NCBI GenBank assembly: GCA_016124655.1
Contig: WGNI01000009.1
Location: 62,001-126,000, forward strand
Source: Alphaproteobacteria bacterium
GTDB taxonomy: Bacteria > Pseudomonadota > Alphaproteobacteria > Caulobacterales > Aquidulcibacteraceae
Length of the DNA stretch: 64,000 bases
Direction: 5' to 3'
Numbering within the stretch: position 1 is the first letter of the stretch; each line of letters starts with the position of its first letter. The notes under the pieces are model-generated. The model worked only from the letters and a program-made list of their open reading frames with translations, was not told where the DNA came from and did no database searches. A program made the position numbers and the translations under genes. Positions 1 through 64,000 of this stretch are shown here, in pieces.

Positions 1-940
<940 letters not shown>

Positions 941-1113
941 GCGCAAGCGTGCTCTGAAGGCGCGGCGCCTTGGCGGGCGCGGCGCCGCTCCCTATACCCA
1001 TAGACAAGCGCCGGCGGTTCGCCGCGGGCCTGATCGGTCCGCGCGCGGATCGCCCGCAAGCCGTTTCAACCGCCCGGCCGCGCCGCCTGCAGCGCTGTGG
1101 CCGCTAGTCAGGG

Positions 1114-3834
<2,721 letters not shown>

Positions 3835-3890
3835 ACTGGCGCGCCTCCGCGCCGGCGGCTACGGTGCGTGCGTACGAGGCGGGGCATGCA

Positions 3891-4991
3891 ATGAGCGGCG
3901 AAGCCAGGTTGGAGCAAGCCGTCAACGCGGCCTGCAATCTGCCCGAACTTGAAGCCTATGAGGCCCGCGTGCGTCGCGCCGCGGAAGGCGTCGGCGCGCA
4001 TTTCGGCGTGAAGGAAGCAAGCCGCACGCCCTTCACGCAGATCTCGGATTGGCTGCACCCTGCGCTTGTTGCGCCGCTTCTGCTTTTGAGTTGGGCGTTC
4101 CTGCCCGATCCGGTGGCCATGGATGAATGGGCGCCGTTTCCCTTGACGGTTCCGAAAACAACCGTGCTTTCGGCGTTGGCGGTCATCTCCATCATCGTCG
4201 GCGCGGCGAGCTTGGCGATTGCGCGCTCACGCCGGGAGCGCGGCGCGCCGCGCGCCTTGGTTGATCCGTTGGTGAAGGAGATGACGCTCTTCGCCTGCTT
4301 CCAGGCGCGCCATCAACAAAAACTGGCGTCGCTCTGCAATCTCTTGCGCGATCGCGTCGATGCGGCGCGATTGCTGGCGCACGAGGCGGAACGCGCTCTG
4401 CAACACGCGACCGACGCGCACCTGGAGCGTGCGCCGCGGACGCTCGATCCGCCGACGCTTTCGCCGACCCGACTGGATGCTGACCAATATGGCGCGCTCG
4501 CCGATGTGTACGCCGCCCGCCTTGCCGATGTGTCGCCGGTGCAAGAGGTCGCCGCGCGCCTGGACGCGCAAATCGCGCAAGCGCGCGCTGCAGCCGATAA
4601 CCTGTTGTCCGCGGCGCGCAGCGCGCTGAGCGAGACTGTGCCGAGCTATCGCGACGCAATGGAACGCGAAGACTGGGCGGAGGAGGAGTGCGCGCTCGAT
4701 CAACGCGCGCGTAGAGAGCCGTTCGAGGCGCTGGTGCGGACGTTCGATCGAATGTGGAACTATGCCGCCGACCGCACAATCGGCTTCGGCCAATTGGGCG
4801 CTGTCGCAATGCCCAACGGCGTGGTTGTGCATATGGACGCGCTGCAGAAGCGCCGCGCGCGCTTCGATACAATGCTGGACGCCTCCGCGCTGATCTATGG
4901 CGCCGCGCCGATCATGACTGGCGCGGCCTTTCTGATCGACGCAGCGTTGCGAACCGGCGGCGATCTCCGCGCGATGATCGGCCTCGGTTAG
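3891..4991 (+). CDS. Membrane protein of unknown function
   Basis: I do not recognise this family. The start is taken as ATG 3891 (366 aa); a GTG at 3864 would add nine residues. Two hydrophobic segments lie in the first third (around LVAPLLLLSWAFL and TVLSALAVISIIVGAASLAIA) and a third near the C-terminus (LIYGAAPIMTGAAFLIDAAL). The middle is a long Ala/Arg/Glu-rich helical region that probably forms coiled coil. It lies 56 bp after alaS and 18 bp before the acetyltransferase, so co-transcription is possible. No signal peptide, cysteine cluster or catalytic motif is visible. The frame is open for its full length and carries the same strong third-position G/C preference as neighbouring genes, so it is probably real. 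Confidence 0.75.
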   Translation: MSGEARLEQAVNAACNLPELEAYEARVRRAAEGVGAHFGVKEASRTPFTQISDWLHPALVAPLLLLSWAFLPDPVAMDEWAPFPLTVPKTTVLSALAVISIIVGAASLAIARSRRERGAPRALVDPLVKEMTLFACFQARHQQKLASLCNLLRDRVDAARLLAHEAERALQHATDAHLERAPRTLDPPTLSPTRLDADQYGALADVYAARLADVSPVQEVAARLDAQIAQARAAADNLLSAARSALSETVPSYRDAMEREDWAEEECALDQRARREPFEALVRTFDRMWNYAADRTIGFGQLGAVAMPNGVVVHMDALQKRRARFDTMLDASALIYGAAPIMTGAAFLIDAALRTGGDLRAMIGLG

Positions 4992-5009
4992 CGGCAAGGG
5001 AGAAGCGCT

Positions 5010-5561
5010 TTGGCCGAGAATATCCTTAGGGATGCGAACGCCGACGACGCAGCCGCGCTCGCTGCGCTGTCGCGCGAGACGTTTCTGGCGACGTTCGGCC
5101 ATCTCTATCGCGACGAAGATCGCGACGCCTACATCGCGCAAAGTTTTTCGCCGTCCATCCAAGCCGCCGAAATCGCCGATCCCAAGACGCGCCATCGCCT
5201 CGCCGAGCGCGACGGCGCGCTGATCGGCTTCGCGAAGTTCGGCGCCTACAAGCTGCCGGCCGCCATCGCCGAAGCCTCTGCGCGCGAACTCCATCGCCTC
5301 TACGTGGTGGAGGACGCCAAGGGCACGGGCGTCGCCGATGCGCTGATGCGCTGGGCCATCGATCAGGCTGTCGCCGACGGCGCAGCCGCGATGTATCTCG
5401 GCGTCTATCAGGACAATCATCGCGCGCAACGGTTTTACGCACGCTACGGCTTTGAGCGCTTCGGCGAATATGTCTTCGAAGTCGGCGCCGCGCGCGATGC
5501 GGAATTCATCCTGCGTCTGTCGCTGCCGCGCGCGCAAAACGGACGTCAAAACAGCAGGTAA
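5010..5561 (+). CDS. GNAT-family N-acetyltransferase
   Basis: A cytoplasmic acetyl-CoA-dependent acyltransferase of the GCN5 superfamily; the substrate cannot be deduced. It is 183 aa. It starts at TTG 5010, chosen because AAGGGAG sits about 8 bases upstream and the N-terminus then runs directly into the fold (AENILRDANADDAAALAALSR). Strand beta4 and the acetyl-CoA loop are seen as ELHRLYVVEDAKGTGVADAL (the Q/RxxGxG/A position reads AKGTGVA), followed by YLGVYQDNHRAQRFYARYGF, the typical end of the GNAT core. The start lies 18 bp after the preceding membrane protein gene, suggesting an operon. Confidence 0.9.
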   Translation: MAENILRDANADDAAALAALSRETFLATFGHLYRDEDRDAYIAQSFSPSIQAAEIADPKTRHRLAERDGALIGFAKFGAYKLPAAIAEASARELHRLYVVEDAKGTGVADALMRWAIDQAVADGAAAMYLGVYQDNHRAQRFYARYGFERFGEYVFEVGAARDAEFILRLSLPRAQNGRQNSR

Positions 5562-5618
5562 GGTCTCCGCAACCAAATCGGAGTCTTGTCACAGGCTCCG
5601 ATTCGCGAGGGGAACGCC

Positions 5619-5960
5619 GTGTCCGCAGAAGCAGATGCGCTTACCGGCTTTTTGGGCCCGGATGTCTATGACCGTCTGAGCTGGACGGCGCTGAACGACG
5701 AACAGCGTGCAGCGATTCTGTGCGTCTTTCGACTCGGCCTCAATGCCGGCGCCGCCTCCGGCGCCATCGCCGCGATCGATGCGATCCTGGCCGACGGCCG
5801 CGTCGTGCTGTGCGAAGACGGCACCCAATGGGAAGCGCGCGCCGAGGATGCGCACCTCGTGGAGGAATGGGGCGAGGGCGCGCTGGTGGCGATCCACCGC
5901 GGCATGCTCTACCGGCTCGACGAGTGGGAAGCGGTGGAGGTGGAGCCGCTCAGGCTGTGA
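5619..5960 (+). CDS. Small acidic protein of unknown function
   Basis: This 113-aa protein is rich in Ala, Asp and Glu, with no signal peptide or membrane segment. I chose GTG 5619 because GAGGGG at 5607-5612 is correctly spaced from it; a TTG at 5586 would add 11 residues without a better ribosome site. The sequence has an N-terminal helical part (GPDVYDRLSWTALNDEQRAAILCVFRLGLNAG, divided here only by family-neutral reading) and a C-terminal strand-rich part with several Trp and Glu residues (GTQWEARAEDAHLVEEWGEG). No family recognised. The gene is 57 bp downstream of the acetyltransferase. Confidence 0.65.
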   Translation: MSAEADALTGFLGPDVYDRLSWTALNDEQRAAILCVFRLGLNAGAASGAIAAIDAILADGRVVLCEDGTQWEARAEDAHLVEEWGEGALVAIHRGMLYRLDEWEAVEVEPLRL

Positions 5961-6021
5961 CGCTCTGTCCAATCTGTGCAGACTGAACAGAAAGCCGACG
6001 CGGATGGGTGCTCTTGCGCCA

Positions 6022-6058
6022 TATTGAAATTCGATATACCCAATATCGAAATTCGATA
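6022..6058 (+). promoter_or_regulatory. Twin 15-bp palindromic operator before the aspartyl protease gene
   Basis: Two copies of an odd-centred palindrome stand in tandem. Copy 2 (6044-6058) is a perfect TATCGAA-A-TTCGATA. Copy 1 (6022-6036) is TATTGAA-A-TTCGATA with a single mismatched pair. The centres (6029 and 6051) are 22 bp apart, two helical turns, so two dimers would bind the same face of the DNA. The second copy ends 12 bp before the chosen start codon at 6071, overlapping where a ribosome site and early transcript would lie, which suggests repression. The A/T-rich block stands out sharply from the surrounding GC-rich DNA. The regulator is unknown. Confidence 0.75.
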
Positions 6059-6070
6059 AGGACAAGGTCC

Positions 6071-7258
6071 ATGCAACGCTTCACCCTGGTTCTGGCCGCC
6101 GTCTTGGCCGGCTTCGCCCTGGGCAGCCCGGCGTCCCAGCGTCTGGGGCCTACCGCCGCCGCCGCTGAGCAGGTTGCCGCCGCCGAGGCGTTCGCCCCGG
6201 TCGAGACCTATCGCAACAAGATCCTAGTCATCGCCGAGATCAACGGCCGCCCCTTCACGGCGGTCTATGACAGCGGCGCCGCCCGCTCCGCGCTCTCCGC
6301 TCAGGCCGCCGAAGCGCTGGGCCTGACTGTCGCGGGCCGCGCCACCGCGAGCGGGTTCGGCGGCGACGCCGAAGTGCGCTTTGCCCGTGATGTCGAAGTC
6401 ACGCTGGCCGGCCGCTCGCAGACCTTCCGCCGCTTGCCGGTGATCGACTATGCGCCGCTGACCCGAAGCTTCGGCCGGCAATTCGATCTCATCCTGGGCG
6501 TCGATCTTTTCCCCGACGCCGTCACCATGTTCGATCCCGGCGCACGCCGCCTGTCGTTCACGCCGCGCGAAAGCTTCACGCCGCCCGCCGGCGCCCACCG
6601 CCTGCGCCTGACGCGCCATCGCGGCAATTACGAGCTCACGATGCGCGTCAATGGCGAGACCGCGCGCGCGAATTTCGATCTCGGCGCCGGCGACGCGCTA
6701 GCGCTCTCCCACGCCTTCGCGCAGCGCATCCAGCTCGATGCATCCAATCGCCCCGCGCGCCTGGCTACCGGCATCGGCGGCGATCATGATCTGGGCCTGG
6801 CCAGCGTCGCCCGCGCGGAGCTCGCGGGCCATGATTTCGCCGACGTGCCCGTGTCGCTGGCGCCCGATCGCCTGCCCACGCGCGCCGACGTCAATCTCGG
6901 TTACGCGCTTCTGTCGCGCTTCCGCCTGTTCATGGACTTCCGCCGCGAAACGCTGTGGCTGGAGCCTTTGCCCGGCGCGACCGAGGCGGGGTTTGAACGC
7001 GATCTCGCCGGCATGACCGTGCGGCGCTTGCAGCCCGATCGCCTGACGATCGCGCATGTCTCGCCGGTTGGACCAGCGCACGATGCAGGGCTCGTCGCAG
7101 GCGATGAAATCCTCGCCGTCGATGGCGCGCACGTCGCCGATTGGCCGCAAGGCGCGGACGTGCGCGCCTGGTCGTTCGGTCCGGACGCGCCGCGCGCCGC
7201 CGCGCTCACCTTGGCCGACGGCCGCGCCGTCACGGTTTCCCTGCGACGCTTTTACTGA
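6071..7258 (+). CDS. Exported aspartyl protease (retropepsin-like, two Asp motifs) with C-terminal PDZ domain
   Basis: A predicted periplasmic aspartic peptidase of 395 aa. ATG 6071 was chosen because it starts directly with a signal peptide (MQRFTLVLAAVLAGFALGSP) and follows TAAGGACAAGG; a longer frame from 6008 would bury the signal and run through the operator. The first active-site motif is VYDSGAARSALS (Asp67); the second, weaker, is NFDLGAGDALALS (Asp203), giving two tandem Asp_protease_2-type halves. A PDZ domain occupies about residues 315-390 (VSPVGPAHDAGLVAGDEILAV, split by function: the GLxxGDxI core). Proteases with PDZ usually recognise C-termini of exported proteins. Control by the twin palindromes just upstream is likely. 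Confidence 0.85.
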   Translation: MQRFTLVLAAVLAGFALGSPASQRLGPTAAAAEQVAAAEAFAPVETYRNKILVIAEINGRPFTAVYDSGAARSALSAQAAEALGLTVAGRATASGFGGDAEVRFARDVEVTLAGRSQTFRRLPVIDYAPLTRSFGRQFDLILGVDLFPDAVTMFDPGARRLSFTPRESFTPPAGAHRLRLTRHRGNYELTMRVNGETARANFDLGAGDALALSHAFAQRIQLDASNRPARLATGIGGDHDLGLASVARAELAGHDFADVPVSLAPDRLPTRADVNLGYALLSRFRLFMDFRRETLWLEPLPGATEAGFERDLAGMTVRRLQPDRLTIAHVSPVGPAHDAGLVAGDEILAVDGAHVADWPQGADVRAWSFGPDAPRAAALTLADGRAVTVSLRRFY

Positions 7259-7284
7259 GCGCGCGCCTGCAAACGGAGAGCGAT

Positions 7285-7512
7285 ATGGATCGGCTGATTG
7301 TCCCCGTCGCCATCGCAGCGACCGTCGTCCTGGCCTTGGGCGAGCCGCTGAATGCCCTCGCGTGCGGTCTGGGCGAACACGTCGCGGCCTTTACGCAGGC
7401 GTTCGCGCCGGAACGCTTGCAGGCGCACTGCGCGGCGATCTTTGGCGTGTTGCAGGACGGCGTGGGCGCCTTCGCGGCGATCGACACAGTCTTCGCTGCG
7501 CTCGCGCGCTGA
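7285..7512 (+). CDS. Small protein with N-terminal hydrophobic segment
   Basis: A 75-aa product starting at ATG 7285, with GGAGAG about 9 bases upstream. The N-terminus (MDRLIVPVAIAATVVLALGEP) is a membrane segment or uncleaved signal; the rest is Ala-rich with two cysteines. It lies 26 bp downstream of the aspartyl protease gene and is probably co-transcribed with it, so a link to the same periplasmic function is possible but not shown. No family recognised. Confidence 0.55.
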   Translation: MDRLIVPVAIAATVVLALGEPLNALACGLGEHVAAFTQAFAPERLQAHCAAIFGVLQDGVGAFAAIDTVFAALAR

Positions 7513-7514
7513 CC

Positions 7515-7859
7515 TCAACCGGTCAGCGCCGCAGCGTTGAGCTTTTCGCGCCAGGTCTTGGCCAGATCCTTCAATTCCGCGCGCGCGATCGAGGCGTCGC
7601 TGGAGATGTCCTCCAATTCTTGCAGGATCTCGAAATGGAACGACTCTTCCCCATGCGCGGCCCATGCGGCCTGCACAGCGCGATTGGGATGGCTGCCGGT
7701 GCGCAGCGTGAACCAGGTGGCGTTGGGCTGGCTGTCGAGATTGGGCGAAGACGAAACCCACGTCTCGCCGGTCGCGGCGCAGCGCACCGCGAACGCCCCG
7801 CGGCGCGCCTTGCGTTCCTTGTACTCGCGCACGAGCGTGCGTTTGCGGTCGTTGGACAT
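7515..7859 (-). CDS. GIY-YIG nuclease-family small protein
   Basis: A 114-aa protein resembling a small group annotated as GIY-YIG nuclease-family proteins in Alphaproteobacteria. The recognisable features are the basic N-terminus (MSNDRKRTLVREYKERK), the central FAVRCAATGETWVSSSPNLD strand pair and SHPNRAVQAAWAAHGEESFHFEIL. The start at 7859 was chosen because it gives this conserved N-terminus; an in-frame start 36 bases upstream is unlikely. The canonical GIY and YIG triplets are degenerate, so nuclease activity is uncertain. The gene is convergent with the small gene ending at 7512. Confidence 0.75.
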   Translation of the reverse strand: MSNDRKRTLVREYKERKARRGAFAVRCAATGETWVSSSPNLDSQPNATWFTLRTGSHPNRAVQAAWAAHGEESFHFEILQELEDISSDASIARAELKDLAKTWREKLNAAALTG

Positions 7860-7987
7860 GATCGCCACCATCCGCCAAGCGGGCGCCCGCCGCAAGCGTC
7901 CGCCAGCCGATCACGGGGGCGGGGCTACCGGCGCGCTTCCCGATCGCCTAGCATCGGCGCGAGGCTGAACAAAAGAGGCGATCAAAC

Positions 7988-8623
7988 ATGCTCACCGTGC
8001 ATCATCTGGGGTTGTCGCAATCGGAACGCATCGTCTGGCTCTGCGAAGAGCTGGAGATCGCTTACGACTTCAAGCGCTATGACCGCCGCGCCGATAATCG
8101 CATGGCGCCGGACGAGTATAAGGCGCTCCATCCCATGGGCATCGCCCCGGTGATCACCGACGGCGCGCTGGTCTTGGGCGAAAGCGGCGCCATCTGCGAT
8201 TACATCTGCGCGCGCTACGGCGACGGCCGGCTGACGCCCGCGCCCGATCATCCCGGCTTCGCCGACCACCTGTTCTGGTTTCACTGGTCGAACGGCACCT
8301 TCATGGCCACGTTCATGATGCAGCTGGTGCTGTCCATGGGCAGCGGGGACAATCCCGCCGCCGTCTTCGCTGCAGATCGCAACAATCGCGCCTGGGCCAT
8401 GCTGGAGCGGCGTCTTGGTGAAAAGCCGTATTTCGGCGGCGACAATCTCACCACCGCCGACATCATGATGGTCTATTGCCTCACCACCAGCCGCGCCTTC
8501 GGCGGCGCGCCGCCGGACGGCCTTCCCAATCTGAAGGCCTATCTCGCGCGCATCGGCGCGCGCCCGGCCTATCAGCGCGCCATGGCCAAGGCCGAGCCCG
8601 GCATGGCGCCGATGCTGTCGTGA
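7988..8623 (+). CDS. Glutathione S-transferase family protein
   Basis: A cytosolic GST of 211 aa. The N-terminal thioredoxin-like half contains the cis-proline and glutathione-binding segment (GIAPVITDGALVLGESGAICDYI, with GESGAI as the G-site). The C-terminal all-helical half contains the N-capping-type segment NLTTADIMMVYCL. The catalytic position near the N-terminus reads LGLSQSERIVWLCEEL, so Ser rather than Tyr or Cys may interact with glutathione. AAGAGGCGATCAAAC precedes ATG 7988. The last codons overlap the start of the next gene by 4 bases (GTGA), so the two are translationally coupled. Confidence 0.92.
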   Translation: MLTVHHLGLSQSERIVWLCEELEIAYDFKRYDRRADNRMAPDEYKALHPMGIAPVITDGALVLGESGAICDYICARYGDGRLTPAPDHPGFADHLFWFHWSNGTFMATFMMQLVLSMGSGDNPAAVFAADRNNRAWAMLERRLGEKPYFGGDNLTTADIMMVYCLTTSRAFGGAPPDGLPNLKAYLARIGARPAYQRAMAKAEPGMAPMLS

Positions 8624-9015
8624 ACCGCGCTGCCGCGGCCAAGCGCATTCAGTTCGCGCTGGCCGCAATCTTCATCGGTCTGGGCGGCTGGTGCGTGCTC
8701 GCGCCGCTCAGCGTCGAGCGGTTGGTGCTGCGCCCTGAAGTCCAGCACCTGTCGGCGACATCCGCGCTCTTCATCGCCTGCTTCGGCGCGCAGGCGGTTC
8801 TGTGCGGCCTCGTCATCGCACTGTCGGAGTTCAATCCGAGAACGTTTCTGGTTTTCGGCCTGGTTGGCTCCGTGCCGTTCTTCGCGTTCAACTGGTATTT
8901 CGTGTTCGTCGCAAAGATGTTCACGCCCTGGATGCTGCTCGACTTCGCCGGCAATGTGGGCATTCTCGTCTGCGGCCTCGCCGGCTATTGGCTGACCCGT
9001 CCCGCTCCATCTTAG
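8620..9015 (+). CDS. Four-helix integral membrane protein
   Basis: A 131-aa membrane protein starting at GTG 8620, which overlaps the GST stop codon. Four hydrophobic segments are visible: FALAAIFIGLGGWCVLAPL, SALFIACFGAQAVLCGLVIAL, FLVFGLVGSVPFFAFNWYFVF and LDFAGNVGILVCGLAGYWLT. The conserved-looking FNWYFVF and the loop Pro/Asp residues recall small DoxX-like or hypothetical membrane proteins, but I cannot assign a family. Coupling with the GST implies coordinated expression. Confidence 0.8.
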   Translation: MNRAAAAKRIQFALAAIFIGLGGWCVLAPLSVERLVLRPEVQHLSATSALFIACFGAQAVLCGLVIALSEFNPRTFLVFGLVGSVPFFAFNWYFVFVAKMFTPWMLLDFAGNVGILVCGLAGYWLTRPAPS

Positions 9016-9060
9016 AAATATTTTCGCCAAGCCGAGACAACCGCGCCCGCGCGGGATTAG

Positions 9061-10002
9061 ATGGCGGAAAAGAACGCAGAGGCGAACACGATGGCGCAAG
9101 GATTGGGCAGACGCGCGCGCACCATGGCGGAGCTGGGCGCCAACATGGCCGCGCTCGAACCGCAAAAGCTCGAAAACTTTCGCCCGATCGACGCCCAACC
9201 CAGCGATGTCTTCATCACCTGCTGGGCCAAGAGCGGCACCACCATGATGCAGCAGATGTTTCATCAGTTGCGCATGGGCGCAGCGACCGGCGCCGGCGAC
9301 ATGGATTTCGACGACATCAGCCGCGTCGTGCCGTGGGAAGATACAGCCCGCATGCTCGATTTCGACATGACCGCCCCGCAGCGCGCCGCCCCGCGCGGCT
9401 TCAAATCCCATCGTGAGTATGAGCGGCTTCCGGCCGGCTCGCGCTATGTCGTCACGCTGCGCGATCCGAAGGAAACGTTTGTCTCCTTCTATCGTTTCTT
9501 CGACGGCTGGCACATCGAGCGCGGCGCGCTCTCGATGGAGGAGTTCTTCCCCATCTGGATGTTGGGCGGGCCCGGCGGCTGCAATTATTTCACTCATACG
9601 TTAAGTTGGTGGGCCAGACGCGATGCGCCCGATACGCTCCTGGCCACCTATACGAAAGCCTCGAGCAACCGCGCCTGGATGATCCGTCGTCTCGCGGCGT
9701 TTCTGGGCATTGAATTGACTGACACGCTGCAGGCCTTGGTGGAGCGCCACACCAGCCGCGATTTCATGCACGCCCACCGCAATCGCTTTGACGACGCGAT
9801 GATGTGCGTGGTGATGGAGGAGCGCTTGGGCATTCCCGCCGACAGCGATTCCACCAAGGTGCAGGAAAAGGGCAGCGACGCCGGCGCCGCGCCGCAAAGC
9901 GTCTGCGATCGGATCGACGCGCTCTGGGCTGAACGCGTCGCGCCGGTCACGGGACATGCGGATTTTGCCTCGCTCGCCGCGGAGTTGGATGGGCGGGGGT
10001 GA
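9061..10002 (+). CDS. Sulfotransferase domain protein
   Basis: Transfers sulfate from PAPS to a hydroxyl or amine acceptor in the cytoplasm; the acceptor is unknown. It is 313 aa from ATG 9061; ATG 9091 with GAGG at 9079-9082 is an equally plausible start. The 5'-phosphosulfate loop is CWAKSGTTMMQQM and the 3'-phosphate-binding segment is RYVVTLRDPKETFVSFYRFF. The C-terminus (ERVAPVTGHADFASLAAEL) matches a short remnant at 10712-10777, evidence of a lost tandem copy. A sulfatase gene lies at 40.1 kb but is not linked to this gene. Confidence 0.9.
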   Translation: MAEKNAEANTMAQGLGRRARTMAELGANMAALEPQKLENFRPIDAQPSDVFITCWAKSGTTMMQQMFHQLRMGAATGAGDMDFDDISRVVPWEDTARMLDFDMTAPQRAAPRGFKSHREYERLPAGSRYVVTLRDPKETFVSFYRFFDGWHIERGALSMEEFFPIWMLGGPGGCNYFTHTLSWWARRDAPDTLLATYTKASSNRAWMIRRLAAFLGIELTDTLQALVERHTSRDFMHAHRNRFDDAMMCVVMEERLGIPADSDSTKVQEKGSDAGAAPQSVCDRIDALWAERVAPVTGHADFASLAAELDGRG

Positions 10003-10057
10003 GGCGTGCGCATCGCTTCGCGCTGCGCCAAATAAACCTCTGCTTCGAGAGACGCCG

Positions 10058-10540
10058 CTATGCGCCCAGGAGCGCTGCGGCGAGATCCGCCCAACTGTCG
10101 ACCGGCTGCACGCCACGCGTGCTGACCCCAATTTTCTGGGGCCCAAACAGGTAGCGATGGCGCACGCTTGTCAGGTGAACCAGCACATCCATCCGGTCGT
10201 CGACAAAATGCGTGACGCCCAGGCGTTTGCAGATCGGCCCCTTGTCGCGCCGCTCTCTGCAGAAATGGAGCGCCTGTTGGTCAAGGCCAAGCGCATCGAG
10301 CACGTTATGGTGCGCCAGCCAAAGGCGAGTTTTTTCCTCTATGCGAGGGCCGCACTTCGAGACGATGCAAATGCGCTGACCGAACCGTTCGCGCCCAAGA
10401 CGAACCAAACTATCGAAGGCGCCAGCGACAGCCGGCGTCTCAAGGAAACGATCCGAGAAAAAAGACGTGTCCGAGCCGTCGGCTCTTATGCGGTCGACGA
10501 GGACGCCGCCAACGTCGACCCCCAACAATTCAGTGTTCAC
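10058..10540 (-). CDS. HAD-like protein lacking the second catalytic Asp
   Basis: A 160-aa HAD-superfamily protein. Motif I reads LLGVDVGGVLVDR: the nucleophile Asp is present but the usual second Asp (DxD) is Gly, so phosphatase chemistry is doubtful. SKCGPRIEEKT may be motif II, KGPICKRLGVTHFVDDRMDVL holds motif III/IV with the metal-binding Asp-Asp. Related proteins are known as uncharacterised HAD-family hydrolases. It is encoded opposite to the sulfotransferase and lies between that gene and the sulfotransferase remnant, as if inserted or left over after a deletion. Confidence 0.75.
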   Translation of the reverse strand: MNTELLGVDVGGVLVDRIRADGSDTSFFSDRFLETPAVAGAFDSLVRLGRERFGQRICIVSKCGPRIEEKTRLWLAHHNVLDALGLDQQALHFCRERRDKGPICKRLGVTHFVDDRMDVLVHLTSVRHRYLFGPQKIGVSTRGVQPVDSWADLAAALLGA

Positions 10541-10711
10541 GACGCGGTTCTAGCGACGCCGATCGCCAAAGTCATCCGTCCCGGAAAGACCTTCGGCGTT
10601 CTGGTTGACGCGGGGCCTGTGCAATGCAATCGCGCGGCGCCGATGCGAGAAAAATCAAAACGTTCAGTGCTGGCGCCGCGAAGTGCTTCAAGAACGCAAC
10701 CGTTCGCCGCC

Positions 10712-10777
10712 GGACGCGTCGCGCCGGTCATGCGGCATGGCGGCTTTGCGTCGATGGCCGCGGAGCTGGAGCGGTGA
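10712..10777 (+). pseudogene. 3' remnant of a second sulfotransferase gene
   Basis: The last 22 codons of this open stretch read GRVAPVMRHGGFASMAAELER-stop and align with the C-terminus of the upstream sulfotransferase (ERVAPVTGHADFASLAAELDGRG). The nucleotide match is also obvious, with shared runs such as GCGTCGCGCCGGTCA. No start, PAPS motifs or other sulfotransferase sequence precede it. It is best explained as the residue of a tandem duplicate. The flanking non-coding stretch 10541-10919 otherwise holds only the palindrome at 10798-10817. Confidence 0.6.
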
Positions 10778-10797
10778 GGGGATGGCGACCGCAGCCA

Positions 10798-10817
10798 CCT
10801 TCCCCTCGCGGGGAAGG
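10798..10817. repeat. REP-like palindrome, family CCTTCCCC/GGGGAAGG
   Basis: An 8-bp inverted repeat, CCTTCCCC and GGGGAAGG, with a TCGC loop and followed by ACG. A closely related copy is at 46531-46550 and a shorter one at 15891-15902. All are intergenic. This is one of several palindrome families scattered through the window. Confidence 0.7.
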
Positions 10818-10919
10818 ACGATTGCAGCCTGCGACGAGTGCTTCGACCGAAGGCCACACTATTCGGCCGCTCGCGCGCGGGAACACATGCGGAAGGAATG
10901 CGCCGAAAAGAGACATCGC

Positions 10920-11210
10920 TTAGTCTTGCCCAAACAACTTCACCACCGCATCCAGGAAAGCTTCCTTATTTCCCGCCGGCTTCGACACACCAATATATTC
11001 TTCAGCACTTGCCAGATAGGCGAGCATGTCACTGCGATATGCGCCCCCCCTCACCATTCCCGCTAGCCGCGCCAAATAGCTGTCGTATTCGTCTTCCGGC
11101 AGCGGACGATAGCCCAACTCCTCCGTTGTTTTCACATTCGCCATCGGAACGCCAATAGGGTTCCAATGAAGAGCGCAGAGAAGACGAAGTTGGCGAAGTT
11201 CATCCGTCAT
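10920..11210 (-). CDS. Small acidic protein of unknown function
   Basis: A 96-aa protein. The N-terminal LRQLRLLCALHWNPIGVP followed by a DEYDSYLARLAGMV segment resembles a widespread type of small uncharacterised protein with HWDPIGV-DEYD patterning; no function is known to me. The gene is noticeably less GC-rich than its neighbours and uses more A/T-ending codons, which may indicate recent acquisition. No clear ribosome site lies before the ATG at 11210. It sits alone between the sulfotransferase remnant and icd. Confidence 0.65.
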   Translation of the reverse strand: MTDELRQLRLLCALHWNPIGVPMANVKTTEELGYRPLPEDEYDSYLARLAGMVRGGAYRSDMLAYLASAEEYIGVSKPAGNKEAFLDAVVKLFGQD

Positions 11211-11305
11211 CGACGCACTATGGCCGCTCCGTCGACCGTCTCAAATGGGCCAATCCCAGACTCCGCATCCCACACCGTGAACGTCCGAAATCGCGTGCGC
11301 CCCCG

Positions 11306-12517
11306 CTACCCCATCGCCTTCTTCAAATTCGCGTCCACCGCATCGAGAAAGCCTTCCGTCGTCAGCCAGCTCTGCTGATCGCCCACGAGCAGCGCCAGAT
11401 CCTTCGTCATCTGCCCGGCTTCAACCGTATCGACCGTCACCTTCTCCAGAACATGCGCGAAATCGATCAGCGCCTGATTGCCGTCGAGCTTGCCGCGATG
11501 CGCAAGTCCGCGCGTCCACGCGAAAATCGAGGCGATCGAGTTCGTCGAGGTCGGCTTGCCCTTCTGATGTTCGCGATAATGCCGCGTCACAGTGCCGTGC
11601 GCGGCTTCCGCCTCCATGGTGCGCCCGTCCGGCGTCAACAGCACGCTCGTCATCAGTCCCAGCGAACCAAAGCCTTGCGCCACCTGATCGGATTGCACGT
11701 CGCCGTCATAATTCTTGCACGCCCAAACAAATCCGCCTGACCATTTCAGCGCCGAGGCCACCATGTCGTCGATCAGGCGATGCTCGTAGGTAATTTTTGC
11801 GTCCGAGAACTTTTGCTTGAACTCGGCCTCATACACCTCTTCGAAAATATCCTTGAAGCGGCCGTCATACGCTTTCAGGATCGTGTTCTTGGTCGACAGA
11901 TAAACCGGCCAGCCTTTCAACAGGCCGTAATTCAGCGACGCGCGCGCGAACTCGCGGATGCTGTCATCTAAATTGTACATCGCCATCGTCACGCCCGCGC
12001 CCGGCGCCTTGAACACCTCGCGCTCGATGACTTGCCCGTCTTCGCCGACGAACTTGATCGTCAACACGCCCTTGCCGGGAAACTTGAAATCCGTCGCGCG
12101 GTATTGATCGCCGAACGCGTGGCGGCCCACCACGATCGGCTGCGTCCAGCCGGGAATAAGCCGCGGCACATTCTTGCAGATGATCGGCTCGCGGAAGATC
12201 ACGCCGCCCAGAATATTGCGGATCGTGCCGTTCGGGCTCTTCCACATCTCTTTGAGATTGAATTCCTTCACGCGCGCTTCGTCGGGCGTAATCGTGGCGC
12301 ACTTCACCGCCACGCCGTGTTTCTTGGTGGCGTTCGCTGCGTCGATCGTCACCTGGTCATTGGTCGCGTCGCGATGTTCGACGCCGAGATCGTAATAATC
12401 GAGCGTCAGATCGAGATACGGGAAGATCAGCTTTTCCTTGATGAGCGCCCAAATGATGCGCGTCATCTCGTCCCCGTCCATGTCCACGACGGGATTGTCC
12501 ACTTTGATCTTCGCCAT
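11306..12517 (-). CDS. icd: NADP-dependent isocitrate dehydrogenase
   Basis: Oxidative decarboxylation of isocitrate to 2-oxoglutarate in the TCA cycle, producing NADPH. The 403-aa length matches the dimeric eukaryote-like IDH type found in Alphaproteobacteria. Diagnostic sequence: [16 protein letters not shown] at the N-terminus, [20 protein letters not shown] around the isocitrate-binding Ser/Arg residues, the metal-binding DDMVASALK and [12 protein letters not shown], and [12 protein letters not shown] near the NADP site. It is a single gene with no obvious operon partner; 90 bp separate its start from the TIR gene end. Confidence 0.98.
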
Positions 12518-12608
12518 CGATCGCCCTCAGCGCTTCAAATCTGCGGGCTTGGTAGCAGCTTGGCGCCCGCGCGCAAGCGAGCCGCGCCGCCGCTCAATAG
12601 ACGCTGGC

Positions 12609-14312
12609 CTACGCCCCGCAGGCCGTCGCCAGCGGCAGATACGCCCGCGCCGCGCCGCTCGACGCCGGCCGGGACGCCGCGCTCAGATGCGCCTGGCAGG
12701 TGGAATAGTTCGTGCGCGAAACTTCCCCCGCCGGCTGGAACAGGCTGGCGGATGACAGCAGCGCGCGTTCCGATGACGAAAGCCGCCCGTCGCTGGCGAA
12801 ACCGGAAGGGCGCTGCGGGCAATACCGCGCCAGCCGGTTCAGGCATTGGTCGAGCTGCGCCTCCACGCTCTGCAGCGACAATTGTACGCCCGGCAGAGCG
12901 GGCAGGGCCGACCGCGCGGCCGGCGCCGACACCCGCGTCACGCCCGGCTGCGGCGCATAGCCGATCGGGCCCGGATCGTTCGGCGAGCGCTGCGGCGTCG
13001 ACTGATCGTCGTTGTTATTATTGTTGTTGCCCTGGTTCATCAGGATCGCGGCCCCGATCGCCGCGCCCGCGCCGAGAATAGCGCCCCACGGCGTGCGGTT
13101 GTTGTTGTCCTGCGTGTCTGCAGTTTGATCGGACGGCGGCGGCGTCTGCGGCGCGGCGTCCGTCGTGCTCTGCGGCGGCGTGACCGGCGCCGGCGCGCCC
13201 GGCGTGGTGGTGTAGATCAGCGTGCCGCACGCCGAACGATACGCCGCTGTGGGAGAAGACGCGCCAAGCGCTGCGCTGCACGCCCGCGTCGATTGCGCGC
13301 CGACCGGATCGAGCGGCACGCCCAGCGTCGCTAGGAAGCGGCGTTCGGCCGGCTCCATCCGCCCGTTCTGACGAAAGCCGAGCGGCGCGCGGCCAGCCGC
13401 CGCGGGGCAGGCGAAGGCCAGTCGCCGCGCACACGAATCCAGCTGCCCCGCATAGTCCGTGCCTGTGGGCGCGGTCGGCGCGGTTGTCGGCGGCGCGCTT
13501 TGCGGCGGCGTGAAATCCGCCGGCTCCTGCGCTGGCGGCAGATCCTCCAAAACCGCCGTGTCCGTCGCCTGCGGCAGCTGCGGCAGCGAGGCTTCCTGGA
13601 AAGCGCCGGGCGTAATCGGCGGCTCGACGCTGGCGGTTTCTCCGCCCGGCAGATACCGGTCGGCCACGGAGCGCACGAAGCCCGGCGCGTAGCGGTCGGC
13701 TGCCCACAGGCCGCCCGTGATCACGACGCCGACCACCACCGCGGCCAGCACCCAGCGCGACGCGCGCGGCGCCATGCGCCCGCGTGTGCGCGAGAGGCGG
13801 TACTGGGGCGTCGCATCGGCGGTGGAGGCGGTCGTAGCGCCCGTGACCGCGCCGGCTGCGGCCAGCCGCGCGGCGGCCTGCGCCTCTTCGACCGTGGGCG
13901 CCGCCGACGGCGGACGCCGCTTCTTTTCAATCGCGTCGCGCACGCGCTCCAGCGCTGCGACCCATTCCGGATCGTCGGGATCGCCCTTCCATTGCGACAG
14001 GTCGGAGGCCTGGATCACGTTGAACGGCAAGGGCGGCACGCACGCCCGCAGCATGATCGGCACCAGGCTCTGGCTGGCGTAGCCATGATGACTTTCCGCC
14101 GCCACCCAGTCGGATTTGATCGAGGTCGGCGACCAGCACGTCACCACGCAATCGGAGCGCTGCAGCGCCTTGCGGATCGCGTCATTCCATTTCTTGCCCG
14201 GTTTGATCTTCGGGTCCCACCAGACGCCGAAGCCTTCCTTGGCCAGCGCCATCGCGATCAGGCGGACCTGCTTGCGGTCCGCGCGCGCGTAGGAAATGAA
14301 CACATCAGGCAT
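12609..14312 (-). CDS. Membrane-anchored TIR-domain protein with duplicated Cys4 modules
   Basis: A 567-aa protein. Residues 1-130 form a TIR domain: DVFISYARADRK at the start, the BB-loop region GFGVWWDPKIKPGKKW, and SDWVAAES containing Glu73, the position of the catalytic Glu in NAD-cleaving TIRs. Residues 187-204 are a membrane helix (WVLAAVVVGVVITGGLW). A Pro/Thr-rich linker leads to two homologous modules, about 289-365 and 485-566. Each has four cysteines (294, 302, 345, 362 and 490, 498, 539, 565), beginning QLDxCxxRLAxxCP and containing a GR-x4-ER-x2-L helix. Between them lie a Gly/Ala-rich hydrophobic stretch and poly-Asn. The TIR would be cytoplasmic and the modules periplasmic. No defence genes adjoin it. 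Confidence 0.85.
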   Translation of the reverse strand: MPDVFISYARADRKQVRLIAMALAKEGFGVWWDPKIKPGKKWNDAIRKALQRSDCVVTCWSPTSIKSDWVAAESHHGYASQSLVPIMLRACVPPLPFNVIQASDLSQWKGDPDDPEWVAALERVRDAIEKKRRPPSAAPTVEEAQAAARLAAAGAVTGATTASTADATPQYRLSRTRGRMAPRASRWVLAAVVVGVVITGGLWAADRYAPGFVRSVADRYLPGGETASVEPPITPGAFQEASLPQLPQATDTAVLEDLPPAQEPADFTPPQSAPPTTAPTAPTGTDYAGQLDSCARRLAFACPAAAGRAPLGFRQNGRMEPAERRFLATLGVPLDPVGAQSTRACSAALGASSPTAAYRSACGTLIYTTTPGAPAPVTPPQSTTDAAPQTPPPSDQTADTQDNNNRTPWGAILGAGAAIGAAILMNQGNNNNNNDDQSTPQRSPNDPGPIGYAPQPGVTRVSAPAARSALPALPGVQLSLQSVEAQLDQCLNRLARYCPQRPSGFASDGRLSSSERALLSSASLFQPAGEVSRTNYSTCQAHLSAASRPASSGAARAYLPLATACGA

Positions 14313-14356
14313 CGCCCATCTCCATCAATCAGCCTCTATAACACCGAATTGCGACA

Positions 14357-15151
14357 ATGACCCGCGCTCCCGATATGCCCGAGCCCATTTGTGAAGACTG
14401 GCCCGCGATCGCGCTCGTGCGCCCGCAAATGGGGGAGAATATCGGCGCGGTGGCCCGCGCCATGCTGAATTTCGGCCTTGGCGATCTGCGCATCGTCGAT
14501 CCGCGCGACCGCTGGCCCAATCCCAAGGCGTTCGCGGTCGCCTCCGGCGCCGATGTCGTGCTGCAGCGCGCGCGCCTGGAATGGACGCTGGAGGCGGCCC
14601 TTGCCGACGCCACCTTCGTCGTCGCCGCAACCGCGCGCCCGCGATACATGGAAAAGCCGGTCTGGGGCCCGCGGGAGGCCGCCGCGCGGCTGCGCGCGGC
14701 CGTTGCCGCCGGCGAGCGGCCCCTGGCCATGTTCGGCGCTGAAGCCGCCGGCCTCACCAATGAAGAAATCGCCCGCGCCGACGCCATCCTGACCATGCCG
14801 GTCAATCCGGGCTTTCCCTCCATCAACCTCGCCAATGCGTGCGCCATTTTCTGTTTCGCCTATGGCGAAGCGCGCCAGCAGGGCGACGCTCCGCAATGGT
14901 TTCGCCCATCCGAGAGCGCGCCCGCCACGCAGGCCGAACTGGAGGGGTTTTTTCAGCACCTGGAAGAAGAACTCGATCGCGGGCGGTTTTTTCATCCCCC
15001 CGACAAGACCCCTCTTATGCGCCACAATCTGCGTACGCTGTTTCTGAGGTCACATCCCACGCAACAGGAAGTGCAGACCCTGCGCGGCGTGATCAAGGCG
15101 CTCACCATCGGGCGCGGCGGGCGCAAAAAAGCTGCGCCCGACGAAACATGA
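14357..15151 (+). CDS. trmJ: TrmJ-type tRNA/rRNA 2'-O-methyltransferase (SpoU/SPOUT)
   Basis: A 264-aa SPOUT methyltransferase. Motif 1 is ALVRPQMGENIGAVARAMLNFG, motif 2 MFGAEAAGLTNEEI and motif 3 PVNPGFPSINLANACAIFCF, the SAM-binding trefoil-knot loops. The C-terminal extension (HLEEELDRGRFFHPPDKTPLMRHNLRTLF in outline) matches TrmJ, which methylates position 32 of tRNAs; the exact substrate is inferred. It is divergent from the TIR gene, with only 44 bp between the two starts. Confidence 0.88.
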   Translation: MTRAPDMPEPICEDWPAIALVRPQMGENIGAVARAMLNFGLGDLRIVDPRDRWPNPKAFAVASGADVVLQRARLEWTLEAALADATFVVAATARPRYMEKPVWGPREAAARLRAAVAAGERPLAMFGAEAAGLTNEEIARADAILTMPVNPGFPSINLANACAIFCFAYGEARQQGDAPQWFRPSESAPATQAELEGFFQHLEEELDRGRFFHPPDKTPLMRHNLRTLFLRSHPTQQEVQTLRGVIKALTIGRGGRKKAAPDET

Positions 15152-15203
15152 GCGGGGGCTGTGTTGGGGACGTTTTCGCAATCGCGCGCTTGGGCTTAAA
15201 AGC

Positions 15204-15758
15204 ATGGCCGTGCGCGCGCGTTCATCCCTGGCTTTGTTGAAGCGCTGGTTTGCGCCCAAGCCCGCTCCCGCGGAGGCGCCGCCGCCTGCGCCATGGAATG
15301 GCGAGCGCGTCGATGTCGACGCCTATTGGGCGCGCGCCTGGAAGGAATTGCATGACCGCCAGTCCTGGCTCAGCGCCAATATGAAGCTGTCCGGCGCGGC
15401 GTGGTCAGTGGACCAGGATCGCGGCCTGATCAATTTCCAGCGCACCGACGGATCGAAGCTTTCCGCGCCGGTGCAGATCATTGGCTCCTGGAACCCGCGC
15501 ACCAGCGCGTTCTCCTGGGGCTGGGATCATCCCAGCGTGCAGACGCGCCTGCGCGCGGCGGCCGAGCGCACCCGCTGGTTCGGTGAAAAGCACGAAATGA
15601 TGGAGCTCGTGGAGCCGCAGGTCACCATCTCGGAGCTGGAGGCCTGGCGCTTCACCGCCATCGCCATGCGCATCAACGCCGCCAACGGCGTCTATCGCGG
15701 CCCCACCGATGGCCCCACCGTCTTCATGACGCTGGGCGATCTGAAGGAATTGGGCTGA
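15204..15758 (+). CDS. DUF6882-like protein of unknown function
   Basis: A 184-aa soluble protein. After a basic, Pro/Ala-rich N-terminus it carries a pattern I associate with the DUF6882 group: a helix with WSVDQDRGLINF, then VQIIGSWNPRTSAFSWGWDHPSV, a Trp-rich beta section, and WRFTAIAMRINAANGVYRGP. No enzymatic motif is evident. It starts 52 bp after trmJ and may share its transcript. A lower-confidence alternative is a stand-alone hypothetical without family. Confidence 0.7.
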   Translation: MAVRARSSLALLKRWFAPKPAPAEAPPPAPWNGERVDVDAYWARAWKELHDRQSWLSANMKLSGAAWSVDQDRGLINFQRTDGSKLSAPVQIIGSWNPRTSAFSWGWDHPSVQTRLRAAAERTRWFGEKHEMMELVEPQVTISELEAWRFTAIAMRINAANGVYRGPTDGPTVFMTLGDLKELG

Positions 15759-15851
15759 CGCGCGCGCAGATCATTCGTGAGTTTGCGCCGCCGCCCCATC
15801 CGTCTGCGCGCTGCGCATCCACCGGCTCCGCTTCGCTTCGCCTTCTCCGCG

Positions 15852-15902
15852 GCGATCGATCCCCCGGATCGATCGCTGTTCGCTTCGAAGCCCCTCGCGG
15901 GG
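15852..15902. repeat. Two adjacent intergenic palindromes between convergent genes
   Basis: An 11-bp inverted repeat GCGATCGATCC/GGATCGATCGC with a CCC loop (15852-15876) is followed by CCCCTCGCGGGG (15891-15902), a short copy of the CCTTCCCC/GGGGAAGG family. They lie between the convergent ends at 15758 and 15930. No T-run follows, so a bidirectional terminator role is possible but not demonstrated. Confidence 0.6.
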
Positions 15903-15929
15903 AAGGACGGCGCACCTTGGCTCGCCGCA

Positions 15930-17339
15930 TCAAAACGTCTGCGTGAACATCACATAGGCGTAGTGCGTATCGCCCTGGCGCGATGCATTCGGCGCGCGGT
16001 CCGCGAAATCGCCGGCAAGCAGCACGGAGCCGCCGACCTCCATCTGCAGATTGCCCGGAACAAGCGTGTATCGCGTGCGCGCGTCGATCGCGTGGCCGAT
16101 GAAGCGCCCCGACGCGCCGCTCGGATCGCGCACCCGCGCCACCACCCATGCATCCGTTGCCGAAGCGAGAAACGCCGCCTTGTACGCCAACCGCGCATCG
16201 AAGCGCTCGCTGGGCGCAATCTCGATGCGCGCGCCCGGCGCGCTGAGATTGGCCGGCGTCAGCGGCCCGTGGATCGAGCTGTTGCCGAGATCGGTCCGTC
16301 GCGTTCCGAACAATCGTTCATACTGATCGAAACGATCATCGTTGGGGTCTTCATCGCCGCTGGCGTAATCGAAATCGAGCGAAAGCCGCGGCCGCCAGGG
16401 ATGATCGAAGGAATAGCCGGCGTCGGCATGCAGCGTCCACGCGCGCACGTCGAGATCGCGCGTGTCGGAGGCGTCCGCCGTCAGCCGCCGCTGACCGGTG
16501 CGATAAGACGCTTCAAGATCGATATCGAACGCGCCCGCGCGCGGTTCCCGATTGATGCGAAAGCCGGGCTGCACATAGTCGCGATTAGGCGCCGGCGCGC
16601 CGCTGCGATCCTCTTCCTGCAAGCCGTAGACGAACGCTTCGAAACTCGTGCGCGGCGCCAGCGCGCCGAACGCCTCCGCACGTCTCGCATGCACGCCCCA
16701 AAGGCGGCGGCCCCATTCTTCTTCGTCCGCGGAAAGATCATTGTCCGCAAGGCCCGCGAAATCGCTCGGCCTGCGCCCGACCGGAGCGACATAGATCAGA
16801 TGCAGCGCATCGCCGCGCGCGCTCTGCATTCTCCAGTACGCGCCCGTATATGACGCCATCGCGTTGGCGAAGTCCTCACGCTCCAGCACGCGCCGGCTTT
16901 CAATATCGAGCGTCTGGCGCCCGATCGTCAGCTGCACCCGCGAATCCGCAAATGTTTCGCTGAAATCGAACCGCGCATAGGCCTGCAGCACGTCGAGCGG
17001 ATTGACCAGCGTGACCGAAAGCGGCGTGCCGGCATCGTCGAGATAGACGCGCGCATCCTGCGCTTCGACGCCGAACGCGGCGAACCCGGCGTCCGCTTCC
17101 GCCAGCAGCAGCGTGCGCATCGCCAGAGCCTGATCCGAACCTTGGCCGCCGGCGCGGAATTGCCCGTCGAGCGTTTCCAGGCGCTGCCGCGCTTCCCCGC
17201 GCAGGATGAGCCAGTCCGGCGCGCCGAGCGCGTCCTGCAAGCGCCACGGCTCTTGCGCGAACGATGCGCCGCACAGCGTCGGCGCAAGCGCAATCGCGCC
17301 CGCAAGGCGCTGGATGGCGTCGGAGTACGGCCGGCACAT
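15930..17339 (-). CDS. Alginate-export-type outer membrane beta-barrel protein
   Basis: A 469-aa exported protein with a signal peptide (LAGAIALAPTLCGASFAQ) followed by the opening typical of the alginate_exp family (DWLILRGEARQRLETLDGQF, then LDVLQAYARFDF, GRQTLDIESRRVLEREDFAN). The remainder alternates charged and hydrophobic residues as barrel strands do and ends in an aromatic residue (YVMFTQTF), the outer-membrane insertion signal. Start 17339 was chosen so the signal begins the protein; an ATG 54 bases upstream is less likely. It probably forms an anionic sugar or polymer channel; the substrate is not deducible. Confidence 0.85.
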   Translation of the reverse strand: MCRPYSDAIQRLAGAIALAPTLCGASFAQEPWRLQDALGAPDWLILRGEARQRLETLDGQFRAGGQGSDQALAMRTLLLAEADAGFAAFGVEAQDARVYLDDAGTPLSVTLVNPLDVLQAYARFDFSETFADSRVQLTIGRQTLDIESRRVLEREDFANAMASYTGAYWRMQSARGDALHLIYVAPVGRRPSDFAGLADNDLSADEEEWGRRLWGVHARRAEAFGALAPRTSFEAFVYGLQEEDRSGAPAPNRDYVQPGFRINREPRAGAFDIDLEASYRTGQRRLTADASDTRDLDVRAWTLHADAGYSFDHPWRPRLSLDFDYASGDEDPNDDRFDQYERLFGTRRTDLGNSSIHGPLTPANLSAPGARIEIAPSERFDARLAYKAAFLASATDAWVVARVRDPSGASGRFIGHAIDARTRYTLVPGNLQMEVGGSVLLAGDFADRAPNASRQGDTHYAYVMFTQTF

Positions 17340-17375
17340 GCGCGGCTCAGCTATCGCTGTTCCGTGAGACCTGCA

Positions 17376-17405
17376 ACGCTGCTCCCGTTGCACGCTGCTC
17401 CCGTT
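17376..17405 (-). repeat. Tandem 16-bp direct repeat upstream of the outer membrane protein gene
   Basis: ACGCTGCTCCCGTT occurs at 17376-17389 and again at 17392-17405, period 16. On the minus strand the repeats lie about 37-66 bases before the start codon at 17339, where an activator or repressor could bind. The stretch also forms the end of the gap after vapC. Confidence 0.5.
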
Positions 17406-17418
17406 TTCAGGAAGCGCC

Positions 17419-17850
17419 TCAGGAGCGGAGCGGGTTGATCCATTTCACGCCCTGAAAGCGCGCGAAGTCGCTGTCTGCGGTACACACGGTCAAGCCGTGT
17501 TCAAGCGCCAGCGCGGCGAGATGCGCGTCCGACGTCAAACTGCTTTTGCCGTTCGCGGTGTCGAGCAAACTCGCCAGGAATTCAGCATGTCTGTCCGTCG
17601 GCTGCGGGCGCCAGACATTGGCGCGTCCCAACCAGGCCTGCATCTGCCCGATCGCGCTTTTCATGGGCTCTGGCGGAGATGTCATGCGAGGATTCGTTGC
17701 GATGCGCAGAAAGCCGAGAAGCGAATGCCACGGCATACCCACCAGCGTACTACCATTCAACTGCGTGTCGAGCCATGCGCGCGCTGTCTCGTGTTCTGGC
17801 GAAATCTTGATGTGCGCGTAAAGCAGCAGATTGACGTCGATCAGGATCAT
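17419..17850 (-). CDS. vapC: VapC-family PIN-domain toxin (ribonuclease)
   Basis: Predicted Mg-dependent endoribonuclease toxin of a type II toxin-antitoxin pair, 143 aa. The PIN acidic residues are visible: MILIDVNLLLYA (Asp5), LTSDAHLAALALEHG and VCTADSDFARFQGVKWINPL with the C-terminal Asp pair. The segment MPWHSLLGFLRIATNP is typical of this VapC subgroup. It begins 9 bases after the antitoxin stop, as in normal vapBC operons, and should be expressed from the vapB promoter. Confidence 0.92.
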   Translation of the reverse strand: MILIDVNLLLYAHIKISPEHETARAWLDTQLNGSTLVGMPWHSLLGFLRIATNPRMTSPPEPMKSAIGQMQAWLGRANVWRPQPTDRHAEFLASLLDTANGKSSLTSDAHLAALALEHGLTVCTADSDFARFQGVKWINPLRS

Positions 17851-17859
17851 AGCGAACGC

Positions 17860-18111
17860 CTATTGGCCAAGTTTACGGCGGTCCTCTTCCTCATCGAGGA
17901 TCGCCAGCGCCTCCTTGACGTCCATGATGAGAAGTTTGCCATGATGCACGCTGGTGCGGAACGGCTCCTGCTTTTTGGGCTTCGCCGTCATTTCTTTAAG
18001 CCCAAGCCGCAGCGCTTCGTTGACGATGTCCTTCAAGGCGGCATCGCGGCTCTTGCGCAGCCGTTCGATCTGCACGGCGACATCGTCTTCCAGCGTCAGG
18101 GTCGTTCTCAT
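17860..18111 (-). CDS. vapB: VapB-type antitoxin
   Basis: An 83-aa antitoxin. The N-terminal [22 protein letters not shown] reads as a ribbon-helix-helix DNA-binding domain; the C-terminal acidic/basic tail ([20 protein letters not shown]) would block the toxin. The start codon coincides with the predicted transcription start, so the message may be leaderless. It presumably represses its own operon at the octamer repeats just upstream. Confidence 0.88.
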
Positions 18112-18117
18112 GCATGA

Positions 18118-18166
18118 TCAATACGGATTTGATGCCTTGATGTCAAGCGATTGATGTCTTGATGTC
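18118..18166 (-). promoter_or_regulatory. vapBC promoter with four TTGATGTC octamer repeats
   Basis: On the minus strand, -35 TTGACA (18141-18146) and -10 TATTGA (18118-18123) are separated by exactly 17 bp. The expected start point falls on or beside the A of the vapB ATG at 18111, so no Shine-Dalgarno can precede it. Four direct octamers overlap the -35 region: TTGATGCC 18129-18136, TTGATGTC 18137-18144, 18151-18158 and 18159-18166 (plus-strand reading). This looks like the VapB autoregulatory operator. Confidence 0.75.
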
Positions 18167-18682
18167 TTGGCGAGACGGGGCATATCCGGAGGCCTGACGG
18201 TTAGACGCCGCGCACATGCCCGCGGCCTGCGCGTCAAATCTGCCGGTGCGCATTTTCTGGTTCCATTTAAGGCAATCAGAACCGGATAGGCAGAACGTGA
18301 CTGGCAAGGGAAGCTGAACGCCGGAAGCGCGCCAGAGAGCGGCATCCGATGCGTGCATGCGGAAGCTGCGAGACAATTGCACAGCCGCGTCGCCGAAGCC
18401 CCGCTCAGTCGGCGCTTCGAACGCTGTTGAACACGCAAGCGCGCCATCGTCCAAAACGGAGCAACAAAGCACGGCCACGCCGCCTTCTTCGCGATCCAAC
18501 GCCTCTCTGGGATACGCACGCGAAAAGTCTCTTCCGCTCGGCCTCGCAATCCATTGGATTTGGTCATGCGACATCGGCGCAAGACGTTGCGCGCCCATCA
18601 GTGCCGGTCCGGCAAGATTCTGCGACAGACACGCGCTGCACAAAACGGCCATCGCGACGAGCATTCCCCGAAGCTTCAGCAT
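18143..18682 (-). CDS. Exported protein with TonB C-terminal-like region
   Basis: A 179-aa protein starting at 18682 with a signal peptide ending in a lipobox-like LCSAC ([19 protein letters not shown]), so it may be an outer or inner membrane lipoprotein. The middle contains [24 protein letters not shown] and an [10 protein letters not shown] stretch with the spacing of TonB_C/energy-transducing domains (YP..A...G.V.v...v...G). Several cysteines could pair. Its 3' end overlaps the vapB promoter and operator, so the last codons double as a control region for vapBC. Confidence 0.65.
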
Positions 18683-18746
18683 GACCAAATCCCTACGAAC
18701 GCACCCGCGCCTTGCCACGCCCGCGCGCGCACGTCATCTCATCGCC

Positions 18747-19679
18747 ATGACCTTCCGCATCGCCTTCATGGGCTCGCCGGACTTCGCGGTTCCCGCGCTG
18801 CGCGCGCTGCTCGACGCAGGGCGCGAGATTGTCTGCGTCTACACCCAGCCGCCGCGACCCGCGGGCCGCGGGCAGGCCGTGCGCAAGACGCCTGTGCACG
18901 CGCTGGCAGACGCCGCCTCCATTCCCGTGCGCACGCCCGCGTCGCTGAAATCCGGGGAAGAAAAAGCCGCCTTCGCTGCCCTCGACCTCGATCTCGCTGT
19001 GGTGGTCGCCTACGGCCTCATCCTGCCGCGCGCCGTGCTCGATGCGCCGAAACACGGCTGCATCAATCTGCACGGCTCTTTGCTGCCGCGCTGGCGCGGG
19101 GCTGCGCCGATCCAGCGCGCGGTGATGGCTGGAGACCGCGTCACCGGCGTGCAGGTCATGCGCATGGAGGCGGGCCTCGACACAGGCCCTGTGCTCATGA
19201 GCGCCGAAACCCCGATCGACGAAGACGACACCAGCGGCGCCGTGCATGATCGCCTCGCAGCGCTCGGCGCGCAGCTCTTGCCGCAGGCCGTCAATCGTAT
19301 TGAGAACGGCGCCGCGCGTTTCGTCCCGCAAAGCGAAGCGGGCGTCGTCTACGCCCACAAGATTACGCCGGAAGAAACCCGCATCGATTGGTCCGCGCCC
19401 GCGCGCGAGATCGATCGCCGCATCCGCGGTCTCTCGCCCGCGCCCGGCGCCTGGTTCTGGCTGCCGGGCGAAAAAGGCCCCGTGCGCTGCAAGGCGCTGA
19501 TGTCGCGCGTCAGCCGCGGCGAAGGCCCGCCCGGCGCCTGCCTCGACGATCGCCTGCGCATCGCCTGCGGCGAAGGCGCCGTGCGGCTCCTGAAAGTGCA
19601 GCGCGAAGGCAAGGGCCCGATGGACGCGGAAGACTTCCTCCGCGGCGTCCCGGTTCCCGAAGGCGCCGTCCTGGGCTGA
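18747..19679 (+). CDS. fmt: Methionyl-tRNA formyltransferase
   Basis: Formylates the initiator Met-tRNA using 10-formyltetrahydrofolate. The 310-aa length fits the family. ATG 18747 gives the conserved N-terminus [18 protein letters not shown]. Other signatures are the catalytic Asn/His/Asp area, [20 protein letters not shown], and the C-terminal tRNA-binding OB-like domain beginning around [14 protein letters not shown]. The frame is open far upstream but that part overlaps a gene on the other strand. No def gene adjoins; a lipoprotein gene and truA follow on the same strand. Confidence 0.97.
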
Positions 19680-19730
19680 AAATCGCAACAATTGGCGCTA
19701 CACACCGGAACGGGGCGACGGAGAGGTTTC

Positions 19731-20303
19731 ATGGCCAAAGGCTTTTGGGCGCCAGCTGCGCTGATCCTCGCGCTCGCCGCCTGCGACGCAGCCGACGTCG
19801 AGGCCGGCCGCAGCGCGGTCGCCGAAGGCCCGCAATTGGCCGCGCCCGCCCCGGAGGCCGAACCCGCGCGCCGCTTCCAGCCCAGCTCCGACGCCGCCCG
19901 CGCCGCCACCGGCATCGTCACCGTCAGCGTCACCATGCGCATGCCCCAGGGCGGATCCGATCCAGGCGGGGAAGTGCTCACGCTGCGCGCCGCCAACGGC
20001 CTGGTGGTCGAGGCCCGCCTTGTCGGGTCGATCGCGGCGGCTGCGACGATCGCCGGCCAGCCCTTGCGCGCCTTGGCCGGCCTTCCGGTCGAGGCCAGTC
20101 AGGCGCTGCTCTATGAGATCAACCAGGAGGGCGGCGGCGCAAGCTTGTGCGGCGGCGCCCGCGCCACGCATCTGGTTTATTGGGAAGCGCCCGCGCCTGG
20201 CGCCGAAGGCCTGCGCATGCTGCCCTTCAGCGGCGGCGCCCCCGCCAGCGCTGAAGCGGCCCCGTGCACGGCGCTCGAATATGCCCGCGTCGAGGGCGGG
20301 TGA
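19731..20303 (+). CDS. Small predicted lipoprotein
   Basis: A 190-aa exported protein with signal and lipobox ([13 protein letters not shown], Cys20 being the predicted lipid anchor). ATG 19731 was chosen because GGAGAGG lies just upstream. The mature part is Ala/Gly-rich and contains [12 protein letters not shown] and a region with two cysteines near the end. No family recognised. The stop codon overlaps the GTG start of truA (GTGA), so it is in the fmt-truA transcription unit. Confidence 0.7.
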
Positions 20304-21040
20304 CGCGCTTCAAGCTCACCATCGAGTACGACGGCGGTCCGTTCAGCGGCTGGCAGCGCCTCGCCGAAGGACCAAGCGTGCAGGGCGCGCTGGAGGCGGC
20401 GGTCGAGCGCCTCACCGGCGTCCGCGCCGAGGTGACCGGCGCCGGCCGCACCGACGCCGGCGTCCACGCCTGGGGCCAGGTCGCCCATGTCGACATCGCC
20501 AAGCCGCTGACCGCCGATCAGGTCCGCGACGCGCTCAATGCCCATCTGCGGCCCGATCCGATCGCGGTTCTGGCTGCCGAGGTCGTCGATCCCGGCTTCC
20601 ACGCCCGGTTCGACGCCGTCCGACGCCTCTACGAATACCGCATCCTCAACCGCCGCGCCGATCTGGCGCTGGAGCGCGGCCGCGCCTGGCGCATCGCCGC
20701 CCCGCTCAACGCCCCCTTGATGGCCGAAGCCGCCGACCGCTTCATCGGCCGGCACGATTTCACCACCTTCCGCGACAGCCAGTGCCAGGCCGCCAGCCCG
20801 ATCAAGACGCTGGAGCGCTGCGTCGTGCTGCGTCAGGGCGAAGAGGTGCGGATCGAATGCGCCGCGCCGTCGTTTCTCCATCGCCAGGTGCGCTCCATCG
20901 TGGGGACGCTGGCGGAAGTGGGACTGGGCAAACGCACGCCGGAAGATGTCGCTGCCGCGTTGGCGGCCCGGGATCGGGCTCGCTGCGGCCAGGTCGCGCC
21001 GGCAGAAGGGCTTTATTTGAAGGCGGTGCGATACGCCTGA
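20300..21040 (+). CDS. truA: tRNA pseudouridine(38-40) synthase
   Basis: Isomerises uridines 38-40 in the anticodon arm of many tRNAs. The 246-aa product starts at GTG 20300, overlapping the lipoprotein stop. It shows [13 protein letters not shown], the catalytic-Asp motif [50 protein letters not shown] and [13 protein letters not shown], all in TruA order. A hairpin follows directly after the stop codon. Confidence 0.97.
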
Positions 21041-21060
21041 GAGGGCGCCCGCCCTCTCTT
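21039..21060 (+). terminator. Candidate intrinsic terminator after truA
   Basis: GAGAGGGCG and CGCCCTCTC form a 9-bp inverted repeat (21039-21047, 21050-21058) beginning within the truA stop codon, followed by only two or three T residues. It would separate fmt-truA from the Mla-type operon. The T-run is weak, so this is a moderate call. Confidence 0.5.
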
Positions 21061-21122
21061 TGCGAAACGTTTTCCGCTACCGTGCACAATCGCCCGCGCA
21101 GAACGCCGGATGAGGGGACGAG

Positions 21123-22262
21123 ATGGCGCAGGCCGCCAGTTTCGACATCAGCGAAGACGGCCCCGACCGGGTGCTGGCGCTGCGTGGCGATTGGACCGTC
21201 GCCGGCGTTGCGGGCCTGGATGACAAGCTGCGCGCGCTGGCCGAACGCATCGGCCCGGGCGCGGTGGTGGATGTCTCACGTCTGGGGCGCATGGACGTCG
21301 CCGGCGCCTGGCTGGTGGACCGCACCGTGCGCGGCGGCTCGCCGTGCGGCAACATGGATGCGCCCATCGCGCTGCGCGGCGAACATGCCAGCGCCCTGCG
21401 TCTGCTGCACGCCGCGCGCGCCTCCACGACGCCATGCGAACTGCCGCCGACGCCAGGCTCTGGGCTTGTCGATCTTCTCGAGCGCGCGGGCCGCGGCGTC
21501 ATGCTGGTGTGGGAGGAAACCCTCGGCACTTTGTCTTTCTTTGGCGAAACGCTTGCCGTCGTCGGCAAGGTTTTTCTGAAGCCGCACCGCATCCGCTGGG
21601 TCTCTGTGTTCAACGTGATGGAGTATGCGGGGCTGAACGCGCTGCCCATCATCGCCATGCTCGCCTTCTTCGTCGGCATGGTGATCGCCTATCTCGGCGC
21701 GCGCGTGCTGGCCGATTTCGGCGCGTCCGTGTTCACCGTTGAGCTGGTGGCGTTTTCGATGATGCGCGAATTCGGCGTCGTCATCACCGCCGTGCTGTTG
21801 GCCGGCCGCACCGACAGCGCCTTCACCGCGCAGATCGGCGCGATGAAGATGCGCCAGGAAATCGACGCCATGCGCGTCATGGGCCTCGATCCGATGGAGG
21901 CGCTCGTCGCGCCGCGCGTGCTGGCGATGCTGGTGATGACGCCGATCCTCGCCTTCGCTGCGGTGGTTGCAGGTCTCGCCGGCGGTCTCGTCGCGTGCTG
22001 GGCCACGCTTGACGTGTCTGTGTCGATGTATTTCCAGCGCATCGCCGATGGTGTGCCGCAACAGCATTTCTGGGTCGGCATGGCGAAATCGCCGGTGTTC
22101 GCCATCGTGCTCGCAGTCGTCGGCTGCCGTCACGGCCTCGCGGTCGGCGGCGACGTCGCATCGCTCGGCCGGCGCACGACATCCTCTGTCGTGCAATCGA
22201 TCTTCCTCGTGATCATGTTGGACGCGTTGTTCGCGCTCTGGTTCCTGGAGATGGATCTGTGA
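21123..22262 (+). CDS. mlaE: MlaE-family ABC permease with N-terminal STAS-like domain
   Basis: Inner-membrane permease of a phospholipid-transport ABC system that maintains outer-membrane lipid asymmetry. It is 379 aa. The first ~110 residues are a divergent STAS-like domain (LALRGDWTVAGVAGLDDKL, VVDVSRLGRMDVAGAWLV). The MlaE permease follows, with HRIRWVSVFNVMEYAGLNALPI (split at the membrane entry), LLAGRTDSAFTAQIGAMKMRQEIDA and MGLDPMEALVAPRVLAMLVM. First gene of a tightly overlapping cluster mlaE-mlaF-mlaD-lipoprotein. STAS fused to the permease replaces a separate MlaB-like subunit. Confidence 0.93.
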   Translation: MAQAASFDISEDGPDRVLALRGDWTVAGVAGLDDKLRALAERIGPGAVVDVSRLGRMDVAGAWLVDRTVRGGSPCGNMDAPIALRGEHASALRLLHAARASTTPCELPPTPGSGLVDLLERAGRGVMLVWEETLGTLSFFGETLAVVGKVFLKPHRIRWVSVFNVMEYAGLNALPIIAMLAFFVGMVIAYLGARVLADFGASVFTVELVAFSMMREFGVVITAVLLAGRTDSAFTAQIGAMKMRQEIDAMRVMGLDPMEALVAPRVLAMLVMTPILAFAAVVAGLAGGLVACWATLDVSVSMYFQRIADGVPQQHFWVGMAKSPVFAIVLAVVGCRHGLAVGGDVASLGRRTTSSVVQSIFLVIMLDALFALWFLEMDL

Positions 22263-23020
22263 ACGCGCCCGACGACATCATCATCTCCGTGCGCGATCTC
22301 GTCATGCGCTTCGGCGATCAGACCGTGCATGACGGCCTCAACCTCGATGTGCGGCGCGGCGAAATCCTGTGCGTCGTCGGCGCCTCGGGCAGCGGCAAGT
22401 CCGTGCTGATGCGCGAAATCGTCGGTCTGCAGAAACCGACCTCGGGAACGATCAATGTCGCCGGCGTCGACATGGACGACAGCGCCGATCGCGCGCGCAA
22501 GATCGGCGTGATGTTTCAGGACGGCGCGCTCTTCTCCACCATGACCGTGCGCGAAAACGTCGAGGCGCCTTTAAAGGAGCACGCCGATCTGCCGCCGCAG
22601 CTCGTCGCTGAGCTCGCCGATCTGAAACTCGTCATGGCCGGCCTGGAGCCGCAGGCCCACCATAAGAAACCGTCGGAGCTCTCAGGCGGCATGCGCAAAC
22701 GCGCAGCGCTCGCGCGTGCGCTCGCGCTCGATCCCGGCATCCTGTTTCTCGACGAGCCCACAGCGGGTCTCGATCCGGTCGCCGCGCAGCGCTTTGATAC
22801 GCTCATCGTGGAGCTGCACGAGGCCATGGCGTTGACCGTGCTCATCGTCACCCACGATGTCGATACGCTGGAGGCGACCGCCGATCGCGTGTGCGTGCTC
22901 TATGGCGGCAAGGTGCTCACCATCGGGCCTTTGGATGAGGTCCGCCGCTTCAAGCATCCCTGGGTGCAGGATTATTTTTCAGGACCGCGCGCGCGCCAGG
23001 CGCTCGCTGCGGCACGGTGA
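22259..23020 (+). CDS. mlaF: MlaF-family ABC transporter ATPase
   Basis: ATPase partner of the MlaE permease, 253 aa, starting at GTG 22259, which overlaps the mlaE stop. Walker A GASGSGKSVLM, Q-loop GVMFQDGALFSTMTV, signature LSGGMRKRAALARALA, Walker B GILFLDEPTAGLDPV and the switch His in IVTHDV are all present. MFQDGALF is characteristic of this subfamily. Confidence 0.96.
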   Translation: MNAPDDIIISVRDLVMRFGDQTVHDGLNLDVRRGEILCVVGASGSGKSVLMREIVGLQKPTSGTINVAGVDMDDSADRARKIGVMFQDGALFSTMTVRENVEAPLKEHADLPPQLVAELADLKLVMAGLEPQAHHKKPSELSGGMRKRAALARALALDPGILFLDEPTAGLDPVAAQRFDTLIVELHEAMALTVLIVTHDVDTLEATADRVCVLYGGKVLTIGPLDEVRRFKHPWVQDYFSGPRARQALAAAR

Positions 23021-23024
23021 CGGC

Positions 23025-23903
23025 ATGGAAACGCGCGCGAATTTCATTCTACTGGGCGGGGTCGCCATTTTGGGCGCAGCGCTCATCATGCTGTTCGCCA
23101 TCTGGCTCGCCGGCGCCGGCTGGCGCCAACAATACAACACCTACGACGTGGTGTTCCAAGGCCCTGTGCGCGGATTGGCCGAAGGCGGAGAAGTGCGCTT
23201 CAACGGCATCAAGGTCGGCGAAATCCGCCGCCTCTTCATCGATCGCGACAATCCCAATCACGTCATCGCCCGCGTCATCGTCAATGACGCAGCGCCCATT
23301 CGCGCCGATTCTTTTGCGCAGCTGGAAGCGATCGGGTTGACCGGCGTGAACCTCATCCAGATCAGCGCCGGATCGCCCGATGCGAACTTGCTGCGTCCGC
23401 GCATGGGCCAATCGCCGCCGCTCATCGAAGCGCGGCCCGGCATCATCGAAGGCCTGCTCACGGTGGAGAATTCCCAGCGCCTGATCCGCACCATCGAAAA
23501 TCTCGAACGCATCAGCGCGGCCTTGGCGCAAGACGATTCCGTGGTTGCGCAATCGGGCGAGGCCGCCGCCGCGCTGCGCGAAACCGCGCAAGCCATCACG
23601 CGGCTCTCCAATCAATCCCAGCAGGATCTCGCCCGGCTCTCCGCGCAGACGTCCCAAGTACTGACGCAGACCGAAGCCGCCGTCGATCAGGCCGGCGCCG
23701 CGATGGGCGAAACCCAGCGCGCCGCCGCCAGTTTCGGCGCGGCCTCCGATGTCGCCGGCGCCTACACGCTGCCGGAAATCGCGCTCACGGCGCAGGATCT
23801 GCGCGCGCTCTCGGCGTCCCTTGAAACCCTTGCGCGCGAATTGGAGCGCGAACCCACCGGCTTCGTGCAGCGCCGCCGGCCCACCGTGGAGGTCGCGCCG
23901 TGA
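23025..23903 (+). CDS. mlaD: MlaD-family substrate-binding (MCE) protein
   Basis: A 292-aa MCE-domain protein anchored by one N-terminal helix (FILLGGVAILGAALIMLFAIWL). The MCE core includes YDVVFQGPVRGLAEGGEVRFNG and IKVGEIRRL, then LEAIGLTGVNLIQISAG. The C-terminal half is a long Ala/Gln-rich helix typical of MCE proteins, which bridges lipid across the periplasm. It starts 4 bases after mlaF and overlaps the following lipoprotein gene. Confidence 0.93.
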   Translation: METRANFILLGGVAILGAALIMLFAIWLAGAGWRQQYNTYDVVFQGPVRGLAEGGEVRFNGIKVGEIRRLFIDRDNPNHVIARVIVNDAAPIRADSFAQLEAIGLTGVNLIQISAGSPDANLLRPRMGQSPPLIEARPGIIEGLLTVENSQRLIRTIENLERISAALAQDDSVVAQSGEAAAALRETAQAITRLSNQSQQDLARLSAQTSQVLTQTEAAVDQAGAAMGETQRAAASFGAASDVAGAYTLPEIALTAQDLRALSASLETLARELEREPTGFVQRRRPTVEVAP

Positions 23904-24520
23904 AGCGCTTTGCATGGATGTTTGTTTGCGTCGGCGCCGCGCTCGCCAGCGGCTGTATTTCGCTGTTTCCCGATCCCGCGCCCGCCGCGCGCATCTATTC
24001 CTTGACCGCGCCGAGCGATGCCGCGCGCGCCGCGCAAACCGCGCCCGCCGTGATCTCGGTCGCTGAGCCGACCGGCGCCGAAGCGCTGATGGGCGATGAC
24101 ATCGTCTGGCGCACCGACGGCGTGGTCGCTTTCGTCGGCGGCGCGCAATGGACCTCCAGCACGCCGGGCCTGTTGCAGGCGCTGGTCGTGCGCACGCTGA
24201 TGGAGCGCGGCGGCGTCGCCGCGGCCGTGCGCGTCGGCGACGGGGTACGCGCGGATGCGGAATTGCGCTGGGATCTAATGGATTTCCAGATTGTGGAGGG
24301 GGACGGCGCGCTCGATGCGCGCTTCGCCGCCAATCTCACGCTCATTGATGCGCGCACCCGCCGCGTGCTGGCCGTGCGTGCGGTGGAGACGTCGCGTCCA
24401 CTGGCCTCGCGCACGCAGCGCGACGCCGCCGCAGCGCTCTCCGCCGCAGCCCAGGAAGGCGCGACAGAAATCGCCGCCTTCATCGAAGCTAACGCGCCGC
24501 TTCCTCCGCCGCAAAGCTGA
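23900..24520 (+). CDS. ABC-type transport auxiliary lipoprotein
   Basis: A 206-aa lipoprotein with lipobox LASGC (Cys19) after a short signal. The mature part has the ABC_trans_aux/LptE-fold pattern: AARIYSLTAPSDA, IVWRTDGVVAFVGGAQWTSSTPGLLQ, ELRWDLMDFQI, and a helical C-terminus. Such proteins form the outer-membrane-facing partner of MCE systems (PqiC-like). It starts at GTG 23900 overlapping mlaD, the last gene of the operon. Confidence 0.85.
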   Translation: MKRFAWMFVCVGAALASGCISLFPDPAPAARIYSLTAPSDAARAAQTAPAVISVAEPTGAEALMGDDIVWRTDGVVAFVGGAQWTSSTPGLLQALVVRTLMERGGVAAAVRVGDGVRADAELRWDLMDFQIVEGDGALDARFAANLTLIDARTRRVLAVRAVETSRPLASRTQRDAAAALSAAAQEGATEIAAFIEANAPLPPPQS

Positions 24521-24545
24521 ACGGAAATTTCCAGGAACGCGCAAG

Positions 24546-24578
24546 AAAAACGCCGCGTCTTCGGGGGAAGACGCGGCG
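24546..24578 (-). terminator. Intrinsic terminator of the coiled-coil gene (minus strand)
   Basis: A 12-bp perfect stem, CGCCGCGTCTTC (24551-24562) and GAAGACGCGGCG (24567-24578), with a GGGG loop. On the minus strand it is followed by five T residues (24546-24550), so it ends transcription from the gene stopping at 24603. It also separates that gene from the convergent Mla operon. Confidence 0.85.
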
Positions 24579-24602
24579 CAAGGGAGGCTTGCGTGAAGGG
24601 AT

Positions 24603-26429
24603 TTAGGCGGTGGCCGCGTCGATCAGCAGAAACGCGCTCAACACGTCGGTGTCTTCGCCGCGCTCGCGCTTGGCGAGATCGGGGCGTGCGCGGAATGCAG
24701 CGCCAATGCGGGCCGCTTCGCGGTCATAGCGCATGTGCGCGGCGATGCGCTGCACGGCGCCGGGTGCTGCATCGCACACCGCACGCCGACGCGCGGCCGC
24801 GCCTTCGCGGGACTTGCGCGCAATGCGGTTGAGATCGGCCGGCGCAAACGCCCCGCCGAGCCGCACGCCGGCTTGCGCGATCATGTCGAACGCGTCGCAG
24901 ATCAATTGCTCATCCGCATCCGTCGTCGCCAGCGCATCGAACCCGACGGGATCGGGCCGCTGCGGCGCGCGCGCGGCGTAAGCGAATTCCGATACGCGCG
25001 GCGCGGCAGGCCTCGGCGCGGTCGCCCGCGCCAGCGTTGCGGTTTCGCTGAGCGCCGCCAAACGCTTGCCGATGGCGCCGGCATGACGGTCCGCCGCCGC
25101 TTGCGCATCTTCGGAAGCCGCGCGCGCGGCGTCCGCGGCGTTGCGCAGCGTGTCGAGCGTCTCCGCCGCCACGCGCTCCAGCGCCTGGGTTTCCTTGCGA
25201 ATAAGCGTCGCTGCGCGCTTGGCTTCAAAGATCGCGCGCTGCGTGGTTTCCTGCACGGAAGAGGCGGTCTGCTGCGCGGCGCGCGCGGCCTCGTCGGTGG
25301 ATTGGCGCGCAGCGTCGGTCAGCCGCGTTGCTTCGCTCAAGATATGCAGCGACTCGCCGAGCGCGCCCTCAAGATGCTGATTGGCGTTGGCCGCAGCGCT
25401 TGCCGCGCCCTCCATCGCCTGCGTGCGATCCGCCACCACGGTCGCCGTGGTCTTGAATGCAGCGAGATGCGCCTCGAACACGTCTTCGGCGTTGACGATT
25501 TCCGTCTTCACCAGTTTCGACGCCTCGCGCATCAGGCGCACCTGACGGTTCACCGAATGCGCAAGCGTTTCCGCTTGGGCGCGCATGTCGCCATTGAGCG
25601 CGGCGAACGCATTGCGCTCCTCGCTCAGCCGCGCGATCAGCGCATCGGCGTCGCCGCCGGTCGCAGCGATCGCCTGGCTGAACGCGCGCGCTTGCGCGCT
25701 CGCTGCGGCATTGAGATCCGACAGCCGGCGCAGCGCGCCATCGACCGCTGTGTCGTAGGACGACAAATCCGCGCGGGGGTGCTCGAAGGCGAACGGGCGT
25801 TGCGTCGCGTTCGCCGCATGGGCCTGCGACAGCCGCACCATTTCCGCCGCCAGCCGCCCGGCCTTGGCCGATTCCCCCGCCGCCGAAGCCGCCAGCCACA
25901 GCATCGCCGCCGGTCCGATCGCCAGCGCGATCAGGCCCATCTGCGCGGCGGGGTTGAGCGCGGCGAGCGCCTCCATGCCATAAAGCGCGACCGGCGCGGC
26001 CGCCGCCGCGCTCACCCAGGCCAGCGCCAAAAGGCCGCCGGCAAAGCCGACCCAGGAAAAGGTGTTGATCGCCGCCGCCTTGCGCGCTTGCGCGGCGGCC
26101 GGGCGCTTGGGTTCCGAAAGCTCGATCTCGGCGGGGCCGAAAACCGAGGCGTCCCAGTCGCCGCGCGGCGCAAGCGCGTCGTCGTCGGCGTCGTCGTCGT
26201 CTGAAATTTCAAGATCGTCATCGCCATCGAGCGCGATGGCGGGGCTGTCTTCGATGTCCGCAAACCCGTCCGCGCCGTCCTCCGGCCCATCGTCGAGGTC
26301 AAGGCCGAAAGGGTTGTCGAGCGCCCCCGGCGCCCGATCGGCGGCGTCATTGGCCGCTTCGGGCCAGGTCGCGCTGGCGTCGGGTCCCGCGGCGCGCTCG
26401 CGCCGTCCCGGCTTCTCAAAATCGAACAT
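24603..26429 (-). CDS. Polytopic coiled-coil protein, paralogue A (TipN-like architecture)
   Basis: A 608-aa protein with a strongly acidic disordered N-terminus (residues 35-105, many Asp), two membrane segments (about 125-148 and 162-181), a long Ala/Gln/Glu-rich coiled coil (about 200-470) and a conserved C-terminal ~100-residue domain (GVRLGGAFAPADLNRIARKSREG, partly shown, to SAFLLIDAATA). GAGGAGA precedes the ATG. The neighbour at 26539-28320 has the same layout and a clearly homologous C-terminus. Acidic tail, two TM and coiled coil recall the Caulobacter polarity factor TipN, but I cannot confirm homology; function is unassigned. Confidence 0.8.
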   Translation of the reverse strand: MFDFEKPGRRERAAGPDASATWPEAANDAADRAPGALDNPFGLDLDDGPEDGADGFADIEDSPAIALDGDDDLEISDDDDADDDALAPRGDWDASVFGPAEIELSEPKRPAAAQARKAAAINTFSWVGFAGGLLALAWVSAAAAAPVALYGMEALAALNPAAQMGLIALAIGPAAMLWLAASAAGESAKAGRLAAEMVRLSQAHAANATQRPFAFEHPRADLSSYDTAVDGALRRLSDLNAAASAQARAFSQAIAATGGDADALIARLSEERNAFAALNGDMRAQAETLAHSVNRQVRLMREASKLVKTEIVNAEDVFEAHLAAFKTTATVVADRTQAMEGAASAAANANQHLEGALGESLHILSEATRLTDAARQSTDEAARAAQQTASSVQETTQRAIFEAKRAATLIRKETQALERVAAETLDTLRNAADAARAASEDAQAAADRHAGAIGKRLAALSETATLARATAPRPAAPRVSEFAYAARAPQRPDPVGFDALATTDADEQLICDAFDMIAQAGVRLGGAFAPADLNRIARKSREGAAARRRAVCDAAPGAVQRIAAHMRYDREAARIGAAFRARPDLAKRERGEDTDVLSAFLLIDAATA

Positions 26430-26538
26430 CGCGGTCTCCTCGCGCGGCGCGACGGGCGCAACTCGGCCCCCAAGCGCGGGCGAGCAAGGCCTGTGCCAGC
26501 AAGGAAAACAGGGATTTAGGGTTAGCGGGCTGAACGGC

Positions 26539-28320
26539 TCAGCCGAACGCGGCGTCGACCAGCAGGAAGGCGCGGGTCGCTTCCGAACCCATGGCGCCGC
26601 GCCCGCGGCCCATCAGTTCCGCGATCCGCGCGCCGTCGCCCTTGAGGAAATTGGCCGCCTCGGCGCGGGCGTCCTGGTTGTTGGCGAGAAAGTCCGTGAC
26701 CTTCCGCACCGCCTCGGGCGCGGCGTCCTTAACCGCCTTGCGCCGGGACTGCGTGCCGTTGCGCGCGCGCTGCGCGACGCGGTCCAGCGCGCCCGCGGAG
26801 AACGCGTCCGCCAGCCGCACGCCAGCCGCGTCGATCACCGCCACGATCGGGCTCGCCGTGCGGTCGCGCTGTTCCGCGACCGAATGCGCCAGCCGCGCCA
26901 CCGGATCCCCGCTGGGCGCGCGGGTGCGTGCGCCGCCGCGCTCGGCCGGCCGCTGTCCGCCGCGCTCGCGCCGGCCCTGTGCAGGCGCGTCGTCATCGAT
27001 GTTGGAGAGAAGCGCGCGCCACGACCAGTCGCCGTCCTGATCGGCGTGCTCCGGCGGGCGCGGACGCGGCGCCGCAGGGCTCCAGGTGAAGCTTGGCGTA
27101 TCGGCGTTGGCGGGGCGGACACGCTCATCGCGCCGGTCGTCGCGGCGATCGTCCGGACGCTCTTCCCGCGGCCCATCGCGGCGCTCGCGCCGCGGCGGCG
27201 CAGCCTCGAACCGATCCTCAAGCGCCTCGCGTCGCGCCGGCGGTTCGCTGGAGCGCACCGCGTCGCGCGTATCGAAGGCGGAGCGGCGCGCATCCTGCGC
27301 AGCCGAGCCCAGCCGGTCGAGCGCGGCCGCCGCATCGCGCTCCACCCGCGCGCTTTCCCCGCGCACGATATCCGCCGCGCGCCGGGCGTCTTCGATGGCG
27401 CGCGCGGTAGTCTCCTGCAGCGCATCCGCTGTCGAGCGCGCGGCGCTGAGCGCGGCGTCCGCGGATTGCCGCGCCGAATCCGTCAAGCTGGTGGCGCGCG
27501 AGAGCACGTCGAGCGCATTGCTCAGCGCTTGCTCCAGCCGCAGCGTGGATTCAGCGCTCGATTGCGCCGCGCTATCGAGCGCGACGGTGCGATCATTGAT
27601 CAGCGCGGCCGCGGCCCCGAACGAGGCGAGCTTTTGCTCCAGCGCGGAATCGGCGGCCTTCACCTCGGTTTCCGCGATTTCCGCGGCCTGCGCGATCACC
27701 GCGGTGTGCTTGGAGATCGATTGCCCGATCAGGTCGGCGTGCTTGTTCAGATCATCCGCGATCTGCAACAGCTCGGCGCGCTCGCGCTCCAGCCCGGAGA
27801 CCAGCCTTCCGCCGCTTTGTTGCGCCTGCGTGGAAATTTTATCGACCGCCGCCTGCTGGTGATTGATCGCCGATTGCACCTCTTTGAGCTTCACCAGCGT
27901 CTGATCGAGTGCGCGGTCGAGCGCGGAAATCTCCACCCGCACCGAGGCCGCGAGCTTGCGCGCGCTGGCTTCCGCGGCAGGGCCGGGGGCCAACAGACGT
28001 TCGGTCGCGTCGGCGAGTTTTTTCGCCGCCAGCCGCGCTTGCGCGGCCTCGCGCGCCGCGCTGCCGGCAAACCACATCATCAGCGCCGGCAACACCACGC
28101 CCGCGCCCATCAACAGCAGCACCGGCAGCGGCGTGAACGCCAGATTTTCCGGACGCACATAGATCAGGATCGCGATCGCCGACGCCGCCATCCAGATCCA
28201 GCCGGACGCCGCCGCCAACCTCGACAACATGCCGTCGGTGCGCGGCTCGCGCTTCTGCGATTGCGCCATCGCTTCGGCGGCGATGGCGGAGAAGTCGTCG
28301 TCTTGGGAAGCGTCAGACAT
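26539..28320 (-). CDS. Polytopic coiled-coil protein, paralogue B
   Basis: A 593-aa protein starting at 28320 (MSDASQDDDFSAIAAEAMAQ). Two membrane helices occupy about 40-55 and 64-86, then a long coiled coil to about residue 330, a charged Arg/Asp-rich linker, and a C-terminal domain (GVRLADAFSAGALDRVAQR to TRAFLLVDAAFG) that matches paralogue A over its whole length. The coiled-coil registers also align (TSLTDSARQSADAALSAAR against TRLTDAARQSTDEAARAAQ). The two genes are 109 bp apart on the same strand and arose by tandem duplication. It may self-assemble or pair with paralogue A at the membrane. Confidence 0.8.
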   Translation of the reverse strand: MSDASQDDDFSAIAAEAMAQSQKREPRTDGMLSRLAAASGWIWMAASAIAILIYVRPENLAFTPLPVLLLMGAGVVLPALMMWFAGSAAREAAQARLAAKKLADATERLLAPGPAAEASARKLAASVRVEISALDRALDQTLVKLKEVQSAINHQQAAVDKISTQAQQSGGRLVSGLERERAELLQIADDLNKHADLIGQSISKHTAVIAQAAEIAETEVKAADSALEQKLASFGAAAALINDRTVALDSAAQSSAESTLRLEQALSNALDVLSRATSLTDSARQSADAALSAARSTADALQETTARAIEDARRAADIVRGESARVERDAAAALDRLGSAAQDARRSAFDTRDAVRSSEPPARREALEDRFEAAPPRRERRDGPREERPDDRRDDRRDERVRPANADTPSFTWSPAAPRPRPPEHADQDGDWSWRALLSNIDDDAPAQGRRERGGQRPAERGGARTRAPSGDPVARLAHSVAEQRDRTASPIVAVIDAAGVRLADAFSAGALDRVAQRARNGTQSRRKAVKDAAPEAVRKVTDFLANNQDARAEAANFLKGDGARIAELMGRGRGAMGSEATRAFLLVDAAFG

Positions 28321-28430
28321 GTCCAGCCCGGAACGGATGCAGCGCGGCACCTTCTCCCGACGAGTGCGGCGATTTCAAGGGCGCGCGCCCGGGACGCGCA
28401 AAAGCTGCCGATCGCGCGAACGGTTCGCGC

Positions 28431-28613
28431 TTAACCGCAATCCGTGAGGCTGAACGACGGGCGCCGGCTTTCGCACACCGCGCCCTGATCGCACCGCGTG
28501 CTGTTTGCGCTGGGTTTTTCCGCCGGCGCCGCCGACGGCGCGAGCGAGAAGCCGAGCCAGGCGAGGCCGAGAATGACGATCACGTCGCGTGCTGCGGTGA
28601 GCCAGGCCAGCAT
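28431..28613 (-). CDS. Small single-pass membrane protein
   Basis: A 60-aa peptide with one hydrophobic helix (ARDVIVILGLAWLGFSLAP) and a C-terminal tail with two cysteines (TRCDQGAVCESRR) and a final LTDCG. The ATG at 28613 is preceded by AAAAGGACCGCTCCC, a reasonable ribosome site. It lies upstream of the coiled-coil genes on the same strand and could belong to that group. No family recognised. Confidence 0.55.
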   Translation of the reverse strand: MLAWLTAARDVIVILGLAWLGFSLAPSAAPAEKPSANSTRCDQGAVCESRRPSFSLTDCG

Positions 28614-28799
28614 GGGAGCGGTCCTTTTATCGGAGTCGCGTTCTGCGGCATTTCGCGCGTCCGCGCAAGGCGAAGCTCGGCGCAAGCGCCCCGCGCCGCC
28701 TTAAATCGCGCAAATCCAATCCCTTAGGTGACAGAGTTTGGTCCAAGGCTTGCTCCGGGCGGAGGCGCGCGATTAACCAGCGTGCGGAAGGAGGATCGC

Positions 28800-30191
28800 A
28801 TGCACGGCGTCCGGGCCCTGTTGGCGGCGGCATGCGCCGCGGCGCTGTGCCAGTTTGGCGGCGCAAGCCCGGCTTGCGCGCAATCCGCCAGCGTCGCCGT
28901 GGACGAAAGCGTCCAGCCCGTCCCCGGCGCCGCCGATCCCCGCCGCATGGAAGACCTGATGGTGCTGCGCCGCGATTTCCTCGCGCGCGATCAATCCTAT
29001 TCCGACGCCGCGCGCGCTGAAGCCGAAGCGCGCCTCGCGCGCCTGATCAACGCCGCCGACGGCCTCTCGCAGGCCGCTTTCGAATTGGAGATCGCCCGCA
29101 TCGCAGCGTTGGCCGATAACGGCCACACCGCGGCGTTCCCCGCCTATCGCGCCGCGCGCTACAACCGCGCGCCCATTCGCCTGGAGGCGATGGAGGGCGG
29201 GTTTTACGTCTTGCGCGCGCGGACGCCGAACGACGATCTGCTCGGCGCGCGCCTGGAAGGCGTCGACGGCCGCCCGTTCCGCGAAACGCTGAACGCCGCG
29301 CGCGCTCTGGCCGGCGGCGAGACCGCGTGGCGCGACGCGATGGCGCCGTTCTTCTTTGAAAGCCCCGAGCAGATGTTCGCCGCCGGCGTCGCCGATGCGG
29401 CGGAGAGCGCGCTCTATCGCTTTCGCTTGCCCGATGGGCGCATCGTCGAACGCCGCCTCGACGGCGAGCGCGGCACGCCCTTGTGGCGCAGACTCGATGC
29501 GCGCCGCTGGCTGTGGCCCGAACGCGCGCCCAGCGAAGGCGCAGATTGGATCGCAGCGCTGGCGCCGGAGCGCGCGCCGCCGGCCTTCACCGAACCCGAC
29601 GTGCCGTTCCGCTTTCGCGACGCGCCCGAACACGACGCCTTCATCATCGAACTGCGCCAGAACCGCGACGCGCTCGGCCAGCGCATCGAGGATTTTCTCG
29701 CCGCCGCCGAACGCGAGCGGCGCATGGCCCATCGCCGCAACCTGATCCTCGACATGCGCTTCAACAGCGGCGGCGATCTCACCACCACGCAGCCCTATAT
29801 GCGCGAGTTCGCGCGCGAAGTGCGCGGCCGCATCGTCGTGCTCACCAGCCGCTGGACCTTCTCCGCCGCCATCGCCAGCATCGGTTATCTCAAGCAGGTT
29901 GGCCGCGAGCACGTCGTCATCGTCGGCGAACCGGTGGGAGACCGGCTGCAATTCTGGGCCGAAGGGGACTTCGTCACGCTGCCGAATTCCGGCGTGCGCC
30001 TGTTGTTCGCCGACGGCTTTCACGATTATCGCGACGGCTGCCGCCGCGCGATCTGCCATCCCGCGGTGGAGCTGCGCCCGATCGCCGTGCCGAACTTGGC
30101 GCCCGACATCGCCGCCCCGCTGACCATCGAGGCCTATCTCGCCGGCCGCGATCCCGCGATGGAGGCGGCGTTCGCGGCGCTCCAGAGGTAG
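28800..30191 (+). CDS. S41-family peptidase-like exported protein
   Basis: A 463-aa exported protein with signal peptide (ALLAAACAAALCQFGGASPACAQ) and an excellent ribosome site (AAGGAGGATCGC before ATG 28800). The C-terminal half resembles the tail-specific protease S41 fold: NLILDMRFNSGGDLTTTQ, then VVLTSRWTFSAAIASIGYLKQ with Ser as the probable nucleophile, and VIVGEPVGDRLQFWAEG. An N-terminal helical domain precedes a PDZ-like beta region. Substrate unknown; a catalytic Lys is not obvious, so activity should be regarded as likely rather than certain. Confidence 0.8.
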   Translation: MHGVRALLAAACAAALCQFGGASPACAQSASVAVDESVQPVPGAADPRRMEDLMVLRRDFLARDQSYSDAARAEAEARLARLINAADGLSQAAFELEIARIAALADNGHTAAFPAYRAARYNRAPIRLEAMEGGFYVLRARTPNDDLLGARLEGVDGRPFRETLNAARALAGGETAWRDAMAPFFFESPEQMFAAGVADAAESALYRFRLPDGRIVERRLDGERGTPLWRRLDARRWLWPERAPSEGADWIAALAPERAPPAFTEPDVPFRFRDAPEHDAFIIELRQNRDALGQRIEDFLAAAERERRMAHRRNLILDMRFNSGGDLTTTQPYMREFAREVRGRIVVLTSRWTFSAAIASIGYLKQVGREHVVIVGEPVGDRLQFWAEGDFVTLPNSGVRLLFADGFHDYRDGCRRAICHPAVELRPIAVPNLAPDIAAPLTIEAYLAGRDPAMEAAFAALQR

Positions 30192-30217
30192 CGGACCGCT
30201 TTCCGCCGGCGCGCCAA

Positions 30218-31195
30218 ATGCCTACATCTGCGCCGATGACGTCCGCCCCCCTCGAAGGCGCAGGCCGGCTGCCGAGCGCGCAGGCTGCGCGCATCACGCT
30301 GCGCACGGCCGCGCTGTCGGTGGGCGTGGCGGTGTTTCTGGTGGGCTTGAAGGCCTGGGCATGGATGGCGTCGGGCTCGATCGCGCTGTTGGCGTCGCTG
30401 GCGGATTCCACGCTCGATCTCGCGGCGTCTTTCTTCACGTTTCTCGCCGTGCGCTACGCCGCCGAACCGCCGGACGCCGAGCATCGCTTCGGCCACGGCA
30501 AGGCGGAAGCCTTCGCGGGGCTCGTGCAGGCGGGCCTTGTGGCGGTATCGGCCGCGCTGGTGATCGTGGAGGCGGTGCGCCGCTTCATTGAGCCCGCCGC
30601 GATCCGCGCCGGCCAGGAAGGCGTGTTCGTCATGCTCGTGTCGATGCTGGCGACCGCGGCGCTGCTGATCGTGCAATCGCGCGCCATTCGCAAAACCGGG
30701 TCCGTCGCCACTGCGGGCGACCGCGCGCACTACGCCGCCGATCTCGGCGCCAACGTGGTCGTCATCATCGGCCTGGCGGCGGGCGCATTCTTCAATCTCT
30801 TGTGGGCGGATGCGTTGGCCGGCGTTGTGGTCGCGCTGTGGCTGGGCTTCGGCGCCTGGGACGTCGCGCGCAAGGCCGCCGATCATTTGATGGATCGCGA
30901 ACTATCCGATGCCGATCGCGACCGCATTCGCGCGCTGGCCATGACTGAGCCACGCGTCCGCGGCGTGCATTCGCTGCGCACGCGCGCGTCGGGGCCTTAC
31001 ATTCACATTCAATTCCACGCCGATCTCGATCCCGCGATTTCACTCTTGGAGGCGCACGACATCATGGTGTCGGTGGAGGCCGCGATCTGCCGCGAATTTC
31101 CCGCCGCTGACGTCATCGTCCATCCCGATCCCGGCGACCGCGCAGCGCCCCATGGCCACGAACATTTCGAAGAGCGCCACGCCGCCGGCGCTTGA
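30218..31195 (+). CDS. Cation diffusion facilitator (FieF/CDF-type) metal exporter
   Basis: Proton-driven efflux of divalent cations (Zn, Fe or Cd type) across the inner membrane. It is 325 aa from ATG 30218; ATG 30236 would remove six residues, and neither has a clear ribosome site. Signature: ASLADSTLDLAASFFTFLAV (site-A Asp pair) then HRFGHGKAEAFAGL, and DRAHYAADLGANVVVI (site-A His/Asp). The C-terminal cytoplasmic domain has VRGVHSLRTRASGPYIHIQFH. A His-rich tail (HGHEHFEERH) may sense metal. The 3' end overlaps queG by 44 bases. Confidence 0.92.
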   Translation: MPTSAPMTSAPLEGAGRLPSAQAARITLRTAALSVGVAVFLVGLKAWAWMASGSIALLASLADSTLDLAASFFTFLAVRYAAEPPDAEHRFGHGKAEAFAGLVQAGLVAVSAALVIVEAVRRFIEPAAIRAGQEGVFVMLVSMLATAALLIVQSRAIRKTGSVATAGDRAHYAADLGANVVVIIGLAAGAFFNLLWADALAGVVVALWLGFGAWDVARKAADHLMDRELSDADRDRIRALAMTEPRVRGVHSLRTRASGPYIHIQFHADLDPAISLLEAHDIMVSVEAAICREFPAADVIVHPDPGDRAAPHGHEHFEERHAAGA

Positions 31196-32282
31196 GCGCC
31201 TGCGCGATGAAGCGCGTGCGCTGGGCTTTGACGCCTTCGGCGTCGCCGATCCGCGCGCGCCGTGGGCCGCCAGTGCGCGACTGCACGATTTTCTAGAGCG
31301 CGGCCGTCACGGCGATATGGACTGGATGGAGGCCCGCGCCGATCAGCGCGCGCATCCAGCGGCGCTTTGGCAAGAGGCGAGAAGCGCGATCGTCGTCGGC
31401 GTCTCCTATGCGCCGGACCGCGATCCCCTTGCGCTGCTGCAGAATAAATCCGCCGGCGCGGTATCGGTCTATGCCGCGCGGCGCGATTATCACGACGCGC
31501 TGAAATCCAAACTCAAAACCCTCGCGCGCAGCCTGCAAAGCGAAACCGGCGCGGAGGTGAAGGTTTTCGTCGATACCGCGCCCTTGATGGAAAAGCCGCT
31601 CGCCGCGCGCGCCGGCCTCGGCTGGCAGGGCAAGCACACCAATCTGGTTTCGCGCGAGCACGGCTCGTGGCTGTTTCTCGGCGCCATCCTCACCACCGCG
31701 GACTGGCCCGCCGATGCGCCGGAAGCAGACCATTGCGGCTCCTGCCGCGCGTGCCTTGATATTTGCCCGACCGCCGCGTTCCCCGCGCCGTACCAGCTCG
31801 ATGCGCGCCGCTGCATCGCCTATCTCACCATCGAGCACAAGGACCACATCGACCCGGAGTTTCGCGAAGCCATCGGCAATCGCGTGTTCGGCTGCGACGA
31901 TTGCCTCGCAATCTGCCCCTGGAACAAGTTTGCGCAAGCCGCAAACGATCTGCGCGCCGATCTCGCGACCGCGCCGCTGGCTGAACTCGCAGCGCTCGAT
32001 GACGCAGCCTTCCGCGCCCGCTTCGCCGGAACCCCGGTCAAGCGCACGGGCAGGGCGCGGTTTCTTCGCAATGTCATGATCGCCATCGGCAACAGCGGCG
32101 ACCCAGCGCTCATCCCCCACGCGCGCCACGCTCTGGACGACGCATCGCCCCTGGTGCGCGCCATGGCGGTGTGGGCGCTTCAGCGCCTGCTTGACGCCGA
32201 CGCGTTCGCAGCGCTCAAACGCACAAGCGCCGGCGCCGAAGAAGACGCCGCCGTGCGCCATGAATGGGGGATCAGCGCATGA
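31152..32282 (+). CDS. queG: Epoxyqueuosine reductase QueG
   Basis: Cobalamin-dependent final step of queuosine biosynthesis, reducing epoxyqueuosine in tRNA wobble position 34. It is 376 aa. Two 4Fe-4S clusters are indicated by CGSCRACLDICPTAAF and CDDCLAICPWNKFA. The catalytic region includes VFVDTAPLMEKPLAARAGLG and GWQGKHTNLVSREHGSWLFLG (split as read). A HEAT-like C-terminal part contacts tRNA. Its start lies inside the CDF gene end and its stop overlaps mtgA (ATGA). Confidence 0.96.
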   Translation: MATNISKSATPPALERLRDEARALGFDAFGVADPRAPWAASARLHDFLERGRHGDMDWMEARADQRAHPAALWQEARSAIVVGVSYAPDRDPLALLQNKSAGAVSVYAARRDYHDALKSKLKTLARSLQSETGAEVKVFVDTAPLMEKPLAARAGLGWQGKHTNLVSREHGSWLFLGAILTTADWPADAPEADHCGSCRACLDICPTAAFPAPYQLDARRCIAYLTIEHKDHIDPEFREAIGNRVFGCDDCLAICPWNKFAQAANDLRADLATAPLAELAALDDAAFRARFAGTPVKRTGRARFLRNVMIAIGNSGDPALIPHARHALDDASPLVRAMAVWALQRLLDADAFAALKRTSAGAEEDAAVRHEWGISA

Positions 32283-33118
32283 GCGAGCGCGAACATCCGC
32301 TGCGGCTGATCGAGGATATCGCGCCGAACCTGCAAAAGCGCCTGCGCCACGGCCGCCGCATCCAGCGCACGCTCGATCTCGATCTCTACCGCATCCGCCG
32401 CGGCAAACGCTTCGGCCTGGTTCTCTCCGCGATCGCGGTGGCGTTCGCCGCGCTGATCGCAGCCCCGGTGCTGTGGGTGTTGAGCTATAGCCTCATCGAT
32501 GCGCCGGGCACGGTGCTGATGATGGATCGCGCCGCCGCCGGAGAGGTGATCCAGCACCAGGCCGTGCCGATTGAAGAGATGTCGCCCCATCTCATCCGCG
32601 CGGTGATCGCGGCGGAGGATTCCCAATTCTGCAGCCATCAGGGTTTCGACATGGAGGCCATCCGCACCGCGATGGAGGCCAATGCCCGCGCCCGCGATCG
32701 CGGCAGCGCGCTGCGCGGCGGCTCCACGATCTCCCAGCAGACCGCGAAGAACATTTTCCTGTGGCCGGCGCGCTCCTGGATCCGCAAGGGCTTTGAAACC
32801 TATTATACCGCGCTGATCGAACGGCTGTGGTCGAAGCGCCGGATCATGGAGCAATATTTGAACGCCATTGAATTCGGCGACGGAATCTTCGGCGTGGAGG
32901 CCGCAGCGCAGGCGCGCTTCGGGCGCAGCGCCAAGGATGTCACGCCGCTGCAGGCCGCCCGCCTCGCCGCGATTCTGCCGAGCCCCAATCGCTGGAGCGC
33001 GCACAATCCAGGCCCCTATGTGCGCCGCCGCGCCGCAACGATTCTGCAGCGCGCGCGAGTCGTGCGCCGCGATGGCTTGTCCGATTGCGTGGAGGAAACC
33101 GGCCGCCGCGGTTCGTAA
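32279..33118 (+). CDS. mtgA: Monofunctional biosynthetic peptidoglycan transglycosylase
   Basis: GT51 glycosyltransferase that polymerises lipid II into glycan strands at the inner membrane. It is 279 aa from ATG 32279, overlapping the queG stop. One N-terminal membrane anchor (GLVLSAIAVAFAALIAAPVLWVL) is followed by catalytic motif 1 VIAAEDSQFCSHQGFD (catalytic Glu), motif 2 RGGSTISQQTAKNIFL, motif 3 KRRIMEQYLNAIEFG and motif 4 QAARLAAILPSPNRW. The enzyme lacks a transpeptidase domain. Confidence 0.96.
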   Translation: MSEREHPLRLIEDIAPNLQKRLRHGRRIQRTLDLDLYRIRRGKRFGLVLSAIAVAFAALIAAPVLWVLSYSLIDAPGTVLMMDRAAAGEVIQHQAVPIEEMSPHLIRAVIAAEDSQFCSHQGFDMEAIRTAMEANARARDRGSALRGGSTISQQTAKNIFLWPARSWIRKGFETYYTALIERLWSKRRIMEQYLNAIEFGDGIFGVEAAAQARFGRSAKDVTPLQAARLAAILPSPNRWSAHNPGPYVRRRAATILQRARVVRRDGLSDCVEETGRRGS

Positions 33119-33156
33119 TCGCGGAACGCGCGCCTGCGCGTGCGCGTTACCGCGAT

Positions 33157-33411
33157 ATGCAGAAGTCCCCCGAAAGCGCGCCGCCGCTGCATCATGACGG
33201 CAATCCCATCACCGTTGAAGACATCAACGAAGTGCTGGCGAACGAAGGCTATTCCGCCGATCAGCGCAAAGGCTGGTTGAAAGAGGTGCTCACCGAATTG
33301 ACATCGCGCAACCGCGATGATGCGCCCGGCCGCGACCATCTCGTCGCGCACATCAAGGCGATCTTAAATGACAATCAGGACGGCGAACCGATCGCGGAAG
33401 AGGCGATTTAG
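33157..33411 (+). CDS. Small soluble protein of unknown function
   Basis: An 84-aa charged protein starting at ATG 33157 (MQKSPESAPPLHHDGNPITV), with helix-forming stretches NEVLANEGYSADQRKGWLKEVL and GRDHLVAHIKAILND. No ribosome site is evident and no family is recognised. It lies 38 bp after mtgA and might be the last gene of the queG-mtgA unit. The strong third-position G/C bias supports coding. Confidence 0.55.
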   Translation: MQKSPESAPPLHHDGNPITVEDINEVLANEGYSADQRKGWLKEVLTELTSRNRDDAPGRDHLVAHIKAILNDNQDGEPIAEEAI

Positions 33412-33518
33412 TTTGAGAAGCGGCTGAGGGCTGCGCCGAACCGACGGTCTATGTCCGCCATGCTCCCCCGCGCAGAGAAGGACGGCATGTCGCCAATCGC
33501 TGTGCGAGACGCCCGCCC

Positions 33519-34184
33519 TCACTCCACCGGCATCGCGCCGGTGCGTTGCGCTTCGCGCACATGCCCCAGCACCAGCCGCGATTCCACATCCGCGGGATCA
33601 GCGTTCACCGCCGCCTGCGCATCCGCCAGCGCGAGATCGAACGCGCCTTGCTGCCCGCGCGTCACAGCGCGCAGCCGCAGCGCCAAAGGATCATTGCTGC
33701 GCAGATCGAGCGCGCGCGAGAGATCCTCTTCCGCTTTGCGCCAATCGGTCTCCGCCGCATAAGCGCGCGCGCGATCGATCAATAAATCCGGCAGCACGTC
33801 GGTATCATTGTCCACGAGCACGATCGCGCGCGTCAGCACCGAGCGCGCCTGGCCCGGCTCGCGCGCCAGCAGCCACGCATTGCCCGCCTGCATCAGCAAT
33901 TCCGCGCGCGCTTCGGGTTCGCCGCCGTCGAACGCAGTAGCCAGGGCCTGCAAACGCCGCGCAGCCTCTTCGTAGCGGCCCTGTTCGGTGAGCGACAGCG
34001 CAGCACAGCGATAGGCGTCGGCCTCGTGCGTCTCCGCCGCCCACGCCATGGCTTCTTCGTAGGCGCGGGTCGCATCCTCATCGACCAGCGCGAGACACCG
34101 CGTCAGCCGGTCCGGCGCAGCCGCAAGCGGCGCGGTTGCGGCCTGCGCCAAGACGAGCGCGCCCAGCGCTGCGGAAAGAAACAT
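33519..34184 (-). CDS. Exported TPR-repeat protein
   Basis: A 221-aa protein with a signal peptide (MFLSAALGALVLAQAATAPLAAA) and at least four tetratricopeptide-like repeats: TRAYEEAMAWAAETHEADAY, LTEQGRYEEAARRLQALATA, DWRKAEEDLSRALDLRSNDP and GAFDLALADAQAAVNADPAD. The start at 34184 was chosen so the signal comes first; GGGGA is upstream. A periplasmic scaffold role is likely; partners are unknown. Divergent from the epimerase-like gene 59 bp away. Confidence 0.8.
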   Translation of the reverse strand: MFLSAALGALVLAQAATAPLAAAPDRLTRCLALVDEDATRAYEEAMAWAAETHEADAYRCAALSLTEQGRYEEAARRLQALATAFDGGEPEARAELLMQAGNAWLLAREPGQARSVLTRAIVLVDNDTDVLPDLLIDRARAYAAETDWRKAEEDLSRALDLRSNDPLALRLRAVTRGQQGAFDLALADAQAAVNADPADVESRLVLGHVREAQRTGAMPVE

Positions 34185-34243
34185 CGAGGCGTCCCCTGTC
34201 GGCCAAGCCGCCCCCGCGGCTAAGATCGATTGTGGAGATACGC

Positions 34244-35089
34244 ATGGGCGCCGCGCAAGGCGAATTAAAGGCGCGCAAGCCGCGGCTTTTGTGCTTCGGC
34301 TTCGGCGCAACCGCTGAGGCCCTGGCCGCGCGCCTGCCGGAGTGGGCGGTTATGGGCACGCATCGCGCCGCCCGCGACGGCGCGCTGGCGTTTTCCGGCG
34401 CGGCGACCCCCGAACTGGAGGCAGCGCTCGCCGCCGCCGATGCGGTATTGTGCTCCATCCCGCCGGACGAAGAGGGCGATCTGGCGTTTCGCGCGTTTGA
34501 GCCTGCCTTAAGTGCGCGCGCATTCCGCTGGATCGGCTATCTTTCCACCACCGGCGTGTACGGCGATCTTGGTGGCCGTTGGGCGTTTGAATGGACGCCC
34601 CGCAAACCCCAAAGCGCGGAAGCCAAACGCCGCGCGCGCGCGGAAGATCAATGGCTCTCGCTCGGCGCGCACGTGTTTCGCTTGCCGGGGCTCTATGGGC
34701 CTGGGCGCTCTGCGCTCGATCGCGTGCGCGCCGGCGATGCGCGCCGCATCGTCAAGCCGGGGCAGGTGTTTTCCCGCGCGCATTATGAAGACGTCGCTGC
34801 GGCTTTGGCGCTCTCGATCACGAAGCCCAATCCTGGCCGAATCTACAATGTCTGCGACGATGAACCCGCGCCGCCGCAGGACGTGACCGCATTTGCGTGC
34901 GCGCTGCTGGGCGTTGCCGCGCCGCCGGAGGAAATGTTCGACGCCGCCAATCTTTCACCCGCAGCGCAACGGTTCTGGGCGGAATGCAAACGCGTGCCGA
35001 ACGCGCGCATCAAGGCCGAACTCGGCTGGCGCCCGCTCTATCCCACCTACCGCGAAGGCCTGCGCGTGATTTTGGCGGCGGAGGGCTAA
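34244..35089 (+). CDS. SDR-type NAD-dependent epimerase/dehydratase-like protein (YeeZ-like)
   Basis: A 281-aa extended short-chain dehydrogenase. The nucleotide-binding GFGATAEALAARL replaces the classical GxxGxxG. The active-site region is YLSTTGVYGDLGGRW, giving the Tyr of the YxxxK-type family member in modified form, followed by RLPGLYGPGRSAL and YNVCDDEPAPPQDV, typical of YeeZ/HSCARG-like homologues. GGAG lies 8 bases before ATG 34244. Enzymatic substrate unknown. Confidence 0.85.
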   Translation: MGAAQGELKARKPRLLCFGFGATAEALAARLPEWAVMGTHRAARDGALAFSGAATPELEAALAAADAVLCSIPPDEEGDLAFRAFEPALSARAFRWIGYLSTTGVYGDLGGRWAFEWTPRKPQSAEAKRRARAEDQWLSLGAHVFRLPGLYGPGRSALDRVRAGDARRIVKPGQVFSRAHYEDVAAALALSITKPNPGRIYNVCDDEPAPPQDVTAFACALLGVAAPPEEMFDAANLSPAAQRFWAECKRVPNARIKAELGWRPLYPTYREGLRVILAAEG

Positions 35090-35094
35090 CACAA

Positions 35095-35175
35095 CGCTCG
35101 GCCTTGGCGAAAGCCAGGGCCCATGACCGCGTTGCGCTTGAAGAAGTGGGCCCTGGCTTTCGCCAGGGCCGAGCG
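35095..35175. repeat. Palindromic repeat element (GGCCCTGGC hairpin pair), copy beside GIY-YIG gene
   Basis: An imperfect 29-bp inverted repeat: left arm 35095-35123 and right arm 35147-35175, spacer 23 bp, one mismatch. Each arm itself contains a hairpin: arm GGCCCTGGC / GCCAGGGCC around a GAAA (or TTTC) tetraloop. The same module appears once at 35489-35517 and three times in the 53-kb array. It lies between the epimerase gene and the GIY-YIG gene, convergent in both. Confidence 0.85.
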
Positions 35176-35181
35176 CCCAAT

Positions 35182-35472
35182 TTAGAATAGCGTCGGGTAA
35201 AGGTCATCCCAGTTTGGATTCGCGCGCTCGATCAGCTCGATTTTCCACGCGCGGCGCCAGAACTTCATCGCGCGTTCGCGCGCGCGAGCTCCATCATACC
35301 AGTCTCCGGTTTCAAACCACACCAATCGCGTCAAGCCGTACCTGCGCGTGAAGGGAGAACCAACACCTGTGCGATGCTCATGCACGCGGCGGAGCAAGTC
35401 GCTTGTCACGCCGAGATAAAGCGTGCCGCGAGGTTTGTTTGTCATCATGTAAACAGCGCAAGGCTGATTCAT
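35182..35472 (-). CDS. Stand-alone GIY-YIG endonuclease (YhbQ-like)
   Basis: A 96-aa single-domain GIY-YIG nuclease. The first half-motif is AVYMMTNKPRGTLYLGVTSDL, i.e. VYM and YLG forms of GIY/YIG, followed by the catalytic Arg in LLRRVHEH and RRYGLTRLVWFE. A later Glu (RARERAMKFWRRAWKIELIE) completes the active site. The gene is bracketed by the hairpin repeats at 35095-35175 and 35489-35517, only 6 and 16 bp away. That arrangement suggests the repeats and nuclease move or were maintained together. Confidence 0.9.
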   Translation of the reverse strand: MNQPCAVYMMTNKPRGTLYLGVTSDLLRRVHEHRTGVGSPFTRRYGLTRLVWFETGDWYDGARARERAMKFWRRAWKIELIERANPNWDDLYPTLF

Positions 35473-35488
35473 CCTGGCGCCCCGTTAG

Positions 35489-35517
35489 CGCTCGGCCCTG
35501 GCGAAAGCCAGGGCCCA
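35489..35517. repeat. Half-element of the GGCCCTGGC palindrome family
   Basis: A 29-bp copy with the same orientation as the left arm at 35095-35123; arms GGCCCTGGC / GCCAGGGCC flank a GAAA loop. It lies just upstream of the GIY-YIG start and just beyond the end of the hydrolase gene (stop at 35525). Confidence 0.8.
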
Positions 35518-35524
35518 TGAGACG

Positions 35525-36277
35525 TTATGCTGAGCTCAACTCCTCCGCCGTGCGCAGCAACAGCGCGATATCCTGCTCCCGCGACAGCCGGTGATCGCCG
35601 TCCTTGACAAGGCTCATGCGCACATCGCTCGACGCCAACCGCTCCAGCGTTAGAAGCGCATGGCGCCACGGCACGTCCGGGTCCTGCATGCCCTGGAGGA
35701 TGCGCACCGGCCCCGCAAACGGAATGGTTTTATCCAGAAGCAACCATTGCGCGCCGTCATCGATCAGCCGCTGCGTGATCACGTACGGCCCGTCGCCATA
35801 GGCCGAGGGCCGTTCCCATCGCCCGGTCGCGGCCAAGGCCGCTTTCGCCTCCGCCGGAAGGTTCGGCGCCATCAGCGCTTGAGTGAAATCCGCCGCCGGC
35901 GCGATCAGCAAGAGCGCCTGCACGCGCTCGGGCCGCGCCAGCGCGGCGAGCAGCGCCAGCCATCCGCCCATGGATGAGCCCACCAGCACCAGCGGCCCTT
36001 CGCTCAAATGATCGAGCGCATCGAGCGTGTCCTGCCGCCAGGCCGACACATCGCACGCCTCGAAATCGCCTTCTGACAGGCCATGGCCCGAATAGTCGAA
36101 GCGCAGAAACGCCTGCCCGCGCGCTTCCGCCCAGTCCGCCATCGCCTGCGCCTTGGTTCCGCTCATGTCGGATTTGAAGCCGCACAGCCACACGAAGGTC
36201 GGCCCGCGCCCGTTTTGACGGCGATACGCCAGCGCGGGCGCGCCAACGCGGTTCAGCTTTTCACCATCGATCGCCAT
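35525..36277 (-). CDS. Alpha/beta hydrolase (ABHD10-like)
   Basis: A 250-aa cytosolic serine hydrolase. The nucleophile elbow is LVLVGSSMGGWLALLAAL (Ser in GSSMGG), preceded by RFDYSGHGLSEGDF, a hallmark of this bacterial group, and followed by ILQGMQDPDVPW (acidic member) and LVKDGDHRLSR (catalytic His). Start at 36277 was chosen; in-frame ATGs at 36301 and 36322 are possible. The substrate may be an acyl or thioester; not deducible here. Confidence 0.88.
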   Translation of the reverse strand: MAIDGEKLNRVGAPALAYRRQNGRGPTFVWLCGFKSDMSGTKAQAMADWAEARGQAFLRFDYSGHGLSEGDFEACDVSAWRQDTLDALDHLSEGPLVLVGSSMGGWLALLAALARPERVQALLLIAPAADFTQALMAPNLPAEAKAALAATGRWERPSAYGDGPYVITQRLIDDGAQWLLLDKTIPFAGPVRILQGMQDPDVPWRHALLTLERLASSDVRMSLVKDGDHRLSREQDIALLLRTAEELSSA

Positions 36278-36299
36278 ATCAGGTACTCTAGCGCCGCCC

Positions 36300-37478
36300 A
36301 TGCCCGGGCGCGATTCTTTCAAGGCGGCTCACGCGCCGATGATGACGGTCATGCAAGTCACGCCGCGGCTGAACGCCGGCGGCGTCGAACGCACAACCAT
36401 CGAGGTTGCGCAGGCGCTGCGCCGCGCCGGCCATCGCGCCATCGTCGCCAGCGAAGGCGGGCGGCTGGAGAAAGAGCTGGAGGACGCAGGCGGCGAACTG
36501 TTCCGCTTTCCCGCCGCAACCAAGAATCCCGGCTCGATCTGGCTCAATTCGATGGAGCTGGCCGCAGTGGCCAAGCGCGAAGGCGTCGACATCATTCACG
36601 CCCGCTCCCGCGCGCCGGCCTGGAGCGCGCTATGGGCCGCGCGGCGGCTCAAAATCCCGTTCGTGACCACCTATCACGGCGTCTACAATGCGCGCTCTCC
36701 GCTCAAGCGGCTGTACAATTCCGTGATGGCGCGCGGCGACATCGTCATCGCCAATTCGCACTACACCCGCGCGCACGTGCTGAATTTCCACCGCGTGCCG
36801 GAATCGAAGGTGGTCGCGATTCCTCGCGGCGTCGATCTCAGGGCCTTCGATCCGGCCAAGGTTTCTGCGGATCGCGTGAGCGCGCTGCGCGAAGCCTGGG
36901 GCCTGCCGCGCGAGGAAGACGCCGTGGTCACCTTTATCGTCGCCGCGCGCCTGACGCGCTGGAAAGGCCAGTCCGTGATGATCGAGGCGCTGCGCCGGGT
37001 GGAGCAGACAGCGCCGGGCAGGGCGCGGCTGATTCTCGCCGGCGACGCGCAGGGCCGCATTTCCTACCCCTCCGAACTGCAATCCGCGGCCCAGGGGCTC
37101 GACGTGCGCCTGGTCGGCCATGTCCGCGACATGCCCGCCGCGTTGCTGGCCTGCGATGTCGCAGTCTTTCCCTCGCTTGACCCCGAAGCCTTCGGTCGCG
37201 CCGCTGTGGAGGCCCAGGCCATGGGCCGTCCCGTCATCGCGTCTGCAAACGGAGCGTTTACCGAAACAATCCTCGATGGAGAGACGGGACTTCTGTCTCC
37301 GCCAGGCGATATCCCCGCTCTGGCGAGCGCTGTGGAAAAGTTCGTTGCAATGCAGCAACAAGACCGGACGACCATGGGCAAACGTGGTATGGAACGTGCC
37401 AGGGGGCTCTATGGGATTGAGCGGCTCCAGGCCGCCACCTTGGAAGTGTACGACCGTCTCGTTGGAGGACGCGCCTGA
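36300..37478 (+). CDS. Glycosyltransferase family 4
   Basis: A 392-aa GT-B-fold retaining glycosyltransferase that probably adds a sugar in cell-surface polysaccharide or LPS synthesis. N-terminal acceptor domain: MQVTPRLNAGGVERTTIEVAQ and HARSRAPAWSALWAARR. C-terminal donor domain: FIVAARLTRWKGQSVMIEALR, then the E-x7-E motif in FPSLDPEAFGRAAVEAQAMGRPVI. ATG 36300 is used; ATG 36339 immediately before the conserved segment is an alternative. Its stop overlaps the next glycosyltransferase start. Confidence 0.93.
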   Translation: MPGRDSFKAAHAPMMTVMQVTPRLNAGGVERTTIEVAQALRRAGHRAIVASEGGRLEKELEDAGGELFRFPAATKNPGSIWLNSMELAAVAKREGVDIIHARSRAPAWSALWAARRLKIPFVTTYHGVYNARSPLKRLYNSVMARGDIVIANSHYTRAHVLNFHRVPESKVVAIPRGVDLRAFDPAKVSADRVSALREAWGLPREEDAVVTFIVAARLTRWKGQSVMIEALRRVEQTAPGRARLILAGDAQGRISYPSELQSAAQGLDVRLVGHVRDMPAALLACDVAVFPSLDPEAFGRAAVEAQAMGRPVIASANGAFTETILDGETGLLSPPGDIPALASAVEKFVAMQQQDRTTMGKRGMERARGLYGIERLQAATLEVYDRLVGGRA

Positions 37479-38527
37479 TGATCGCGTTGCGCCGCCCCGC
37501 GCAAAGTCCTGAGTTCCAGCCTGCGCCCCAGACCGCCAAGAAGGTTCTGGTGATCAAGCTTGGCGCGCTGGGCGATTTCATTCAGGCCCAGGCCGCGGCG
37601 AAAGTGATCCGCAATTACCATGTCGGCGCGCGCATCACGCTGTTGACCACCGAGCCGTTCAAGGCCTTCGCCGAGAAGTGTCCCTATTTCGATCTGGTCG
37701 AGGCCGACGGCCGCCCGCGCGACGCGCAAGCCACCGCGGCCCTGATCGCGCGCATCCGCGCCGCGAAGTACGACATGGTTTACGACCTGCAGACGTCTGG
37801 CCGGTCGTCGAATTATTTTCAGGCGCTGCGCCCCTGGCCGCCTTTGTGGTGCGGCATCGCGCCGGGCTGCGCCTATCCGCACGAAAACCCAGAGCGCGAG
37901 CAAATGCACTCGCTCGATCGCCTGGCCGATCAATTGCGCTGCGCAGGCCTTGGTCCTGAGGGCGGCTACGCGCCGGGCATGGCGCCGCTGCCGGATTTGC
38001 GCTGGGTCCGGAAAGCGCTGCGCGATCCCCCGCGCCTGCAGCCGGACTATTTCGGCATCCGCGGCCCGTTCGTGATGATGATCCCCGGCGCCTCGCCGCA
38101 TCGCCCGGAAAAGCGCTGGCCGGAAGAGAAATACGCCGAACTCGCCAAGAAGATCGCCGCCCGCGGCGTGACGCCCGTGGTGATCGGCGCCATGGCCGAG
38201 AAGGATGTCGGCGTCGCCGTGGCGAAGGCCGAGCCGATGGCCAAGAACCTCGTCACGCGCACCGATCTGTTCCAGCTCGTCACGCTGGCCGAACGCGCCG
38301 CCTTCGCCGTCGGCAACGACACCGGCCCGATGCACATCGCCGCCGCCGCCGGCGCGCGCTGCCTGGTGCTGTTTTCCTCCAATTCCGATCCGGAGAAGGT
38401 CGCCCCGCGCGGCCGCGGCGGCGTCGCCACGATCGCCGCCTCGCACTTGGGCGATCTGCCGGTGGACGAGGTCGACCGCGCCATCAAGAATTGCGGCGCC
38501 TACCAGGACGCGCCGCTGACGCGCTAA
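37478..38527 (+). CDS. Glycosyltransferase family 9 (heptosyltransferase-like)
   Basis: A 349-aa GT9 enzyme. After a short N-terminal extension, KKVLVIKLGALGDFIQAQAA is the ADP-heptose-binding start. Later come MMIPGASPHRPEKRWPEEKYA and FAVGNDTGPMHIAAAAGARCLVLF, the GT9 signature. It begins at ATG 37478 overlapping the GT4 stop, with GGAGG correctly placed. The pair probably builds the lipopolysaccharide core or a related surface glycan. Confidence 0.93.
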   Translation: MIALRRPAQSPEFQPAPQTAKKVLVIKLGALGDFIQAQAAAKVIRNYHVGARITLLTTEPFKAFAEKCPYFDLVEADGRPRDAQATAALIARIRAAKYDMVYDLQTSGRSSNYFQALRPWPPLWCGIAPGCAYPHENPEREQMHSLDRLADQLRCAGLGPEGGYAPGMAPLPDLRWVRKALRDPPRLQPDYFGIRGPFVMMIPGASPHRPEKRWPEEKYAELAKKIAARGVTPVVIGAMAEKDVGVAVAKAEPMAKNLVTRTDLFQLVTLAERAAFAVGNDTGPMHIAAAAGARCLVLFSSNSDPEKVAPRGRGGVATIAASHLGDLPVDEVDRAIKNCGAYQDAPLTR

Positions 38528-38763
38528 CAACTCACAGGCCGATCCCTGACAAACCCGTGAAGCGCAGGCTGCGCCATTGAACGGCGCTTGGCCGGTCCCT
38601 AAATCGCGCGCACGCGGGCCGGGCCCCTCTGGCGGACGCGGAAGGATCGATCTTCCGCGCCTGCGATGTCGGACCGCGTCGGGAGCAGGAGCGTCACGCT
38701 CTTCTCCGGCGTCTGAGGGCCCCCTCGCGCGTCGGCGCTCCCGCAACCCACTGAGGAGCGCAC

Positions 38764-38979
38764 ATGCAAAACCCAATGCCCGCCAAGGACCGCGACCCAG
38801 GCCCCGATCTGGAAGCCGCGCTCGTGGCGGACCTGTCTGGCCTCTATCGAATCCTGGGCGTTGAGACCCGTGCGGTCCCGCGCAACGAGACGCGCATCCA
38901 GGCGCTGGCCGAGGAGATCGGCGCGCGCCGCACGCGTCTTGAGCGCGTGCGCGGCGAACCGCCCCCGCACACGGATTAA
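38764..38979 (+). CDS. Small soluble protein of unknown function
   Basis: A 71-aa charged protein (DLEAALVADLSGLYRILGV, then ETRIQALAEEIGARRTRLERVR) likely forming a helical hairpin. GAGGAGC lies 6 bases before ATG 38764, supporting a real start. No family recognised. The preceding 236-bp gap contains a GCGGAA/TTCCGC stem around GATCGATC but nothing else I can identify. Confidence 0.6.
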   Translation: MQNPMPAKDRDPGPDLEAALVADLSGLYRILGVETRAVPRNETRIQALAEEIGARRTRLERVRGEPPPHTD

Positions 38980-39012
38980 GCCGGGCTTGCGTGAAAGGCC
39001 GCGCCGGGACGC

Positions 39013-39465
39013 TTACGCGCTCCCGCGCGGCTGCGCGGCCAGCGCGGCCAGCCGGTTCACCGCCTCCGCAAGGTTCGCCAGCTCCCGCTCCCGCAACAGA
39101 TCGATCTTGGCGTGCAGCGCCTCGATCTCCAGCTCCGCCTTGCGATTGATCTCGAAATCCTGGATCGCGCGCGATCGGTCGATATCGGATTGACGGTTCT
39201 GGCTCATCATGATGATCGGCGCGGTGTAGGCGGCCTGGAATGAGAGCACCAGGTTCAACAGGATGAACGGGAAGGGGTCGAATGGCCGTCCCGACGCCGT
39301 GTTCCACACGATCCACGCCAGCAGGATCGCGCTTTGCGTGAGCACGAACCGCCATGAGCCAACGGCCGCCGCAACGACGTCTGCGGCCTGCTCGCCGAAC
39401 GTGCGCGAGGCGGTTTCGCGGGTGACAGGTCCGCGCAGGGCGGCGGTTGCAGCATCATCGGTCAT
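39013..39465 (-). CDS. DUF1003 family membrane protein
   Basis: A 150-aa protein with the DUF1003 arrangement: an N-terminal helix, then two membrane helices containing FVLTQSAILLAWIVWNT and the conserved FDPFPFILLNLVLSFQAAYTA followed by PIIMMSQNRQSDIDR, and a C-terminal coiled tail (INRKAELEIEALHAKIDLLRE). Start 39465 is chosen from GGAG and the conserved N-terminus. DUF1003 proteins are widespread inner-membrane proteins of unknown function. Confidence 0.9.
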   Translation of the reverse strand: MTDDAATAALRGPVTRETASRTFGEQAADVVAAAVGSWRFVLTQSAILLAWIVWNTASGRPFDPFPFILLNLVLSFQAAYTAPIIMMSQNRQSDIDRSRAIQDFEINRKAELEIEALHAKIDLLRERELANLAEAVNRLAALAAQPRGSA

Positions 39466-39536
39466 GCGGAGCTCCGGCTGGAGCGCGCATGCTAAGCCGC
39501 CATTGCGCGATGAAAAGCCGTGCCGCGTGCGCGCGA

Positions 39537-39710
39537 TCAGCGCTGCATGCCGGGCGGAAACGCCACCGCCACCAGCGCGGTCCACACAAACGCGATCAGC
39601 GCCATGTATGCGCACACTCCGGCTGCGATTCCGGTCGCGCCGTCTGTGACCTGCGCCAGAATGCTGGCGATCATGAAAAGGGCCGACAGCGCCAGGGAAA
39701 GCGTGCGCAT
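39537..39710 (-). CDS. Small two-helix membrane protein
   Basis: A 57-aa hydrophobic protein: LSLALSALFMIASILAQV, then TGIAAGVCAYMALIAFVWTALVAVAF. Start 39710 begins with MRTLSLALS. The ribosome site is weak. It lies 71 bp upstream of the DUF1003 start on the same strand. No family recognised. Confidence 0.5.
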   Translation of the reverse strand: MRTLSLALSALFMIASILAQVTDGATGIAAGVCAYMALIAFVWTALVAVAFPPGMQR

Positions 39711-39905
39711 CAAAAAATCCGTCTGTGCGTGCTCAACCCCGGCACAACCTAACATGCGTCGCCTCGGTTCCATCTAAATTTCCGCACAGTTTCGCCTATT
39801 TGCGCGCCGCTGAGCCGGCATGACCCGCGTCACGGCTGCGCCGCGCCCGCTTTCGTAAACACGCCGCCCGTCGCCGCTGGTGGCGACGGTTTGGAGACGA
39901 AAGCG

Positions 39906-40016
39906 ATGATGCGTTTTCCGCTTCTGGCGCGCCTTGTGACGATCGCCTTCTCGGCGATCATTTTCGTGGCGTTCGCCATGCCGGTGGTGCGTCAAGCCGC
40001 GATGATCGTGGCATGA
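39906..40016 (+). CDS. 36-aa single-pass membrane peptide
   Basis: ATGATG at 39906 begins a peptide MMRFPLLARLVTIAFSAI (then IFVAFAMPVVRQAAMIVA): basic N-terminus, one membrane helix, short tail. GGAGACGAAAGC lies before the start. A hairpin (39868-39889, CCGTCGCC/GGCGACGG) sits just upstream and a strong terminator follows, so the gene has its own small transcription unit. Function unknown. Confidence 0.5.
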   Translation: MMRFPLLARLVTIAFSAIIFVAFAMPVVRQAAMIVA

Positions 40017-40044
40017 CCATTGTGCACCTGACCGGCGCCGGAGA

Positions 40045-40075
40045 GGGCGCGGGGCCGTTGGCCTCGCGCCCTTTT
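40045..40075 (+). terminator. Intrinsic terminator after the 36-aa peptide gene
   Basis: GGGCGCG-GGGCC and GGCC-CGCGCCC pair with one bulged/mismatched position around a GTT loop (40045-40071), followed by TTTT (40072-40075). This is a strong Rho-independent terminator. It separates the peptide gene from the sulfatase. Confidence 0.8.
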
Positions 40076-40163
40076 CATATCCGCAAGGCGGCGGGAATGT
40101 TTTGACACTACGAACGCCAATAGATTAGATCGCGCTCAGGAAACCAAAAGAAGGGGAGCGCCC

Positions 40164-41942
40164 ATGCGCCGCATCATGCAGGCGTTGGCGGCCGCGGCCG
40201 CGCTCTGGGCCGGCGCCGCGCACGCGCAAGCGACGCGGCCCAATGTCGTGATCCTGCTCATCGACGACGCCGGCTTCACCGATCTCGGCGCCTATGGCGG
40301 CGAAGCCCGCACGCCCAACATCGATCGCCTCGCCGCGCGCGGCGCGCAATTCTCCCGCTATTACACCTCGCCTTTGTGCTCGCCCTCGCGCGCCATGCTG
40401 CTCACCGGCGTCGATAATCACCGCACGGGCCTCGCGACCATTCCCGAAGTGCTGCCGCCTGAGCATGTCGGACGCCCGGGCTATTCCATGCGCCTGGAGC
40501 CGGGCCTCGAAACCGTCGCGCTGCGCCTGCGCGAGGCCGGCTATCGCACCTACATCACCGGCAAATGGCATTTGGGCCACGGCCCCGGCGATCTGCCCAA
40601 CGCGCACGGCTTTGACCGCTCCTTCGTGCTCGACGCCTCCGGCGCCGACAATTGGAGCCAGCAAGCCTACATGCCGTATTACGCCCACGCCGATTGGTTC
40701 GAGGACGGCGCGCCCGCGCGCTTGCCGGATAATTTCTATTCTTCGCAATTTATCGTCGACCGCATGATCGACTATCTCGATCAGGACGCCCGCGCCGATG
40801 CGCCGTTCTTCGCCTATCTCGGCTTTCAGGCCGTGCACATTCCGGTGCAGGCGCCGTCGGAATTCACCGCAAACTATATCGGTCTCTATGATCAGGGCTG
40901 GGAGCCGCTGCGCCAGGCGCGCTGGCGCCGCGCGCAAGAGCTGGGCCTGATCCCGCAAGGCGCGCCGATCGCACAGCTGCATTCGACCATGCGCGCCTGG
41001 GACGATGTCGACAGCCAAGAACGCGCGCTGCTGGCGCGCGCCATGGCCGTCCATGCCGGCATGCTGGAGGCGATGGATCATCACATCGGCCGCCTCATCG
41101 CGCATCTGGAGCGCACGGGCCGCGCGCAGAACACGATCTTTATTGTCACATCAGACAACGGTCCTGAGCCGTCTGATCCCATGCAAGCGACCGGCTTCGC
41201 GCAATGGCTGGCGCTGCAAGGCTATTCGCGCCGCGTCGACAATCTCGGCGAGCGCGGCTCCTACGCCTATATCGGCCCCGAATTCGCCAGCGCGACCGCA
41301 TCGCCCGGCGCTTTGTTCAAGTTTTACGCAACCGAAGGCGGCGTGCACGCGCCCTTGATCGCCGCCGGGCCGGGCGTCGCCGTTCAGCGCACCGCCGCGC
41401 GCGCCTTCGTCACCGATATCGCGCCGACAATCCTGGAATGGGCGGGCCTTGCCCCGCGCGCGCGCGAAGGGGCGCAACCCATCTCCGGCGTCAGCCTGCG
41501 CGCCGTGCTCGAAGGCCGCGAAAGCGTCGCGCGCGCGCCCGATGACGCCATCGCCATTGAAGTGTCCGGCAACGCCGCGCTCTATCGCGGCGATTACAAG
41601 ATCACGCGCACCATGGCGCCATATGGCGACGGCCGCTGGCGGCTTTACGATCTTGCCGCCGATCCCGGCGAGACCCGCGACCTCAGCGCGGCGATGCCGG
41701 AAATTTTCGCGCAGATGCAACAAGCCTACGCCGACTATGCCCGAGCCAATGGCGTGCTGGATCTGCCGGAAGGCTATGAAGTTCACCGGCAGGTCGAAAA
41801 GAACACCCTGGCCAAGCTGCGGCGGCGCTATGCTCCCGTCCTTGCCGCCGCCGGCGCAGGCCTTCTGGCGCTGATCGGCGCGGCGGTCTGGTTCGTGCGT
41901 CGCAGACAAAAGAAAGCGGCCCGGGCGGGGGCCGCTTTCTAG
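40164..41942 (+). CDS. Membrane-anchored sulfatase (formylglycine-type)
   Basis: A 592-aa alkaline-phosphatase-superfamily sulfatase. Signal peptide MRRIMQALAAAAALWAGAAHAQ is followed by the metal-binding VVILLIDDAGFTDLG (Asp34/35) and the sulfatase signature LCSPSRAMLL; Cys72 would be converted to formylglycine. Later motifs include GKWHLGHG and IFIVTSDNGPEPSD with Asp/Asn ligands. The C-terminus is a membrane helix (AGAGLLALIGAAVWFVRRR) with basic tail, so the enzyme is anchored facing the periplasm. A hairpin overlaps its stop codon. A formylglycine-generating enzyme is not in the window. Confidence 0.93.
   Translation: MRRIMQALAAAAALWAGAAHAQATRPNVVILLIDDAGFTDLGAYGGEARTPNIDRLAARGAQFSRYYTSPLCSPSRAMLLTGVDNHRTGLATIPEVLPPEHVGRPGYSMRLEPGLETVALRLREAGYRTYITGKWHLGHGPGDLPNAHGFDRSFVLDASGADNWSQQAYMPYYAHADWFEDGAPARLPDNFYSSQFIVDRMIDYLDQDARADAPFFAYLGFQAVHIPVQAPSEFTANYIGLYDQGWEPLRQARWRRAQELGLIPQGAPIAQLHSTMRAWDDVDSQERALLARAMAVHAGMLEAMDHHIGRLIAHLERTGRAQNTIFIVTSDNGPEPSDPMQATGFAQWLALQGYSRRVDNLGERGSYAYIGPEFASATASPGALFKFYATEGGVHAPLIAAGPGVAVQRTAARAFVTDIAPTILEWAGLAPRAREGAQPISGVSLRAVLEGRESVARAPDDAIAIEVSGNAALYRGDYKITRTMAPYGDGRWRLYDLAADPGETRDLSAAMPEIFAQMQQAYADYARANGVLDLPEGYEVHRQVEKNTLAKLRRRYAPVLAAAGAGLLALIGAAVWFVRRRQKKAARAGAAF
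41911..41940 (+). terminator. Hairpin overlapping the sulfatase stop codon
   Basis: AGAAAGCGGCC (41911-41921) and GGCCGCTTTCT (41930-41940) form an 11-bp stem with an 8-nt loop. It encodes the last residues of the sulfatase and includes the first base of its TAG stop. It probably acts as a terminator; the T-run is only the short T3 of the stem. Confidence 0.55.
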
Positions 41943-42115
41943 GGGGCTCAAGGAAAACCCGGCCGCGCAAGGGGGGGGCGGAGCGCGACCGGTCTTCGCA
42001 AGATCAAACGCCGCGCGCGGCGAGGGGTTCCACCCGCTCGATACTTTTTTCACGCGCTGCGCCCGCTTGGCCTGAGCATGGCGTCTGCGCCATGGTGTGC
42101 GCTCGGGAGGTCCAC

Positions 42116-43642
42116 ATGCGCGCGCTCTTGGCTGTGCTGGCTTGGCTCGTGTTTGCAGCGCCCGCGCACGCCGGTCCTGGCGAGGCGTTGGTGATCGGCA
42201 ACGGCGCCTATCGCGGCGAGGGCCTGGCGCTGTCCAATCCCATCGCCGACGCGCAGATCATGACCGCCCGGCTGCGCGCCCGCGGCTTCCGCGTCGAGAT
42301 GCTGACCGACGCCGACGCAGCCCGGATGCGCGCCGGCATCGAAGGTTTCGTCGCCCGCGCCGGCGCCGTGCTCGACCCCAGCGTGTCGCACTTCTTCTAT
42401 TATTCCGGCCATGGCGTGCAGATCGGCGGCGAGAACTATCTCTTGCCCGTCGATGTCCGCATCGACAGCGCAGCCGCGCTGACGCAGTCGGCGGTGCCCG
42501 CGAACACGCTGTTCTCCGCCATGCAGCGCCTCAACAACCGCATCAATTTCATCGTGCTCGACGCCTGCCGCTCCAATCCCTTCGCCGCGGCGGGTCAAAC
42601 CGAATCCGGCCTCGCCTCGCTTTCCGGCCTCGCCAACACCTTCATCGCCTTTTCCACCGCGCCCGGCATGGACGCGCTCGACGGCGAGGGGCGCAATTCG
42701 CGCTTCACCGCAGCGCTCGCGCGCGCCATGGGCGATGAGACCGCCACCGCGCAGGACGTGTTTCGCCGCGCCCGCGCGTACGTCATCGAAACCAGCGGCG
42801 GCGCCCAGCAACCTGATTATGTCGACGTCATCACGCTCTCCGGCGGCGATCCGTGGCGCTCGGTGATTTTGGGATCGCGCGCGCTCGGCCGCACGCGCGG
42901 ACTTGTCCAAGTCAGCGCCTATGGCGAACTGACGAATTATTCCACCGCCGTGCAAGCGCTTGCGCTCAGGCCCGCGCCCAGCGCCGATGCGCCCTCGCTT
43001 GAGCGCTGGGTGGCCGCGATGCGCGCCATGGTCGACGCCGGCGACCGCAACGCGGAAATCCAACCCGATTATCTCGATGAAACCTACGAGCCGCTGCTGC
43101 GCCGCGTGCTGCGCGCAGCGCAGAATGAACGCTGGAGCGAATACGATCTCGCGCTGTTTTTGGCCCACGCCGCGCAGGAGACGTATCAATTCCAGGCGCT
43201 CGCCGAATATGGCTCGGAAAGCTATCTCGCCCGCTATGACGGCCGCGCCGACCTTGGTAATACCACGCCGGGCGACGGCGCGCGCTATCGCGGCCGCGGC
43301 CTTCTGCAATTGCGCGGCCGCGCCAATTATCGCCGGCTTGGCGCAGCCGTCGGCTTCGATCTGGAGAACCAGCCCGAGGCGCTCGCGCTGGATGAAGATT
43401 TGTCCGCCCGCGTGTCCGTGGCGATGTTCCGCCCGGCCGCCGCCGCGCTCACACGCGCGCCGCGCGGCGATCTGATCCGCACCACCGAAATCCTCACCGG
43501 CGCAACCCGCGATGTCGGCCTGCGCGGGCATTTCTTCGCCCGCATCCTGCGCGCGCTGCAGGCCCCGCCGCCGGCCGCGCACAGGGTGGACGGCCCGCTC
43601 GTGCCCCACCAGTCCGGCCCAAATCCTGTCGACCCGCCTTGA
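42116..43642 (+). CDS. Exported caspase-like protease fused to a GH19 (chitinase/lysozyme-type) domain
   Basis: A 508-aa protein with an N-terminal signal peptide (MRALLAVLAWLVFAAPAHA) and ribosome site GGGAGG. Residues ~22-250 are a peptidase C14 caspase-p20-like domain: GEALVIGNGAYRGEGLALSN, the catalytic His99 in HFFYYSGHGVQ and Cys151 in FIVLDACRSNPF. After a linker, residues ~320-490 are a GH19-type domain: FLAHAAQETYQFQAL with the catalytic Glu355, then RYRGRGLLQLRGRANYRRLG and ILTGATRDVG. The product would act in the periplasm or outside the cell, coupling proteolytic control to peptidoglycan cleavage. A CATGGCG/CGCCATG hairpin lies 22 bases before the start. Confidence 0.88.
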   Translation: MRALLAVLAWLVFAAPAHAGPGEALVIGNGAYRGEGLALSNPIADAQIMTARLRARGFRVEMLTDADAARMRAGIEGFVARAGAVLDPSVSHFFYYSGHGVQIGGENYLLPVDVRIDSAAALTQSAVPANTLFSAMQRLNNRINFIVLDACRSNPFAAAGQTESGLASLSGLANTFIAFSTAPGMDALDGEGRNSRFTAALARAMGDETATAQDVFRRARAYVIETSGGAQQPDYVDVITLSGGDPWRSVILGSRALGRTRGLVQVSAYGELTNYSTAVQALALRPAPSADAPSLERWVAAMRAMVDAGDRNAEIQPDYLDETYEPLLRRVLRAAQNERWSEYDLALFLAHAAQETYQFQALAEYGSESYLARYDGRADLGNTTPGDGARYRGRGLLQLRGRANYRRLGAAVGFDLENQPEALALDEDLSARVSVAMFRPAAAALTRAPRGDLIRTTEILTGATRDVGLRGHFFARILRALQAPPPAAHRVDGPLVPHQSGPNPVDPP

Positions 43643-43649
43643 TGGCGCG

Positions 43650-44006
43650 TTAGACGCGCTGCATCCGCTGCACGAATTCGACCGTGCTGATGTCGCCGTC
43701 CCAATAGCCGATCAGCGCGTCCGCGTTCAGCTGCACCCAGGCGAGAACGGCGGCCTCATCCTTCGCGGATAACTCTCCGTGCAGCAGCGCCGGCGCCGGA
43801 CGCACGGCGACGACGGCCGTGTCGTCGGCGTTCATGCGGTCCCCGTGCGTGCGGCACACCTTGACCCGCGCATCATGGCGTGCGCGGCCTTTGGGGCTGA
43901 CCCAGACGGTCATGGGCAGCCCGGTGTCGCGGGGGTAGAGATTGGCCATCTCGAAGAGGTCTTCCTCTTCTGTTCGGCCCGACTCATCAAGGGTATGCGT
44001 ATCCAT
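43650..44006 (-). CDS. Small protein related to DUF4160-like alphaproteobacterial proteins
   Basis: A 118-aa acidic protein. The core MANLYPRDTGLPMTVWVSPK and GRARHDARVKVCRTHGDRMN matches a small conserved protein I recall from Alphaproteobacteria with DUF4160-like strands, followed by LAWVQLNADALIGYWDGDIS. The start at 44006 is chosen; one six codons upstream is possible. Function unknown. It is convergent with the caspase fusion (8 bp between stops) and divergent from infC. Confidence 0.75.
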   Translation of the reverse strand: MDTHTLDESGRTEEEDLFEMANLYPRDTGLPMTVWVSPKGRARHDARVKVCRTHGDRMNADDTAVVAVRPAPALLHGELSAKDEAAVLAWVQLNADALIGYWDGDISTVEFVQRMQRV

Positions 44007-44162
44007 GGCCGACGACCTTACCACGTTGCGTGCGCGCCACGAAGCAAGGGTGCGCCCTTGATGGCGCTGGCCGGCAAAGCGATATAGAGTGATGCGTGGC
44101 GGGGGGATTCCCGCCCGTTTCCATTTCAGCCTTCAGGATCAACGCACCATGGGAGAAGCAGC

Positions 44163-44708
44163 ATAGCCCGTCGTCCATTTGCCGCCCCGCCGCCCGTAAA
44201 GGACGGGCCGCGGGTCAACGAGGAAATCCGCGGCGTCCCCCGCGTTCTTCTCATCGATGAAGCCGGGGAAAAGCAGGGCGAAATGCCCATCACCGCAGCG
44301 CTCGAGGCGGCCCAGGAGGCCGGTCTCGATCTGGTGGAGGTGGCCCCGCAGGCCCAGCCGCCGGTCTGCAAGATCATGGACTTCGGGAAGTACCGCTTCG
44401 AGGAGCAGAAGAAGAAGGCCGCCGCGCGCAAGAACGCCAAGCAGGTCGAACTGAAGGAAGTCAAAGTCCGGCCCAACATCGACGACCACGACTATGACGT
44501 GAAGATGCGCGCCATCCATCGCTTCTTCGAGGACGGCGACAAGGTGAAGGTCACGCTCCGCTTCCGCGGCCGCGAAATGGCCCACACCGATATCGGCATC
44601 CGCCTGTTGGAGCGCATGCGCTCCGAACTCGATCAGATCGCCAAGGTCGAGCAGGAGCCGCGCTTCGAGGGCCGTCAGGTCGTCATGGTGATGTCGCCGC
44701 GCGCATAG
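44163..44708 (+). CDS. infC: Translation initiation factor IF-3
   Basis: IF-3 binds the 30S subunit, promotes fidelity of start-codon choice and subunit dissociation. The full-length protein (181 aa) has N-domain [21 protein letters not shown] and C-domain [16 protein letters not shown] and [13 protein letters not shown]. From the in-frame stop at 44085 to the internal ATG at 44283 there is no ATG, GTG or TTG. ATA at 44163, 7 bases after GGGAG, is the best start. Non-standard infC starts are the basis of IF-3 autoregulation elsewhere (AUU in E. coli). An MGEAA mini-ORF ends in a TAG overlapping the ATA. A GGCGGG/CCCGCC hairpin lies at 44098-44115. Confidence 0.95.
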
Positions 44709-44720
44709 TGCGACCGAAGA

Positions 44721-45740
44721 TCAGGCGTCGGCGGTCTCGCGCAGGCGCCGCGCCTGATACGCGCCCGAGGTCGGCGAATAGCGCTGATAAAGCCGCTTCG
44801 CTTCGCGCAGCGCAGCGCCCGGCAGCAACAGCGTCGGCAGCGCCGAATACCAGAACGCCGGCAGGTCCGCGTACGTGCGCAGCAGCAGCGCCAGCGCCGC
44901 GCCGATCTTGGGCGTGGGGCCCGGCGCGGTCTTGGCGTTCCGCAGCCGCGCGATGATGTGGCTGTTGAAGATGCGCGTGCGCATCGTGCGCCGCGCGGCC
45001 GGCTTGGCGCCGAAGAAGGCGTCCGCCAGCTGTTCATACGCTACGACATCGACCTTCAGCCGGTCCACCCAACCGAGCTGCGACAGAAACTGATCATTGC
45101 TCGTGCGGTAGCCCACGCACGGCGTGTTCACCACGCCCCAGCCGCCGAACCGCTCCGCCATGCGGCCGGCGATATAGACCTGCACATAGAGGTTCTGGAA
45201 TTTTTCGATCGGGTCTTCCGCGCACACCCGCCCCCACATCTCGGCATTGACCACCATGGTCGACATGAAGCCGAGCGCCTCGGGAATTGCGGTGAAGAGC
45301 GCCTCCGCGCCCTCCAGCCGCTGCGTCTCCGGCAGCGCGCCATAGCCCACGACATCGGCGAAGTCGTAATCGTAATCGATCGAGCCGAGCGTCAGCCCCG
45401 CCACGCCCGGCCATCGGTCCAGCGCGGACAGCACGGCGTCGACCGCGCCCGGCTCCAGCTGGTCGTCATCGCCCATCAGCCAGGCGTAGTCCCCGCTCGC
45501 CAGCGCCACGACCGCCTGAAAATTCTTGTCGAGCCCGATGTTCTGCGGCTGCGCCACGAAGATCAGCTTCGGGATCGCGCCGCGATAGCGCTCCGCCACA
45601 GCGGCTGTGTCGTCGCCCGACGCGTCGTCGCTGATCACCACCTCAATGTCCGGCCGGCCCTGCGCGACGATGGAGTCGAGCAGATGCGCCAGGCAGTCCG
45701 GGCGCCGGAAGGTGGGGATGCAGATCGACAGCCTGGTCAC
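44721..45740 (-). CDS. Glycosyltransferase family 2
   Basis: A 339-aa inverting GT-A enzyme. The N-terminal domain shows RLSICIPTFRRPDCLAHLLDSI, then VVISDDASGDDTAAVAERY and the DxD metal site in YAWLMGDDDQLEPGAVDAVL. The C-terminal 100 residues are Arg-rich and helical. It is encoded convergently with infC, 12 bp between stops. Product could be O-antigen or capsule sugar addition; substrate unknown. Confidence 0.92.
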   Translation of the reverse strand: MTRLSICIPTFRRPDCLAHLLDSIVAQGRPDIEVVISDDASGDDTAAVAERYRGAIPKLIFVAQPQNIGLDKNFQAVVALASGDYAWLMGDDDQLEPGAVDAVLSALDRWPGVAGLTLGSIDYDYDFADVVGYGALPETQRLEGAEALFTAIPEALGFMSTMVVNAEMWGRVCAEDPIEKFQNLYVQVYIAGRMAERFGGWGVVNTPCVGYRTSNDQFLSQLGWVDRLKVDVVAYEQLADAFFGAKPAARRTMRTRIFNSHIIARLRNAKTAPGPTPKIGAALALLLRTYADLPAFWYSALPTLLLPGAALREAKRLYQRYSPTSGAYQARRLRETADA

Positions 45741-45968
45741 GCCGATAACCCTATTTCGCCAAGCCCTTGCCGCCGTGCAGGCTTGGCGCCGGGAGACCCT
45801 CTTGAAGCAAGAGCTGGGCCTCCGCGTCCGCTAGCGCATGCATCTGCGCCGCGATTCGCGTCAATTGTAAGGGGGTGTGATCACGCCGCCGCCACCGAGA
45901 GCGTGCTGGCCAAACGGGGGCGCCGGTTTTGGCGGCGATCATGCGCCACCCTTTGGGGCGGGCGTCGC

Positions 45969-46406
45969 TCAAGCGGCCTTGGCCAGCCCTTCGCCTAGCG
46001 GCCCAAGCCGGCGGCGCACCTGGTGGATCAAAAGGCCGAGGAAAATCGTCGCCGAAACACCCAGGCCGACGCCGTTGAAGGCGGGGATCTGGTCCCTGTG
46101 CTGGGTGAAAAACTCTGAAACGCGCCCGGCCGCGCCTTGGCGCTGGGCCGCCGCGCCCGCCTCGCCGGCGATGCGCCCGGCTTCGCCGAAATCGGGCAGC
46201 GCGACGCCGAGCGACAGAAGCGAAAATCCGCCTAAGGGCGGCAGCCGCCCCGGCGCAATCCAGAGCTGGGACGCAAACGCCAGCGACAAGAGCAGAAAGA
46301 ACGCCAAAGTCGTGCGCGCCGCCGCCAGCGCCCGCAAGCCCGCCAGGAGCTTGCGCGGCAGCGCCTTCAGCTCCGCCTGGATTTTGTCGACCGCCGGATT
46401 GGCCAT
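45969..46406 (-). CDS. Two-helix membrane protein of unknown function
   Basis: A 145-aa protein: basic N-terminus, membrane helix RTTLAFFLLLSLAFASQLWIA, a Gly/Ala loop, and a second helix FNGVGLGVSATIFLGLLIHQV followed by RRR. No family recognised. The 228 bp between it and the glycosyltransferase at 45740 contain no gene I can support. Confidence 0.65.
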   Translation of the reverse strand: MANPAVDKIQAELKALPRKLLAGLRALAAARTTLAFFLLLSLAFASQLWIAPGRLPPLGGFSLLSLGVALPDFGEAGRIAGEAGAAAQRQGAAGRVSEFFTQHRDQIPAFNGVGLGVSATIFLGLLIHQVRRRLGPLGEGLAKAA

Positions 46407-46530
46407 GGCGCGATCTTAGCGGCCCCGCCGCGCCCGCGCCAGCGGGTGGGGGCGGAGGGAAACACACCTGCGCCCAGGCGCGTTGGCGCCGCCGCCCCAT
46501 CCGTCATCCCGGATCAAGTCCGTGATGACA

Positions 46531-46636
46531 CCTTCCCCTCACGGGGAAGGACGGCAAATCCCGGACGTTGCAGAATGAACCGCCGCGCTCCCCCATGAGG
46601 GGGAGCTGTCGAGCGCCAGCGAGACTGAGGGGGAGG
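46531..46636. repeat. Two REP-like palindromes between hypothetical genes
   Basis: CCTTCCCC/GGGGAAGG with TCAC loop at 46531-46550, the same family as at 10798. A second element at 46587-46636 has GCTCCCCC and GGGGGAGC followed by CTGTC and an inverted tail ACTGAGGGGGAGG. That second type recurs at 60789-60843 (inverted) and 62643-62695. Confidence 0.75.
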
Positions 46637-46660
46637 ACGGCGTCTGCGTTTCCGCGATGG

Positions 46661-46954
46661 TCAACGAGGGACGACGCGCAAGTCGATGTGACAGTGCGGG
46701 CAATGGTTGGGAATGCGACCGGCTTTGAGCAATTCCCATCCAGCCGTTGGCAATACGTGCTCGCGGCACGACGCGCAGCGCGTGTCCAATTTCATTCGGA
46801 ACGCGATGAAGAACGCCAAGAACAAGAAGAGCGCAGTCGGACCTTGATAGGGAAAGCGTTGGAGCGCGACCAGCGCCCAGGCAATGAACAAGCCCTGTTG
46901 AACGGCGTTCCAAAACTGCCGGCGCTTCCGAACAGATTGCACGCGGAGTTCCAT
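46661..46954 (-). CDS. Small membrane protein with a zinc-ribbon-like Cys motif
   Basis: A 97-aa protein starting at 46954 (MELRVQSVRKRRQFWNAVQQ). One or two hydrophobic segments (GLFIAWALVALQRF, PTALFLFLAFFIAF) are followed by CASCREHVL and HCPHCHI, two CxxC-type knuckles that could bind zinc. No family recognised. Ribosome site weak. Confidence 0.6.
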   Translation of the reverse strand: MELRVQSVRKRRQFWNAVQQGLFIAWALVALQRFPYQGPTALFLFLAFFIAFRMKLDTRCASCREHVLPTAGWELLKAGRIPNHCPHCHIDLRVVPR

Positions 46955-47087
46955 CTGCGAGCGTATCCGCTGAATCCGCCCGCGAGGGCAATTGGGCATA
47001 TTCTACGCGTTCGCAGCCCGGCACGCCGGCGCCTGTGATGGCGTAGCCCGCCCCATCCCGCTACCATCGCGCCGGCAGGAGAAAGCG

Positions 47088-47834
47088 ATGACCGACCTTG
47101 TAACCCGCGCCGATCAGGACGGCCTTTGCTGGCTGACGCTCAACCGCCCCGACAAGCTCAACGCGCTCACCGTCGGCGTCTTTCAAGAGCTGCGCGCGCA
47201 CGTCCTTGATCTGAAGAAGGATGCGTCGGTCGGCTGCGTGATCCTTCGCGGCGCCGGCAAATGTTTCTCCGCCGGCCACGATCTCGCCGACATCGCCACC
47301 GGCGAAAAAACGCCCTCGCGCGGCTGGCATTCCGAGACCCTGCGCATGCTGGAGAAATTGCCCAAGCCTGTGATCGCCGCCGTGCACGGCCATTGCTACA
47401 CCGGCGCGCTGGAAGTCGCGCTCGCAGCCGATTTTATTCTGGCGTCCACAAGCGCGAAATTCGCCGACACGCATGCGAAATGGGCGCTGACGCCGATCTG
47501 GGGCATGAGCCAGAGACTGCCGCGCCGCGTCGGCGCCGCGACCGCCAAGCGGCTGATGTTCACCGCCGAAACCGTCGCCGCCGAGACCGCGCAGCGCATC
47601 GGCCTGTGCGAAGCGGTGTTCCCGGAACAGAATTTTTTCGCTGACGTCGAAAGTTTCGCGCGTCAGATCCTGGCCAATTCCGCCTTCTCCCACGCCGCCA
47701 ACAAGCGCCTGCTGGAAGCCACAGACATGGACGCGCTCGATGCAGGCCTGCAATGGGAAGTCATGGAAAACGAAGGCGTGGGGCCGGACATGCAGGCCCG
47801 CATCGCCGCGTTCACGCAAAAATCCAAACGCTGA
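47088..47834 (+). CDS. Enoyl-CoA hydratase/isomerase family protein (1 of 3)
   Basis: A 248-aa crotonase-fold enzyme acting on acyl-CoA thioesters. The CoA/oxyanion hole is RGAGKCFSAGHDLADIA and VIAAVHGHCYTGALEVALAAD; the HCYTGALE segment differs from the usual G-GGCELA, so hydratase activity is uncertain. AGGAGAAAGCG precedes ATG 47088. Monocistronic, convergent with the GST gene. Confidence 0.9.
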   Translation: MTDLVTRADQDGLCWLTLNRPDKLNALTVGVFQELRAHVLDLKKDASVGCVILRGAGKCFSAGHDLADIATGEKTPSRGWHSETLRMLEKLPKPVIAAVHGHCYTGALEVALAADFILASTSAKFADTHAKWALTPIWGMSQRLPRRVGAATAKRLMFTAETVAAETAQRIGLCEAVFPEQNFFADVESFARQILANSAFSHAANKRLLEATDMDALDAGLQWEVMENEGVGPDMQARIAAFTQKSKR

Positions 47835-47837
47835 CCA

Positions 47838-48500
47838 TCAGGCCGCGTCGCGAAAATCCTTCATCTGCGCGTCGAGCGCGCGCTGAAACGCCGGCCGCAT
47901 CAGGCATCGCGCGAGATACCGGTTGAGCCGCGCATCGTCTGCGAACAAATCCGGCCGGATGCGCAGCACCGTGGCCATCATCAGATCGCCCGCGGTGAAC
48001 GTGTCCCCGTCGAGATATGGCTTTTCGCCCAACGCCTGCGACAAGCCCGCCAGCCGTTTCTGCGCAAACGCGACCGCGCTGGGTTCACGCAGCGTCGCCC
48101 AAGCCTCGCCTTCATAGAACATCAGCGTCGCCACCGTCATGATGTGCGGTTCGATCGAATTGAGCGCGGCAAACAGCCATTGCGTCGCCCGCGCGCGCGC
48201 CTGGGGATCGCGCGGCAGAAGCCGCTCGCTGCGTTCGCCGATGTGCAACACGATCGCGCCCGATTCAAACAGCGCAAAGCCATCCTCTTCAAACACCGGA
48301 ACCTGCCCGAACGGCTGGATCGCGCGATAGCCGGGCGCATCCTGCTCGCCCTGGTTTAAAAGTCGCGTTGCGTAGGGGAGGCCAACTTCCTCCAGCGCCC
48401 AGCGCACGCGCAGATCGCGCACCTGGCCGCGCGCGAAATCGGGAACCCAGGCGAAAGCGGTGATCGTGATCATGGTCTCAATCTCGCGCGCTGCGTTCAC
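47838..48500 (-). CDS. Glutathione S-transferase family protein
   Basis: A 220-aa GST with N-terminal thioredoxin-like part (ITITAFAWVPDFARGQVRDLR, PFGQVPVFEEDGFALFESGAIV) and helical C-terminus (YLDGDTFTAGDLMMATVLRI). Start GTG 48500 overlaps the YCII gene stop; ATG 48473 is a good alternative. Last gene of the ArsR-SRPBCC-YCII-GST operon. Confidence 0.92.
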   Translation of the reverse strand: MNAAREIETMITITAFAWVPDFARGQVRDLRVRWALEEVGLPYATRLLNQGEQDAPGYRAIQPFGQVPVFEEDGFALFESGAIVLHIGERSERLLPRDPQARARATQWLFAALNSIEPHIMTVATLMFYEGEAWATLREPSAVAFAQKRLAGLSQALGEKPYLDGDTFTAGDLMMATVLRIRPDLFADDARLNRYLARCLMRPAFQRALDAQMKDFRDAA

Positions 48501-48853
48501 TGTCCGGGGATCGGCGTGATTTCCATGATCTCCACGCTCTTGCCAGGGAAGATCATGAAATGCGGATGGCCTTCGAACAGTTTCGCCGCGGCGTCCTGGC
48601 TCTCCGCGCGCACCACCACAAAACCCGCCAGGTCATTGCTGATGTCGGAAATGCCCGTCTTGTCCACGCTCTTGGTTTTGCCCAGCGGGCCGCCTTCAAA
48701 CGCAAGGATGCCCGCGTGTTGTTCCATCCAGGCGCCCCACGCCGCCATGCCTTCGGCTTCGCGGCGCTGACGTTCTTCCGGCGCGAGCGCCGCCCATCCC
48801 GCGCGTTCGAACGACGCTTGCGATCCGGTGAACACGGCAAGAAACGTTTTCAT
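48497..48853 (-). CDS. YCII-family protein
   Basis: A 118-aa YciI-like dimeric alpha/beta-ferredoxin-fold protein: MKTFLAVFTGSQASFERAGW, GPLGKTKSVDKTGISDISND and FVVVRAESQDAAAKLFEGHP. Members are thought to act as small enzymes or ligand binders; precise role unknown. Its stop overlaps the GST start and its start overlaps the SRPBCC stop (ATGA). Confidence 0.9.
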   Translation of the reverse strand: MKTFLAVFTGSQASFERAGWAALAPEERQRREAEGMAAWGAWMEQHAGILAFEGGPLGKTKSVDKTGISDISNDLAGFVVVRAESQDAAAKLFEGHPHFMIFPGKSVEIMEITPIPGQ

Positions 48854-49314
48854 GACGCTGCCTCCTGGCGCACCGCGTGCGCCGCCAGTTTTTCAAATGA
48901 ACTCGTCCATCCCCCGACATGAGAATCGCGGCGCGCCTGCGATAGAAATGGCGTCTGATGAAATGTCTGCGTGGTTTTGCCGTCGCGTTCGCTAAACGTG
49001 ATGGTGATCAGCGTCTCCACGCCCGCCGACGGACCGTCATTGTCCCATTGGAACGTGAACACGAGCCTCTCGCCGTGAATTATTTCGCGATAGGTTCCGA
49101 AAAACCAGTTCTCGCCATTCTCCGGCGAGACGATCATGCCGCGATAGGCGCCGCCGACGCGCACATCCATTTCAGCAACAGGGCAGGAAAAACTTTGCGG
49201 CCCCATCCAGCGCTTGAAGTGCTCCGGCTGCGTCCACATCGCAAAAATCAGCGACGCCGGCGCATCGAACGTGCGCACGATCAGCAATTCGTCATCGGCC
49301 AAGGTTGCGCTCAT
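48850..49314 (-). CDS. SRPBCC / AHSA1-domain protein
   Basis: A 154-aa START-like protein: LLIVRTFDAPASLIFAMWTQ, EHFKRWMGPQSFSCPVAEMD, RVGGAYRGMIVSPENGENWF. Such proteins bind hydrophobic ligands and often pair with ArsR regulators. Start 49314 overlaps the ArsR stop, giving translational coupling. Confidence 0.92.
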   Translation of the reverse strand: MSATLADDELLIVRTFDAPASLIFAMWTQPEHFKRWMGPQSFSCPVAEMDVRVGGAYRGMIVSPENGENWFFGTYREIIHGERLVFTFQWDNDGPSAGVETLITITFSERDGKTTQTFHQTPFLSQARRDSHVGGWTSSFEKLAAHAVRQEAAS

Positions 49315-49649
49315 GGCGCGTCTCCCTTCTTTTTCAGCGCATCGAGATACGCGTCCATCGTGTCGAAGCGCTCGCTCCAGAAGCGGCGATACATCTCCAG
49401 CCAATCGTCAACGCGCCGCAGCGCCTGCGGCTCCAGCCGGCACGGCCGCCATTGCGCGTCGCGCCCACGGCTGATCAGGCCGGCTTGCTCCAGAACCTTC
49501 AGGTGCCGGGAAATCGCCGGCAGGCTGATCGGGAACGGCTTGGCCAAGTCGTTGACGGTGGCTTCGCCCTCCGCCAGGCGCGCGAGGATGGCGCGGCGGG
49601 TCGGGTCGGCCAGGGCCTGCAGGGTTTCGGAGAGGGGATCGCTCGCCAC
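49311..49649 (-). CDS. ArsR-family transcriptional regulator
   Basis: A 112-aa winged-helix regulator: LQALADPTRRAILARLAEGE, NDLAKPFPISLPAISRHLKVLE (recognition helix) and QAGLISRGRDAQWRPCRLEP. The tail WLEMYRRFWSERFDTMDAYL is typical of ArsR regulators next to SRPBCC genes. Start GTG 49649. It probably represses the four-gene operon via the inverted repeat at 49662-49685. Confidence 0.93.
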   Translation of the reverse strand: MASDPLSETLQALADPTRRAILARLAEGEATVNDLAKPFPISLPAISRHLKVLEQAGLISRGRDAQWRPCRLEPQALRRVDDWLEMYRRFWSERFDTMDAYLDALKKKGDAP

Positions 49650-49661
49650 TCAATCGATCAT

Positions 49662-49685
49662 GTATTTAACGTATCAGTTAAATAC
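49662..49685 (-). promoter_or_regulatory. ArsR operator
   Basis: A perfect inverted repeat, GTATTTAAC (49662-49670) and GTTAAATAC (49677-49685) with a 6-bp centre. It lies 12 bp upstream of the regulator start codon, where it would cover the promoter. AT-rich against GC-rich surroundings. This is the expected form for this ArsR subgroup. Confidence 0.8.
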
Positions 49686-49729
49686 GAGCGCAAACCGTTC
49701 CCGTCAAGCCAAGACGCATGAATTTCAGG

Positions 49730-50920
49730 TCAGGCCGCCAGCAGGTGCGCGGGCCGGCGCAAATCCGCCGCCAGCCCTTGGCCCATCAGGTCGATGAAAT
49801 TGCCCGCGAAGAACGCCTCGCGCGCCGCCGCGGACGCGCCTTCAAGGCTGGAATCGAACCGCTTCAGCGGATTGCGCCCGCCTTCGACGTGGGGATAGTC
49901 GGACGAGAACATGGCGATCTCCTCACCCGCCTGCGCGACGATCCAGCCCGCATCTTCATGCGGATAGGGCGTCACGCGCACCTGCCGGCGCACGATTTCA
50001 GACGGTTTCGCGGAAAGCTTCTGCAGCCGCTCTTCATTGCGGATGAACGCGTGCGCGGCGGAATCCATCGCCCGCATCCAGCCCGGAACCCAGGACGCGC
50101 CCAATTCGATCGCGCCCCATTTCAGATTGGGAAAACGATCGAGCACGCCGTCGAAAATCAAGGTCGCCAGCGTCTGCATCGCCGCGTTCGGGATCGGCAT
50201 GTAGCTGACGGAGGTGAAATTGTCGTCGCCGCCGTGAAAATCCGGCACCGGCGGCAGGCCGTTTTCCTTGTACACGGGATTGAGCTTCTCTTCCCCGCCG
50301 ACATGGAACAGCGCCGGCAGCCCGGCCTCTTCCAGCATCGCCCACACCGCATCGAGCGCGACATGGCTCGGCCCATGCTGTTGCGGCGGTTTGGAGGGAA
50401 CCATGATTGCCTTGGCGCCAAGCGCGATCGCTTCGGCCGCACATGCTTTCGCCCGCGCGAAATCTTCCAGCGGCACGTACGCAGTCGCCAACAGCCGGCG
50501 ATCGACGGCGCAGAACTCCGTCATCATGCGGTTGTGCGCGCTGGCCGCCGCATAGCACAGCGCCATGTCGCCGGACTGGTCGAGCCCGAAATTGCCCAGG
50601 CAATACGTCGTGAACACAAGCTGGCTGGCCACGCCCAGCGCATCGACCACCGCGGGCCGGTCGCTTGGATCGAACGCGCCCAGCGCCTCGTAATTCTTGC
50701 GCAGGAGAACGTTTTCGACCGCGCCCGCGCGAAACGCCGCCTCCGCCTGCCGCGCGCGCGCCTTTTCCGCGAACGCGCCTGCGACCTTCTTGGCCTGCAC
50801 GGCAGGCAGCGCGCGATACCGCGCCAGCATCGCGGCATCGAAATAGGGGTCCAGACAATCGCCGAGCTCCATCAGATGGCTGTCGGCGTCGTGCACGATC
50901 CGTCCGCTGATATAGGCCAT
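49730..50920 (-). CDS. Amidohydrolase family 2 protein
   Basis: A 396-aa metal-dependent hydrolase/decarboxylase-type TIM barrel. DADSHLMELGDC holds the N-terminal metal site, LPALFHVGGEEKLNP the barrel His, LKWGAIELGASWVPGWM the family signature and MFSSDYPHVEGGRNPLKRF the metal-binding Asp. Start 50920 follows GGGAG. Divergent from an acyl-CoA synthetase. In catabolic clusters such enzymes often process aromatic or ring-cleavage intermediates. Confidence 0.9.
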   Translation of the reverse strand: MAYISGRIVHDADSHLMELGDCLDPYFDAAMLARYRALPAVQAKKVAGAFAEKARARQAEAAFRAGAVENVLLRKNYEALGAFDPSDRPAVVDALGVASQLVFTTYCLGNFGLDQSGDMALCYAAASAHNRMMTEFCAVDRRLLATAYVPLEDFARAKACAAEAIALGAKAIMVPSKPPQQHGPSHVALDAVWAMLEEAGLPALFHVGGEEKLNPVYKENGLPPVPDFHGGDDNFTSVSYMPIPNAAMQTLATLIFDGVLDRFPNLKWGAIELGASWVPGWMRAMDSAAHAFIRNEERLQKLSAKPSEIVRRQVRVTPYPHEDAGWIVAQAGEEIAMFSSDYPHVEGGRNPLKRFDSSLEGASAAAREAFFAGNFIDLMGQGLAADLRRPAHLLAA

Positions 50921-51048
50921 CGCGCGCTCCCTTTCGTATTTTGGGTACGGAGAAGCGCACAAAAGCGCTGCGCCGAAAAGCCCCGCAGCGGCTTGCCAAA
51001 CCGCCGCCCGACCCTCCACCATCGTCCAAAACCAAAGGGAGACGCTGA

Positions 51049-52623
51049 ATGGCCGTATTGACGCGGGAGTATGCGCAGACGCGCGGGGAGGAGGCCGCGC
51101 TGATCGACGCCCGCGGCCAGACGGCGTGGGGCGCGCTCGATCCGCGCGTGAATGCGCTGGTCAACGGCCTGCGCGCGCGTGGGCTGGCGGCGGGCGATAC
51201 CGTCGCCGTCGTCATCGGCAATCGCCGCGAATGGTTCGAGATCGCGCTGGCCTGCGCCCATGGCGGCTGGACCTATGTGCCGGTCAATTGGCACTGGGCG
51301 CCCGATGAACTGGCCTACGTGTTTCAGGACGCCGGCGCCAAGGCCGTGTTCGTGGAAGCCATGTTCGCCGATGCGGTCGCCACTGCCTTGCGCGACCCGC
51401 GCGGCGCGGGCGTGGCGTGCGTCTTCGCCGTCGACGGCGCCGATGGCCCGCTGCGCCATGAGCCGCGCGCGATCGATTTTGAAGCGCTCATCGCCTCCGC
51501 CAGTACCGAAGAGCCCGCCGACCAGGCCATGGGCGGGCCGATGTTTTACACGTCAGGTACGACCGGAAGGCCAAAAGGCGTGCGCGGATCGCTGTCCGGC
51601 GCCGCCAGCATGCCCCCGGAAATGCTGAAAATGATCGGCGGCGGTTTCGCGCAATGGGTGCCGATCCCCGGCCGCACGCTCCTGTGCGGGCCGTTCTACC
51701 ATTCCGCGCAATGGGCGTTTTCGTTTCTGCCGATGATCGCGGGCTCCTCCGTGGTGATGCAGCACAAGTTCGACGCCGCCGAAGCGCTCGATCTGATCGA
51801 TCGCCATCGCGTCACCAACATTCATCTCGTGCCCACGCAGATGAAGCGCTTCCTGGATGTCCCCGATGCCGCCAAGGCGCGCTTTTCCGGCGACAGCCTC
51901 GCCATCGCCATCCATGGCGCAGCGCCGTGCCCACCCTCGGTGAAGCGCGCCATGATTGACTGGTGGGGGCCGAAGATCGCGGAATATTACGGCTCGACCG
52001 AGGGCTCCATCATCTCCTGGATCACCAGCGCCGATTGGCTGGAGAAGGGCGGCAGCGTCGGCAAGCCGATGCCGAACGTGGAAGTGCTTGTTGTTGATGA
52101 CGACGGCAAGCCCGTGGAGCCGGGCAAGGACGGCGCGCTTTATTTCCGCAATCTGATGGGAACCGATTTCGCCTATCACAACGATCCGGAAAAAACCGCC
52201 GCCGCGCATCTGGCGCCGGGCGTATTCACCACCGGCGATATCGGTCGCATCGACGCGGACGGATTCTTATGGCTCTCCGATCGCAAGATCGACATGATCA
52301 TTTCCGGCGGCGTGAACATTTATCCAGCCGAGATCGAAGGCGCGTTGAACGCGCACCCAGCGGTCGAGGATTGCGCCGTGATCGGCGTGCCCGATGATGA
52401 GTTCGGCGAAAACGTCAAAGCGCTGGTGTGCGTGAAAGAGGGCGCGCCCGCAGACGACGCCTTGGCCGCCGATTTGATCGCACATTGCCGCACGCTGCTT
52501 GCTGGATACAAAGCGCCGAAGAGCGTCGACTTCATCGACGCCATCCCGCGCTCGGCGGCGGGAAAAATTTTGAAGAAGCCGCTGCGCGATCCGTACTGGG
52601 CGGGCCGCGAACGCCGGATTTGA
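51049..52623 (+). CDS. Acyl-CoA synthetase (AMP-binding)
   Basis: Activates a carboxylic acid with ATP and CoA. It is 524 aa. P-loop A3 reads MFYTSGTTGRPKGVRG, A5 is YYGSTEG, A7 is FTTGDIGRIDADGFLWLSDR and the end carries PRSAAGKILKKPLRD with the catalytic Lys. AGGGAGACG lies before ATG 51049. Divergent from the amidohydrolase, followed by a CMD-family gene. Confidence 0.95.
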   Translation: MAVLTREYAQTRGEEAALIDARGQTAWGALDPRVNALVNGLRARGLAAGDTVAVVIGNRREWFEIALACAHGGWTYVPVNWHWAPDELAYVFQDAGAKAVFVEAMFADAVATALRDPRGAGVACVFAVDGADGPLRHEPRAIDFEALIASASTEEPADQAMGGPMFYTSGTTGRPKGVRGSLSGAASMPPEMLKMIGGGFAQWVPIPGRTLLCGPFYHSAQWAFSFLPMIAGSSVVMQHKFDAAEALDLIDRHRVTNIHLVPTQMKRFLDVPDAAKARFSGDSLAIAIHGAAPCPPSVKRAMIDWWGPKIAEYYGSTEGSIISWITSADWLEKGGSVGKPMPNVEVLVVDDDGKPVEPGKDGALYFRNLMGTDFAYHNDPEKTAAAHLAPGVFTTGDIGRIDADGFLWLSDRKIDMIISGGVNIYPAEIEGALNAHPAVEDCAVIGVPDDEFGENVKALVCVKEGAPADDALAADLIAHCRTLLAGYKAPKSVDFIDAIPRSAAGKILKKPLRDPYWAGRERRI

Positions 52624-52634
52624 TGGAGAACACG

Positions 52635-53168
52635 ATGTCCCGTTTGCCGCTCGCAACGCCCGATGCGCTGCCGCCCTATCTCAAAGTCATCCATGACGCG
52701 ACGCCGGAGGAAAACTGGCTTGGGCGCAATTTTGCCCGCGCCTTCGCGCCCCATCCTGACCTCGTTGAGGCCTATCAGGGATTCTACTATCCCTGGCACA
52801 CCGGCGCTGCGGGTCTGTTGGAGCCGCGCCTGAAGGAATTGGTGCGTCTGCGCATCGCCACGCTCAATGGCTGCGTGCTGTGCAAGAGCGTGCGCATGGC
52901 GCCCGACGTCGTGAAAGAAGAGGAGGCCGCCAGCGGCGTCGATCGCGCCGAAGAGGCTGACTTCACGCCGCGCGAACGCGCCGCGATTTATTTCGCCGAG
53001 AAGATGGCCGTCGATCATCACAACATCGACGACGCCGATGTCGCGCGCATGCGCGAACACTTTTCCGATGCGGAGTTCCTGGAGCTTGCGATGATGGCGG
53101 GCCAATATATTGGCTTCGGCCGCGTGCTGGCGATGCTGCAATTGGAAGTCGCCGCCTGCCCGATTTGA
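52635..53168 (+). CDS. Carboxymuconolactone decarboxylase family protein
   Basis: A 177-aa AhpD-like helical protein. The conserved segment RLKELVRLRIATLNGCVLCKSVR contains the redox CxxC. ATG 52635 has GGAGAAC upstream and is preferred over ATG 52623, which overlaps the synthetase stop. Likely peroxidase- or decarboxylase-like role in the same catabolic unit. The tandem repeat array begins 18 bp after its stop. Confidence 0.9.
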   Translation: MSRLPLATPDALPPYLKVIHDATPEENWLGRNFARAFAPHPDLVEAYQGFYYPWHTGAAGLLEPRLKELVRLRIATLNGCVLCKSVRMAPDVVKEEEAASGVDRAEEADFTPRERAAIYFAEKMAVDHHNIDDADVARMREHFSDAEFLELAMMAGQYIGFGRVLAMLQLEVAACPI

Positions 53169-53186
53169 AGGGGCGCTGCCTCCAAC

Positions 53187-53977
53187 CCCATCACCCCGGC
53201 GACGCGAAGCGCCAGCCGGGGTCCAGGACTTCAACATCGCGCTCCTAGGCCCCGGGTCTTCCTTCGGTCGCCCGGGGCGATGGGGAGAGAGAAACTTCGC
53301 GGAACCCAATGACCGGGCCACGATGTGTTTGCGCAAAACCGAAAACGCTCGGCCCTGGCGAAAGCCAGGGCCCATTTTCGCGGATGCTGGTGGTCATGGG
53401 TCCCGGCCTTCGCCAGGACCGAGCGCACATCGAATTGCAGGTCCTCTTGCCCATCACCCCGGCGACGCGGAACGCAAAGACCGGGCGTCTCGGGTGACGG
53501 ACGAAACGAAAGCCGCTCGGCCCTGGCGAACGCCAGGGCCCATTTTCGCAAATGCTGGTGGTCACGGGTCCTGGCTTTCGCCAGGACCGAGCGCACATGG
53601 AATCGCAGGTCCTCTTGCCCATCACCCCGGCGACGCGAAGCGTCAGCCCGGGTCCAGGACTTCAACATCGCGCTCCTAGGCCCCGGGTCTTCCTTCGCTC
53701 GCCCGGGGCGATGGGGAGAGAGAAACTTCGCGGAACCCAATGACCGGGCCACGATGTGTTTGCGCAAAACCGAAAACGCTCGGCCCTGGCGAAAGCCAGG
53801 GCCCATTTTCGCGGATGCTGGTGGTCATGGGTCCTGGCTTTCGCCAGGACCGAGCGCACATGGAATCGCAGGTCCTCTTGCCCATCACCCCGGCGACGCG
53901 AAGCGCCAGCCGGGGTCCAGGACTTCAACATCGCGCTCCTAGGCCCCGGGTCTCCCTTCGCTCGCCCGGGGCGATGG
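53187..53977. repeat. Tandem array of 263-bp units built from nested palindromes
   Basis: Units begin with CCCATCACCCCGGCGACGCG. Unit 1 is 53187-53449 (263 bp), unit 2 is 53450-53617 (168 bp, diverged and missing the centre), unit 3 is 53618-53880 (263 bp) and unit 4 is a truncated start 53881-53977. Each full unit has module A (CCCCGGGTCTTCC...GCCCGGGGCGATGG, a palindrome) and module B, the same GGCCCTGGC/GCCAGGGCC hairpin pair as at 35095-35175, at 53346-53425, 53514-53593 and 53777-53856. Fills the gap between two convergent genes; no coding content supported. Repeats are nearly identical, so duplication is recent. Confidence 0.9.
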
Positions 53978-53996
53978 ATCATCGAAGCCAATCCAA

Positions 53997-54776
53997 TCAC
54001 CGCCCCGTCCAGTTCGGCGCGCGCTTTTCCGCAAACGCGCGCGGGCCTTCGCGCGTGTCATCGGCCGTGCGCCAGCGCGCATAGGCGGGATAATCGTTCT
54101 GGTTTTGCATGGCCGCGGCCAGGCTCGGCTCGTCGAGCCCGCGCATCGCAGCTTGCTTGGTCGCGCGGATCGACAGCGGCGCGGCCTTCAGGATGTCATC
54201 GCACCAGGCTTGCGTTTCCTCAGCCAGACGCTCCGGCGCAACCACCGCGTTCACCAGCCCCAGCGCATAGCCGTCCTGCGCGCTGATGCGCGCGCACGTG
54301 AACAAATATCCCATCGCGCGCTTCAGCCCGATCTGACGCGCGAGACGATGCACGCCCCCGCCGATCGCGATCGCGCCGACGCGCGGCTCCGGCAGACCGA
54401 AGCTCGCGGTCTCGCTGGCGATGATGAGATCGCACGCCAGCGCGATCTCAAAGCCGCCGCCCAGCGCCAGCCCGTTCACCGCAGCGATGATCGGCTTGTC
54501 GCAGTCAAAGCGCTCGATCAGCCCGGCATAGCCGTTCTTCGGATATGCGCGGTAGAAATCGCCTTGCGCGACGGCTTTCAGATCGCTGCCCGCGCAGAAC
54601 GCGCGCTCGCCCGCGCCCGTGACGACGCAGATGAATTGCTCTTCGTCCGCCGCGAACGCATCGAACGCGTCCTGCAGCGCGTGGTGCATGTCCGGCGTGA
54701 TCGCGTTCATCGCCTGCGGCCGGTTCAGCGTCACCGTCGTGACGCGGCCGGCCTTGGAAACAAGAATATCCGCCAT
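53997..54776 (-). CDS. Enoyl-CoA hydratase/isomerase family protein (2 of 3)
   Basis: A 259-aa crotonase: VTLNRPQAMNAITPDMHHAL, GAGERAFCAGSDLKAVAQG (oxyanion hole), IIAAVNGLALGGGFEIALAC (the G-GGxxxA signature) and FGLPEPRVGAIAIGGGVHRL. GTTTCC-type leader without a strong ribosome site. Convergent with the CMD gene across the repeat array. Confidence 0.94.
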   Translation of the reverse strand: MADILVSKAGRVTTVTLNRPQAMNAITPDMHHALQDAFDAFAADEEQFICVVTGAGERAFCAGSDLKAVAQGDFYRAYPKNGYAGLIERFDCDKPIIAAVNGLALGGGFEIALACDLIIASETASFGLPEPRVGAIAIGGGVHRLARQIGLKRAMGYLFTCARISAQDGYALGLVNAVVAPERLAEETQAWCDDILKAAPLSIRATKQAAMRGLDEPSLAAAMQNQNDYPAYARWRTADDTREGPRAFAEKRAPNWTGR

Positions 54777-54891
54777 GGCGCTCTCCTGGCCTCAGATGCG
54801 CCCGCGCGCACGCCCTTGGCAAGGCGCGCGCGATTGACCCTGGCCGCGCGGCGTGATTCCCTCATGGAGAAACCGCAACCGGGAGGCGGCG

Positions 54892-56094
54892 ATGGAGCGT
54901 GCGGAAATCGCGGCGCTGAAATCGGACATGGCCGAGGAATTCGCCCGCTATGAGCGCCAGGAGCGCCCGGCGGGCTTTCCAGCGCTGCCCGATCTGCCGG
55001 CCGGCCGCTACACCGATCCGGATTTCTTTGCCTTGGAGCAGAAGCATATCTGGTCGAAATCATGGCTGTTCGCCGGCCACGCGGACGAATTCTCCCGTCC
55101 AGGCGCGTATAAGTTGTGGCGCGACGCCGGCGTGCCCATCGTGCTGGTGCGCGGCGCCGACGGCGTGGTGCGCGGCTTCTACAACACCTGCCGCCATCGC
55201 GGCGGACCGCTCGTGCGCGAGGCGGCCGGCGAAGTCGCCAGCCTGATGTGCAAATATCATTGCTGGAATTACGATCTCGAAGGCCGGCTCAAATTCGTGC
55301 CCGACGAGCATGAATTCGCAGGCCTCGACAAATCCGAGCGCGCGCTGATCGCGGTGAAGGTTGCGCAATGGGGCAATCTTGTCTTCGTCAATCTCGACGA
55401 AAACGCAGCGCCGCTGAATGCCTTTCTCGGCCCGCTCGTGCCGGAGCTGGCCGATCTCGGGTTCGCCAGGCTGAAATTCGTCGAGAAACACGCCTTCAAT
55501 ATCGCCAGCAATTGGAAAGTGGCGATGGACGCGTTTCAGGAAGTCTATCACCTGAAACACATCCATCCTCAGACCGTCGATGTGCTGCTCGATCATCGCG
55601 GCGTGGCGATGACGCTTTATCCCAACGGCCATTCGCGCATGATCACCCCGCACCGCGCGCCCCAGGACACGCCCGGCGCCGATCCCGCCCACGAAATCAC
55701 CCGCACCACGAGCCGCGCCTACAGCCTGTTCCCGAACGTCATCACGCCCGTCAGCGAATTCGAGTTTCCGCTTCTGGTGTTCTGGCCGACCAGCATCCGC
55801 ACCTGCCGCATGGACGTGATCTGGTTCGGCCAACCCGACGATTGCGACGCCGCCACCCCGCAATGGCGCGACCGCATCGCCAATTTCGACGCCATCCTGG
55901 AGGAGGACACTGAAAACCTCTCCTGGATCCAGGAATCGCTCGAAACCCCCGGCTTCAAAAGCGTGCCGCTCAGCTATCAGGAGCGGCGCATCTACAATCA
56001 CCACACCCAGATCGATCGCGTGATCGGCGCCCATCGCCTTCCCGAAGGCCTCGCCATTCCCGACGTTCTGGGCCCGCATCTGCGCACCGATTAA
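54892..56094 (+). CDS. Rieske (2Fe-2S) aromatic ring-hydroxylating oxygenase, large subunit
   Basis: A 400-aa non-heme iron oxygenase alpha subunit. The Rieske cluster is FYNTCRHRGGPLVRE and LMCKYHCWNYDLEG. The mononuclear iron site is DAFQEVYHLKHIHPQTVD (two His). GGGAGG lies before ATG 54892; a longer frame from 54853 is less likely. It activates O2 to oxidise an aromatic or related substrate; the electron-transfer partners are not adjacent. Confidence 0.92.
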   Translation: MERAEIAALKSDMAEEFARYERQERPAGFPALPDLPAGRYTDPDFFALEQKHIWSKSWLFAGHADEFSRPGAYKLWRDAGVPIVLVRGADGVVRGFYNTCRHRGGPLVREAAGEVASLMCKYHCWNYDLEGRLKFVPDEHEFAGLDKSERALIAVKVAQWGNLVFVNLDENAAPLNAFLGPLVPELADLGFARLKFVEKHAFNIASNWKVAMDAFQEVYHLKHIHPQTVDVLLDHRGVAMTLYPNGHSRMITPHRAPQDTPGADPAHEITRTTSRAYSLFPNVITPVSEFEFPLLVFWPTSIRTCRMDVIWFGQPDDCDAATPQWRDRIANFDAILEEDTENLSWIQESLETPGFKSVPLSYQERRIYNHHTQIDRVIGAHRLPEGLAIPDVLGPHLRTD

Positions 56095-56113
56095 CGCCTG
56101 AAGGACAATGCCC

Positions 56114-56932
56114 ATGAGCATCGATCTGGAGCGCGCGCGTGCGCAATCCCTGGTGCGTTACCAAGCACGCGATTGCATCGCCACGATCACGCTCAATCGC
56201 CCGGAGCGCCGCAACGCGTTGAGCTACGCCGCCTATGCCGAACTCGAACACGCGTTTCGCGCCGCCAATGTCGATCGCGACGTGCGCTGCATCATCGTCA
56301 CCGGCGCCGATCCGGCCTTCTGCTCCGGCGATGACGTCGGCGAAATCATGGCTGGCCCGAAACCCGCCGATGCGCCCCCGCTTGTGGCGACCGTTCGTCA
56401 CCCCGTGACGCCGGCCGCGCTCGCCGCGCTCGAATGCGAAAAGCCGATGATCGCCGCGATCAATGGCGCGGCCGTCGGCTGGGGCATGGAGCTGGCGCTG
56501 TTCTGCGACATGCGCATCGCGTCGGAGAAAGCGAAGTTCGGTGAATTGTTCATCAAGCGCGGCCTTGTGTGCGATGTCGGCGGCTTCTACCGGCTTCCCG
56601 CCATCGTCGGCCCCGCCAAGGCCGCGGAATTGTTGTTCACCGGCGACATTTTCGACGCCCACGAAGCCCAGCGCATCGGGCTCGTCTCCGAAGTCTGCGC
56701 GCACGGCGCCCTGATGGACCGCGCCCGCGCGCTCGCCGCCCGCATCGCCTGCAATCCCCCGCTTGCGCTGCGCTACATGAAGGAGGGGCTGACGCGCTTT
56801 TCCTATGGCGATCCGCGCGAGATCGGCGGCTGGGCCATCGAAACCATCCGCAAATTGATGCAGACCGAAGATCACAAGGAAGGCGTCGCCAGCTTTCTGG
56901 AAAAGCGCGAGCCGCACTTCAAGGGCCGCTGA
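56114..56932 (+). CDS. Enoyl-CoA hydratase/isomerase family protein (3 of 3)
   Basis: A 272-aa crotonase: TITLNRPERRNALSYAAYAEL, TGADPAFCSGDDVGEIMAG, MIAAINGAAVGWGMELALFC and FGELFIKRGLVCDVGGFYRL. AAGGA precedes ATG 56114 by 9 bases; ATG 56108 is too close. It lies 19 bp after the Rieske gene, so an operon is likely. Confidence 0.94.
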   Translation: MSIDLERARAQSLVRYQARDCIATITLNRPERRNALSYAAYAELEHAFRAANVDRDVRCIIVTGADPAFCSGDDVGEIMAGPKPADAPPLVATVRHPVTPAALAALECEKPMIAAINGAAVGWGMELALFCDMRIASEKAKFGELFIKRGLVCDVGGFYRLPAIVGPAKAAELLFTGDIFDAHEAQRIGLVSEVCAHGALMDRARALAARIACNPPLALRYMKEGLTRFSYGDPREIGGWAIETIRKLMQTEDHKEGVASFLEKREPHFKGR

Positions 56933-56934
56933 TC

Positions 56935-57525
56935 ATGCGCCGCGCCAAAACCCCCGACGATTTCTTCGCCAACGCCACGCAATGGCGCGATGAGCTGGCG
57001 AGCTTGCGCGAAATCCTCCTGACCACCGGCCTGAAGGAAGAAATCAAATGGGGCGCGCCGTGCTACACGCTCGACGGCGTCAATGTCGTCGGGATCGGCG
57101 CGTTCAAATCCTATGTCGGCCTGTGGTTTCATCAGGGCGCGCTGTTGCAGGACGAAGCCGGCGCGCTCATCAACGCGCAGGAGGGCGTGACCAAGGCGCA
57201 GCGCCAATGGCGCATGACCTCTGCCGCCGACATCAAGCCCGCGCGCATCAGGGCCTATGTGAAAGAAGCCGCAGCGCTCGCCAAGGCCGGCGAAAAAGTT
57301 GCGGTCGAACGCAAAAAGCCGCTCGTGCTCCCGCCTGAGCTCGAAGCAGCGCTGAAAAAGGACAAAACCGCCGCCGCCGCCTTCAAGGCGCTGAAGCCGG
57401 GCCTGCGCCGCGAATACGCGGACTATGTCTCAGAGGCCAGGCAGGCGGCCACCAAGGCCCGGCGCATTGAAAAAATCTTGCCGATGATCCGCGCCGGCGG
57501 CGGGCTCAACGACAAATATCGCTGA
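56935..57525 (+). CDS. YdeI/DUF1801-type protein
   Basis: A 196-aa protein with a DUF1801-like domain: WRDELASLREILLTTGLKEE, IKWGAPCYTLDGVNVVGIGA and FKSYVGLWFHQGALLQDE. The Lys-rich tail (RREYADYVSEARQAATKARR) is typical of YdeI, which in relatives protects against bacteriocin-like stress; substrate unknown. ATG 56935 follows the third crotonase by 2 bases. Confidence 0.85.
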   Translation: MRRAKTPDDFFANATQWRDELASLREILLTTGLKEEIKWGAPCYTLDGVNVVGIGAFKSYVGLWFHQGALLQDEAGALINAQEGVTKAQRQWRMTSAADIKPARIRAYVKEAAALAKAGEKVAVERKKPLVLPPELEAALKKDKTAAAAFKALKPGLRREYADYVSEARQAATKARRIEKILPMIRAGGGLNDKYR

Positions 57526-57539
57526 TCCCGCCCGGGATC
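57524..57539. terminator. Palindrome shared by the ends of two convergent genes
   Basis: GATCCCG and CGGGATC with a CC centre overlap the stop of the YdeI-like gene and the stop region of the 39-aa peptide gene on the other strand. Without T-runs its termination role is uncertain. Confidence 0.45.
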
Positions 57540-57657
57540 ATGATTGCGTCATGAGAAAGAATTGTGTGGCGACAGCGGCCATGCTCACGAGCCACAGGCT
57601 TGAAATGATGAGAAGAATGCCGCGGCGACCCGCGACGGGTCGAGATGATTTGCGCAT
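57538..57657 (-). CDS. 39-aa single-pass membrane peptide
   Basis: A peptide with basic N-terminus MRKSSRPVAGRRG and a membrane helix ILLIISSLWLVSMAAVATQF. GGGAG with ideal 7-base spacing precedes the ATG at 57657. The rest of the 311-bp gap holds nothing else I can identify. Function unknown. Confidence 0.55.
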   Translation of the reverse strand: MRKSSRPVAGRRGILLIISSLWLVSMAAVATQFFLMTQS

Positions 57658-57836
57658 CAAGGCTCCCAGAATTGGACGCGGGAGCGCGATGGTCTCTCAG
57701 CCGCCAGGGCGTCGAAGATTTGCCTGACGATGAAATACTCTACCACAGATTTCGCGCCACCGCGCATGACGATGATTTTAAACGAATGGCTTTTTGGCTC
57801 ACGCTATCGTGACCGCCCAACGCGTGCGCGCGCCGC

Positions 57837-58409
57837 CTAAAGCGGCGGCAGTCCCGCCAGCGGACGGATCAAAGCCTCCGTCGACGCCATGCCTGCCGCG
57901 CGCCCTTCTTCCAGCGCGATCGCCGGCGGCACGCCTTGGCGCATCCTGTAAAGCGCCCACACCGCGCCCGCGCGATTGCCCGACGCGCAATGCATCAGCA
58001 CCGGATAATTCTCCTGAGCATGAAACATATGCGAAACCGCATCGACGATCGCCCACGCCGTTTCGTTCGGCGAAAAGGAAAGCAAAAGCCGGCGCACGCC
58101 CAGCGCCGCGGCGTCCGCAGCCTCCCGCGCCACGCCATCCTCATTCGGCTGGCGCAGATCGATCAAGAGCGCAAAGCCGAGCGCCTTCACCTCCGCCAGG
58201 CCGCCGGGCTGCAGCACGCCTGCCGTCGCCGCATACGGCGCCGTGCGCGCATAATGTGTGATGAGCGGAGAGACCGCGTCGCCGAACGGCGCCTCTCTTA
58301 AGCCCTCCCGGCGAAAAAATGGCGAAGCCGCGTCCGCCAGCGCGGCGGCGGGCAGGGCGCCGGCCGCGCAGAACACCGCGCCGCCCTGAAGAAACGCGCG
58401 TCGGCGCAT
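57837..58409 (-). CDS. DUF442-type protein with cysteine phosphatase/rhodanese-like loop
   Basis: A 190-aa exported protein. The signal peptide MRRRAFLQGGAVFCAAGALP is followed by LLIDLRQPNEDGVAREAAD and the active-site loop LMHCASGNRAGAVWALYRM, a His-Cys-x4-Arg arrangement shared by DUF442 domains linked to sulfur metabolism (as in Blh). AGGAGA before the start at 58409. Divergent from the YeeE/YedE transporter, which fits a sulfur-compound role. Confidence 0.85.
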   Translation of the reverse strand: MRRRAFLQGGAVFCAAGALPAAALADAASPFFRREGLREAPFGDAVSPLITHYARTAPYAATAGVLQPGGLAEVKALGFALLIDLRQPNEDGVAREAADAAALGVRRLLLSFSPNETAWAIVDAVSHMFHAQENYPVLMHCASGNRAGAVWALYRMRQGVPPAIALEEGRAAGMASTEALIRPLAGLPPL

Positions 58410-58504
58410 TGCAGATCTCCTGGCTTGTGCAGTGCTGTAGCGGCCCTTCGCCGCGCGATCCACCCGCTGGCGTCGCGTGCGCGCGCAAGACATGCTGCGC
58501 ATCA

Positions 58505-59458
58505 ATGATCATCGCCCTCGCGCTTGTTCTGGCCGCCGCCGCGGGCTTTGCCTTGCAGCGCGGCCAATTGTGCGCCGTCTCCGCCGTGCGCGAGGCGGTG
58601 CTGGAGCGCCGCTGGGCGCGTTTCGCGGCGTTCCTGGAATGCTCGGCCTGGGCGCTGGCCGGGTTGATGCTGGCCGACGCGTTTGGCGTCATGAGCCTGC
58701 AGACCTGGCCGGAAAACCGCGCGTTGCCGCTCGCCATTGTGGGCGGCGTCTTGTTTGGCGTCGGCGCGCTGATCAACGGCGCCTGCGCGTTCGGAACCGC
58801 AGGACGCATCGCGTCTGGCCAGCTTGGTTTCCTGGCGTTTGCGCCGGGCTTTGTCGCCGGCGTCTGGGTGACGCGCAGGACCGGCGGCGCCGCCGCGCAC
58901 ATGCATGAGACGCCGATGGCGTTTCATGCCGGCGCAGCAACCCCAGCTCTGGCGCTGGCGCTGATCGCGTTTGCGCTGTGGCGTCTCCACACCGCTTGGC
59001 GCGCTGCGCCGACGCCCGCCGCCGCCGCGCGGATCATGCAACGCCCGGATTGGCCGCCGGCCGTATCGATGGCGGCGATGGCGGCGGCGAATGTCGGCCT
59101 GATGCTGATCGTGTTCGCCTGGCCATACACGACGCTGCTCGTCGATCTCGCGATCGGCGCAGGCGGGGAGATCGCGCTGCGCGCCGTGGTGGTCGCCGCC
59201 TTTTTCGCCGGCGCGGTGTGGGGCGCGATGAGCGCCGGTCGGTTTGCATTGACCTGGGGTTCGCCGCGCGACGCGCTTGCGCATGCCGGCGGCGGCGCCC
59301 TGATGGGCGCGGGCGCAGCGCTCATTCCCGGCGGCAATGACGCGCTGGTGCTGCTGGGCATGCCGCTCTTGCAGCCCGCAGCCTTCGCCGCTTACGCCGC
59401 GATGTGCGCCACGATCGCTGCAGGGCTAACGGCGCAGCGCGTCGCGGCCGGCGCGTGA
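58505..59458 (+). CDS. YeeE/YedE-family sulfur transport protein
   Basis: A 317-aa membrane protein with about nine helices. RGQLCAVSAVREAV and GALINGACAFGTAGRIASGQLG (partly shown) are typical of YeeE/YedE, which import thiosulfate or other sulfur species through a Cys-lined path. A second Gly-rich half repeats the pattern (GGGALMGAGAALIPGGNDAL). Start ATG 58505. Divergent from the DUF442 gene, 95 bp apart. Confidence 0.88.
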   Translation: MIIALALVLAAAAGFALQRGQLCAVSAVREAVLERRWARFAAFLECSAWALAGLMLADAFGVMSLQTWPENRALPLAIVGGVLFGVGALINGACAFGTAGRIASGQLGFLAFAPGFVAGVWVTRRTGGAAAHMHETPMAFHAGAATPALALALIAFALWRLHTAWRAAPTPAAAARIMQRPDWPPAVSMAAMAAANVGLMLIVFAWPYTTLLVDLAIGAGGEIALRAVVVAAFFAGAVWGAMSAGRFALTWGSPRDALAHAGGGALMGAGAALIPGGNDALVLLGMPLLQPAAFAAYAAMCATIAAGLTAQRVAAGA

Positions 59459-59597
59459 GCGGCGTTTTGCCCGCGGTCGCGTCCTTCTTTCACAACGGGA
59501 GAAGTAAAGAGGAAGAAGCAACGAACGGAGAGGACCAGCGGCACGTGCATCCATCGACCGCGTTTCGCCGAAGGCGGACGCTGCGGCCGAGGGAAAA

Positions 59598-59891
59598 TCA
59601 GGGCTCGCCCTCGACAAGCACTAGACGGCTCGTAGTCGAACGGTGGCGGCGCGCAAATAGATCCTGGGCGTCCGGGTCTGCGAGAAACGCTTCGGCATGA
59701 CTCCGAGATGGAAACTCAAGAATGACCAAGCGTTGAGGGGACCAATCACCTTCCATGACGACGGGATCAGCGCCTTTGGATGCATAGCGACCGCCGTGCT
59801 TGGCGATGAACGCCGGGATGGCGTCGACATAGGGGAGAAAGTCCCTCAAGTCGTTCACTCGGAGATCAAGCACCAGAAAAGCCGTTGTCAT
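59598..59891 (-). CDS. DUF1330 family protein
   Basis: A 97-aa dimeric ferredoxin-fold protein: AFLVLDLRVNDLRDFLPYVD and GDWSPQRLVILEFPSRSHAE. Small conserved cytoplasmic protein of unknown function. Neighbours give no clear link. Confidence 0.88.
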   Translation of the reverse strand: MTTAFLVLDLRVNDLRDFLPYVDAIPAFIAKHGGRYASKGADPVVMEGDWSPQRLVILEFPSRSHAEAFLADPDAQDLFARRHRSTTSRLVLVEGEP

Positions 59892-60021
59892 CTGCAGATT
59901 CTCCTCCGTTCCCGTGTCGAAGCATACAAGGAGCGCGGGATGAGACAGTGGTTACGGGAGTCCGCAATGGGCCAATTCCCGCCAAACGAGTCCTCCGCGC
60001 GCGCCCCAGCGCCCGCCGCCC

Positions 60022-60050
60022 TTGCCGCCCCTGACCCCTTATGCTACCAG
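60022..60050 (+). promoter_or_regulatory. Candidate promoter for rpmI-rplT
   Basis: TTGCCGC (60022-60028) and GCTACCAG (60043-60050) are 14 bp apart, close to the Caulobacter housekeeping pattern TTGaCgS-N10-14-GCTAnAWC. A short hairpin GGGGTC/GACCCC follows at 60107-60121, just before the AAGGAG ribosome site of rpmI. Moderate to low confidence. Confidence 0.35.
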
Positions 60051-60135
60051 CCCGCCTCTTTGGAGCGGCCCGGCGAAACGGCATGCCGAGGCGGCTCATC
60101 AAGCTTGGGGTCCTTGACCCCATAAAGGAGCTGAA

Positions 60136-60339
60136 ATGCCGAAACTGAAGACCAAGAGCGGCGTCAAAAAACGCTTCAAGCTCACCGCGACCGGCAAGGT
60201 GAAGGCCGGCGTGGCGGGCAAGCGCCACCGCCTCATCAGCCACAACGGCAAGTACATCCGCACCAACCGGGGCACCAAGGTCATCGCCAAGCCGGACGGC
60301 GACCGCGTGAAGCTCTGGATCCCCTACGGCCTCGATTAA
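60136..60339 (+). CDS. rpmI: 50S ribosomal protein L35
   Basis: A 67-aa basic ribosomal protein ([39 protein letters not shown]). AAGGAG is 8 bases before ATG 60136. First gene of the rpmI-rplT-pheS-pheT cluster. Confidence 0.97.
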
Positions 60340-60354
60340 GGGAGCGGATGCACC

Positions 60355-60711
60355 ATGGCCCGAGTTAAAGGGGGCGTCACCGCGCACGCCCGTCACAAAA
60401 AGGTCCTGAAAGCCGCGAAAGGCTATTGGGGCCGGCGCAAGAACACCTTCCGCACCGCCAACGCCGCGGTCGAGAAGGCCGGCGTCTACGCCTATCGCGA
60501 CCGCCGCAACAAGAAGCGCAATTTCCGCGCGCTCTGGATCCAGCGCATCAACGCGGCCGTCCGCGAAGAGGGCATGACCTATTCCCGCCTCATCGACGGC
60601 CTGGCCAAGGCCGGCGTCGAGGTCGACCGCAAGGTCATGGCCGATCTGGCCATGAACCAGCCGGAAGCGTTTAAAAGCTTGGTGGACAAGGCCCGCGCCG
60701 CTTTGGCGTGA
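60355..60711 (+). CDS. rplT: 50S ribosomal protein L20
   Basis: A 118-aa ribosomal protein with family sequence [44 protein letters not shown] and [20 protein letters not shown] (segments shown apart). L20 autoregulates its operon in other bacteria by binding the leader mRNA. Starts 16 bp after rpmI; ribosome site GGGAGCGG. Confidence 0.97.
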
Positions 60712-60729
60712 GCTGGTCTCGACGGTTTT

Positions 60730-60843
60730 CCTCCCCCGTTCACGGGGGAGGTGGCCGCGAAGCGGCCGGTGGGGGGAGACATGTCATTGCCCCCTCAGTC
60801 AGCCCGCTTTGCGGTCTGACAGCTCCCCCGTAAACGGGGGAGC
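60730..60843. repeat. Pair of inverted REP-like elements between rplT and pheS
   Basis: Element 1 (60730-60778): CTCCCCC/GGGGGAG hairpin, then GTGGCCGCGAAGCGGCCGG and GTGGGGGGAG. Element 2 (60789-60843): the inverse of the family seen at 46587 and 62643, ending AGCTCCCCC/GGGGGAGC. They face each other and could form one larger structure in the transcript before pheS. Confidence 0.75.
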
Positions 60844-60858
60844 AAAAGAGGCGACGAC

Positions 60859-61941
60859 ATGGACGCAGCCACCACAGACATCCCCGCGCTGGAGCGCGAT
60901 CTCCTCGCCCGCATTGACCAGGCCGGCGACGAGCAGGCGCTCGAAATGCTGCGCGTGGAGGCGCTGGGAAAGCAGGGGCTCGTCTCGGGCATGATGCGCA
61001 TGCTGGGCGCCATGAGCCCCGATGAGCGCCAGCGCATGGGCCCGCTCTTGAACGGCCTGAAAGACCGCGTTGGCGAAGCCATCACGGTGAAAAAAGCCGC
61101 CCTCGCCGAAGCGGCGCTCGAAGCGCAATTGCGCGCCAGTGCGGTGGACGTGTCGCTGCCCGGCCCGCGCGCCTATCCCGGCGCCATCCATCCGATTTCC
61201 TGGGTGATGGAGGAGATCGCCGCGATCTTCGCCGACATGGGTTTCGTGTTGGAGGAGGGGCCCGACATCGAGACCGACTTCAACAATTTCACCGCGCTGA
61301 ACTTCCCGCCCAAGCATCCCGCGCGCGACATGCACGACACGTTCTTCCTAGCGCCGGATGTTTCTGGAGAACGGAAAGTATTGCGCACGCATACAAGCCC
61401 CGTGCAGGTGCGCACCATGCTCAAACAGGAGCCGCCCATCCGCATGATTTGCCAGGGCCGCACCTTCCGCAAGGATTCCGACGCGACCCACACGCCGATG
61501 TTCCACCAGACCGAAGGCCTCGTCATCGACAAGACCTCGACCATGGCCGATCTCAAGGGCGTGCTGATGGGGTTCGTGAAGGCGTATTTCGAAGTCGATG
61601 ACGTCGTCGTGCGCTTCCGCCCGCATCATTTCCCGTTCACCGAGCCCTCTGCGGAAATGGACGTGCGCTGCGATCGCTCCGGCGGCGTATTGAAGATCGG
61701 CCAGGGCCAGGATTGGCTTGAAATCCTCGGCTGCGGCATGGTGCATCCCAATGTCATCGCCAATTGCGGCCTCGATCCCAATGAGTGGCAGGGCTACGCC
61801 TTCGGCATGGGCGTCGATCGTCTCGCGGGCCTGAAATACGGCATGCCGGATCTGCGCGATTACTTCTCCGGCGATGTGCGCTGGCTCAAGCATTACGGCT
61901 TCTCGCCGTTTCTCCTGCCCGGTTTGGCGCAGGGTCTCTAA
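60859..61941 (+). CDS. pheS: Phenylalanyl-tRNA synthetase alpha subunit
   Basis: A 360-aa class II synthetase subunit with N-terminal coiled-coil tRNA-binding arm. Motif 2 and 3 regions include [46 protein letters not shown] and [19 protein letters not shown]. Start ATG 60859. Confidence 0.97.
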
Positions 61942-61962
61942 TTCATTCACGCGATGCGCAAA

Positions 61963-62089
61963 CACCCCTCACCCGGTTTCGCTGCGCGAAACCACCCTCT
62001 CCCGCAAGGGGAGAGGGATGTTACGGCGATGTCGGCGCCCTTCTCCCCTTGTGGGAGAAGGTGGCCGCGAAGCGGCCGGATGAGGGGTG
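61963..62089. repeat. Pair of REP-like elements between pheS and the next gene
   Basis: Element 61963-62017 (CACCCCTCACCC... to CTCTCCCGCAAGGGGAGAGGG) and element 62041-62089 (TTCTCCCC...GGGAGAAGGTGGCCGCGAAGC then CGGATGAGGGGTG, arms split) face each other, as between rplT and pheS. Confidence 0.75.
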
Positions 62090-62128
62090 TTGGCCCAACA
62101 CCGCAATCCGCCAACCCAAGGAGCCCTC

Positions 62129-62611
62129 ATGGCCATCGACGCGCAGGCGATTTGGCAAGTCGTGCTTCTGTTCATGGGCGCGTTGGCGGGCGCGTTGTTC
62201 GGCGGCGTGATCCGCTGGAGCGGCACCCGCCGCGAGCGGCGCCTGCGCCTGACGATGGACTTTTACTCCGAGTTTCATTCGCCTGCGTTCAATCACATCC
62301 GCATCCTCGCGCACGACGCGCTGCAGAACGCGCCCTCGATGCCCGCGGCCTATGCGGCGTCGAGCGGCGAAACGCGCGACGCGATCGCCTCGATCGTGCA
62401 TTTCTGGGAGCGCGTCGCGGTCTTGATGCAGGAAGGCGCGCTCAATCCGCGGCTGACGCGCCGCTTCTTCGCGCAATATGCGCGCTGGTGGTCCGAAACC
62501 TTGTGCGACAAGGGCGGATTGGACGATCCCGAATGGGGCCGCACGCTGAGCGACATTCACGGCCTGTTTCGCAAGCTCGCCCACGCCAGACCGAAAGGCG
62601 CCAGGCCGTGA
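62129..62611 (+). CDS. Single-helix membrane-anchored protein of unknown function
   Basis: A 160-aa protein: N-terminal anchor VVLLFMGALAGALFGGVIRW, then a basic stretch and helical domain with SEFHSPAFNHIRILAHDALQ and LTRRFFAQYARWWSETLCD. Ribosome site AAGGAG precedes ATG 62129. No family recognised. It separates pheS and pheT, which normally lie adjacent. Confidence 0.7.
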   Translation: MAIDAQAIWQVVLLFMGALAGALFGGVIRWSGTRRERRLRLTMDFYSEFHSPAFNHIRILAHDALQNAPSMPAAYAASSGETRDAIASIVHFWERVAVLMQEGALNPRLTRRFFAQYARWWSETLCDKGGLDDPEWGRTLSDIHGLFRKLAHARPKGARP

Positions 62612-62642
62612 GCCGCGAACGCGTGACTGAACGTGACGCCGT

Positions 62643-62695
62643 GCTCCCCCTTGAGGGGGAGCTGTCGTGCGCATCGCGCGCGACTGAGGGGGAGG
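62643..62695. repeat. REP-like palindrome before pheT
   Basis: GCTCCCCC and GGGGGAGC with CTGTC and the tail ACTGAGGGGGAGG, matching the element at 46587-46636 in the same orientation and 60789-60843 inverted. A degenerate CCTTCCCC-type copy (CCACCTTCCCCTGACGGCG, near 62749) follows. No ribosome site is visible before pheT at 62811. Confidence 0.7.
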
Positions 62696-62810
62696 AGACA
62701 AACACAATTGTGCGTTCGCGTCGCCGCCCCATCTGGTCGCTGCGCGACCACCTTCCCCTGACGGCGAAAGGCGCCGGCGCGCAGCAGCCCATTTCACACA
62801 TGAGCAACCC

Positions 62811-64000
62811 ATGAAATTCACGCTCTCCTGGCTGAAAGACCATCTCGAAACCGACGCTGCGATCGATCAGATCGTCGAGGCGATGACGATGCTCGGGCTT
62901 GAAGTCGAGCACGTCGAAGATCCTTCCGAAAAACTGAAAGCGTTTTCCGTCGCCCGCATCCTCGACGCCCAACCCCATCCAAATGCGGATAAGCTGCGCG
63001 TGTGTCAGGCCGACACCAAGGACGGGCGCAAGGAAATCGTCTGCGGCGCTCCGAATGCGCGCGCGGGCCTCGTCACGGTCTATGCGCCCATCGGCGCTTA
63101 TGTCCCCGGCAGCGGCATCACGCTGGAGGCGCGCCCAGTGCGCGGCGTGGTCTCCAACGGCATGCTGTGCTCCGGCGCCGAATTGGAGCTCGACGCCGAC
63201 GCCGACGGCATCATGGAGCTGAGCGACGATCTCGCCATCGGAATCCCGATCGCCGATGCGCTGGGTCTGTCTGATGCGGTGATCGATTTCGAAGTCACGC
63301 CGAACCGTCCCGATTGGCTGGGCGTGGCCGGCATCGCGCGCGATCTCGCCGCCGCGGGCCTCGGCAAACTGAAAACCAAGGCGATCCTGCCGGTTCCAGG
63401 CCGCTTCGGCTCCGCCATCGACATTTTCACCGACGACGCAAGCGCATGTCCCGTCTTCGCCGGCCGCATGGTGCGCAAGATCAAGAACGGCCCGTCGCCC
63501 GATTGGCTGCAGCGCCGGCTGCGCGCCATCGGCTTGCGCCCGCGCAACATCCTTGTCGATGTCACGAACTATCTCTCCTACGATCGCGCGCGCCCCTTGC
63601 ACGTCTATGACGCCGACAAGATCACCGGCGCCATCCGCGCCCGGCTGGGCCGCGCCGGCGAAAGCTTCAAGGCGCTCGACGGCAAGACCTACGAGGTCAC
63701 GCCGGAGATGTGCGTCATCGCCGATGATGCGCGCGTCCTGGGGCTCGGCGGCGTGATGGGCGGAGAAGAAAGCGGCTGCTCCGACGACACCGTCAACGTG
63801 CTCATCGAAAGCGCCTATTTCGATCCGCTGCGCACCTTTCAAACCGGCCGCGCCACCGGCATCAATTCCGATGCGAAGTATCGCTTCGAACGCGGCGTCG
63901 ATCCGGGCTTTGTCGTTCCCGGTCTCGATCTCGCCACGCGCATGGTGCTGCAGCTGTGCGGCGGCGAAGCCTCCGACATGATCGTCGCCGGCGACATCCC
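62811..64000 (+). CDS. pheT: Phenylalanyl-tRNA synthetase beta subunit, 3' end cut off by the window edge
   Basis: The first 396 codons of Phe[20 protein letters not shown], tRNA-binding EMAP-like domain [20 protein letters not shown], then B3/B4 editing domain [20 protein letters not shown]. The frame runs off the right edge. The ATG at 62811 overlaps a four-codon mini-ORF (ATG AGC AAC CCA TGA). It lies in the same direction as pheS with an extra gene between them. Confidence 0.97.

Follow-up and report, generated by a model that had tools for sequence, protein, structure and literature searches.

A GIY-YIG nuclease gene family flanked by its own REP palindromes, a candidate REP-mobilising unit of Proteobacteria

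What does a small nuclease gene do between two sets of palindromes? In the window, that is, the whole analysed stretch of 64,000 nucleotides, a 96-aa GIY-YIG gene fills most of a short intergenic stretch together with copies of a repeat that recurs elsewhere in the genome. The initial annotation likened this to a unit of the RAYT/REP kind with a GIY-YIG enzyme in place of the Y1 transposase. The features that bear on this question are the following.

34244-35089, forward strand: left neighbour, epimerase-like (named by inspection), ending 5 bp before the REP dimer
35090-35524, no strand assigned: the whole 435-bp stretch of REP dimer, gene and REP, flanked by two convergent genes
35095-35175, forward strand: REP dimer (REPIN-like), two inverted 29-nt REPs with a 23-nt spacer, 6 bp off the 3' end of the gene
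35182-35472, reverse strand: GIY-YIG nuclease gene, 96 aa (ORF, Pfam match, alignment and AlphaFold model)
35488-35517, forward strand: single REP copy, 15 bp off the 5' end of the gene
35525-36277, reverse strand: right neighbour, alpha/beta-hydrolase-like (named by inspection)
53346-53425, forward strand: REP dimer of the same family, array copy 1
53514-53593, forward strand: REP dimer of the same family, array copy 2
53777-53856, forward strand: REP dimer of the same family, array copy 3

The two arms of the dimer beside the gene (35095-35123 and 35147-35175) are 29 nt each, 97% complementary and 23 nt apart, and the third copy (35488-35517, 30 nt) is 100% complementary to 35147-35176. A 22-mer of the palindrome has nine matches in the window with at most three mismatches, including the array at 53346-53856, compared with none in 100 shuffles. 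Complementarity and 22-mer matches together bear out the earlier claim that the gene is enclosed by palindromes of the array's family. The dimer coordinates and the 6-bp gap given at that time also hold; the half element starts at 35488, and its distance from the gene is 15 bp instead of 16 bp because it had been taken one base later. A search of the 2.94-Mb genome with the 14-mer core, allowing at most one mismatch, gave 58 matches, compared with one for the reversed control. By a by-eye count, 14 inverted pairs spaced 48-49 bp apart make up 28 of these 58 matches, and the 81-nt dimer is therefore a recurrent unit. Folded as single-stranded DNA, it forms one long hairpin (-42.5 kcal/mol, z -10.6). 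In the array, the three dimers lie inside near-identical longer repeat units with a spacing of 168-263 bp.

A Pfam search of the window protein identified GIY-YIG (PF01541, E 3.7e-11) as the sole family and no Y1 HUH transposase domain. Tyr8, Tyr19, Arg29, His33, Glu66, and Asn85 are invariant in 45 of 45 rows of the homologue alignment, and we take these residues to have the catalytic roles generally known for GIY-YIG enzymes. By its domain and these conserved, presumably catalytic residues, the protein can be assigned to the GIY-YIG superfamily. Comparison of close homologues indicates strong purifying selection (median dN/dS 0.097, 30 of 34 pairs) on a protein with an intact active site. 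The AlphaFold model (pLDDT 95) has UPF0213 BH0048 (1zg2, E 1.9e-3) as its nearest solved fold, followed by Slx1 (6seh, 7cq3), and the resemblance to UPF0213 was also found by sequence profile. Branched DNA is the substrate cleaved by Slx1, according to the available text of PMC6902002. In contrast to UPF0213/YhbQ and Slx1, for which our literature search found no repeat association, the window clade is multi-copy, patchy, and repeat-flanked. Searches of PHROGs and PADLOC returned no family matches for the protein, and an identity as a phage gene or defence gene was dropped on these zero matches.

The window protein has matches in 33 of the 60 genomes of its own family, with 0 to 4 per genome, and a profile of 45 homologues matches 248 of 397 genomes of the phylum with up to 10 copies in one, the weaker of these matches probably including other GIY-YIG clades. 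We scored the flanks by the longest exact word, in either orientation, common to the two 200-bp flanks of the gene, with a shared word of at least 12 counted as positive; gap-matched controls were genes with gaps of at least 60 bp on both sides. The family sample took up to 20 kb around most matches and comprised 50 loci with a tblastn match below 1e-12, and the phylum sample comprised 60 loci from many families, one per genome, picked from the match list blind to their flanks. A shared 12-mer was present at 28 of 48 scorable family loci versus 17 of 537 control genes and 5 of 150 gap-matched ones (Fisher p 2e-16). Likewise, 43 of 58 scorable phylum loci were positive versus 12 of 364 controls and 6 of 124 gap-matched ones (p 2e-22). 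In an independent set of 80 named-genome loci, 58 of 75 scorable loci were positive versus 11 of 264 random windows. These flank comparisons establish a GIY-YIG family bordered by REPs across Proteobacteria.

Homologues that lack flanking repeats, which the initial annotation held to speak against such a unit, are a minority by the test used (20 of 48 in the family and 15 of 58 in the phylum sample were negative). One locus that was read (R. tumorigenes, L294) has no obvious REP beside the gene. Inverted-repeat arm length was a weaker measure and was replaced by flank sharing; arms of at least 12 occurred at 34 of 48 family loci versus 45 of 150 gap-matched controls, and at only 20 of 58 phylum loci versus 28 of 124. 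The orientation of the REP beside the gene is mixed across loci, and there is therefore no single fixed element end; one fixed orientation around the gene was tested for and not found. A gene that simply happens to lie in repeat-rich intergenic space could also have palindromes beside it, as intergenic regions do hold REPs and a few of the gap-matched controls score positive. However, the difference from those same-locus controls in both samples and the dependence of repeat type on enzyme type, described below, run against chance. We rejected it on the gap-matched controls and assign it a negligible probability.

The type of repeat follows the type of enzyme. Protein similarity correlated with shared flanking 10-mers at the gene, counted with no preset motifs (Mantel rho 0.475, p <= 0.001, the locus pairs being not fully independent because a few loci are syntenic), and the correlation dropped to 0.08-0.15 at 300-2000 bp from the gene. 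Subfamily tags, which were chosen after the flanks had been read, gave the A tag at 8 of 9 A-type genes, the C tag at 5 of 6 C-type genes, the D tag at 4 of 6 D-type genes, and the B tag at 15 of 23 B-type genes, 18 of which have any tag. The 7-mer for the window's own type (W tag) is uninformative, being present in 19% of random windows. Five genomes contain both A and B enzymes (G033, G035, G053, G057, and G059), and none of their A or B genes is cross-tagged. Judged by its flanks, every subfamily of the enzyme goes with a REP type of its own, also in genomes that hold two subfamilies. Repeats placed at random relative to the gene family, the other observation thought to weigh against the unit, were thus not what we found. 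Moreover, only 5 of 253 B-type pairs have a neighbouring gene in common, on both sides in 3 of these 5, and gene and repeat therefore recur together at unrelated sites.

Repeat number also rises with the cognate enzyme. The median number of A-tag copies was 33 in the nine genomes with an A enzyme versus 1 in the 51 without (p 3e-6), and that of B-tag copies was 19 in 16 genomes with a B enzyme versus 2 in the remaining 44 (p 7e-6). Restricting the comparison to genus g14 gave p values of 0.0005 (A) and 0.008 (B); this check inside one genus also showed a modest elevation of B-type repeats where the A enzyme is present (3 genomes, p 0.077). One genome without the enzyme (G049, 91% complete) has 92 B-type copies.

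A housekeeping role would place the enzyme near REPs for another reason: it would trim or resolve REP cruciforms to protect replication and be kept beside the repeats without mobilising them. The Slx1-like fold and the purifying selection agree with such a role. However, an enzyme with a protective task need not lie beside the REPs, as it could work in trans from anywhere in the genome, and the direct adjacency fits a mobile unit better, as do the patchy occurrence in 33 of 60 family genomes, the copy number of up to 10 per genome, and the unrelated sites. We consider housekeeping unlikely.

The arrangement resembles the REPtron (RAYT/TnpA-REP) as presented in the available text of Di Nocera 2013 (PMC3733652) and Corneloup 2021 (PMC8266576). 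In both cases, a small DNA-processing enzyme lies between short palindromes, further copies of which are dispersed singly or as inverted dimers; one genome may hold several enzyme-repeat pairs, and repeat and enzyme appear to co-evolve. The window gene fits that part of the REPtron definition which asks for an enzyme gene flanked by a dispersed palindromic repeat. It differs in that the enzyme is a GIY-YIG protein and not a Y1 HUH transposase, that the tags are of the CGTC class or, in the window's family, others (CGCTC for the window REP) whereas REPtrons have GTAG, and that no strand-transfer chemistry is expected for GIY-YIG.

The window genome does contain one Y1 gene, and RAYT transposases might move the REPs with the GIY-YIG gene as a passenger. 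RAYT genes are palindrome-flanked as well: Y1 flanks share a 12-mer at 13 of 20 loci (counted from the locus list), and the flank-sharing method therefore detects the known RAYT system. However, that single RAYT-type gene (L296, C1:49831-50148) has GGGGACACTTCCATTT palindromes on both sides and not the window's REP. At the 20 Y1 loci read, the A, B, C, and D tags were found 0 times, the loose combined tag once, and the short W tag in 3. Furthermore, of the 60 family genomes, 27 have a Y1 transposase gene, and the 33 without a Y1 match include one (G023) with 76 B-type copies. With other palindromes at Y1 genes and no Y1 match in 33 of 60 genomes, we rejected RAYT as the mover of these REPs and hold that reading to be highly improbable. 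On the loci compared, the palindromes at GIY-YIG genes differ from those at Y1 genes of the same genomes. The view of the locus as a RAYT/REP-like unit with GIY-YIG in place of Y1 is therefore supported, as most homologues are flanked, repeat type tracks subfamily, and RAYT palindromes differ.

REPs are divided, in the available text of Di Nocera 2013 (PMC3733652), into GTAG repeats, which are linked with RAYTs, and CGTC repeats, a group to which the describers could assign no dedicated transposase. The same text defines the latter by a CGTC/TGTC/CCTC tag, an AT-initial stem of ~8-9 bp, a loop of 4-5 nt, and a CCA tail, and includes Neisseria dRS3 and Rickettsia RPE-4 and RPE-6 in the superfamily. 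We coded this description as a pattern, slightly widened to stems of 7-10 and loops of 3-6. The pattern was present at 28 of 60 phylum loci versus 28 of 1229 random windows, at 42 of 77 named loci versus 42 of 1075 random windows, and at 0 of 20 Y1 loci; the association therefore reaches the published CGTC class in other lineages. The REPs beside many homologues match its tag, stem, loop, and tail, come mostly from alphaproteobacteria, and are often inverted dimers, whereas the superfamily was described without a dedicated transposase and here an enzyme adjoins the REPs. In S. meliloti, A. lipoferum, N. aromaticivorans, and Neisseria, all named as CGTC-positive in the accessible part of PMC3733652, the GIY-YIG gene sits between CGTC-type palindromes. 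None of the 50 loci sampled in the window's own family has the pattern, and the window's REPs are thus a divergent relative of the CGTC class with other tags; the strict class was rejected for the window REP on this count and on its CGCTC tag, which is outside the definition and is not GTAG.

A strong homologue (E <= 1e-20) was present in 36 of 42 phylum genomes with at least 50 loose CGTC-REP matches versus 76 of the 355 others, a comparison in which the cut-off was set after the counts had been seen, the counts were copied over manually, and the 397 genomes include close relatives that are not independent. The six CGTC-REP-rich genomes without a strong homologue (G096, G112, G162, G197, G291, and G443) could hold remnants or depend on another enzyme. 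The highest number of CGTC-REP pattern matches in the 397 genomes was 745 (G144).

Empty sites, the check proposed in the initial annotation, were found in Sphingobium, Sinorhizobium, and Azospirillum and at the window locus. In the fnrL-fixJ gap of Sphingobium plasmids, three of the strains read have a REP, the gene, and an inverted REP; TYG64 and TYG74 have a single palindrome, TYG72 and TYG65 have other sequence, and S. herbicidovorans has no REP. Between gltA and lpxB, S. meliloti Ak57 (L353) has REPs and a truncated GIY-YIG copy in tandem with a full unit, and Sinorhizobium K101 has a single palindrome and no gene. Between sufB and sufC of Azospirillum lipoferum 4B, the gene lies between two REP dimers, and four of four relatives read are without all of these. 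For the window locus, 29 relative loci were read and both neighbouring genes were found adjacent in four; they are -28, -4, 32, and 235 bp apart there versus 435 bp here, with no GIY-YIG gene between them in any of the four. Such occupied and unoccupied alleles of one site are as expected of a mobile element. We found neither a target-site duplication nor a donor-recipient pair. In the empty-site search for the Rhizobium CIAT894 locus, the matches elsewhere were almost all to its IS4 transposase, and for R. tumorigenes every record that covered most of the query had the gene.

The single palindrome at the Sphingobium and Sinorhizobium sites is a fusion to which the left REP contributes its left half and the right REP its right half. 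This fused palindrome at two gene-free sites is equally compatible with homing into a REP and with deletion between two palindromes, which leaves the identical product. In the case of homing, the GIY-YIG gene would be a selfish homing-endonuclease gene with the REPs as target and homology arms, and the REPs would be spread by something else. Homing endonucleases of GIY-YIG type exist, and the NCBIfam search, which gave no specific family for the window protein at E 0.001, had a group I intron endonuclease model as its weak best match (E 0.0088). The I-TevI type shares with the window gene the catalytic domain and the apparent mobility of a nuclease gene. In contrast to it, the window enzyme is single-domain without a DNA-binding extension, has no intron, and is tied to a dispersed repeat instead of one conserved gene site. 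Moreover, a passive target predicts no rise of repeat copies with the cognate enzyme unless the enzyme settles where REPs abound, and the four Azospirillum relatives have no REP at the site. Homing in this sense appears rather unlikely to us.

Instead, we think it likely that the nuclease gene together with the palindromes beside it is a mobile unit, a stand-alone GIY-YIG nuclease paired with its own REP family and comparable to a REPtron built on an unrelated nuclease. Genome comparison documents adjacency, cognate pairing, co-occurrence at unrelated sites, allelic presence and absence, and selection. We infer that the GIY-YIG enzyme cleaves REPs and mobilises them. The enzyme, with its fold like that of UPF0213 and the branched-DNA nuclease Slx1, would recognise the hairpin or cruciform formed by its cognate REP and cut at or next to it; repair or replication would then place copies at new sites, whether of REPs, of REP dimers, or of the whole REP-gene-REP unit. 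As GIY-YIG enzymes act on DNA by hydrolysis and are not known to join it, spread would probably proceed via host break repair between REP copies, in a homing-like manner and not by RAYT-like strand transfer. Gene-free REP dimers would be non-autonomous passengers of the enzyme.

In a wider reading, which we favour with some reservation, the GIY-YIG family would supply the dedicated enzyme that CGTC-type REPs and related repeats have so far lacked. It would make up a second REP-mobilising class, non-homologous to RAYT, acting by hydrolytic hairpin cutting and host repair, and be the source of a large share of the palindromic repeats in alphaproteobacteria, Neisseria (dRS3), and others; a different class of palindromes would be paired with at least one other GIY-YIG clade. 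The family is thus a candidate mover for a class of repeats to which no enzyme had been assigned. As this candidate is small and single-domain and offers dozens of natural enzyme-repeat pairs, several per genome, the question is directly testable. If true, a hydrolytic nuclease route would join the known ways in which short repeats spread, and it could account for many annotations as "GIY-YIG nuclease family protein". A literature search that covered neither subscription papers nor preprints, and beyond which an earlier description is possible, found no published link between a GIY-YIG enzyme and REPs; RepRanger 2025 (PMC12306157), a HuH survey (PMC6006769), and a Bradyrhizobium repeat paper (PMC5082802) make no mention of GIY.

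Two other GIY-YIG clades were seen beside repeats. A second, distant clade (L361-L381 class genomes, L119) has the palindrome class CCTCATCCTGAGC..GAAGGATGAGG / CTTCGACAAGCTCAG; its flanks share a 12-mer at 14 of 20 loci, and its 15-mer was found at 4 of 20 loci versus 0 of 247 random windows. A gene of a third clade (L066), in the window's own genome at C17:219017-219226, lies directly after a tRNA-like sequence and has copies of a different long repeat on both sides.

Follow-up and report, generated by a model that had tools for sequence, protein, structure and literature searches.

The open reading frame at positions 42116-43642 raises the question of what a caspase-like protease and a wall-hydrolase-type GH19 domain do together in one apparently exported chain. 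It lies in the window, the whole 64,000-nucleotide stretch analysed here (G000:C18:62001-126000, from an assembly that is 85% complete). The first-pass annotation had described an exported caspase covalently joined to GH19 and proposed that it acts as an effector lysing the wall or as a lysozyme set free by proteolysis. The covalent fusion was borne out, with both domains sharing one uninterrupted frame of 508 aa on the plus strand, free of internal stops.

42116-43642, plus strand: entire gene, 508 aa, running from signal peptide through caspase (C14) and linker to GH19
42106-42110, plus strand: Shine-Dalgarno-like GGAGG read in the sequence, 5 bases 5' of ATG 42116
42116-42172, plus strand: putative Sec signal peptide, residues 1-19 (MRALLAVLAWLVFAAPAHA), from sequence only
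42863-43000, plus strand: linker of about 45 residues (about residues 250-295), in which Arg255, Arg259, Arg261 and Arg285 are candidate Arg-cleavage sites by sequence inspection alone

ATG 42116 is preferred as the start over the upstream ATG 42092, because GGAGG precedes it at 5-base spacing. The N-terminus (MRALLAVLAWLVFAAPAHA, with Gly as the next residue) reads as a Sec signal, in line with the signal peptide that had been proposed, suggesting export of the caspase-GH19 protein. A frameshift masking a normal GH19 C-terminus was considered and rejected: when all frames over 42116-43642 were compared, a single frame gave a GH19 score, and third-position G+C was high throughout, up to the stop. 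Because of this single scoring frame and the continuous coding pattern, the gene is judged to contain neither a frameshift nor obvious decay.

The protease half was assigned with ease.

42185-42823, plus strand: Peptidase_C14 caspase domain, residues 24-236, by PF00656 (E 2.4e-31) and family alignment
42410-42412, plus strand: catalytic His99 in the YSGHG motif, invariant in 35 aligned caspases
42566-42568, plus strand: catalytic Cys151 in the DACR motif, invariant in the same 35

PF00656 matched residues 24-236 with 109.6 bits (Pfam cut-off 21.4 bits), NF047832 gave 52.3 bits, below its cut-off of 140, and PADLOC returned only a weak generic caspase match for the gene. The caspase-p20-like dyad had been placed correctly at His99 and Cys151; it is intact and stands in the standard GHG and DACR contexts of Peptidase C14, and all caspase residues were intact in the alignment of 35 caspases. 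Orthocaspases cleave C-terminal to positively charged residues (PMC6426788), and by analogy with this family an Arg/Lys specificity would be expected.

The C-terminal half needed more evidence.

43001-43564, plus strand: GH19 endolysin fold, residues 296-483, by AlphaFold2 model, VIA and phmmer
43178-43180, plus strand: Glu355, first GH19 catalytic Glu, kept (E in 89 of 93 unfused GH19 domains)
43205-43207, plus strand: Glu364, second GH19 catalytic Glu, kept (E in 89 of 93)
43313-43315, plus strand: Arg400, at the position of the Thr coordinating the catalytic water (T in 92 of 93)
43496-43498, plus strand: Thr461, replacing the substrate-binding Asn (N in 92 of 93)

PF00182 scored the C-terminal part at 24.8 bits, slightly below the Pfam cut-off of 25.5, and reached 25.8 bits when the whole frame including the neighbouring stretches was searched. 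Homology searches upheld the proposed GH19 identity, with matches to endolysin 4ok7 (phmmer, E 2e-13) and to a PHROG endolysin (E 5e-26). An AlphaFold2 model of residues 296-508, built from 22 sequences and with side-chain geometry uninspected, had a pLDDT of 87 and a pTM of 0.80; alignment-based modelling was limited to this GH19 part, and the only full-length model, from the single sequence, had a pLDDT of 34. The 39 best VIA matches of the AlphaFold2 model were GH19-type structures, the closest being the GH19 endolysins 9ms7 (VIA Z 20.7) and 9eoi (VIA Z 18.4). The searches and the model point unambiguously to a GH19 endolysin fold, although the C-terminal half of the domain has strongly diverged.

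Glu355 and the RGRGLLQLRGR motif, both named in the first-pass annotation, are present, but it had passed over the Arg that stands where the usual QLTGR form has Thr. The motif Gln398 is also kept (Gln in 89 of the 93 unfused domains). The window GH19 thus shares the fold, both catalytic Glu and the hairpin Gln with the endolysins SPN1S (4ok7) and PaGH19Lys (9eoi), whereas it lacks their water-coordinating Thr and substrate-binding Asn. The former residue corresponds to GH19 Thr/Ser120, which is essential and positions the catalytic water (PMC2976769; PMC8547705), and to T130 of SPN1S endolysin, which coordinates that water (PMC8547705); the substrate-binding Asn is N191 in the endolysin numbering of PMC8547705, and the active-site list of PaGH19Lys includes Thr129 and Asn188 (PMC12329726). 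Changing that Ser to Ala, Cys or Gly turned a moss GH19 chitinase into a glycosynthase (PMC10536575), and the GH19 family also includes inactive 'chitinase-like' proteins and lectins (PMC8547705). With fold and both Glu found and the water-coordinating Ser/Thr and substrate-binding Asn replaced, the window protein is classed as a GH19-fold protein and only as a putative GH19 enzyme.

We lean towards an exported protease of Arg/Lys type, kept at the peptidoglycan by a module that derives from GH19 and would be weakly lytic or non-lytic. A periplasmic or secreted orthocaspase-type cysteine protease would be exported through the putative signal peptide; the GH19-derived module would probably bind glycan strands with little or no hydrolysis, because the water-coordinating Thr and the substrate-binding Asn are lost; and the wall-held caspase would cut envelope proteins upon some trigger. 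Peptidoglycan binding, weak or absent hydrolysis and action on envelope proteins are what we infer here, and a wall-anchored protease is the most economical reading. It is supported by the intact C14 dyad and core, by an intact GH19 fold in which two active-site positions invariant in 92 of 93 domains are changed, by the published role of Thr/Ser120 and the inactive GH19 proteins cited above, by the active-site deviations of all three fusions and the long GH19 branch described below, and by the wall-binding parts that exported caspases often bear (among the GTDB relatives scanned, PG_binding_1 in 10 of 69 and SH3_3 in 4 of 69). Like the window protein, those caspases carry a further domain that would place them at the wall, but theirs is a dedicated binding domain and the window's would be a former enzyme. 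Against the wall-held protease stand both catalytic Glu and the motif Gln, which are kept. Other lysozyme families use a different water-positioning residue, so weak hydrolysis is possible.

The same kept residues (Glu355, Glu364 and Gln398), the intact fold and a coding bias that runs to the end of the frame would also suit two working enzymes in one chain, in which a rebuilt GH19 site with slow or modified-glycan activity would serve wall turnover beside the protease. We consider this distinctly unlikely, given the strong divergence of the C-terminal half of GH19 and since, to our knowledge, no active GH19 has Arg at the Thr/Ser position.

A cross-genome search for the domain pair, as first suggested, found the fusion to be rare. 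GH19 was searched in samples of the order (299 genomes), class (385) and phylum (398) plus 60 relatives, about 1,020 different genomes, and the long GH19 frames, with two of 450-456 aa left out (G168:C11 and G262:C109), were then searched for a caspase domain; three caspase-GH19 fusions were recovered, in the window, in G015 and in G091. No close orthologue of the window fusion was present in the 60 relatives, and GH19 was absent from the best 80 GTDB loci, all caspases, a set from which the window's genome or near-identical ones may be missing. Likewise, no fused orthologues of the other two proteins were found in other genomes of the same genus (two for G015, five for G091), and 20 loci of muramidase PF11860 proteins from the order contained no caspase domain.

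The G015 fusion (L034:6344-8743, minus strand, 800 aa) belongs to a member of the window genome's own bacterial family and combines a caspase, a muramidase PF11860 with intact motif Glu, GH19 and a C-terminal membrane segment. Like the window protein, it has an exported caspase followed by a GH19 domain with an altered site, but this GH19 is more altered (E89, Q118, T120 and N199 positions), and the extra muramidase, the membrane tail and an overlapping VanZ/sortase-like gene have no counterpart in the window. That VanZ/sortase-domain gene (L034:5454-6401, minus strand) overlaps the end of the fusion gene, whose product ends with the membrane segment and a basic tail; sortase-like anchoring is possible. 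The same genome also encodes a caspase followed by two muramidase domains (L046:4093-6390, plus strand), the second of which reads NVQSG, with Gln where the motif has Glu. The G091 fusion (L202:7616-10120, minus strand) comes from a different family within the order and runs from a caspase-like domain through GH19 to PG_binding_1. It resembles the window protein in the order of the two domains and in its altered GH19 site but has lost the caspase Cys (DAPR), and an unfused paralogue shares 67% identity with its GH19 and PG_binding_1 part.

At the five key GH19 sites (Glu, Glu, Gln, Thr and Asn), the window has E, E, Q, R and T, the G015 fusion E, N, D, V and V (its Asn column possibly one place off) and the G091 fusion E, A, R, T and N, and G091's unfused paralogue keeps all five. 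Deviation was thus seen in 3 of 3 fusions versus 7 of 93 unfused domains (hypergeometric P 8e-4, which treats the sequences as independent and ignores relatedness, with n=3 fusions, two of them found via likeness to the window GH19).

Because both GH19 glutamates are kept, the main rival is an active GH19 muramidase restrained by the fusion and freed by a caspase cut in the Arg-containing linker, leading to programmed lysis. Glu355 and Glu364, the intact motif Glu of the G015 muramidase and linker Arg255, Arg259, Arg261 and Arg285 are consistent with it, the last in view of the cleavage after positively charged residues given in PMC6426788; however, Arg is common in this G+C-rich genome, so these linker sites carry little meaning, and the Thr-to-Arg and Asn-to-Thr changes fall at near-invariant positions. 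A precedent also speaks for it: in 2012, Asplund-Samuelsson et al. (PMC3501461) described four proteins pairing a metacaspase with Amidase_2 and eleven that carry a peptidoglycan-binding domain, and suggested, speculatively, an autolysis role for the metacaspase-amidase fusions. On balance, we regard such a gated autolysin as unlikely.

The GH19 tree of 96 domains gave the window GH19 the longest terminal branch (2.02, median 0.38), and by this measure it is the fastest-evolving of the 96 sequences compared; the long branch may also reflect adaptation to another substrate. The fused GH19 of G091 grouped with the unfused copies of its own genus (support 99/92), and the fusions require at least two changes on this tree. 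In the caspase tree, the G015 domain was nearest to G015's other caspases and the window's domain nearest to others; the placements of the window and G015 domains are weakly supported. As the trees do not join them, the three fusions look like separate events; a single shared origin for the window and G015 fusions is unlikely, and the G015 fusion is probably separate because its caspase lies closest to the others of that genome. The very long GH19 branch and the missing orthologue in the other genomes searched might instead suggest a recent functionless fusion heading for loss, but 508 open codons, high third-position G+C throughout and a full set of caspase residues make this highly improbable. 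The role first proposed, lysis of the wall by an effector or by a proteolytically freed lysozyme, was weakened by Arg400, Thr461, the fast evolution of the GH19 domain and the altered sites of the other two fusions.

Upstream of the window gene, a sulfatase gene (40164-41942) lies on the same strand across a gap of 173 bases in which terminator-like sites occur on the opposite strand only. FGE-sulfatase domains often accompany caspases in relatives, and a link to the sulfatase gene adjoining the window fusion is conceivable. G007, G015 and G016, genomes of this family, gave 5 to 14 query matches per genome, mostly caspases, with varied extra domains (FGE-sulfatase, WD40, Sel1, PPC, OmpA and pentapeptide). 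Downstream, on the opposite strand, are a small ORF matching DUF4160 below threshold and then the initiation factor IF-3 gene. The window genome also encodes two further caspases, one with Sel1 repeats, and one unfused GH19 with PG_binding_1. Additionally, it has a tandem-muramidase frame of 537 aa (G000:C17:5880-6983), and many of the family's genomes have similar tandem frames. Phage or plasmid origin was rejected, as coverage of the protein stayed below 80% in every phage and plasmid record: nearly every listed phage match falls within the GH19 part, and the best ones from plasmids are limited to the caspase part. An exact-peptide scan of viral contigs with the window protein gave no match.

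The G091 region (L202:4755-11644) contains a lytic transglycosylase gene (SLT_2), a patatin phospholipase gene, a TIR gene, a RyR-domain gene and transposases; the phospholipase resembles CBASS effectors (PADLOC E 2e-44), and from this gene content the region looks like a defence island. With the G091 fusion gene 46 nt from the transglycosylase gene and beside the phospholipase and TIR genes among transposases, and with a putative export signal and two domains acting on envelope components in the window protein, an antibacterial or predation effector released against other cells was considered. It is very unlikely for the window gene: the earlier remark that no immunity gene lies nearby was confirmed among the examined neighbours, which likewise showed no phage gene, toxin-delivery domain or mobile element, and a degenerate GH19 would be a poor lysin.

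As to novelty, the GH19 fusion is indeed rare, but the broader idea of joining a caspase to a wall hydrolase has been known since 2012 (PMC3501461), and only the GH19 version is new; no report of a caspase-GH19 fusion was found in the open-access literature. Like the window protein, the metacaspase + Amidase_2 proteins unite a caspase with a peptidoglycan hydrolase domain in a single chain; they differ in using an amidase and in coming from other bacterial groups, whereas the window has a GH19 endolysin fold with an altered active site. No characterised metacaspase + Amidase_2 protein was found in the literature searched.

Beyond the window's wall-held protease, it is possible, though we advance it tentatively, that exported caspases have repeatedly been joined to endolysin-type GH19 domains whose catalysis was disabled each time, so that a phage-type lysozyme became a wall receptor that would place and perhaps gate the protease on peptidoglycan. 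The role of exported bacterial caspases is mostly unexplained so far, and a caspase tied to a wall-recognising fold narrows its site of action and possible targets. If GH19 was repeatedly disabled upon fusion, these proteins would clearly exemplify how an endolysin fold can be put to new use for binding.
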